This document shows positions 1 to 34,505 of a stretch of 34,505 nt of DNA, piece after piece. The notes below the pieces were generated by a model. The model saw only the letters and a program-made list of their open reading frames with translations, made no database searches and had not been told where the DNA came from. Both the position numbers and the translations under genes were made by a program. The first letter of the stretch is position 1. Each line of letters begins with the position of its first letter. The stretch spans positions 1 to 34,505 of the forward strand of contig JAFUKO010000096.1 in the NCBI GenBank assembly GCA_017473555.1, given 5' to 3'. Source of the DNA: Ruminococcus sp. (GTDB lineage Bacteria; Bacillota; Clostridia; Oscillospirales; Acutalibacteraceae).

Positions 1-48
1 GCAAGAAATGCGAGAAACACCGCTTAAATCCGCTTGAAACAAAGGAAA

Positions 49-76
49 ACGGTGCAGCCCTCACGGGCTACACCGT
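49..76 (-). terminator. Putative minus-strand terminator hairpin
   Basis: Arms 49-60 and 65-76 pair over 12 positions (one G-U in minus-strand RNA) around a GUGA loop. On the minus strand a U-rich run (UUUUCCUUUGUUU) follows. The gene it would terminate is not apparent, because the tRNA operon to its right already has its own terminator. Confidence 0.45.
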
Positions 77-126
77 ATCCTACATAAGACTGTCCTTTAG
101 AGTACGACTCTAATAAGCTGTCTTTT

Positions 127-139
127 TGGTGCCGGTGAC
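127..139. repeat. Direct repeat of the tRNA-Leu 3' end (possible att scar)
   Basis: TGGTGCCGGTGAC at 127-139 is identical to 326-338, which is the 3' end of the minus-strand tRNA-Leu including its CCA. The copies are 199 bp apart in the same orientation. tRNA 3' ends are common integration targets, so this may be the remnant of an attachment-site duplication. No integrase is visible in the window. Confidence 0.5.
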
Positions 140-218
140 GCTGTGTTCAACTGATAGCAAACGGTTACCTCGTCTTGCCCCCATTGTGATTCATAAAAAT
201 TCATCTTCGCTCTCGCTA

Positions 219-241
219 AAAACGCCATACTATGGCGTTTT
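219..241. repeat. Perfect 11-bp inverted repeat
   Basis: AAAACGCCATA (219-229), a single C, then TATGGCGTTTT (231-241). It could act as a bidirectional terminator, because A- and T-rich ends flank a GC-richer core, or as a protein-binding dyad. No adjacent gene fixes its role. Confidence 0.5.
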
Positions 242-290
242 ATTAACGCTCGCCTTCAAGTCCGTCCACCTTATATTAGGGTAAAAAAAT

Positions 291-324
291 AAAAGAGAAA
301 CACCGAAATCGGTATTTCTCTTTT
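291..324 (-). terminator. Terminator of the tRNA operon
   Basis: Arms 291-300 and 315-324 are perfectly complementary (10 bp). They continue, after one mismatch, with 302-305 pairing 310-313 around an AAAT loop. On the minus strand the stem is followed by a T-rich run. It begins directly after the encoded CCA of tRNA-Leu, so it ends the Met-Glu-Leu transcript. Confidence 0.85.
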
Positions 325-325
325 A

Positions 326-413
326 TGGTGCCGGTGACCGGACTTGAACCGGTACGATTGCAATAATCGAGGGATTTTAAGTCCCTTGTGTCTGCCTATT
401 CCACCACACCGGC
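326..413 (-). tRNA. tRNA-Leu (anticodon TAA)
   Basis: An 88-nt class II tRNA with a long variable arm. The acceptor stem pairs GCCGGTG with CACCGGC, and the CCA is encoded in DNA at 326-328. The anticodon stem AGGGA/TCCCT encloses loop CTTAAAA, giving anticodon TAA, which reads UUA codons. It is the last gene of a three-tRNA minus-strand operon. Confidence 0.95.
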
Positions 414-427
414 GGTTTTAAAATTAT

Positions 428-451
428 CGGCCCCTGCTACTGCAGGGGCCG
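428..451 (-). other. GC-rich hairpin between tRNA-Glu and tRNA-Leu
   Basis: A 10-bp perfect stem (428-437 with 442-451) around a 4-nt loop sits between the two tRNA genes. Downstream on the minus strand the sequence is ATAATTTTAAAA, a poor U-tract. It could be a partial terminator that lowers tRNA-Leu output or a processing signal for the tRNA precursor. Confidence 0.6.
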
Positions 452-454
452 TAG

Positions 455-529
455 TGGTGACCCGGACGAGAATCGAACTCGTGTTACCGCCGTGAAAGGG
501 CGGTGTCTTGACCGCTTGACCACCGGGCC
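455..529 (-). tRNA. tRNA-Glu (anticodon TTC)
   Basis: A 75-nt tRNA with acceptor stem GGCCCGG/CCGGGTC and encoded CCA. The anticodon stem CCGCC/GGCGG encloses loop CTTTCAC, giving anticodon TTC. It is the middle gene of the minus-strand tRNA operon and starts only 3 nt after the tRNA-Met 3' end. Confidence 0.95.
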
Positions 530-532
530 ATC

Positions 533-609
533 TGGTAGCGGAAATAGGACTTGAACCTACGACACTTCGGGTATGAACCGAATGCTCTAGCCAACTGAGC
601 TATTCCGCC
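533..609 (-). tRNA. tRNA-Met, elongator type (anticodon CAT)
   Basis: A 77-nt tRNA starting GGCGGAA and ending TTCCGCTACCA. The anticodon stem TTCGG/CCGAA encloses loop TTCATAC, giving anticodon CAT. The paired first base and the loop sequence fit Firmicutes elongator tRNA-Met better than initiator tRNA, or tRNA-Ile with lysidine (whose loop is usually CTCATAA). It is the first gene of the operon. Confidence 0.92.
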
Positions 610-641
610 ACAAAACTAATCAAAACAAATTAGCAAGAATG

Positions 642-670
642 ATTATATTATAACTTTTTGCATTTGTCAA
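642..670 (-). promoter_or_regulatory. Promoter of the tRNA operon (consensus sigma-A)
   Basis: On the minus strand TTGACA (665-670), a 17-nt spacer and TATAAT (642-647) match both consensus hexamers exactly. The -10 lies about 30 nt upstream of tRNA-Met, as expected for a strong stable-RNA promoter. Confidence 0.93.
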
Positions 671-748
671 GTTTTTTATAACTACTTTTTCTTAGAAAAT
701 AGTAAATTTTTATTATTAACTATTGTTTCATCAGAATTTTAATTTTTA

Positions 749-778
749 TGCAACCTTTTTATACGTTAAATACGTTTA
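749..778 (+). promoter_or_regulatory. ECF-type promoter upstream of the sigma factor
   Basis: TGCAACCTTTTT (749-760) followed at ECF-type spacing by CGTTTA (773-778). The AAC...CGT pattern fits the -35/-10 logic of many ECF promoters rather than sigma-A, and suggests that the sigma factor transcribes its own operon. This is a motif-based inference. Confidence 0.6.
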
Positions 779-798
779 TATAATAGATGGGGGTGATA

Positions 799-1278
799 AT
801 GGTGCGTTTTGCTGGGTTAACTTTTGAAGAAGTCATTGAAAAATACTCCGACGCAGTAACAAAGCTGTGTCTTGTTCGTCTGCAAAATTGGGCAGATGCG
901 CAGGATTGCTACCAAAACACTTTCATCACCTTATATCAAAAAGCTCCTGAATTCAACAATGAAAAGCACCTCGAAGCCTGGCTTATCAGAGTAACAATCA
1001 ATAAATGTAACGACTACATACGCTCCCAGAAAACCACTATACAATTAGAGCAGGCTGAACATTTAGCTTTTTCTATTGACGAGGATAAAAGCGATTTGTC
1101 CTTTGCTTTATGTCAGCTCAAACCTAAGTATCGAGATATAATCTATCTTCACTATTATGAAGATTATAAGCTTGAGGAAATAGCTGATATACTTCAAATA
1201 AAACTTAATACAGTGAAATCACTTTTAAAACGAGGCAAAGAAAAACTGAAACAAATTTACGGAGGTGAGATTTTATGA
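799..1278 (+). CDS. RNA polymerase sigma factor, ECF subfamily
   Basis: This is a 159-residue sigma-70 family factor with only regions 2 and 4. Region 2 includes the stretch DAQDCYQNTFITLYQ and the following EAWLIRVTINKC, typical of core-binding and -10 recognition helices. Region 4 is the C-terminal helix-turn-helix around LEEIADILQIKLNTVKSLLKR, cut here as LEEIADILQ and KLNTVKSLLKRG. The start at 799 is preferred over an in-frame ATG at 787. GGGGGTGAT (789-797) is a good ribosome site for 799, while 787 has none and sits almost at the predicted transcript start. The next gene overlaps by 4 bp (ATGA), so sigma and anti-sigma are translationally coupled. An ECF-like promoter just upstream suggests autoregulation. 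The inducing signal cannot be read from the sequence. Confidence 0.92.
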   Translation: MVRFAGLTFEEVIEKYSDAVTKLCLVRLQNWADAQDCYQNTFITLYQKAPEFNNEKHLEAWLIRVTINKCNDYIRSQKTTIQLEQAEHLAFSIDEDKSDLSFALCQLKPKYRDIIYLHYYEDYKLEEIADILQIKLNTVKSLLKRGKEKLKQIYGGEIL

Positions 1279-2060
1279 ATAAACATAATTTTAATAGTAT
1301 TGATAAAATCAAAACTCCTGACGAGTGGAAAGCAAAGGCTCTGAACATTCCCTGCACCCAAATAAGGCATAATGGCACTAAACCTTACAACTTTTACAGA
1401 TTAGCTACGTCCTTTTTAATTACTGTCGTCTGCCTTATTTCGGTATTCTTGCTTGTTCGCATGAACGATGTTTTGCAACCTGACACTAACGTCATCGATA
1501 AGCCCAGCCGTTTTGAAAGCACAGCTGTCGAATCACAAATATCACAGAATCCGACTATCATTCAAAATCCATCAGTATCCTCTACCAATAACCCACACAT
1601 AGAACCAACTGAAAATATTACAGATCCAACAAAAACATGTGAAACTATTGTACCAACCACACAAGCCACTGCAAGTCCAACTTCTCCCGCGAGCCAACTA
1701 CCCACTAAACCAACCGTAATTGAAACTACAAAACCTACCGAACCCGCTACACAAACCCCAACTATTAACCATATACCAGAAAATGTTGTATTCAATGGTT
1801 CAGTTAAAGTAGAAGGAATGTGGGTTAGCAGTGTCGATGTATATTGTAGAATACTCGATTCAAACGGAAATCTCTTAGGAAGCAACGATCTTTTCGACTT
1901 CCAACACGAGGCTGAATTTGTAGAAGAAATAAACAATGTTGAGTATTACCGTTATTGTGCAAGCGAAAAAGATCTGACTTTCACCGAAGGATATTATACC
2001 TATGTATTTTATAGACGAAATGGCACTGTAATTTGTAGCGGTACACAATATGTATCTTAA
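1275..2060 (+). CDS. Membrane anti-sigma factor-like protein with extracellular domain
   Basis: A 261-residue single-pass protein. Residues 1-42 are cytoplasmic and carry IKTPDEWKAKAL, a pattern seen at the N-terminus of clostridial ECF anti-sigma proteins. Residues 43-62 are one strongly hydrophobic helix. Residues 93-166 form a Pro/Thr-rich linker, and 171-261 make a compact, aromatic-rich, probably all-beta domain. The gene overlaps the sigma gene by 4 bp and has its own strong ribosome site (GGAGGTGAG, 1261-1269). The architecture is cytoplasmic sigma-binding segment, membrane helix, long linker and outer sensor. It recalls RsgI-type sensors of cellulolytic clostridia, although those pair with SigI and not with an ECF sigma. 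The anti-sigma role is inferred from position and topology, and I cannot name the sensor fold. Confidence 0.75.
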   Translation: MNKHNFNSIDKIKTPDEWKAKALNIPCTQIRHNGTKPYNFYRLATSFLITVVCLISVFLLVRMNDVLQPDTNVIDKPSRFESTAVESQISQNPTIIQNPSVSSTNNPHIEPTENITDPTKTCETIVPTTQATASPTSPASQLPTKPTVIETTKPTEPATQTPTINHIPENVVFNGSVKVEGMWVSSVDVYCRILDSNGNLLGSNDLFDFQHEAEFVEEINNVEYYRYCASEKDLTFTEGYYTYVFYRRNGTVICSGTQYVS

Positions 2061-2138
2061 ACTGTTAAATTCGCCAAACGGCGTATTTATAGAGAAGCTT
2101 CTTTTTTATCTAATTCTAAATAATGAAAGGAGAATATT

Positions 2139-2945
2139 ATGAAAATTTTTGCAAAAAGAATAGTAACTTTTATTCTTTCAGCAGTTATGATTTTATGCTG
2201 TATTTCTACTGCATTTGCTCAGAGCACAAGCGACAACTTTGAAGAGGGTGCGGTACTTGTCGGCTTTAATCGAAATGTCGAAACGGTGCAGGATATAGCA
2301 CCTGAGCTCAACATTGAGCGAGTTGAGCTTGCAAAAATGGATAATAACTATATCCCTTATGTCAATACAGATAACTTCAGATTTATTAAAGTTACTTTGA
2401 CTGAAAAATCAAAGCAAGCAACTTTTGATGCCATTGAGCTTTTAAAAACAAAGCCTGATGTTGTCGTCGCAGAGCCATTCTACACAGTTTATACAAGATA
2501 TAACCCAGGTGATGTAATTGTATCATTAGAATTAGGAGCAAGTATTTCAGTAATCAATGAACCATTAAAAAACTATGAAATCGAGGAGGTTAGATTATTA
2601 ACTCCCGGTTCAAGCACACAGAATGTTTACTGTGTAACATTTGCAGAGAAAACAAAGGAAATTGTAGTAGAAGTTCTTCCTATTCTCAAAGCCTGTGACA
2701 AAGTCAGAATTGCAGAACCTAACTTTATTAGCGAATTATGTGTAGAACCTAAAATGGGTGACGCTGATAGAGACAACCGAGTTACCATTATGGATGCAAC
2801 GGTTATTCAGCAATTTTTAGCAAAAAACATCATTGCTTCTGAAATAGATTGCGAAGCCGCTGCCGTTTCGGGCAACTATGTTTTGTCAATTATGGACGCT
2901 ACTTTAATTCAGCAAAAACTTGCCCGAATAGATGTTTCTTTCTAA
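2139..2945 (+). CDS. Secreted dockerin protein with two propeptide-like repeats
   Basis: A 268-residue secreted protein. Residues 1-27 are a signal peptide ending AFA. Residues 37-118 and 122-195 look like two copies of one fold. Each starts with a strand of the type GAVLVGF or PGDVIVSL and ends with a variant of PDVVVAEPFY or DKVRIAEPNF, the closing motif of subtilisin-type propeptides (fervidolysin-like/I9-like). No peptidase domain follows. Residues 207-264 are a type I dockerin: GDADRDNRVTIMDAT is a good calcium loop, but the second loop (residues 241-254) lacks the acidic ligands. Ribosome site AAAGGAGA precedes the ATG. The gene is 78 bp after the anti-sigma gene and probably shares its regulation. 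A plausible role is a cell-surface or cellulosome-bound protease inhibitor or chaperone; this is inference. Confidence 0.8.
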   Translation: MKIFAKRIVTFILSAVMILCCISTAFAQSTSDNFEEGAVLVGFNRNVETVQDIAPELNIERVELAKMDNNYIPYVNTDNFRFIKVTLTEKSKQATFDAIELLKTKPDVVVAEPFYTVYTRYNPGDVIVSLELGASISVINEPLKNYEIEEVRLLTPGSSTQNVYCVTFAEKTKEIVVEVLPILKACDKVRIAEPNFISELCVEPKMGDADRDNRVTIMDATVIQQFLAKNIIASEIDCEAAAVSGNYVLSIMDATLIQQKLARIDVSF

Positions 2946-2958
2946 TGTAGACTGACTA

Positions 2959-2989
2959 AAAACAGCCGAGTGTGTCACTCGGCTGTTTT
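2959..2989. terminator. Bidirectional terminator
   Basis: A 10-bp GC-rich stem (2963-2972 with 2976-2985) around a TGT loop, flanked by AAAA and TTTT. It ends the sigma/anti-sigma/dockerin unit on the plus strand and the pnuC-like gene on the minus strand. Confidence 0.9.
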
Positions 2990-2998
2990 GCTATATAT

Positions 2999-3685
2999 TC
3001 AATTTTTCTGTTGTTTAGACAGCCTTTTCCAATTAAAAAATCCGTACAAATCATTGAGCAGAAACATCACAAAGCACATTACCATCGGAAGATATGAAAT
3101 GTCTTTTACGCTTGCAAGCGACCACAGGACAATCAACACAATGTCGTTGAGTCCGTAGGCGATACCGTAATACGGTGAACGCAAAAATGTCAGGTACGCC
3201 GCCATAAAACTTGTCGTTATCGATATTGTCGAAAAAAACAGGTTTGGCGTGTCAAACGCTTTTAATATAAAGTAAAATATAACAGTAGTCACAGTTGTCA
3301 GTACACACATTATAGCGACCTGCTTTTTTGTGACACGGCTCACTTCAACAACCTCTGTGTCCTTATACGGATGTCGTATCCACTCTATTGTTGCAAGCAG
3401 TGCTATAGGCATAGACATAAACAGGTAGGTTATCATCTCGCCCCAGTAATGAAACTGTAATGACACTACGCCGTATAAAAACGAAAACACCACCGTTAAC
3501 GCCTGACCTATAACAAGTCCTTTGGCTACAAAAATCAGTGCAGTAACACCAACAAAGGACGAAATTGTTTCAAGGACTGAGCTTTTTCCCGATATAAGTG
3601 ACGATACAATAATCATAACTACCGATATACTCCACAATACCCACTCAAATAAACTGAGCGACTTAAACGGATTTTTAAGTTTCAT
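2999..3685 (-). CDS. pnuC: PnuC-family vitamin/nucleoside transporter
   Basis: A 228-residue polytopic membrane protein with about seven hydrophobic helices. It matches the PnuC family, facilitators that import nicotinamide riboside (PnuC), thiamine (PnuT) or riboflavin (PnuX). The supporting pieces are an N-terminal segment FEWVLWSISVVM, the region SLQFHYWGEMITYLF and the C-terminal FLLNDLYGFFNWKR, the last being a typical PnuC closing motif. The start at 3685 is chosen because GGAGGG (3690-3695, minus strand) lies 4 nt upstream; an in-frame ATG at 3715 falls inside the leader hairpin. The gene is monocistronic, with its own promoter and a terminator-like leader. The substrate is not fixed by sequence; a vitamin-responsive leader would fit any of the three. 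Confidence 0.85.
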   Translation of the reverse strand: MKLKNPFKSLSLFEWVLWSISVVMIIVSSLISGKSSVLETISSFVGVTALIFVAKGLVIGQALTVVFSFLYGVVSLQFHYWGEMITYLFMSMPIALLATIEWIRHPYKDTEVVEVSRVTKKQVAIMCVLTTVTTVIFYFILKAFDTPNLFFSTISITTSFMAAYLTFLRSPYYGIAYGLNDIVLIVLWSLASVKDISYLPMVMCFVMFLLNDLYGFFNWKRLSKQQKN

Positions 3686-3695
3686 AAATCCCTCC

Positions 3696-3787
3696 AAAAA
3701 AAGAAGCATCCGCAAAGTATCTTCAAAGACCTAACGATACTTTCCGAATGCTTTATCTGCATTTCTCTACCCGGTGGCAGTTTTTCT
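3696..3787 (-). promoter_or_regulatory. Riboswitch-like attenuator leader of pnuC
   Basis: The minus-strand leader is about 100 nt. Just before the ribosome site it forms a terminator: 3748-3753 pairs 3704-3709 and 3736-3743 pairs 3714-3721, with a tetranucleotide internal loop, followed by seven U's (3696-3702). An upstream stem, 3759-3763 with 3747-3751, uses the same bases as the outer terminator arm, so the two folds exclude each other. This is the layout of an OFF or ON transcriptional riboswitch. I do not recognise the aptamer; it lacks the conserved TPP or B12 boxes. Confidence 0.6.
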
Positions 3788-3793
3788 TGCAAT

Positions 3794-3822
3794 ATTATAA
3801 TATGTCAAAGCTGAAAAATCAA
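3794..3822 (-). promoter_or_regulatory. Promoter of pnuC
   Basis: On the minus strand TTGATT (3817-3822), a 17-nt spacer and TATAAT (3794-3799). It places the transcript start near 3787 and defines a leader of about 100 nt. Confidence 0.8.
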
Positions 3823-4005
3823 TATTTTTAGTTGACAGCTTGATTTTATAATAACAAAACAGGCGATCCACAGACCGCCCCAATACTATAATCATAGCAT
3901 AACACTCTGTTATCTGTCAACGGATATCCGATAATTTGTCAGCATTATTGATAGTTTCTGCGTATTGCACTAGTATTTTATGTATACTTTGTACAAAATT
4001 ACGTA
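3823..4005. other. Intergenic region with palindrome and dyads
   Basis: There is no gene in 3823-4005. It contains a perfect palindrome CGGATATCCG (3921-3930) and a direct repeat CGTATTGCA at 3961-3969 and 4002-4010. A dyad TATGTATACTTTG (3979-3991) / CAAAGTATATACATA (4009-4023) overlaps the promoter of the RNA unit to the right. These look like operator elements for the plus-strand transcript. Confidence 0.5.
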
Positions 4006-4034
4006 TTGCAAAGTATATACATATATGCTATATT
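4006..4034 (+). promoter_or_regulatory. Promoter of the orphan RNA unit
   Basis: TTGCAA (4006-4011), a 17-nt spacer and TATATT (4029-4034). The -35 and spacer lie inside one arm of a long dyad (4009-4023), so a repressor or activator site may overlap the promoter. Confidence 0.7.
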
Positions 4035-4334
4035 ATAGGTGAAAAGAGGAGGGCGAGTCCAATGTACAGTTAATACATAAGGCTTTAACACCACTTACGG
4101 CAAGGTTCAGATGTAAATATAAATTTTGATAAGCAACTAAAACCGTAAAACATAAGACGTAAACACTCCTTTTCAATAATATTACAACATCTGAATTTTG
4201 ATTGATGTAAAAGCCAAAAGCCAAAGACAAACTTTACAGACGGTGTTTCTCAAAAGAGAATGAAGCGATGGCTAAACAACACCAAGTAGTGAACAGTAGT
4301 CTAAAGCGACTATACTGTAGAAAGAGAGGATAAT

Positions 4335-4367
4335 ATGAAGCTAGATATTAAGAATCACCAGAAATAA
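4335..4367 (+). CDS. Possible 10-residue peptide before the terminator
   Basis: ATG at 4335 is preceded by AGAGAGGATAAT, a reasonable ribosome site, and encodes MKLDIKNHQK before TAA at 4365-4367. The stop codon lies in the first bases of the terminator stem. This could be a leader or regulatory peptide, or simply chance inside a non-coding RNA. Confidence 0.3.
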   Translation: MKLDIKNHQK

Positions 4368-4412
4368 CCCTTAGTTGAAGTCAAGTGACAACAACTAAGG
4401 GTTATTTTTTTT
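4364..4412 (+). terminator. Strong rho-independent terminator of the RNA unit
   Basis: A 14-bp perfect stem (4364-4377 with 4392-4405), with an extra inner 4-bp stem (GTCA/TGAC) in the loop, followed by eight T's (4405-4412). Confidence 0.92.
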
Positions 4413-4413
4413 G

Positions 4414-4442
4414 TTGAAAACTGTCCTTATCCATGCTACACT
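4414..4442 (+). promoter_or_regulatory. Promoter of the acyltransferase gene
   Basis: TTGAAA (4414-4419), a 17-nt spacer and TACACT (4437-4442) preceded by TGC (extended -10). It begins right after the upstream terminator, so the acyltransferase gene is transcribed separately. Confidence 0.6.
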
Positions 4443-4475
4443 TTAACGTATCTTAATAGCTTGGAGGGATTGTTG

Positions 4476-5585
4476 GTGTCCGCTACTGCCACAAGAACAA
4501 AAAACAACTTACCATCAAAGACTAAAAAAGCCGCTAAAGATACAAACCCTCAGTCATTTCCACGAAAAACTTACATCGAGGTTATGCGAATTATCGCTGC
4601 TTTTCTGGTTATTGTAAATCACACAAACAGTGATGTCTTTCTCAAGATGTGCGAACCTCAATCGTTTACGTGGTATTTTTCGCTTACCTATTTTTACATA
4701 AGCAAAATTGCCGTACCAGTGTTCTTTATGATAATGGGTGGTTTATTGCTTCAAAAAATCGACAAACCGAAAAAGTCAGTCGAGCGAGTAGTAAGAATGG
4801 TAATTGTCACCGTATTATTCTCACTCTTATACTACCTAAAAGCCCTCTGGAAAACACCGGAAAATATAGATGTACTGGAATTTCTCAGGATAGTTTTTAC
4901 CATCCACACCACTACCGCTTACTGGTATATTTACGCTTACATCGGCTTACTTATTCTCTTACCGCTAATGCAGAGAATGGCTCACGCTTTTTCAAAAAAA
5001 GCAACCATGTACTTTGTAATATTATCTATGGGTGTATTGGGATTCATCCCGCTCATGAATATTTTCTTCAAAATAACTCCACACCACTATGTAACAGATT
5101 CATTTTTCCCGGTACATTTAGGCATCGTGTTTATGGGATATTATATCGAGAAGTATATGAAAATCGACAAAAAAGCATTTATTATCTCGATTTTCTCATT
5201 TGTATTATTAATCGCATTCCAGGTTATTACAACCGATGTATTTTATAACAAAAACCCTGAATCATATCTTCAGCTCGATAATTGGAAATACCTGACCATA
5301 ACTCTTACTGCAACTTGTTTTTACATTATCTTTAAGTACATTTCAACTGTACATACAACTAAAGAGTCAATTTCAAAAGTACTGTGTTACCTCGGTTCAC
5401 TGACATTCGGTATCTATCTGATATCAGATATGATGATATCACTTACTCGTGGACTTTATGCAAACCTTCAGCAGGATTGCTCAATTATGTTAGCAACAAT
5501 TGTCTGGGAAATCCTTATTTTCGTACTTTGTGGAGCAGTAACGGTAGTACTGAAATTCATCCCTGGACTTAAAAAACTCTTATAA
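4476..5585 (+). CDS. Acyltransferase 3 family membrane protein
   Basis: A 369-residue integral membrane protein of the acyltransferase-3 family (OafA/WecH type). Members use acyl-CoA to O-acylate cell-wall or exopolysaccharide sugars or lipids. The cytoplasmic N-terminal tail of about 30 residues is followed by about ten hydrophobic helices. The family signature is in the first helix: YIEVMRIIAAFLVIVNHTNS, with the catalytic-type His at residue 49 and Arg at 38. The GTG at 4476 is chosen as start: GGAGGG at 4463-4468 gives a 7-nt spacing, whereas in-frame TTG codons at 4461, 4470 and 4473 are badly placed. It is monocistronic, with a terminator 13 bp after the stop. The substrate is unknown. 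Confidence 0.88.
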   Translation: MSATATRTKNNLPSKTKKAAKDTNPQSFPRKTYIEVMRIIAAFLVIVNHTNSDVFLKMCEPQSFTWYFSLTYFYISKIAVPVFFMIMGGLLLQKIDKPKKSVERVVRMVIVTVLFSLLYYLKALWKTPENIDVLEFLRIVFTIHTTTAYWYIYAYIGLLILLPLMQRMAHAFSKKATMYFVILSMGVLGFIPLMNIFFKITPHHYVTDSFFPVHLGIVFMGYYIEKYMKIDKKAFIISIFSFVLLIAFQVITTDVFYNKNPESYLQLDNWKYLTITLTATCFYIIFKYISTVHTTKESISKVLCYLGSLTFGIYLISDMMISLTRGLYANLQQDCSIMLATIVWEILIFVLCGAVTVVLKFIPGLKKLL

Positions 5586-5598
5586 AAGCATAAAAAAC

Positions 5599-5619
5599 AG
5601 CCCCCAAAAATTGGGGGCT
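5599..5619. terminator. Bidirectional terminator
   Basis: A 9-bp stem AGCCCCCAA/TTGGGGGCT around AAA, with A-rich and T-rich flanks on both sides. It serves the convergent acyltransferase gene (plus) and guaB (minus). Confidence 0.92.
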
Positions 5620-5629
5620 TATTTGTTTA

Positions 5630-7129
<1,500 letters not shown>

Positions 7130-7138
7130 TTAACCTTA

Positions 7139-7167
7139 ATTATAACAAACGTTTTATATGTTTGCAA
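7139..7167 (-). promoter_or_regulatory. Promoter of guaB
   Basis: On the minus strand TTGCAA (7162-7167), a 17-nt spacer and TATAAT (7139-7144). Confidence 0.82.
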
Positions 7168-7195
7168 GGCAAAATCACGCTTTTTTAAAATTTTA

Positions 7196-7224
7196 TTGAC
7201 TTTTGTTGCTTGTGTACTTAAAAT
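7196..7224 (+). promoter_or_regulatory. Promoter of the small lipoprotein gene
   Basis: TTGACT (7196-7201), a 17-nt spacer and TAAAAT (7219-7224). It excludes any start codon upstream of about 7230 for the following gene. Confidence 0.8.
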
Positions 7225-7268
7225 TACTATTACTAGATAAATTTATGGTAAAATTATGTGAGGTCAAT

Positions 7269-7949
7269 ATGAAAAAAACAGCTTTACTTATCATCTGTGC
7301 ATTGATGTTATTAACACTTTGTTCTTGTAATAATCAAAACGATAATACTTCTGACTCTGATAATATCTCAGCTTCCACTGACCAGGTGTCCCTCTACAGC
7401 GATTGTGAAATTATCGGAACATGGATTTGCGAGGACATCAACGAAGAGTGTTATTTCATTTTTGAAGAGAATGGTGATGCTTACGCAAAGTGGGGCACAT
7501 CTACAGTTTACGGCTACTTTGACTATTACGAGGAGGAAAATGTCTACGATATTGATGTTCCTAACTTCTTATATAACGAATATGAGGCAAAGCTCAGCGG
7601 TGATAATATGACTTTAACAAGTGACGAAACATCGTACGACTTCGAAAAAGCAACCATGCCTGAAATCACTATCAAAGCACCAGACAACCTTGAAGTTGAT
7701 AAAAAAATACTCGGCAACTGGCAGAGTGCCGACAGCTATGAGTGCTATCGCTTTAATAAAGACGGCACAGCTATCATCACCGACCTTTACAACTACGCAA
7801 CTATCGATTGTAAATACTCTTGTGACAACGGTGTTGTGACCTTTTATTATATGTCTGGCAACACAAAAGACGGCACCAGAGAAGCTGAGTACAGCCTTAA
7901 GGGCGGTAAACTCACACTCGCAGGATATACATACGAAAATGTTGATTAA
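7269..7949 (+). CDS. Lipoprotein with two lipocalin-like repeats
   Basis: A 226-residue predicted lipoprotein. The signal peptide MKKTALLIICALMLLTLCSC ends in a lipobox (LCSC), so the protein is anchored outside the membrane through the second of those cysteines. Two related beta-rich units follow. One starts IIGTWICEDINEECYFIF and the other ILGNWQSADSYECYRFN. Both continue with a turn of the form NGDA or KDGTA, the G-x-W start and F-x-DG turn of small lipocalin-like lipoproteins (DUF5640-like) common in gut Clostridia. The start at 7269 is required by the promoter at 7196-7224 and by the signal peptide. It is monocistronic, on the lagging strand, with a strong terminator. The ligand is unknown. 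Confidence 0.8.
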   Translation: MKKTALLIICALMLLTLCSCNNQNDNTSDSDNISASTDQVSLYSDCEIIGTWICEDINEECYFIFEENGDAYAKWGTSTVYGYFDYYEEENVYDIDVPNFLYNEYEAKLSGDNMTLTSDETSYDFEKATMPEITIKAPDNLEVDKKILGNWQSADSYECYRFNKDGTAIITDLYNYATIDCKYSCDNGVVTFYYMSGNTKDGTREAEYSLKGGKLTLAGYTYENVD

Positions 7950-7966
7950 AACTAATAAGTAATATT

Positions 7967-8001
7967 AAAAAGGTTACCTCAACACAGAGGTAACCTTTTT
8001 T
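7967..8001. terminator. Bidirectional terminator
   Basis: Stem GGTTACCTC/GAGGTAACC (7972-7980 with 7987-7995) around AACACA, flanked by AAAAA and TTTTTT. It serves the lipoprotein gene and the convergent alkylsulfatase-like gene. Confidence 0.92.
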
Positions 8002-10032
8002 CTATGGTTCTATTATATTGAAATATACATCATCTGTAACGCTGAATGAATTCATATTGTCCAGAATTAAGTCAAATTTTGTTGCATCACCATTGATGAC
8101 CGCATTTTCTTTGACAGCATCTTTTTTACCCATATAAATACCTGAAAGCACAAGTTTCGGACACTTCACACTAACCTGAGCATCATCAAACTGAGTATCA
8201 TCGTATATGAGCATTACTCCGTCTGCAATATTAAGCCCAAACTTTTCCTTAGTGTCTGTGACTTCAATATTCACCTTGAAATTTTCTCCCTGAAGCTTTT
8301 CTCTATTCAGCATAATTGCAATATACTGGAGCATTGAACCTGCTGAAATATTATGCTGTGCATCACCTGAAGCTACAGAATCTTTAGAATACTGTGCCTG
8401 ATTGCCAAGTCTTAGTTCAAGAGCGGCACTTAAATATACATTTCTCCAGGTACCTGATTCTGCCTGATAACCGAGCTGTTCGAGTGCATCAGCACATAAG
8501 AGTCTTGCGGCTTTATTTTCAGGGTCTGCAAAAACAAGCACATTTGTAATCTCCGCAACCCACTGGTATTCACCATTGTCATAATCTTGTTTTGCTTTTT
8601 TTAAAACTTCATCAGTATCGCCGAGATACTCAACCCATTTTTTAGCACTTTCACAAATCGGAAGTTTATTGAGATTCACAGGATTTGCATCATACCAACC
8701 CATATACTTCTGATATACAGCTTTTGCGTTATGAGCAACAGTACCGTAATACTGGCGTGTATACCATACCTTGTTAAGGTTGTCCGGTAACTCAATCATA
8801 TTTGCGATTTCATCTGATGTGTAACCACGGTTTATATATGAAAGTGTTTGGTCATTTATATACTTGTAAACGGCAGCAGTGTTTGTGAGATACTCAACAA
8901 TATTCTCATTACCCCAGTGTGGCCAGTTGTGTGACTGGAAGACTACCTGTGCTTTGTCGCCGTACTTTGTGATAGCTTCTGTGATGTACTTTGCCCACAC
9001 CTCACCATCTCTTATCTGTGCACCACGCAAGGTATAAAGATTGTGTAGGGTAGAAGTGCAGTTTTCTGCCATCCAGAGAGCATTAAACTGTGGTAACCAC
9101 GTGTTCATCTCCGATGGAGCTTCTGTACCCGGTGTGAGCTGGAACTCAAGTTTGACACCATCTATTGTCAAAGTTTCGTTAGTTTTAATTTCGTAAGTCG
9201 GTGATATATATGTAGAAAGACCCGCAGACTGTGCCATACCGATGCCCATAGCAAGTGTACCGTTTACGCCCTCTTCAAGAAAACTGCCGTACTGATAATT
9301 TGCTCTACGACGCATCGCAATACCTGCGTACAAATTCTCGCTTACTGCATACTCCTCGAAGCCTTGTGGTACAATTACAGGTATTTTCCCAGAACTTATT
9401 TGCTCTGCTATAGATAGCGAGCTATCAGCTTTTTCTTCTTCACTCATAAGGGCTTTTATACCACCAAAATGGTCAGCATGGCTGTGAGAAATGATGATTG
9501 CTTTTATCGGCTTTTTGCCTATATTTTTATAAACAAGCTCAATTGACGCCTGAGCACACTCGACACTCATCATCGGGTCAAAAACTATGTATCCTGTATC
9601 ACCCTCAATAATGGTCAAGTTTGTCAAATCATACCCACGCACCTGATAAATGCCGTCAGATACTTTAAACAATCCGTAAGCGTGATTGTTCTTTGTGTTT
9701 TCCCACAAACTAGGATTAACTGTAGCAGGGGCTTTTTCATAATCTTCAAGAAAACTATAAGCATCCTGACTCCATACCACTCTGCCGTCTTCTCTGACTA
9801 TCTCTAAACTATCCGGTGCATCAAGCAGACCTTTTGTAGCGTTTTCCCACTCTGACGTATCGGAAAAATCAAGCATTGAATAAACTGCCGAATTAATCTT
9901 AACAGTAGTATCTGTAGCATCTTTTGACTCAGTATTCAGACCGAGTTCATTTACCATATCAGTGTTACCACACGCTGTGACAGACAGTATCATCAAAGCG
10001 GATAATACAATTGACAGTATTCTTTTCAACAT
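8002..10032 (-). CDS. Alkylsulfatase-like metallo-beta-lactamase lipoprotein
   Basis: A 676-residue protein of the alkyl/aryl-sulfatase branch of the metallo-beta-lactamase superfamily (SdsA1/Pisa1/BDS1 type), which hydrolyses sulfate esters of alkyl chains. Residues 1-20 are a signal peptide with lipobox SVTAC (lipid-anchored Cys21). A linker of about 80 residues follows. The MBL core starts near residue 115 and carries HSHADH (183-188), the zinc-binding motif. The later MAENCTSTLHNLYTLRG and VVFQSHNWPHWG segments match conserved metal and substrate regions. The C-terminal third corresponds to the dimerisation and sterol-carrier-like domains of the family. Ribosome site GGGGTGAT precedes the ATG. 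It is monocistronic, with a promoter that carries a dyad. The natural substrate is not known. Confidence 0.88.
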   Translation of the reverse strand: MLKRILSIVLSALMILSVTACGNTDMVNELGLNTESKDATDTTVKINSAVYSMLDFSDTSEWENATKGLLDAPDSLEIVREDGRVVWSQDAYSFLEDYEKAPATVNPSLWENTKNNHAYGLFKVSDGIYQVRGYDLTNLTIIEGDTGYIVFDPMMSVECAQASIELVYKNIGKKPIKAIIISHSHADHFGGIKALMSEEEKADSSLSIAEQISSGKIPVIVPQGFEEYAVSENLYAGIAMRRRANYQYGSFLEEGVNGTLAMGIGMAQSAGLSTYISPTYEIKTNETLTIDGVKLEFQLTPGTEAPSEMNTWLPQFNALWMAENCTSTLHNLYTLRGAQIRDGEVWAKYITEAITKYGDKAQVVFQSHNWPHWGNENIVEYLTNTAAVYKYINDQTLSYINRGYTSDEIANMIELPDNLNKVWYTRQYYGTVAHNAKAVYQKYMGWYDANPVNLNKLPICESAKKWVEYLGDTDEVLKKAKQDYDNGEYQWVAEITNVLVFADPENKAARLLCADALEQLGYQAESGTWRNVYLSAALELRLGNQAQYSKDSVASGDAQHNISAGSMLQYIAIMLNREKLQGENFKVNIEVTDTKEKFGLNIADGVMLIYDDTQFDDAQVSVKCPKLVLSGIYMGKKDAVKENAVINGDATKFDLILDNMNSFSVTDDVYFNIIEP

Positions 10033-10049
10033 AATATCACCCCATTGTT

Positions 10050-10090
10050 AATTGTGATTTCATCATAACACAATTGTCTTGTGTCAACAA
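10050..10090 (-). promoter_or_regulatory. Promoter and operator-like dyad of the alkylsulfatase gene
   Basis: On the minus strand TTGTTG (10085-10090), a 17-nt spacer and TATGAT (10062-10067). A perfect 7-bp dyad AATTGTG-N12-CACAATT (10050-10056 and 10069-10075) brackets the -10, which is a typical repressor position. Confidence 0.6.
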
Positions 10091-10103
10091 GATATATTAT
10101 TAG

Positions 10104-10132
10104 AAAAACCGCTCGGTTACCCAAGCGGTTTT
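10104..10132 (-). terminator. Terminator of the serS unit
   Basis: An imperfect hairpin with outer arms AAAACCGCT/AGCGGTTTT and T-rich flanks. It starts a few bases after the stop of the small unknown gene on the minus strand. Confidence 0.8.
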
Positions 10133-10136
10133 ATTC

Positions 10137-10571
10137 TTAAATAAATTCGTATATAGGATGAAAATGACTTACGAATATTCCAAACTGTGTTACGTTTTTT
10201 CTATCTCTTCTAAGACAGAGCTGAACTTTTTTGCCGGGATATTCGCTGCCATCTTGATCAAAGCAGTAACCTATAGGCTCATCAAGGGTGAAATAGAGTT
10301 TAAGAGGCATATTGTTGCCCTTCACAAGCCAGTATGCTATTTCGTCGAGTCTGGAATTAAGACACTCCAAAAGTAATTTTTCGCCTTGTTCTTCGCTATC
10401 AAAACTACCGAACGAAACAACGTCATTGAACCATTTTACATGTTCTTTCTCAACATAGAGATCTTTCATATCTCCGTCCTGATTAAGCAGAACATATTTC
10501 TGCCAGTTATCCTCTGATAACGCCTTAGCTATAGCAGTTTTTGCCTGATCAACATCATTGAATTTTATCAT
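10137..10571 (-). CDS. Unknown small protein coupled to serS
   Basis: A 144-residue protein that I do not recognise. It has no signal peptide, no membrane helix and is moderately acidic. The C-terminal third, from about residue 90, is predicted to be beta-rich and ends with VQLCLRRDRKNVTQFGIF followed by HFHPIYEF. A basic strand followed by a short terminal strand with His and Tyr is also found in some small RNase-toxin folds, but the resemblance is too weak to use. Its ribosome site AAGGAGAG begins in the serS stop codon and the ATG is 9 nt beyond it, so it is cotranscribed and probably coupled with serS. A terminator follows immediately. Confidence 0.7.
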   Translation of the reverse strand: MIKFNDVDQAKTAIAKALSEDNWQKYVLLNQDGDMKDLYVEKEHVKWFNDVVSFGSFDSEEQGEKLLLECLNSRLDEIAYWLVKGNNMPLKLYFTLDEPIGYCFDQDGSEYPGKKVQLCLRRDRKNVTQFGIFVSHFHPIYEFI

Positions 10572-10580
10572 TTTCTCTCC

Positions 10581-11864
10581 TTATGGAGCAATCTTATCCT
10601 TGCCGCCCATATATGGTCTGAGTGCTTCAGGGATATTGATTGAACCATCCTCGTTTAAGTTGTTCTCTAAGAAAGCAATCAACATTCTTGGAGGAGCAAC
10701 TACTGTGTTATTTAATGTGTGAGCAAAGTACTTTGAACCATCTTCGCCGTGTACTCTGATTCTTAGACGACGTGCCTGAGCATCGCTTAAGTTGGAGCAA
10801 GAGCCAACCTCAAAATACTTCTGCTGACGTGGTGACCATGCTTCAACGTCGATTGACTTAACCTTTAAGTCAGCCAAATCGCCCGAACAGCACTCAAGTG
10901 TACGAACAGGGATATCAAGTGAACGGAAAAGATCAACAGTATTCTGCCAGAGCTTGTCAAACCACATAGCTGACTCGTCAGGTTTACATACAACAACCAT
11001 TTCCTGCTTTTCGAACTGATGAATACGGTAAACACCACGCTCTTCAATGCCGTGTGCACCCTTTTCTTTTCTGAAACATGGTGAGTAGCTTGTTAATGTG
11101 TATGGAAGGTCTTTCTCCTTATTGATTGTGTCGATGAATTTACCGATCATTGAGTGCTCTGATGTACCGATGAGGTAGAGGTCCTCGCCCTCAATTTTAT
11201 ACATCATAGCTTCCATCTCAGCAAAGCTCATAACACCTGTTACTACGTTTGAGCGGATCATAAAAGGTGGTACACAGTATGTAAAACCTCTGTCAATCAT
11301 AAAATCTCTTGCGTATGAGATAACTGCAGAATGGAGTCTTGCGATATCGCCCATAAGATAGTAGAAACCATTGCCGGCTACTTTACGTGCACTATCAAGG
11401 TCAATGCCGTTTAACTTCTCCATAATCTCTGTGTGGTATGGAATTTCAAAATCAGGAGTTAAAGGCTCGCCGTAACGCTGTACTTCAACGTTTTCAGAAT
11501 CATCCTTACCGATTGGAACTGACTCGTCAATGATGTTAGGAATAATCATCATAATGTCAGTAACTTTCTGTGAAAGCTCAGCTTCTTTAGCCTCTAAAGC
11601 TGCAAGCTCTTCGCCCTTTTCAGTAACGAGCTTTTTCATCTCTTCTGCTTCTTCACGCTTGCCCTGACCGAATAATTTACCGATTTCCTTTGAGTACTTG
11701 TTACGCTGTGCTCTTAAGTCGTCAGCCATACCTTTGATTTTTCTTGACTCAGCATCAAGTGCAATAACTTCATCAACAAGTGGAAGTTTTGAATCCTGAT
11801 ACTTTTTCTTTATATTTTCTTTAACAACATCCGGATTTTCTCTTAAAAATTTAATATCAATCAT
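10581..11864 (-). CDS. serS: Seryl-tRNA synthetase
   Basis: SerRS (427 residues) attaches serine to tRNA-Ser in the cytosol. Residues 1-115 form the long coiled-coil arm that binds the tRNA variable arm. The class II core follows. Motif 2 includes CFRKEKGAHG and GVYRIHQFEKQE (about 263-288), and motif 3 is LNNTVVAPPRMLIAFLEN with Arg393. The serine-binding TAE element is TSE (234-236). TSE, FRKEKGAHG and the LNNT...PR motif differ from the usual bacterial TAE and NGSGLAVGR and look closer to archaeal or eukaryotic SerRS patterns. The length is normal. The start ATG at 11864 is preceded by AAGGAG. The gene is cotranscribed with the small gene downstream. Confidence 0.96.
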   Translation of the reverse strand: MIDIKFLRENPDVVKENIKKKYQDSKLPLVDEVIALDAESRKIKGMADDLRAQRNKYSKEIGKLFGQGKREEAEEMKKLVTEKGEELAALEAKEAELSQKVTDIMMIIPNIIDESVPIGKDDSENVEVQRYGEPLTPDFEIPYHTEIMEKLNGIDLDSARKVAGNGFYYLMGDIARLHSAVISYARDFMIDRGFTYCVPPFMIRSNVVTGVMSFAEMEAMMYKIEGEDLYLIGTSEHSMIGKFIDTINKEKDLPYTLTSYSPCFRKEKGAHGIEERGVYRIHQFEKQEMVVVCKPDESAMWFDKLWQNTVDLFRSLDIPVRTLECCSGDLADLKVKSIDVEAWSPRQQKYFEVGSCSNLSDAQARRLRIRVHGEDGSKYFAHTLNNTVVAPPRMLIAFLENNLNEDGSINIPEALRPYMGGKDKIAP

Positions 11865-11942
11865 TGTTCTGCTCCTTAAAATTATATAAATCTAAACTTT
11901 TATCAAAATAGAGTGATACCGCCAAAGCGATAGTAGTTTTAA

Positions 11943-12806
11943 TTATTTATTGTCCTCAAGTTTATTTGCAAGGTCTTTTAATTCTTCTAAAGAATAAAAG
12001 TCGATAGCTAATGTACCGCCTTTGCCGTCTTTTGACGGAGTAACTACTACCTTGTTACCAAGATATTCAGACAGTGCAAGCTCTACTTCTGAGAAGTAGG
12101 ACGGCTTTTGCTTTACTTTACGGGTACGCTCCTGTGGCTTTTTGAGTAAATCTTTGACCATCTTTTCAACCTGACGTACAGTTAAGTTTTTCTTAACTAT
12201 TTCATCAGCTACATTACTCATCAAAGCCTTGTCCTCAAGTGACAGTAAAGCTCTTGCGTGACCTGAACTTATATCGCCATTCTCCACGAGCTCAATTACG
12301 TCATCAGGAAGTAAAAGCAAACGCATGGTGTTAGCAACAGCAGGACGAGATTTACCGACTGTCTGTGCAACCTGCTCCTGACTCATAGAATATGTATCTA
12401 TGAGAGTTTTATAGCCTTTAGCTTCTTCAATAGGGGACAAGTCCTCTCGCTGAAGATTTTCTATCAAAGCGAGCTCCATTGTTTCATTGTCGCTTAATTC
12501 TCTGATTACAGCAGGTATCTCAGTAAGTCCTGCCATACGAGAAGCACGGTAGCGTCTTTCACCGGCTACAATCTGGTATCCGCCTAAAGGAAGCGGACGA
12601 ACTAAAATAGGCTGTAACACTCCGTGCTGCATGATGCTTTGTGATAACTCAGCGAGTGCCTGTTCGTCAAATTCTTTTCTCGGCTGGTCACGATTAGGTT
12701 CAATATCAGCTATACGCAGAGTAACCGCTTCGTTGCTGTTTTCAGCATCATTTTCAATAAATATGGCACTCAAGCCTTTGCCGAGGCCACCCATTTTTTT
12801 AGCCAT
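11943..12806 (-). CDS. parB: Chromosome partitioning protein ParB (Spo0J)
   Basis: ParB (287 residues) is the CTP-dependent DNA clamp that loads at parS, recruits SMC and separates origins. The N-terminal CTPase domain has GGYQIVAGERRYRASRMAG, with the GERR phosphate motif, and IENLQREDLSPIEEAKGY. A helix-turn-helix parS-binding domain follows (SQEQVAQTVGKSRPAVANTM). A lysine-rich linker leads to the short C-terminal dimerisation domain (about 240-287). The extreme N-terminus MAKKMGGLGKGLSAIF is the typical ParA-contacting GLGKGLSALF segment. The start overlaps the parA stop by 8 bp, so the pair is coupled. Confidence 0.97.
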   Translation of the reverse strand: MAKKMGGLGKGLSAIFIENDAENSNEAVTLRIADIEPNRDQPRKEFDEQALAELSQSIMQHGVLQPILVRPLPLGGYQIVAGERRYRASRMAGLTEIPAVIRELSDNETMELALIENLQREDLSPIEEAKGYKTLIDTYSMSQEQVAQTVGKSRPAVANTMRLLLLPDDVIELVENGDISSGHARALLSLEDKALMSNVADEIVKKNLTVRQVEKMVKDLLKKPQERTRKVKQKPSYFSEVELALSEYLGNKVVVTPSKDGKGGTLAIDFYSLEELKDLANKLEDNK

Positions 12807-13572
12807 ACTGACGCTCCTTCTTTAATATTTCCTGTGTAAGTTCCAGGTAAGCGTGTGTACCTTTACAGGATTTGTCGAAATAAATCACCGGCATACCAAA
12901 GCTCGGAGCTTCTGAAAGCCTGACTCCACGTGGGATAACGGTAGAAAACACCTTTTTAGGGAAGAAACGTTTTACTTCGTTAACTACCTGCTGTGTAAGA
13001 TTGAGTCTGCCGTCATACATCGTCAGCAACACACCCTCAATATCAATATGAGGATTTGTCTGTCGTTTAACTCTACGAACTGTATTCATAAGCTGTGAAA
13101 GACCTTCAAGTGCATAATACTCGCACTGAATAGGTACTAAAATCGTGTCACAGGCTGTAAGAGCGTTTGTAGTAATCAAACCTAACGAAGGTGGACAGTC
13201 GATGATAATGTAATCGAAGTCCGCTTTAATTGAAACAATAGCCTGTTTCATTCTGTAAGTGCGGTTTTCCATATCCGCAATCTCCAGCTCTGCTGCAGCC
13301 AGGTCTATGCCTGATGGCATAATATACAAGTTTTCAAACTGTGTCTGTACAATAATTTCCTGAGCTTTTGTATCGCTCACCAGCAAATCATAGGTCGTGA
13401 ATTTACACGAGCGTTTGTCAATACCGACACCGCTGGTAGCGTTGCCCTGAGGGTCAACATCGATCAAAAGCGTTTTTTTCTTGTTGAAACCGAGGGAAGC
13501 GGCAATATTAACCGCAGAGGTAGTCTTACCGACACCGCCTTTCTGGTTTGCAACAGCAATAACTTTTGCCAA
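12799..13572 (-). CDS. parA: Chromosome partitioning ATPase ParA (Soj)
   Basis: ParA/Soj (257 residues) is a Walker-type ATPase that works with ParB in origin segregation and, in Bacillus, regulates DnaA. The deviant Walker A is KGGVGKTT (residues 11-18), Walker A' is LLIDVDPQGNATSG, and Walker B is YIIIDCPPSLG. The start is taken as TTG at 13572: it gives the standard N-terminus MAKVIAVANQKGG, and GGTGTGAT lies upstream. Longer frames (TTG 13593, GTG 13581) add residues not seen in the family. parB overlaps its end by 8 bp. A possible promoter lies at 13625-13653, and a perfect parS site at 13725-13740. Confidence 0.96.
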   Translation of the reverse strand: MAKVIAVANQKGGVGKTTSAVNIAASLGFNKKKTLLIDVDPQGNATSGVGIDKRSCKFTTYDLLVSDTKAQEIIVQTQFENLYIMPSGIDLAAAELEIADMENRTYRMKQAIVSIKADFDYIIIDCPPSLGLITTNALTACDTILVPIQCEYYALEGLSQLMNTVRRVKRQTNPHIDIEGVLLTMYDGRLNLTQQVVNEVKRFFPKKVFSTVIPRGVRLSEAPSFGMPVIYFDKSCKGTHAYLELTQEILKKERQYG

Positions 13573-13613
13573 AAAAATCACACCAAAATTCAAATTTGTG
13601 CTTTAAACACACA

Positions 13614-13653
13614 TGATAAATGTAATTTTATCACATATCAGCACGAAATTAAA
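13614..13653 (-). promoter_or_regulatory. Possible parAB promoter with dyad
   Basis: On the minus strand TTTAAT (13648-13653), 17 nt and an extended -10 TGATAAAAT ending in TAAAAT (13625-13630). A dyad TGATAAA-N6-TTTATCA (13614-13633) covers the -10. The -35 is weak. Confidence 0.4.
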
Positions 13654-13724
13654 GACTTTTTACATAGATTTATAAAAAAGTTTAAGTTTTAAATGCTTTT
13701 TAAAGTGTATTACGTTTTTATTTC

Positions 13725-13740
13725 TGTTTCACGTGAAACA
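13725..13740. other. parS site (ParB-binding, perfect consensus)
   Basis: TGTTTCACGTGAAACA is the 16-bp palindromic parS consensus with no mismatch. It lies in the intergenic region between parA and the Noc-like gene, close to the origin, and is a loading site for ParB and then SMC. Confidence 0.97.
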
Positions 13741-13792
13741 TTAAGCGCTGAGGTCCGTATTCTGTTTACTTGATTTATCAGACCAATACAAA

Positions 13793-13832
13793 TGCCAAAA
13801 GGCCACACAGAATAACTGTGTGACCTTTGGCA
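13793..13832 (-). terminator. Putative terminator downstream of the noc-like gene
   Basis: A long imperfect hairpin: TGCCAAA/TTTGGCA outer and CACACAG/CTGTGTG inner, around AATAA. On the minus strand TTTT follows the GGCC end of the inner stem. It lies downstream of the noc-like stop and before parS. A second hairpin with a GAAA tetraloop (13867-13882) lies immediately after the stop. Confidence 0.65.
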
Positions 13833-13892
13833 AGGGGTTCAGATAAGGAAATGGGTATGAGTGGATAGATGCTTTCGCATCTAAGGGGAAAG

Positions 13893-14729
13893 CTAAACTA
13901 CCATTTTCGGCTTGTTTGCCGATTTTGGAATTTTTACTGTGTACTCTATGTACTCGTCCGTCTCGTTTTTACAGCTTGTGGCGTTGATACCGGACAGACG
14001 CATTGTATCAACTGCTTTGTTTATAGTATTAACAAAGATGCGAACATCTTTAACAACTATTTTCTTTTCAGGTTTTTTGGTCACTTCTGGGAGTTGGGGA
14101 ACAGTTTTACGTAATAATATCTCAGTAACTAGTGCTTCACTCTGTGTAACATTGAGGTTGTCCGATATTATTCTGCTTAAAGCTTCGCGCCTTAAAGCTT
14201 CGTCATCTATACGAAGAAGGGCTCGAGCGTGTCGCTCAGACAATGATGCACTGACAATCCATTCCTGTTCTTCAAACGTAAGTCGTAGTAATCTTAGTTT
14301 ATTTGCAATCGTCGATTGTTTTTTACCAAGACTGATTGCCGCCTGTTCTTGTGTCAGACCATACTTTCTTATAAGACGAGCAATTCCTCTTGCTTGTTCA
14401 AACATTCCTAAATCTTTGCGCTGGATGTTTTCAATCAAAGCGAAAACTGCAGACTCCTTGTCAGAACACTTGAGTACTACACAAGGTACTCGTGTTATAC
14501 CCGCCATTATAGCAGCACGCAGTCTTCGTTCTCCTGCCACCAGCTCAAACTCCGTCGAATTAATCCGCCTGACCGATAAAGGTTGGAGAATACCATTCTG
14601 TACTATTGACTGTGATAATGACTTGAGTTCACGTTCATCAAAGTTCTTTCTTGGCTGGGTTTTATTTGGTCTTATTGCAATTGTCGGTATGTAGTAAACC
14701 TTATTGTCATCTCTGCTCAAAAAACTCAT
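13893..14729 (-). CDS. noc: ParB-family nucleoid occlusion-like protein (Noc position)
   Basis: A 278-residue ParB paralogue at the Noc locus (rsmG-noc-parA-parB, as in Bacillus). It has the CTPase domain with LVAGERRLRAAIMAG and IENIQRKDLGMFEQARGI, and a helix-turn-helix domain (LTQEQAAISLGKKQSTIANK). The C-terminal part differs from ParB and carries KKIVVKDVRIFVNTINKAVD. Noc binds its own sites, spreads with CTP and keeps division away from the nucleoid by membrane attachment through a short amphipathic N-terminus. Here that N-terminus is only MSFLSRDDN, so membrane targeting is doubtful. The start at 14729 is chosen for its ribosome site (GGGAG) and family alignment. It could instead be a second ParB of another specificity. 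Confidence 0.8.
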   Translation of the reverse strand: MSFLSRDDNKVYYIPTIAIRPNKTQPRKNFDERELKSLSQSIVQNGILQPLSVRRINSTEFELVAGERRLRAAIMAGITRVPCVVLKCSDKESAVFALIENIQRKDLGMFEQARGIARLIRKYGLTQEQAAISLGKKQSTIANKLRLLRLTFEEQEWIVSASLSERHARALLRIDDEALRREALSRIISDNLNVTQSEALVTEILLRKTVPQLPEVTKKPEKKIVVKDVRIFVNTINKAVDTMRLSGINATSCKNETDEYIEYTVKIPKSANKPKMVV

Positions 14730-14760
14730 TTTATTCTCCCTCACAGGTTGTCCCCGCAAG

Positions 14761-14788
14761 ATTATATTATCACGAGGTATACAATAAA
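14761..14788 (-). promoter_or_regulatory. Possible promoter of the noc-like gene
   Basis: On the minus strand TTTATT (14783-14788), 16 nt and TATAAT (14761-14766). The -10 is perfect and the -35 weak. A separate promoter is expected because a terminator follows rsmG. Confidence 0.45.
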
Positions 14789-14836
14789 TTTGTAGAAATA
14801 CCACCGCAAATATAATTTTGTTTTGCTTTTTTAAAT

Positions 14837-14867
14837 AGAAAAACGGCACACTCTGTCGAATGTGCCG
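14837..14867 (-). terminator. Terminator of the mnmE-mnmG-rsmG operon
   Basis: A 10-bp stem (14844-14853 with 14858-14867, one G-U) around a GACA loop, followed on the minus strand by TTTTTCT. It lies 6 nt after the rsmG stop. Confidence 0.92.
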
Positions 14868-14873
14868 CATATT

Positions 14874-15584
14874 TTATAATGCTTTGGATTTAATTTTTGC
14901 AGATGTTCTCGGGTAACGCTTATCGGTCTGTGAAATCTTTTTGATATTAATGATCGTTCGCTCAGATGTATCAGCTAAGTTATAGGTATCAACCTTAACC
15001 GTTTTACCACCAAGAGTTTTAATAGCAGACTTTGCGGCAGATATTTCTTCTTCGCTGTATTTGCCTTTCATCGCTACAAAAGCACCGCCCACCTTTACAT
15101 AAGGCAGGCAATACTCAGAGAGTACATTTAACTGAGCAACAGCACGGGAAGTAGCAAAGTCAAATTTTTCACGCAGATCAGCTTTTTTAGCTCCGTCCTC
15201 TGCACGAGCGTGAACAATTTTGACATCAGTGAGATTTAACTCGCTCACAACTTCGCTTAAAAAAGTGAGTCGTTTATTAAGGCTATCGAGCAAGCATAGT
15301 TTTATGTCAGGTCTGACTATCTTAATAGGAACTGACGGAAAACCTGCGCCCGTACCGACATCGATTAAAGAACTATTCTGTGGCAGTTGGACATACTTTA
15401 GTAGCAGAATGCTATCACAAAAATGTTTCAGTGCCACATCCTCAGGTTCAGTGAGTGCTGTAAGGTTCATTTTATTGTTCCATTCAATAAGCAGCTCGTA
15501 GTATCGCTCAAGCTTTAACATCTGTTCATCAGTAAGTTCAATACCGGATAATTCAGCTTGTTTTAATAATATATCTTTAAACAT
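14874..15584 (-). CDS. rsmG: 16S rRNA (guanine-N7)-methyltransferase RsmG
   Basis: RsmG/GidB (236 residues) methylates N7 of G527 (E. coli numbering) in 16S rRNA using S-adenosylmethionine. The Rossmann-type methyltransferase core has the SAM-binding loop LIDVGTGAGFPSVPIKI and the conserved SRAVA (about 145-149) and VAMKGK segments. The N-terminus LYERYYELLIEWN-like helix is present here as LERYYELLIEWNNKMNLT. The length is typical. Only 4 nt separate it from the mnmG stop, so the two are cotranscribed, and a strong terminator follows. Loss of this enzyme confers low-level streptomycin resistance in other bacteria; this copy looks intact. Confidence 0.97.
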   Translation of the reverse strand: MFKDILLKQAELSGIELTDEQMLKLERYYELLIEWNNKMNLTALTEPEDVALKHFCDSILLLKYVQLPQNSSLIDVGTGAGFPSVPIKIVRPDIKLCLLDSLNKRLTFLSEVVSELNLTDVKIVHARAEDGAKKADLREKFDFATSRAVAQLNVLSEYCLPYVKVGGAFVAMKGKYSEEEISAAKSAIKTLGGKTVKVDTYNLADTSERTIINIKKISQTDKRYPRTSAKIKSKAL

Positions 15585-15588
15585 TCAT

Positions 15589-17481
15589 TTATACCTCATT
15601 GTTTGAGTTGTATGACCTTTTAGCAAGCCAGATTAAAAGCACACTTATATCGGCAGGAGATACGCCACTAATACGTGACGCCTGACCTATATTAGCCGGA
15701 CGTATTTTACTGAGCTTTTCCTGAGCCTCAAGACGCAGACCACTTAAACTCTTGTAATCAGCATCAGCAGGCAGCTTCTTAGCCTCAAGCTTTCTCATCT
15801 GTTCAACCTGTGCAAGCTGTTTTTTAATATAGCCATCATATTTGATAGCAATCTCAACCTGTTCAAGCACACTCTGTGGTATATCAGGGCGTGATACATC
15901 AACGTTCTCTAATGCTTTATAATCTAACTGTGGTCGTTTGAGCAATTCAATCAGACGAATTGAATTAGTAACTTGAGATGTTTCACGTGAAACAAGTATG
16001 TTGTTTAACTCTTCAGTACAAGGAATAACCGTTTCCTTCGCACGTTTTAACTCTTGTTTGATAAGCTCCTGCTTTTTGTTAAAACGTTCCCATCTATCTT
16101 CTGAGATGAGTCCGAGCTCATACCCAAGCGGTGTTAAACGAGTATCAGCATTATCCTGTCTTAAAATAAGACGATACTCACTTCGTGATGTCATCATACG
16201 ATAAGGCTCGTTAGCACCTTTTGTAATAAGATCGTCGATAAGTGTGCCGATATATGAACTAGCTCTGTCTAAGATGAAAGGTTCTTTACCCTGAACTTTC
16301 AAAGCTGCATTGATACCGGCAATCAAACCCTGTGCTGCCGCTTCCTCGTAACCTGAACTACCATTAAACTGTCCTGCACCATATAAACCTTCAAAATCTC
16401 TGAACTCCAGTGTTGCATTCATTGAGGTTGGGTCTATACAATCATATTCGATTGCATAAGCAGGACGCATAATGAGAGCGTTCTCAAGTCCAGGTATCGT
16501 ATGGTAAAACTGAAGCTGAACTTCTTCAGGCAGGGAAGATGACATACCCTGCAAATACATTTCTTCAGTATCAAGACCACATGGCTCTATAAACAGCTGA
16601 TGACGTTCCTTATGCTCAAAACGGACAATCTTATCCTCTAAACTTGGACAATAACGTGGACCTACGCCTTCAATCTTTCCGCCATAAAGCGGAGAACGAT
16701 GAATATTATCTAAGATAATCTTCTTTGTTTCTTCATTTGTGTAACTGATATGGCAGACAACTTTATTATCACCTAAACTCTCTGTGTCATAAGAAAAAGG
16801 TACAGGCGGAGTATCACCATGTTGAACTTCAAGTTTATCAAGAGCAATTGAGCTACGTTTAACACGAGCAGGGGTACCTGTTTTGAATCTGCGTGTAGGA
16901 ATTCCTAGCTTTCTCAGACTATCACCAAGGAAAGTAGCAGGAAAAACTCCGTCAGGACCAGATTCATAAGACACTTCGCCTATAAAAATCTTTCCGCCTA
17001 AATATGTTCCCGTAGCAATAATTACTGTTTTTGCCACAAATTGGGCAAGCATACGGGTTGTCAGAGTCCATGTGCCGTCATCATTTCTTTCAATATCAGT
17101 TATTTCAGCTTGTCTTAAATCAAGATTATCACAAAGTTCAAGCTTGTGCTTCATAACATCCTGATACTTACGTCTGTCAATCTGTGCACGCAGAGAGTGT
17201 ACAGCAGGCCCTTTACCCAAATTGAGCATTCGCATCTGTAAAAAACACTCGTCAGCAGTTTTGCCCATCTCACCACCGAGTGCATCAATCTCACGCACAA
17301 GATGACCTTTAGCTGTGCCACCGATAGACGGATTACAAGGACAGTTTCCTACAGCATCCATATTTATTGTAAAAATAGCAGTTTTACAGCCAAGTCGTGC
17401 AGAAGCTAACGCAGCCTCAATACCTGCGTGTCCTGCACCTATAACTGCAACATCATAATTTCCTGCAAAATATGTACTCAT
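15589..17481 (-). CDS. mnmG: tRNA uridine 5-carboxymethylaminomethyl modification enzyme MnmG (GidA)
   Basis: MnmG (630 residues) is the FAD- and NADH-dependent partner of MnmE. The complex installs the (carboxymethyl)aminomethyl group on U34 of tRNAs that read NNA/NNG codons. The FAD-binding motif [17 protein letters not shown] starts at residue 15, followed by the signature [20 protein letters not shown]. The second signature, [21 protein letters not shown], is complete in the second half (read as [10 protein letters not shown] and GYEEAAAQG). The C-terminal helical domain ends in [16 protein letters not shown], used for tRNA and MnmE contact. GAGG precedes the ATG. It lies 30 nt after mnmE. 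A perfect parS site (15979-15994) is embedded in the coding sequence. Confidence 0.98.
15979..15994. other. parS site inside mnmG
   Basis: A second perfect TGTTTCACGTGAAACA, 2.25 kb from the first. It is translated as VSRETSQ in mnmG (minus strand), showing that the protein tolerates the embedded site. Two origin-proximal parS sites, one inside a gene, is a common arrangement in Firmicutes. Confidence 0.97.
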
Positions 17482-17511
17482 AATAAAACCTCACGGTATA
17501 AATCTATAAAA

Positions 17512-18879
17512 CTATTTACCAACACAGAACTGGTGGAAAACATTATCTACAACTGTTTCTGTTACACGTTCACCAGTAAGCTCACATAGATATGAAATAG
17601 CATCTTCAAGAGAAACTGTAACTGCATCGTATGTCATACCCATCTCAAGGGCGGATATAGCATCGATTAACGCAGTGTGTGCGTTTTTAGCAAGGCTACG
17701 CTGACGCTCGTTACAAAGAACAGCAGATGAGCTATCAAAATCAGCAGTACCAGCGACTTTTTCTATCAGGTTTTCAAATTCAGTGATACCCGTCTTTGTT
17801 TTAGCAGACATAAATACAATATCCTGTGTTACTTCTCTGATTTTATCAATATCAAGCTTTTGTTCCAAATCCTCTTTATTAACTACAGCAATACAGGTAG
17901 AACCCTTGATATCATTTAGAATAGATATGTCATCATCTGAAAGTGGGGTAGATGCATCAAACACAGCAATAATAAGTTCAGCAGTTAATAAACGTTGTTT
18001 TGCTTTATCAACACCTATTTTTTCAATCGCATTGTCAGCATCTCTGATACCAGCAGTATCCGACAGATGCAAAGTAATATCTTTTACAATTGCAGTTTCT
18101 TCAACAATATCTCTGGTTGTACCGGCAATATCAGTAACAATGCTTTTGTCATAGCCTGTAATAAGATTCATCAGAGTGGATTTACCAACATTAGGACGAC
18201 CGACAATAACAGTATCGATACCTTCTCTGATTGCCTTGCCCTTATCATAATTATTAAGCAATGTGCTAAGCCTTTCTGAACAAGTACGTAGCGCATCTTT
18301 AAGCACAGAGAATTCAATTTCAGGAATATCCTCCTCGGGATAATCTGACCATGCACACAAGTGTGCAGCTCGGTTAACAAGTTCATCCTTGATCTCATTT
18401 ATACTTTTGCTTAAAGCACCCTCATGTACTGAAAGCGCAGAACGCTGGGCTGCTTTTGATTTTGCGCCGATAATATTCATTACCGCCTCAGCTTCGGTTA
18501 AATCAAGTTTGCCGTTTAAAAAAGCTCTTTTTGTGAATTCTCCAGCCTGAGCGGATACAGCACCATTATCAAGCACAGCTCTGAGCACTGCTTTTGTAGA
18601 ATAAATACCACCATGACAAGATAATTCAACTACATTTTCTCCGGTGTAACTATGTGGTGCTTTAAATACAGTAGCAATACATTCATCTACTTTTTCGTCA
18701 TTATAGAAAACAGCACCAAAATGAGCGGTATAGCCTTTAGAGTTACTAAGCATTTTACCACTTTGAGCTTTAAATACTTTATCAGCAATAATTAAAGCGT
18801 CATCACCCGATATTCTTATTACGCCTATACCACCCAGCCCCTGAGCAGTGCTGATAGCAGCAATTGTATTGTCGTTCAT
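17512..18879 (-). CDS. mnmE: tRNA modification GTPase MnmE (TrmE)
   Basis: MnmE (455 residues) is a dimeric, potassium-activated GTPase that with MnmG modifies wobble uridine U34. The N-terminal folate-binding domain is followed by a helical domain in which the G domain is inserted. The G domain contains GRPNVGKS (227-234), the switch region TDIAGTTRD, DTAG (274-277) and the NKED base motif. The protein ends FCVGK, the family C-terminal motif with its functional Cys (residue 452). The length is typical. It is the first gene of the mnmE-mnmG-rsmG transcript. A terminator just upstream separates it from jag, so it has its own promoter. Confidence 0.98.
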   Translation of the reverse strand: MNDNTIAAISTAQGLGGIGVIRISGDDALIIADKVFKAQSGKMLSNSKGYTAHFGAVFYNDEKVDECIATVFKAPHSYTGENVVELSCHGGIYSTKAVLRAVLDNGAVSAQAGEFTKRAFLNGKLDLTEAEAVMNIIGAKSKAAQRSALSVHEGALSKSINEIKDELVNRAAHLCAWSDYPEEDIPEIEFSVLKDALRTCSERLSTLLNNYDKGKAIREGIDTVIVGRPNVGKSTLMNLITGYDKSIVTDIAGTTRDIVEETAIVKDITLHLSDTAGIRDADNAIEKIGVDKAKQRLLTAELIIAVFDASTPLSDDDISILNDIKGSTCIAVVNKEDLEQKLDIDKIREVTQDIVFMSAKTKTGITEFENLIEKVAGTADFDSSSAVLCNERQRSLAKNAHTALIDAISALEMGMTYDAVTVSLEDAISYLCELTGERVTETVVDNVFHQFCVGK

Positions 18880-18916
18880 AGTATCATTCCTTTATTTACT
18901 ATAAATACTCTATAAT

Positions 18917-18944
18917 ATTTTATCACATTATGCAAGTTCTGCAA
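18917..18944 (-). promoter_or_regulatory. Possible promoter of mnmE
   Basis: On the minus strand TTGCAG (18939-18944), 16 nt and TAAAAT (18917-18922), located about 40 nt upstream of the start codon. It follows the terminator that ends the jag transcript. Confidence 0.45.
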
Positions 18945-19012
18945 TCATAAACTGAATATGTGTAGCATCAAAAATATTAAATAATCTCATTAAGTAAACT
19001 TTTTTACAAAGT

Positions 19013-19035
19013 AAAAAGGGGCGGATAACCGCCCC
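19013..19035 (-). terminator. Terminator of the rnpA-yidD-yidC-jag transcript
   Basis: A 7-bp all-GC stem (19018-19024 with 19029-19035) around a 4-nt loop, followed on the minus strand by TTTTTAC. It lies 7 nt after the jag stop. Confidence 0.93.
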
Positions 19036-19042
19036 TACGTTA

Positions 19043-19837
19043 TTATTTATCAATTCTGCCGTAGAGACCGTACTCGCCGCTCTCATTTAATGGCTTGCGA
19101 TCAGGGTTAGCCTGTGGCTTATTTGGCTTACCACTTGGTTTGCCACCTCTGTATGGTCTTCTGTTGCCGCCCTGTCTGCTATTTTTATAGTTACCCTTGT
19201 TCTTTGGGTCAGGACCAATAACAACGTGACGATTGATGTTTTCACCTTCACTCCAAGAGATAGCACCATTAACCTTCTGAACAGCTGTGTGAATAATGCG
19301 TCTCTCGTAAGGATTCATTGGCTCAAGAGAAGATTTTTTACCGGTTTTAGCAGCTTTGATACCAAGCTTTCTACCTAAAATCTCAAGAGTTTTTTCTCTC
19401 TTTTCTCTGTAATCACCTGTATTAATTGTAACTCTGCAATATGAGTTATCTACGTGGTTAGCTACAAGGCATGTGAGATACTGTAAAGCATCGAGTGTCT
19501 CACCACGTCTGCCGATAACTGAACCTACGTCTTCGCCTGTAATTTCAATATTGATGACGTTCTTTTCTTTTTCTTCAACGCTCATCTGAATATCATTTAG
19601 GCCCATAGCCTTGATGATAGAATCAAGGTAGTCTGCGGCTGCCTGAGCAGGAGTTGTTTTTACAAAAACTCTTACTTTAGCAGGATGACCGCCGAACAGA
19701 CCGAGAATTTTTTTAGACTGCATCTCGATAATTTCAAAATCTACGTTATCATCGTAGGTTTCTACACCGAGCATTTCGCAGGCTTTTTCTCTAGCTTCTT
19801 CAACAGTAGCACCTGTTGCAATAGCTTCTCTATTCAA
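19043..19837 (-). CDS. jag: RNA-binding protein Jag (KhpB/EloR)
   Basis: Jag/KhpB (264 residues) is a conserved RNA-binding protein linked to cell elongation and to YidC in Firmicutes. Order of domains: Jag-N (1-60), a short linker, a KH domain (about 90-140, with VGSVIGRRGETLDALQYLT), and an R3H domain (145-208, with R179-x3-H183). A basic Gly/Pro/Asn-rich tail (210-264) is longer than in many homologues and probably disordered, possibly adding RNA affinity. The family partner KhpA is not in this window. It lies 50 nt after yidC on the same transcript, and a strong terminator follows. The ATG at 19837 is preceded by AAAGAAGGTG. Confidence 0.95.
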   Translation of the reverse strand: MNREAIATGATVEEAREKACEMLGVETYDDNVDFEIIEMQSKKILGLFGGHPAKVRVFVKTTPAQAAADYLDSIIKAMGLNDIQMSVEEKEKNVINIEITGEDVGSVIGRRGETLDALQYLTCLVANHVDNSYCRVTINTGDYREKREKTLEILGRKLGIKAAKTGKKSSLEPMNPYERRIIHTAVQKVNGAISWSEGENINRHVVIGPDPKNKGNYKNSRQGGNRRPYRGGKPSGKPNKPQANPDRKPLNESGEYGLYGRIDK

Positions 19838-19887
19838 GTTTGCACCTTCTTTTAGTGTAATGTGAATTTTCTGATTTAATTTGTAGT

Positions 19888-20814
19888 TTATCTGTTATAC
19901 TCAGCGTTTTTTTCATCAAGCTCGAGTCGTGCAATATGTGCAGCCTCAGCTTTAGCATTTAAAATATCAGGTGAGTAGAATTTGTTCATAATCAGTGTCT
20001 GTACAAAACCAAACACAGTTGAGCAAATCCAGTAGAAACCTACAGCTGCAGGAACAGTGTAAGCGATCCATGCAGTGAGAACAGGAAGTGCGATGAACAT
20101 ATATTTCATACATCCCTGCTGCTGGCTCATCGGATTACCCTTCATGAACATCATAAATACCTGTGAACCTACTGAAGTAACTAAACACAGGATAGGAATA
20201 AGTAAAATCCAACCACCTGCAAATTTAGGAGTAGATAAAAGGTCAAGTCCAAAGAATTCAAAACCGCCGGAAAGCAGCTTAATTTTTTCGATTTCATCAC
20301 CTGTCAGAATATTTGAAACACCACTTTGTGTGGAAATGCTGTCGAAAATTCTGAGTAACTCAATTTCAGAATAAATTGAGCTTACATTAAGAGATAATCC
20401 AGGTATTGAATTTACATACTCAGTAAGCTGTGCAACCTTATCACCAGCGATATGAAGCACGTTTGAAAGTGGTCTTACAACAGAGTAGTAAATACCAAGC
20501 ATAACAAACATAGGTAAAAGTGAAGTCAGACATCCTGAAAATGGGCTGACGTTCTCTTTTTCATAGAGCTTCTGAAGCTCTTCGTTGTATCTCTGCTTGT
20601 CGTTACCGTATTTTTCCTGAAGTGCTCTTTGTCTGGCCTGAAGTTTAGAGTTAGCGGCCATTGACTTCTGCTGTTTTACAGAAGAAGGAAATAAAACAAC
20701 TTTAAACACAAGTGTAAAAACAATGATAGCAATACCAAAATTATTTACAAGTGAATAAGCTGCCCAGAGCACATAACCAAATAAACTACCGAAAATGTTA
20801 AAAAATTGTGTCAT
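19888..20814 (-). CDS. yidC: Membrane protein insertase YidC/SpoIIIJ
   Basis: YidC (308 residues) inserts and folds membrane proteins alone or with SecYEG. The sequence has the five-helix YidC/Oxa1 core. The first helix is near residues 18-42 (LVNNFGIAIIVFTLVFKVVL). A positively charged cytoplasmic hairpin follows (about 45-92, rich in K, Q and E). Later helices carry FSGCLTSLLPMFVMLGIYY and GFYWICSTVFGFVQTL. No cleavable lipoprotein signal is seen at the N-terminus, unlike Bacillus SpoIIIJ. The C-terminal tail is short and charged. It lies 23 nt after yidD and is cotranscribed with rnpA-yidD and jag. Confidence 0.95.
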   Translation of the reverse strand: MTQFFNIFGSLFGYVLWAAYSLVNNFGIAIIVFTLVFKVVLFPSSVKQQKSMAANSKLQARQRALQEKYGNDKQRYNEELQKLYEKENVSPFSGCLTSLLPMFVMLGIYYSVVRPLSNVLHIAGDKVAQLTEYVNSIPGLSLNVSSIYSEIELLRIFDSISTQSGVSNILTGDEIEKIKLLSGGFEFFGLDLLSTPKFAGGWILLIPILCLVTSVGSQVFMMFMKGNPMSQQQGCMKYMFIALPVLTAWIAYTVPAAVGFYWICSTVFGFVQTLIMNKFYSPDILNAKAEAAHIARLELDEKNAEYNR

Positions 20815-20837
20815 AATTAAGCCTTCTTAATTTTGTA

Positions 20838-21080
20838 TCAATGCTTTTTAGGAGGTACGGGATCGTATCCGCCTTTTGAAAAAGGATTACACCTTAAAAT
20901 TCTCCATATTCCCATAAAAAGTCCTTTGAAAGCTCCGTGAACCTCAATTGCTTCCTTGGTATACTGTGAACAGGTCGGATAAAATTTACACTTACCTTGT
21001 CCCATACGTGGAGAAATATAACATTGATAAAATCTGATAATTGAGATTAAAATCTTTTTCATTTCAGTTGTTAAGGACAT
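20838..21080 (-). CDS. yidD: Membrane protein insertion efficiency factor YidD
   Basis: YidD (up to 80 residues) is a small cytoplasmic-face protein that assists membrane protein insertion. It has the family core [20 protein letters not shown], then [17 protein letters not shown], and ends in [13 protein letters not shown], all strongly conserved with three Cys. The frame can start at ATG 21080 (overlapping rnpA by 17 bp) or at ATG 21062 (directly after the rnpA stop, TGAAATG). Homologues usually begin MKK-L-I-x-IRFYQ, which favours 21062. Neither start has a strong ribosome site, and translation coupling with rnpA is likely. Confidence 0.95.
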
Positions 21081-21402
21081 TTGCCTGTTGCAAATGATTT
21101 TTAATAGCGTTTAAAATATCGGTGCTTTTGACAAAAGGAGTCTTAGCTCTGGCTACAAATACAATGTCATAGCCGTTTTTTATATCAGGTAAAAGCTCAT
21201 AAAAAGCTGCTCTGATAATTCGTCTGCACCTGTTACGCTGTACAGCCTTGCCAATTTTTTTAGAAGTAGTTATTCCGATTTGAAGGTTATTAGTGTTATT
21301 TTTTACGATATAGGTGACAACTACAGGAGATACAAAGGACTTACCTCTCTTATAAGCTCGCTGAAACTGCCAATTTTCTTTAATTGTGAGATAATCTCTC
21401 AT
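21064..21402 (-). CDS. rnpA: Ribonuclease P protein component
   Basis: RnpA (112 residues) is the basic protein subunit that helps RNase P RNA cleave 5' leaders from tRNA precursors. The signature is [20 protein letters not shown] followed by IIRAAF, the RNR-type RNA-binding helix. The start is ATG 21402, 5 nt after AAAGGTGG; a GTG at 21411 overlaps that ribosome site. yidD overlaps its end. Upstream, a strong terminator separates it from rpmH, so its expression relies on read-through or an unseen promoter. No RNase P RNA gene is identified in the window. Confidence 0.96.
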
Positions 21403-21480
21403 CTTAACCACCTTTGAGGCAAACAGTCTGTGGAGTGAGTAGTAGTGTGACTGTGTAGCTGTTAAAAATAAAAGATAAAA

Positions 21481-21505
21481 AGAAAGACCACTGCCGACAG
21501 TGGCC
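21481..21505 (-). terminator. Terminator between rpmH and rnpA
   Basis: In minus-strand RNA an 8-bp stem GGCCACTG/CAGTGGUC (one G-U) with a UCGG loop, followed by UUUCUUUUU. It lies 16 nt after the rpmH stop. Confidence 0.88.
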
Positions 21506-21521
21506 TATTTCTTAGTATTTC

Positions 21522-21656
21522 TTAGTATGATAAGTGCTTTCTGCCCTTAGCTCTTCTTCTTGCAAGAACTTTGCGGCCGTTCTTTGTAGACATTCTCTTT
21601 CTAAAGCCGTGCTCCTTTTTTCTGTGAAGCTTTTTTGGCTGATATGTTCTCAGCAT
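21522..21656 (-). CDS. rpmH: 50S ribosomal protein L34
   Basis: The 44-residue protein starts [20 protein letters not shown] and ends [13 protein letters not shown], the L34 sequence pattern (TYQPKKRHR-x-HGFR-x-RM-T-GR-VLARRR-KGR). It is highly basic and binds 23S rRNA. GGAGGG (21663-21668) lies 6 nt upstream of the ATG. It is the origin-proximal gene on the left arm, transcribed away from dnaA, with a strong promoter upstream and a terminator between it and rnpA. Confidence 0.98.
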
Positions 21657-21696
21657 TTAAAACCCTCCTTTCGGGTACATAACCTTACAATCTAGC

Positions 21697-21726
21697 ATTA
21701 TAGCTTAATAATAGCGGTTTTGTCAA
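21697..21726 (-). promoter_or_regulatory. Promoter of rpmH
   Basis: On the minus strand TTGACA (21721-21726), an 18-nt spacer and TATAAT (21697-21702). Both hexamers are consensus. Confidence 0.88.
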
Positions 21727-22004
21727 CAAAAATTTTTGCTTTTATATAGTATCAATTTTTCTTCAAAAAATACTGCTGAAAATACCCACAATATGTGGTA
21801 TTAACTGCGTTTTTTAACCACAATTTACAGATACAAAAAAATTCTTAAAAATGAGCATATAATTATATGATAAATATTTACTTAAATATAGGAAAATAAT
21901 ATTGATTTTTCAACATAATTTTGATACAATGTTAAACAAATAATGGACAAGTATAGGGTCAAAGGGATTATGACCCACAGAATATGGAAAATGGAGGATA
22001 TAAA
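21727..22004. other. Origin region upstream of dnaA (DnaA-box cluster)
   Basis: An AT-rich gap between the divergent rpmH and dnaA genes. No perfect TTATCCACA is present. Near matches are TTAACCACA (21814-21822, 8/9), ATACCCACA (21782-21790, 7/9) and TGACCCACA (21971-21979, 7/9). A dyad AATACCCACA-ATA-TGTGGTATT lies at 21781-21802. TTTTCAACAT (21907-21916) and, on the minus strand, GTTTAACAT (21929-21937) match a motif that recurs on the other side of dnaA. The gap is likely part of a bipartite oriC. Confidence 0.7.
21902..21930 (+). promoter_or_regulatory. Promoter of dnaA
   Basis: TTGATT (21902-21907), a 17-nt spacer and TACAAT (21925-21930). The spacer contains TTTTCAACAT (21907-21916), a putative DnaA box, and a second variant overlaps the -10 end. 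This is consistent with DnaA repressing its own gene. Confidence 0.68.
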
Positions 22005-23336
22005 ATGGGTTCTTTTGAAGAAGCTTGGCAAGTAATATGTGACTACTTTCAAAACGAGAAAAAAATAACAGACGTTGCTTACAAAACATGGATAAGCCGT
22101 ATAGAACCAAAAAATATTGACTTTGAAAAGGGCGAGATTACACTTCTTGTTCCTAATGATTTTCATAGACAAACACTGATGCGCTGTTACATACCGATGC
22201 TTGAAGACGCCTATTTAGCTGTTTTCGGCACAACATTTACTACAAATTTCATTGTACCTGATGAAATTGAGAAAAAAGAACAGACAAAATTTTTATCAAA
22301 TGAACAGTCAGCAGATGCAGGGTACGAATTTACATTTGATACCTTTATTGTCGGACAGAGTAATAAATTTGCTCACGCTGCGTGTCTTGCAGTTTCACAG
22401 AATCCTGCTGCTGCATATAACCCTCTATTTTTATATGGTAACTCAGGACTTGGTAAAACGCACCTGCTTTATGCTATCGGTAATGATATTAAAAATTCTA
22501 ACCCTGATAAGAAAATAGTTTATGTCAAGGGTGATGATTTTACAAATGAGCTTATTGAATCAATCAGGCTTGCTACAATGTCAGAATTCAGACAAAAGTA
22601 CAGACAGGCAGATGTTCTTTTAGTAGACGACGTTCAGTTTATCGGTGGTAAAGAAAGAACACAGGAAGAGTTCTTCCACACATTTAACACTTTATTTGAA
22701 GCCAATAAACAGATTGTACTTACATCTGACCGTCCACCAAAAGAAATCAAAACTCTTGAAGACAGACTTCGCTCACGTTTTGAATCAGGTCTTCTCGCTG
22801 ATATCCAGCCACCTGATCTTGAAACAAGAATCGCTATTATCAAGCGTAAATCTGAAATCTTAGGTCTGAATCTTGAGGATGAAATCTGTGAAAGTATTGC
22901 ACAGAAACTTAAAACTAATATCCGTCAGCTTGAGGGTGTTGTTAAAAAACTTAAAGCCAGATTCTACTTAACAGGTGAAACAGCATCAATTCAGACAGTA
23001 AGCGAAGCTATCTCAGATATTTTAAATAACGAAGCTCCACCGGAGCTAACGGTTGAAAAAATTATTGATGAGGTTGCACGTACATTTGGTGTAAATGCTG
23101 ATGATATCCGCTCTCAGAAATCCCGTAAAGCTAATATCAACAAACCTCGTCAGATTGCTATCTTCATCGTAAGAGAGCTTACTTCTCTATCAATGGAGGC
23201 TGTCGGTAAAGAATTTGGTGGAAGACACTATTCAACCATTGTTTATACAATTCAGCAGGTTGAAAAGAATATGAAAACCGATATGAATTTAAAAGCAACT
23301 GTAGAAGATATTATCAAAAATATCCGTGACAGGTAA
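22005..23336 (+). CDS. dnaA: Chromosomal replication initiator protein DnaA
   Basis: DnaA (443 residues) binds oriC, forms an ATP-dependent filament and melts the origin. Domain I is at 1-85, a short linker at 86-105, the AAA+ domain at 106-325 with Walker A GNSGLGKT (145-152), Walker B LLVDDV (205-210) and the box VII arginine in LRSRFESGLLADI, and domain IV is C-terminal. The domain IV signature is FGGRHYSTIV, where most bacteria have FGGRDHTTV; the usual Asp-His are His408-Tyr409. The start is ATG 22005, 7 nt after GGAGG; an in-frame ATG at 21984 lacks a ribosome site. It is transcribed alone, with a 288-bp gap before dnaN. Confidence 0.98.
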   Translation: MGSFEEAWQVICDYFQNEKKITDVAYKTWISRIEPKNIDFEKGEITLLVPNDFHRQTLMRCYIPMLEDAYLAVFGTTFTTNFIVPDEIEKKEQTKFLSNEQSADAGYEFTFDTFIVGQSNKFAHAACLAVSQNPAAAYNPLFLYGNSGLGKTHLLYAIGNDIKNSNPDKKIVYVKGDDFTNELIESIRLATMSEFRQKYRQADVLLVDDVQFIGGKERTQEEFFHTFNTLFEANKQIVLTSDRPPKEIKTLEDRLRSRFESGLLADIQPPDLETRIAIIKRKSEILGLNLEDEICESIAQKLKTNIRQLEGVVKKLKARFYLTGETASIQTVSEAISDILNNEAPPELTVEKIIDEVARTFGVNADDIRSQKSRKANINKPRQIAIFIVRELTSLSMEAVGKEFGGRHYSTIVYTIQQVEKNMKTDMNLKATVEDIIKNIRDR

Positions 23337-23624
23337 AATTAAGTAATTATAGCGATGTTTTTAGGTGTAAAAAATTGTCAAAGTTTTACTATATTTTCAT
23401 CAACATTATCTCCACATAAATTAACATGATGTTGAAAACTCAGCGTAAAAAATAAAAAGTATAATTTTTTCCTTATTTTTTATTAAGAATTAAATTAAAA
23501 TTTATCCGATGAAAACTGGACAATTTTTAATTTCAACATATTAACATCCCCTACTATAACTACTAAAATATTATAATTATTACATTTGATTAGATTGATT
23601 TAGTTAAACAAAGGAGAACATAAA
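23337..23624. other. oriC: oriC between dnaA and dnaN (unwinding region)
   Basis: A 288-bp AT-rich gap with no gene. It holds a cluster of TCAACAT-type motifs: TCATCAACAT (23398-23407), TTTTCAACAT on the minus strand (23429-23438), ATTTCAACAT (23530-23539), plus TTAACAT at 23421-23427 and 23541-23547. Only one near-classical box, ATCTCCACA (23408-23416), is seen. The last motif pair abuts CCCC (23548-23551) and then TAC-TAT-AAC-TAC-TAA-AAT (23552-23569), followed by AT-only sequence. This matches the order seen in Bacillus: DnaA boxes, GC clamp, DnaA-trio, AT-rich duplex to be opened. Confidence 0.8.
23541..23569 (+). promoter_or_regulatory. Possible dnaN promoter inside the unwinding element
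   Basis: TTAACA (23541-23546), a 17-nt spacer and TAAAAT (23564-23569). It coincides with the last putative DnaA box and the trio repeat, so DnaA binding at the origin could control dnaN-recF expression. Confidence 0.5.
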
Positions 23625-24731
23625 ATGAAATTTACATGCTTACGTTCAGAACTGGCTTCTGCTGTATCAAATGTACAGCGTGCAGTTTCTGCTAAAGCTT
23701 CTATACCTGCACTCGAAGGTATTTTGATCAGAGCATATGGCTCAAATCTTGTTTTATCAGGTTACGACCTTGAAATAGGAATTACAACAACTATGGATGC
23801 TACAGTTAACGAAGAAGGTGAAATTGTTGTATCAGCAAAACTTTTCTCTGATATTGTAAGAAAGCTTCCTGAAGAAATCGTTTGCATTGAAACTGACGAT
23901 AGATTGATTACTTATATTACAAGTGGTCAGGCTGATTATCAGATTGTTGGTATTTCCTCAAATGAATATCCTGATCTTCCTCAGTTTGAACAGACTGATA
24001 ATATCGTTGTAAATGCAGAAATTTTAAAGAATATGATCAGACAGACTATTTTCGCTGTTTCTGATAATATGGCTAAGCCTATCTATACAGGTTCACTTTT
24101 TGATATTGAAAACAATGTTTTAAGAATTGTTTCTGTTGACGGCTACAGAATGGCTATAAGAGAAGAAAATGTAGATTCAAACAGTACAAATAAATTTGTA
24201 GTTCCGGGTAAAACACAGAGCGAAATTTTGAAACTTATCACAGACGATAAAAAAGATGTTGAAATAGTTATCGGTCAGCGTCATATCAGCTTTAAAATTG
24301 AAAATTACTCAATTATTTCACGACTTATCGAGGGTAATTTCCTTGACTATAAAACTACAGTTCCAAAAACTGCTCAGACAGAGCTTGTTATCAATACCAG
24401 AAAACTGTCAAATTCAGTAGACAGAATGTCACTTCTAACAAGTGAAAAAATTCAGTCACCTGTAAGAATGTCTATAACATCAGATCAGATTAAGCTTTCA
24501 TGCTCCACAGCAGTAGGTAAAGCAAACGATGTTTTAGATGTTTCTACAATCGGTAACGATGTAGAAATTGGTTTTAACAACAAATATTTACTTGATGCTC
24601 TCAAAAACAGCGATACAGACGAAATCAAACTTGTGCTCAATGGTCCACTTGCTCCGATGATTGTAAAACCTGTTAACTCAGATGCTTTTACTTTCCTTGT
24701 TGTGCCAATGAGATTATCAAACGAGGGTTGA
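23625..24731 (+). CDS. dnaN: DNA polymerase III beta subunit (sliding clamp)
   Basis: DnaN (368 residues) forms the ring-shaped dimer that holds DNA polymerase III and many repair proteins on DNA. The N-terminus [20 protein letters not shown], the segment [14 protein letters not shown] and the C-terminal [10 protein letters not shown] (FLIMPMRL-type ending) are diagnostic. The three topologically similar clamp domains are of normal length. AAAGGAG lies 8 nt upstream of the ATG. It is followed after 1 nt by the small S4-domain gene, then recF, remB and a zinc-ribbon gene with overlaps, forming one operon. Confidence 0.98.
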
Positions 24732-24732
24732 T

Positions 24733-24951
24733 ATGAGTAAAGAAGTTATAAAAATTAACGAAGAATTTATCCGTTTGCAGGATCTTATAAAATTTGCCGG
24801 TGTTGTACCTACTGGTGGTCAGGCAAAATATCTTATCCAGAACGGTGAAATTAAAGTAAACGGTGAAGTATGCACTATGCGTGGTAAAAAAATGCGTGAT
24901 GGTGATATTGCACAGTTTGAAGAAAAAATCATTGAGGTAAAAATAGAGTGA
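24733..24951 (+). CDS. yaaA: S4-domain RNA-binding protein YaaA (RlbA)
   Basis: A 72-residue protein consisting of one S4 RNA-binding domain. The core [20 protein letters not shown] and the following [14 protein letters not shown] are the S4 signature. It is conserved between dnaN and recF in Firmicutes. The Bacillus homologue has been linked to 50S ribosome assembly, so a role in RNA biology is probable. The ATG lies 1 nt after the dnaN stop, and the recF GTG start overlaps its end by 4 bp. Confidence 0.94.
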
Positions 24952-26045
24952 TTATTAAAAAGCTCAGGTTTGAAAATTTCAGAAATCTTTCAAACGGTGA
25001 GATAATCCCTTGTGAAAAAGTTAATGTTATTTATGGCGACAATGCTCAGGGAAAGACTAATCTGCTTGAAGCTATCTGGCTTTTTTGCGGAGGTCATTCT
25101 TTCAGAGGTGCCAAAGAAAATGAGCTGATACATTTTGATGACAGCTTTTTCAAGCTGAATATGGATTTTTATTCGTATGATAGAGATCAGAGTGCTGAAA
25201 TCGCTTTTTCACAGAATAAAAAGAAAATTAAAATCAATGGTGTAGATAAAAATTCATCATCTTATCTAACAGAAATTTTTTCTTGTGTTGTTTTTTCACC
25301 TGAAAATATGACACTTGTAAAACGTGGTCCATCTCTAAGACGTAAATTTTTAGATGGAGCTATCAGTCAGCAACGTATACGATATGCTGCTGCTCTTGCA
25401 AAATACAATCAAATCATCAATCAACGTAATGCACTTTTAAAAGATATTTATAAGCATCAGGAGTTAAAAGATACTCTTCCTATATGGGATGATTCTCTGG
25501 CTGTGACAGGTGCTATTATTTTAAAAGAGCGTATGGAATATATAAAAGAGCTTAAAGTATACGCTCAGAAATTTCACGATGATATATCAAGCTCTAAAGA
25601 AAAGCTAGATATAGAATATATTTCAAATGCCGGTGTAACTGAAGAAGATACCATAGAGATTATCACAGAAAAACTCCGTGTAGCTTATGAAAAATCACGC
25701 AAAGATGATTATCATACAGGTTATACCAATATCGGACCTCACAGGGATGATATGGAGATAAAAATAAATGGTATTTCTGCTAAGACTTTTGGTTCTCAGG
25801 GACAGCAAAGAAGTGCTGTATTATCACTTAAACTTGCTCAGGCTCAATTGCTATATAGTAAAAATGGCGAAAAACCCGTTATTTTACTTGATGATGTATT
25901 ATCTGAGCTCGATCCTAAACGTCAGGATTTCTTGCTTAATAAAGTAGATTCATATCAGGTTTTTGTCACATGTTGTGAAGAGTCAAACAAAGAGCAGTTA
26001 AAACAAGGCAAAGTTTTTTATATAAACAATGGCGAGGTGTGCTGA
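24948..26045 (+). CDS. recF: DNA replication and repair protein RecF
   Basis: RecF (365 residues) is an SMC-like ATPase that, with RecO and RecR, helps load RecA at gapped DNA and restart forks. It has Walker A GDNAQGKT (30-37), the ABC signature [18 protein letters not shown], and Walker [14 protein letters not shown]. The N-terminal LRFENFRNL is typical. Translation starts at GTG 24948, which overlaps the yaaA stop (GTGA arrangement), and the stop overlaps the remB start by one base (TGATG). Confidence 0.97.
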
Positions 26046-26311
26046 TGTACTTACACTTAGGTAACGAAACGGTTATAAAAACCGAACAGATTATCGGCAT
26101 ATTTGACCTTGATACTTCTACCGTGTCTAAGCACACGCGTGACTATCTCTCTAAATGTGAAAAGAATAAGGAAGCGTTTACCGTATCTTTTGAGCTTCCT
26201 AAATCATTCATACTGTGCAGTGATGGTAAAGAACAGAAAATATATATTTGTCAGCTATCATCTAAAACTGTACAAAAAAGATTGTTATCACGAAAGGACG
26301 CAAATTTATGA
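26045..26311 (+). CDS. remB: RemB/DUF370-type regulatory protein
   Basis: An 88-residue protein of the DUF370/RemA-RemB family at its canonical place between recF and gyrB. The family N-terminus is [20 protein letters not shown], followed by DLDTSTVSK. RemA is a DNA-binding regulator of matrix genes in Bacillus; RemB (YaaB) is its recF-linked paralogue, with a less clear role. The start ATG 26045 overlaps the recF stop and has GAGGTG upstream. The last bases overlap the next gene (ATGA), so translation is coupled. Confidence 0.88.
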   Translation: MYLHLGNETVIKTEQIIGIFDLDTSTVSKHTRDYLSKCEKNKEAFTVSFELPKSFILCSDGKEQKIYICQLSSKTVQKRLLSRKDANL

Positions 26312-26895
26312 AAATCACAAAATGTCCGTATTGCGGAAAACAGCTCACTTTTATGCAGGCTTTTTTAGTGCGTAACAGAGGAGAGTATTTTTGCAATAAA
26401 TGTAAAAAGGAATCCAACATTCTGATTAAAAAATCACTTTTGACTCCATTTATAGGAGCAGTTGTATTGTCTTTAATATTTTTAGCTATATTTTTATTTA
26501 TGACAGAAAAAACCAATCTGTGGTTTATGCTTTTAGTTGCATTACCATTTTTCGGTTTTTATATGCTTACACCTTTTTATGTTGATCTTAAACCACGTAA
26601 AAAGCATATGGATGTTCTTTATGATACAGGAATGATTGATAGTCCGATTGTTGATCCTGATCCTACTATGGCTAAAACATCACGTGTTATACCTACATTT
26701 GTTGATGATGTGGTATTAACAGATCACGATAAACCTGTTATTAATGCTGATGTTTTCAATGCAATCAAAGAAGAACGCAAAATTATGGAACAGGAATCCA
26801 GCGGTGATACAAAGAGCTTTTCTAAATTTGAAAATATTTCAAGCAATAAAAATATCGACGCTACTATGCCTGTTAATGATTTGAAAAATCTTTGA
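26308..26895 (+). CDS. Zinc-ribbon membrane protein of unknown function
   Basis: A 195-residue protein. Two CxxC pairs (Cys6/Cys9 and Cys29/Cys32) make a zinc ribbon at the N-terminus. Two hydrophobic helices (about 46-66 and 72-92) follow, with only four residues (TEKT/N) between them. About 100 polar, acidic residues, probably disordered, follow on the cytoplasmic side. It starts inside the remB stop (ATGA) and is the last gene of the dnaN operon before a weak terminator. I do not recognise a functional family. Its fixed place in the replication operon is the main clue, and a link to membrane or stress signalling would be speculation. Confidence 0.8.
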   Translation: MKITKCPYCGKQLTFMQAFLVRNRGEYFCNKCKKESNILIKKSLLTPFIGAVVLSLIFLAIFLFMTEKTNLWFMLLVALPFFGFYMLTPFYVDLKPRKKHMDVLYDTGMIDSPIVDPDPTMAKTSRVIPTFVDDVVLTDHDKPVINADVFNAIKEERKIMEQESSGDTKSFSKFENISSNKNIDATMPVNDLKNL

Positions 26896-26915
26896 TATAG
26901 AATTTTAAGTAAAAT

Positions 26916-26945
26916 AAATCTGATGAAACCCCATCCGGATTTTTA
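26916..26945 (+). terminator. Weak terminator before gyrB
   Basis: AAATC/GATTT arms (26916-26920 with 26938-26942) with an inner GATG/CATC stem, followed by a T-rich run. It is poor in GC, so read-through into gyrB is likely. Confidence 0.45.
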
Positions 26946-26964
26946 TATATAAGTAAGTGAATGA

Positions 26965-28956
<1,992 letters not shown>

Positions 28957-29001
28957 TCGAATACCAGAAAAAGTATTGATAACTGATTGAAGGTGCAAAA
29001 T

Positions 29002-31542
29002 TTGGATAACGAAAAGAACTTAAATAATACAAATGAAAACACTGAGAACAGTGGTATGGTAGGTAAAGTTATAGACGTTGATATTAACCGTGAAATGAGA
29101 AAATCATTCCTTGACTACTCAATGAGTGTTATTGTATCACGTGCTTTGCCTGATGTACGAGATGGTCTGAAGCCTGTACATCGCCGTATTCTCTATACAA
29201 TGTTTGAAAATGGTTTAGAACCTAACAAACCTTATCGTAAATGTGCCGATACTGTTGGTAACGTGCTCGGTAAGTATCACCCACACGGTGACTCCTCTGT
29301 TTACGATGCAATGGTACGTTTGGCTCAGGATTTTTCAATGAGATATATGCTCGTTGACGGTCATGGTAACTTTGGTTCTGTCGATGGTGACCCTCCTGCT
29401 GCTTACCGTTATACTGAGTCAAAGCTCTCAAAAATTTCTCTCGAAATGGTTACTGATATCGACAAGGAAACTGTCGATTTTATGCCAAACTTCGACGACA
29501 GACTTAAAGAGCCTACAGTTTTACCTAGCCGATTCCCTAACTTGCTTGTAAATGGTAGTTCAGGTATCGCTGTTGGTATGGCTACAAATATTCCGCCTCA
29601 TAACTTAGGTGAAGCAGTAGACGCTATGTGTCTGCTTATTGATAATCCTGACGCAGAAATTGCTGAACTTATGGAATGTATGCCTGGTCCTGACTTTCCG
29701 ACAGGCGGTATTATCATGGGTCGTTCAGGTATAAGAGCAGCTTACGCGACAGGCAGAGGTAAAATTATTGTTAGAGCTAAGACAGAAATTGTTGAAGCTA
29801 AAAATAACAGATTTAAGATTATCGTTACTGAGCTTCCATACGTTGTAAATAAAGCAAGACTTATTGAAAATATAGCTGATTTAGTTAAAGACAAGCGTAT
29901 AGAAGGTATCTCAAACATTGAGGACCACTCAGATAGAAATGGTATGCACATCGAAATTCATATCAAGCGTGAGGCTTCACCTCAGGTGGTGCTCAATCAG
30001 CTCTTTATGCTGACACAGCTCCAGTCAACTTTCGGTTGCATTATGCTCGCTATTGTAAACGGCGAACCTAAAATCTTAACACTCAAAGAGATGCTCCAGC
30101 ACTACATTGACCATCAGGTTGATGTTATCACACGTCGTACTATCTACGATCTGAGAAAAGCTAAAGAGCGTGCTCATATTTTAGAGGGTTTGAAAATTGC
30201 TATCGATAATATCGACGAAGTAATTGCTATTATCCGTAAGTCAAAAGACCAGGCTTCTGCTAAAATCGGTCTTATGGAGCGTTTCGGACTTGACGAAGCT
30301 CAGGCTCAGGCTATCGTTTCTATGCGTCTTGGTCAACTCACAAATATGGAGCGTACCAAGATTGAAGACGAACTTGCTGCTTTAGCCGCTAAAATTGCTG
30401 AGTATAACGAGATTTTAGCAAGTGAAGAAAGAAAACTTTCTCTTGTTAAAGAAGAAGCAATCGCAGTCAGAAACAAATACGCTGACCCACGTAGAACAGA
30501 AATCTGTGCTATTAGCGGTGAGGTTGATATCGAAGACCTTATTCCAAAGGAAGACTGCGTTGTAACAATGACAAAATTCGGTTATATCAAGCGTCTTGCT
30601 GAGGATACATATAAGCTCCAGCGTCGTGGTGGTCGTGGTGTATCCGGTATGACAAGAAAAGAAGAAGATACCGTAACCGAGATGTTTATTTCTAACTCAC
30701 ACGACTATATTCTGTTCTTCACTGACAAGGGCAGAGTATACAGACTCAAGTGTTACGAAGTTCCTGAAAGTTCACGCCAGTCAAAGGGTATGAATATTGC
30801 AAATATTTTACCTATAGGCACTGACGAAAAGGTTACTTCTATGATTCGTGTGCCTGAATTTAACGAGGATAAATACCTTGTAATGGTTACAAAGCAAGGT
30901 ATCATCAAACGTATTGAGCTTAATGCATATAATACAGCACGTAAGGGTGGTCTTATCGCTCTTGATCTTAACGAGGGTGATGAGCTTGCCTGGGTAAGAA
31001 TGACTGACGGTAACGATGAAATTATTATCGCTACACGTAAGGGTATGGCTATCCGTTTCAATGAAAATGATGTCAGACCTATGGGACGACAGGCACGTGG
31101 TGTCAAGGCACTTAAATTAAAAGAAAATGACTATGTAATCGGTATGAGCGTTATTGATGAGGACAGCTATGTTCTTACAGTTTCATCAACAGGTTACGGA
31201 AGACTTTCATCTCCTTCTGATTATCGCACTCAGAGCCGTGGAGGTAAGGGTCTTACTAACTATCATATCGAAAAATATGGAGAAGTAGCAGCGCTCAGTG
31301 TTGTTTCAAAGGATGATGACGTTATCATAATTTCAGCAAATGGTGTCATTATCCGTATTAAAGCCGATACTATCCGTCTGTGTGCACGTCCTAGTAAGGG
31401 TGTAACAGTTATGAAGATTAAGGATGATAACGAGGTTGTAACAGTTGCCGCTGTTCCTCACGAGGATGAAGAAACAGACGAAGTGGTAGAGTCTGAAAAC
31501 GCTGATGTTGTTGAAACAACAGAAGAAACTGTTACAGAATAA
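29002..31542 (+). CDS. gyrA: DNA gyrase subunit A
   Basis: GyrA (846 residues) cuts and rejoins DNA in gyrase. The catalytic Tyr is Tyr137 in AAYRYTE. The quinolone-determining region reads [12 protein letters not shown]: Ser98 and Asp102 (E. coli 83 and 87) are wild type, so no classical fluoroquinolone resistance mutation is present. The C-terminal beta-pinwheel has the GyrA box [10 protein letters not shown], needed for DNA wrapping. An acidic tail of about 30 residues ends the protein. The start is TTG 29002, 7 nt after AAGGTG; a longer TTG start at 28987 has no ribosome site. A lipoprotein gene begins 17 bp after the stop. Confidence 0.98.
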
Positions 31543-31559
31543 TCGTTTAAAGTAAGCTT

Positions 31560-32294
31560 ATGAAAAGAATTTTTTGTATTTTAATTGTTATTTTATTAGT
31601 GCTGTCTCTTTGTGCTTGTAATAAAGAGACAGCAACAAAGGGTATTATGACCGACAGCTCAGCTGACGAGGTTCCTTTAACGGTAAAATATCCTGCACCG
31701 ACAAATCTTACATACGAAGACAGCGACAATAATCTCGGAGCACGCTATGTTTTTACACTCGAAGAGTTTAACACTATGTTAAATACTGCGTGTGAAAATT
31801 TGGGCACAACAGATGTTGACCAGTACTTTGATTATAGTAACTGGCAGGTTATGTCTGATAACTTAACCGACAACAATGGTATTAAGTATTCTTCGTATTA
31901 CTACGCTACCGATACTCTGACTATCACAGCCGCTGTTGAAAACGAGTCAGGAAAAGTAATGAACTTGGGTTGCGGTACATCTTATGATGAATTTGCAAAC
32001 GCTGATGCTGATTATCAGTATACAGTAATGCTCACTTCTGCTATAATTGCGATGGTGGCAGGCGGATATACTGAAAACGACATCGAGTTTTTATATTGCA
32101 TCTTTTTTGATTCTGCAAAATTTAACGAGCAGTTTATCTATCATAACAATATCTATATGATGAATATCAGTAAATCAGAGGGCGAAGAGGGTTCTGCTCT
32201 ATTGTTTATGACATCACCATGTAAGGATGAGATAAAGTCAGAGTGGGAGTTAACTGATTACAAAAACTACAACGGTACATATAAAAACGAGTAG
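31560..32294 (+). CDS. Lipoprotein of unknown function
   Basis: A 244-residue predicted lipoprotein. The signal peptide MKRIFCILIVILLVLSLCAC ends in a lipobox (LCAC), giving a lipid-anchored Cys20. The mature part is acidic and has no family I recognise. It contains the segment YVFTLEEFNTMLNTACENLG and several Tyr/Asn-rich strands. A hydrophobic segment (YQYTVMLTSAIIAMVAGG) in the second half is more likely a buried helix. The gene starts 17 bp after gyrA with a poor ribosome site. It could be read through from gyrA or have its own weak promoter. A short hairpin with T's follows. Confidence 0.72.
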   Translation: MKRIFCILIVILLVLSLCACNKETATKGIMTDSSADEVPLTVKYPAPTNLTYEDSDNNLGARYVFTLEEFNTMLNTACENLGTTDVDQYFDYSNWQVMSDNLTDNNGIKYSSYYYATDTLTITAAVENESGKVMNLGCGTSYDEFANADADYQYTVMLTSAIIAMVAGGYTENDIEFLYCIFFDSAKFNEQFIYHNNIYMMNISKSEGEEGSALLFMTSPCKDEIKSEWELTDYKNYNGTYKNE

Positions 32295-32300
32295 TTTTAT

Positions 32301-32318
32301 ACTCTTTGAGAGTTTTTT
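32301..32318 (+). terminator. Short terminator-like hairpin
   Basis: A 5-bp stem ACTCT/AGAGT around TTG, followed by a run of T's. It is weak and probably leaky. Confidence 0.4.
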
Positions 32319-32350
32319 ATAGATATTTAATGCAAAGGAGCTATGAAAAA

Positions 32351-33382
32351 ATGGGAGAAATTTATATCCTCAGAGTACTCTCAGGTGTCAGATTTTCAAA
32401 AATTGACAAGGTACTCACAACTGTAAAAGAAAAATCAGGACAGAGCAAAATCAAGACTTTTTTTGATATTATAAACTGTGCTCTCCGCTATGGTGCGGGT
32501 TACAACGACTATGATATTTTTCAGTTCTATAACATCGACGCAAAAAAGCGTAAGACTTATGTGACAAGAGTTTTGAACAAAAAAATCATTATGAAGTGTA
32601 ACGACCAGAGCGTATCAGACGAGCTTCACTATAAGAGCCGTTTCAACCGTAAGTATTCAAAATACTTAGGTCGTGGTTGGTATGATATGGAGAGAGGTAC
32701 TTTCGAAGAATTTGAAAAATTCTGTAGTGATAAGGAGTACTTATTCTGCAAGCCTGACGGACTTGATTCAGGTCGTGGTATCGAAAAGCTGAAAATCGCT
32801 GATTTTGATAGCATAAAAGCTATCTACGAGTACTGCAAGGAGAAGAATTTTGGTGTTGTTGAAGAGGTTGCTAAACAGCATCCTAAAATGGCATCTCTTC
32901 ACCCTGAGTCAGTTAACTGTGTAAGAATGCAGACTATTGTTGTTGATGGCAAGCCACACCTTGTTTATGCTGCTTGTAAAGCAGGTAACGGCGGTCACTT
33001 TGTTGACAACCTCGGTTTTGACGGTATCAATATTCCTGTAGATAAGGAAACAGGCAAGCTGATTAAAACAGGTCGTACAGAGCATCGCCAGCTTTATACT
33101 GAGCATCCTCGCACAGGCGTAGTTTTTGAAGATTTTGAGATTCCTATGTTTAAAGAGGCTGTTGAGCTTTGTTTCAAAGCAGCTTTAGATACCCCTGACG
33201 TTAAATTTGTTGGCTGGGACTGCTATATTGGTGAGGATGGTCCTGGTATCATCGAGGCTAACGACTATCCTGACTACTATTTCTGGCAGCTTCCTGAGCT
33301 TACTCCGGACAGACTTGGTATTTTACCATATTTTGAGAAACTGTTTAAGCAGAAAATAACTCCATATCGTAAGATAAAATAA
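32351..33382 (+). CDS. Sugar-transfer-associated ATP-grasp family protein
   Basis: A 343-residue protein of the ATP-grasp superfamily (sugar-transfer-associated type, ATPgrasp_ST). ATP-grasp enzymes join carboxylates to amines or thiols through an acyl-phosphate. The lysine loop FCKPDGLDSGRGIEKL (about 132-147) should hold ATP. LHPESVNCVRMQTIV is a typical family block. GWDCYIGEDGPGIIEAND carries the metal-binding acidic and Asn residues. Other members lie in capsule or exopolysaccharide clusters, but here no glycosyltransferase neighbours are seen. The start ATG 32351 is 10 nt after AAGGAG; an overlapping out-of-frame ATG at 32343 is not used. The substrate is unknown. Confidence 0.85.
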   Translation: MGEIYILRVLSGVRFSKIDKVLTTVKEKSGQSKIKTFFDIINCALRYGAGYNDYDIFQFYNIDAKKRKTYVTRVLNKKIIMKCNDQSVSDELHYKSRFNRKYSKYLGRGWYDMERGTFEEFEKFCSDKEYLFCKPDGLDSGRGIEKLKIADFDSIKAIYEYCKEKNFGVVEEVAKQHPKMASLHPESVNCVRMQTIVVDGKPHLVYAACKAGNGGHFVDNLGFDGINIPVDKETGKLIKTGRTEHRQLYTEHPRTGVVFEDFEIPMFKEAVELCFKAALDTPDVKFVGWDCYIGEDGPGIIEANDYPDYYFWQLPELTPDRLGILPYFEKLFKQKITPYRKIK

Positions 33383-33402
33383 TAAATATTAAGGTGAAAC
33401 AA

Positions 33403-34257
33403 ATGAAAAAAATATTACCAATATTATTAAGTGTAGTTGTAGTTATCAGTATTTTTGCTGGTGTTGCGTTAAATTCTTACGCTACTGATGCAGATCCTGT
33501 TTTATATGTCAGCGGTGACTATACCTACACTATACTGGGTTCAACTGATGCAAAAATCGTAGGTTACAGCGGTGATGATGCTGAAATTGTAATTCCTACA
33601 TCACTCGACGACTATAAAGTAACCTTTATCGATGATTTTGCGTTTATGCAGAATACAGCTTTAAAGAATGTTTCAATTCCGCATACTGTTGTAAGCGTAG
33701 GCGAGTATGCATTTTTAGAAACTTCTCTTGACTACATCACTTTCTTGAATGCAGAGTGCGAGATTTTCGACAGCGAATATACTATCGAAAGCGTAGCTGT
33801 AATCCGTGGATATGATAATTCGACTGCACAGCTTTACGCTGAAAAATATGATAGAGTATTTGAGTCATTGGGCGAGGTTCCTGAAAACCCAACTGAGGCA
33901 CCAACAGTAGCACCAACAGAAGAACCTACAGAGGATCCAACAGAGGATCCAACAGAAGAGCCAACAGAAGAGCCAACAGAGGAACCAACAGAAGAACCTA
34001 CTGAGGAGCCAACAAAGGAACCTACAGAGGAACCTACAGAAGAACCAACACAGAAGCCATTTATTTTGGGTGATGTTGATGGTGACGGCGAGGTTTCAGT
34101 TATGGACGCAACTGCTATCCAGCTTCATATAGCATCACTACAGACTATCCCAGAGGATAAATTACCTGCAGCTGATGCTGACAGAGACGGCGATGTTTCA
34201 GTATTGGATGCAACTCAGATTCAGCTCTTAGTAGCCAGACTTATTGATTCACTTTAA
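33403..34257 (+). CDS. Secreted BspA-like LRR protein with type I dockerin
   Basis: A 284-residue secreted protein. The signal peptide ends near residue 27 (SYA). Residues 44-150 are BspA-like leucine-rich repeats (LRR_5), seen in KIVGYSGDDAEIVIPTSLDD, FIDDFAFMQNTALKNVSIP and VVSVGEYAFLETSLDYITF. A low-complexity Pro/Thr/Glu linker (162-219, repeats of EEPT) follows. The last 60 residues are a dockerin with two good calcium loops, DVDGDGEVSVMDAT and DADRDGDVSVLDAT. The start ATG 33403 is 7 nt after AAGGTG; GTG 33394 lies on the ribosome site. A dockerin implies binding to a cohesin scaffold, whose gene is not here. A strong terminator follows. Confidence 0.88.
   Translation: MKKILPILLSVVVVISIFAGVALNSYATDADPVLYVSGDYTYTILGSTDAKIVGYSGDDAEIVIPTSLDDYKVTFIDDFAFMQNTALKNVSIPHTVVSVGEYAFLETSLDYITFLNAECEIFDSEYTIESVAVIRGYDNSTAQLYAEKYDRVFESLGEVPENPTEAPTVAPTEEPTEDPTEDPTEEPTEEPTEEPTEEPTEEPTKEPTEEPTEEPTQKPFILGDVDGDGEVSVMDATAIQLHIASLQTIPEDKLPAADADRDGDVSVLDATQIQLLVARLIDSL
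33886..34059 (+). repeat. Tandem EEPT-coding repeats (linker)
   Basis: Degenerate 12-bp units of the type GAACCAACAGAG encode the Pro/Thr/Glu linker between the LRR domain and the dockerin. The codon variants differ between units, so the array is old but still expandable. Confidence 0.9.
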
Positions 34258-34274
34258 TATATACTTAAGATTTA

Positions 34275-34305
34275 AGGACTATCCTATTTCGGATAGTCCT
34301 TTTTG
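34275..34305 (+). terminator. Terminator of the dockerin gene
   Basis: A 10-bp perfect stem (34275-34284 with 34291-34300) around TATTTC, followed by TTTTT. Confidence 0.94.
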
Positions 34306-34505
34306 TATGCCAATAAAGTAGAATTATATCTTATATTATCTTAAATCTTATGTTTTTTGTGCTGATTTTCCGTTTTATGCTCGATTATTCCCTACTTATG
34401 TCAGTTTTCGGTTATTATTTGAATTTTTGTGTATAATCTCACTTGTAAGTTAAAAACACAGAAAACTTGCACTGAACAAAACAAAGTTCAGGGGTACAAA
34501 AATAA
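34306..34505. other. AT-rich right end
   Basis: No gene is supported. A TATAAT at 34433-34438 without a good -35 may be part of a promoter. A 6-bp hairpin CTGAAC/GTTCAG (34472-34477 with 34486-34491) near the window edge could begin the leader of a gene outside the window. Confidence 0.35.

Follow-up and report, generated by a model that had tools for sequence, protein, structure and literature searches.

DnaA and the box it binds are commonly regarded as almost invariant, and origin-finding programs look for TTATCCACA with mismatches. In the basal unwinding system (BUS) of Bacillus subtilis, which is described in the available parts of PMC8287927, PMC10721633 and PMC6669920, DnaA-box 6/7 is combined with a spacer and DnaA-trios. 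Clostridioides difficile has a bipartite origin around dnaA, with trios and the gene order rpmH-dnaA-dnaN, and in the accessible text of PMC7561715 it keeps all E. coli contact residues and uses TTWTNCACA boxes. Lineage-specific departures are described for the Epsilonproteobacteria, whose boxes carry T at position 5, with a TTCAC core, and for which excerpts of PMC5043019 tentatively point to domain IV residues 435 and 438-439, and for Thermotoga maritima, which has both a changed domain IV and a changed box (AAACCTACCACC). The Thermotoga domain IV and box have been used in B. subtilis chimera tests (PMC6669920, in part), and later work (PMC10316083, in part) redefined the box as a 9-mer. The E. 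coli contact residues used below are those of PMC7561715 and PMC5043019, whose available text gives the residue-to-base assignment in general terms; in the bacteria surveyed by the latter, again as excerpted, the dyad formed by residues 433 and 434 is highly conserved.

The window considered here is a stretch of 34,505 nucleotides from Ruminococcus sp. (Clostridia; Acutalibacteraceae), whose genome is 1.98 Mb long and 93% complete. It carries the chromosome origin: the GC skew changes sign, at its minimum, at about 20.5-24 kb, two parS sites are present, and boxes and DnaA-trios lie in the oriC spacer between dnaA and dnaN, the latter being 3′ of dnaA.

21984..23336, forward strand: dnaA, chromosomal replication initiator (TIGR00362, 483.4 bits against a cut-off of 343.9)
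23337..23624: dnaA-dnaN spacer of 288 bases, taken as the unwinding half of oriC from the skew, the boxes and its place between dnaA and dnaN
13725-13740: parS, perfect match to TGTTTCACGTGAAACA, between parA and the noc-like gene
15979-15994: parS, perfect match to TGTTTCACGTGAAACA, inside gidA

Leftward of dnaA are genes that we take to be rnpA, yidD, yidC, jag, trmE, gidA, gidB, a noc-like gene, parA and parB; several of these names are presumed, whereas the parB and noc names rest on family-model scores. At 11943-14870, parA is flanked by two ParB-family genes, for both of which the Noc model is the best match, with scores below the cut-off. Elsewhere, the window encodes a dockerin-like protein scoring slightly below the dockerin cut-off (2139-2945), another dockerin-like protein with LRR_5 and EPTEEPTEEPT-type repeats (33394-34257) and an alkyl sulfatase-like metallo-hydrolase with a lipoprotein-type start (8002-10032).

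All three Pfam DnaA domains of the dnaA product exceed their cut-offs (Bac_DnaA_C with 79 bits against 31.5), and its domain IV aligns by sequence to PDB 8btg, 1j1v and 3pvp. Translation probably begins with the ATG at 22005 (residue 8), so that the listed start at 21984 would be seven codons too early, since GGAGG lies just 5′ of this ATG and M8 is nearly invariant in 12 aligned proteins. The beginning of the recognition helix is as follows:

23217..23246, forward strand: GGRHYSTIVY, with H, Y, S, V and Y at E. coli positions 433, 434, 435, 438 and 439

The initial annotation had read GGRHYST in domain IV, which is what the codons at 23217-23237 specify. From the base-contact set R399, P423, D433, H434, T435 and H439, this DnaA keeps R399 and departs elsewhere, with E at 423, H at 433, Y at 434, S at 435 and Y at 439 (by alignment, in the numbering of PMC7561715). 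Judged from the aligned sequences, these deviant contact residues are the mark of a DnaA variant and not of a non-DnaA protein, and many relatives deviate too. GGRDHTT, which the same annotation had called near-universal, does not have that standing among near relatives: the first 58 loci, window included, comprise 36 with H433-Y434 (HY), 22 with DHST at 433-436 and none with DHTT. Across 223 loci including outgroups, residues 432-436 display 34 combinations, namely RDHST (88 loci), RDHTT (34), RHYST (31) and 31 others. Of 60 genomes of the genus and 150 of the family, 57 and 144, respectively, gave DnaA-like matches at E <= 0.001, some being only weak AAA+ matches. HY is also found in a second family of the class (f6), and its codon pattern matched 10 of 391 class genomes, with three matches (L147-L149) that are not DnaA; a D-H-S codon pattern restricted to AGY serine, and hence blind to TCN serine, matched a single genome of 291 class-wide. 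As far as these sequences go, the window's group is an exception to the conserved 433-434 dyad, and its recognition helix varies unusually. Rarer dyads in related DnaA proteins, namely NHAT, THTT, THST, KHTT and DRTT (L085, L103, L111, L205, L213, L225), provide a further panel for the recognition code.

The boxes, trios and promoter of the window are:

21902-21930, forward strand: predicted dnaA promoter TTGATT-17-TACAAT, 9 of 12 matches, TG before the -10, DnaA box in its spacer
21907-21916, forward strand: DnaA box TTTTCAACAT, inside the predicted dnaA promoter
23397-23406, forward strand: DnaA box-like TCATCAACAT, first of four box-like words spaced 10-11 bp
23408-23417, forward strand: DnaA box ATCTCCACAT, with C at position 6
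23418-23427, forward strand: weak DnaA box-like AAATTAACAT
23429-23438, reverse strand: DnaA box TTTTCAACAT
23530-23539, forward strand: DnaA box ATTTCAACAT, first of the tandem pair adjoining the trios
23538-23547, forward strand: DnaA box-like ATATTAACAT, second of the tandem pair, the 9-mers sharing 1 bp
23548-23568, forward strand: CCC spacer and DnaA-trios CTA CTA TAA CTA CTA AAA, of the 3′-GAT-5′ type on the opposite strand

The two copies of TTTTCAACAT (21907-21916 on the forward and 23429-23438 on the reverse strand) and ATTTCAACAT at 23530 are where they had been reported, as was TCATCAACAT but for its position, which is one base earlier (23397-23406) than the 23398 given; the reported lack of TTATCCACA around dnaA extends to the whole window, which holds no exact copy. 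The window contains six copies of TTWTCAACA (1.8 expected; six were reached in 1 of 100 shuffles) and none of TTATCCACA, and the proposed genome-wide count gave 26 copies each of TTTTCAACAT and TTATCCACA, of which 3 and 0, respectively, fall in the window. The pattern NTNTYMACAT, itself derived from the data, is found four times in the 288-base spacer (0.15 expected, 0 of 1000 shuffles) and once in the rpmH-dnaA region (0.16 expected, p 0.14), the latter alone being within chance. The box-like words at 23397, 23408, 23418 and 23429 succeed one another every 10-11 bp, and same-strand boxes 8 bp apart, with 9-mers overlapping by one base, recur in the four groups examined.

With its boxes clustered between dnaA and dnaN where the skew has its minimum, the region has the layout of a bacterial oriC with a BUS, and the stretch at 23530-23568 comprises the parts of the latter, i.e., tandem boxes, a short spacer and at least three trios. 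Among the most enriched words in the dnaA-dnaN spacers of relatives (36 HY, 22 DHST) are those of the TTTTCAACA and CTACTACTA/CCCTACTAC types, with the trio word being CTACTACTA in 19 of the 36 HY and CCCTACTAC in 13 of the 22 DHST spacers (about 0 expected). The boxes, the tandem pair with its trios and these enriched words together identify the arrangement as the BUS known from B. subtilis. As there, tandem boxes stand after dnaA beside CCC and CTA-repeats (3′-GAT-5′), and the first trio stands 12 bp from the better box, which compares with a peak at 10-13 bp in the available part of PMC8287927; unlike there, the boxes are of the TTTTCAACAT and not the TTATCCACA type and the two 9-mers of the tandem pair share 1 bp. 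The bipartite origin, trios and rpmH-dnaA-dnaN order are shared with C. difficile, from which the window's DnaA and boxes differ. The system belongs to the DnaA/BUS kind of origin, its differing parts being the recognition dyad and the box matrix. The region would be the unwinding half of an ordinary two-part Firmicutes oriC, in which domain IV of DnaA would bind the row of boxes and DnaA would then, by analogy with B. subtilis, load onto the DnaA-trios adjoining the tandem boxes at 23530-23547. The box in the predicted promoter probably allows self-repression of dnaA, in line with the auto-repression of the B. subtilis dnaA-dnaN operon mentioned in the excerpted PMC6669920. Its placement between -35 and -10 is kept in four relatives (L003-L006) and nearly so in two (L007, L008), and promoter patterns of such a score have 18 matches in the stretch against 9.4 expected.

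De novo matrices depart from TTATCCACA at the origins of several relatives. An expectation-maximisation motif search seeded with TTATCCACA or TTTTCAACAT arrived at TTTTCAACAT in the HY group and at TTTTC[A/C]ACA in the DHST group, and in the rpmH-dnaA regions it yielded no clean box matrix for either. The initial annotation had made its proposal hinge on whether TTTTCAACA is enriched at the origins of relatives that share the helix; the word indeed occurs in 19 of 36 HY spacers (1.2 expected), yet DHST spacers are likewise enriched (13 of 22; 0.65 expected). Usable spacers were available for 203 of the 223 loci. Tree-based comparisons used 265 DnaA proteins, with a tree built without domain IV; this set excludes same-genome duplicates (L060, L142, L143, L145, L146 and four more pairs), proteins shorter than 330 residues and spacers outside 80-1300 bp.

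The clearest matrix difference concerns the base directly 3′ of the 9-mer, which is T (T10) at a share of 0.72 with HY versus 0.30 with DH in GC-matched S435/Y439 spacers, and in 148 of 239 boxes with Y434 versus 348 of 1045 without. Broken down by dyad, T10 is present in 119/190 boxes with HY, 25/31 with NY and 2/3 with DY, as against 260/727 with DH, and the remaining dyads give 26/58 (HH), 6/24 (NH), 3/4 (KH) and 3/6 (TH). It is the Y at 434, and not the loss of D433, that carries T10 in a joint fit (1.01 [0.35, 1.69] and 0.25 [-0.40, 0.88], respectively). The Y434 coefficient of 1.16 [0.69, 1.55] becomes 1.42 [0.84, 1.75] on removal of trio-adjacent boxes, which are therefore not the cause of T10. 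At position -1, T rises slightly with Y434 (0.39 [0.07, 0.71]), and two control words give no clear effect (156 and 94 sites, with wide intervals). On the 265-protein tree, residue Y434 undergoes 16 changes by parsimony, 11 of which are reconstructed as gains; in 10 of these 11, some of which share one sister, T10 is more frequent than in the sister group, and none of 3072 simulated traits was as extreme as the observed T10 statistic. When the 98 domain-IV columns are ranked for T10, columns 434 and 433 come first and second, both raw and corrected, and column 438 is fourth in the corrected ranking.

The T10 prediction, stated beforehand, was borne out in new genomes drawn by codon pattern: in the window's family, T10 is found in 55/77 boxes with Y434 (14 loci) against 294/807 (p 3e-9), or 49/70 with the window's genus left out, and in f6 in 73/155 (63 loci) against 54/238 (p 6e-7). 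In the window's family, the draw picked out 31 genomes from 398: 14 contributed new DnaA loci, 11 had been used before, 5 matches were not DnaA and 1 had no locus. In f6, it picked out 78 from 296; 63 new loci entered the test, one of them lacking any box, L339 was cut by its contig, and the others had been used before or were not retrieved. The added genomes represent new species but come mostly from clades that had been sampled before, and they add no separate gains, so that their counts confirm the clade pattern rather than independent Y434 gains. Among f6 HY proteins, T10 is present in 62/122 boxes with R432 and 11/33 with K432, and residue 432 may modulate the T10 effect there.

Several observations bound this evidence. 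T10 was first picked post hoc, after inspection of the matrices. An open scan of 305 residue states against 33 box features (10,065 pairs, with residue numbers away from the helix being approximate) ranks H434-T10 11th and Y434-T10 143rd, with some higher pairs falling outside the contact-residue list, under a null that is not well calibrated and whose tails are too narrow (sd 1.18, with 30 pairs lying beyond 3.5). One clade of 34 loci supplies 142 of the 239 Y434 boxes of the tree set, and the separate gains of Y434 are few. The first f6 set, which shares five HY loci with the first set and is thus not independent of it, gave T10 in 14/33 versus 54/238 boxes (p 0.019), and its previously unused part gave 6/20 versus 54/238 (p 0.42). 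The f6 HY gains are weak against their near sisters (12/27 and 1/4 versus 5/13), and f6 DHST loci have T10 in 9/21 boxes.

The initial annotation had proposed another link between helix and box, in which D433H/H434Y changes the recognition code such that box position 6 takes A instead of C (A6), and we regard this as very improbable. The raw counts do favor it: A6 is present in 167/239 boxes with Y434 versus 514/1045 without (p 7e-9), which is what the earlier reader would have seen, and strict TTWTCXACA has A 37 and C 12 times in 36 HY spacers. However, the DHST relatives lean to A as well (A 24, C 15 in 21 spacers), and the excess disappears upon AT correction, with a tree-based p of 0.68 for HY and a coefficient of -0.15 [-0.79, 0.50] in a logistic fit over the 203 spacers with a counted box, bootstrapped over 87 protein clusters. 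In spacers with GC <= 0.33, the A6 share is 0.77 for DH-S435-Y439 (32 loci), 0.70 for HY-S435-Y439 (31) and 0.24 for DH-T435-H439 (11). A6 surpasses the sister group in only 5 of the 11 Y434 gains, and columns 433 and 434 rank 88th and 83rd of 98 for A6. Moreover, HY goes with C6 in L102 and in f6, where 21/29 HY boxes carry C6 and A6 is found in 8/29 boxes with HY versus 82/228 with DH, and new f6 HY genomes have A6 in 57/155 boxes versus 86/238 without HY. We accordingly rejected the dyad as the cause of A6. The residue that tracks A6 is 435, with a coefficient of 1.51 [0.88, 2.02] for states other than T and a tree-based p of 0.013 for S435, although C6 persists, by way of exception, in several loci with DHST and in most HYST loci of f6; a link of Y439 to A6 was lost after tree correction (p 0.13). 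For the other box positions compared, T3 follows 435/439 in raw fits, with tree-corrected p values of 0.06 and 0.12, and no association of T5 with the dyad was seen.

Base composition and ancestry alone could also have produced these patterns, if A and C are both tolerated at position 6, AT-rich genomes supply the A, helix changes are neutral or serve other ends and T10 reflects clade history. This accounts for A6 largely, AT-richness being its strongest predictor (coefficient about 3), with the A6 share of S435 loci dropping from 0.84 to 0.19 from low to high GC, and a few clades dominate the T10 counts. It does not account for T10, which is independent of AT (0.18 [-0.26, 0.67]), has no counterpart T rise with Y434 at positions 11, 12 or 13 and points in the same direction in two families; in the window's genome, only 26 of 123 TTTTCAACA sites are followed by T, which argues that T10 at the origin is not a general sequence habit. 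We hold composition and ancestry alone to be an unlikely explanation. Still less probable, in our estimate, is that T10 is a product of tighter 10-11 bp box arrays, i.e., of DnaA filament geometry and not of base reading by the helix. With f6 left out, 10-bp same-strand spacing is indeed commoner with Y434 (28 pairs among 341 boxes versus 13 among 686 with DHST), and T10 occurs in 115/166 clustered versus 19/40 isolated boxes, but such common spacing needs no T, and isolated boxes also have more T10 with Y434 than without (19/40 versus 72/210), albeit with a smaller gap.

We consider it reasonably likely, on the basis of these sequence comparisons, that the locus is an ordinary two-part oriC served by a DnaA with a variable helix, in which core drift and an H434Y-linked T10 are two separable layers. 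In the first layer, the core would have drifted from TTATCCACA to TTTTC[A/C]ACA, with A6 going with AT-rich spacers and residue 435 (less surely with 438, 439 and 423), whether or not the HY dyad is present. In the second, H434Y, usually along with D433H, would go with a preference for T right behind the 9-mer and probably extends the box to ...ACAT, making the effective site here a 10-mer, NTNT[C/T][A/C]ACAT. The altered N-terminal end of the recognition helix would likely make an additional contact with the T:A pair of position 10. The earlier idea of co-evolution between protein and box survives in part, in that the boxes have shifted from TTATCCACA, base-contact residues are altered and helix and box are statistically linked; the base in question is not that at position 6.

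A lineage-specific box shift is also what the Epsilonproteobacteria display, but in the excerpted PMC5043019 they keep D433-H434 and change position 5, whereas in the window's group it is the dyad that has changed, and the base linked to it is that at position 10. Thermotoga, in the available part of PMC7561715, keeps a single arginine of the contact residues, whereas the 9-mer frame and several contacts persist here. In the open-access literature, outside of which most subscription papers lie, we found no report on Y434, on a tenth base linked to 433/434 or on Ruminococcus-type boxes.

These results might mean, though we would put this at slightly short of an even chance, that box recognition in the class evolves in modules, with 434 reading beyond the 9-mer (H434 being neutral and Y434 selecting T10) and residues around 435/438/439 setting positions 3 and 6. 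If so, the class would be a natural panel for reading the DnaA code, with parsimony putting the number of Y434 gains at about 11. Single boxes (TTATCCACA, TTTTCCACA, TTTTCAACA) and the existing B. subtilis domain IV chimera system would allow the T10 prediction to be tested directly, and box searches in such genomes should use NTNTYMACAT-like matrices. The repeated change of D433-H434 in the window's family, known mostly from animal-gut metagenome records, offers a natural experiment on the joint change of an essential initiator and its sites.
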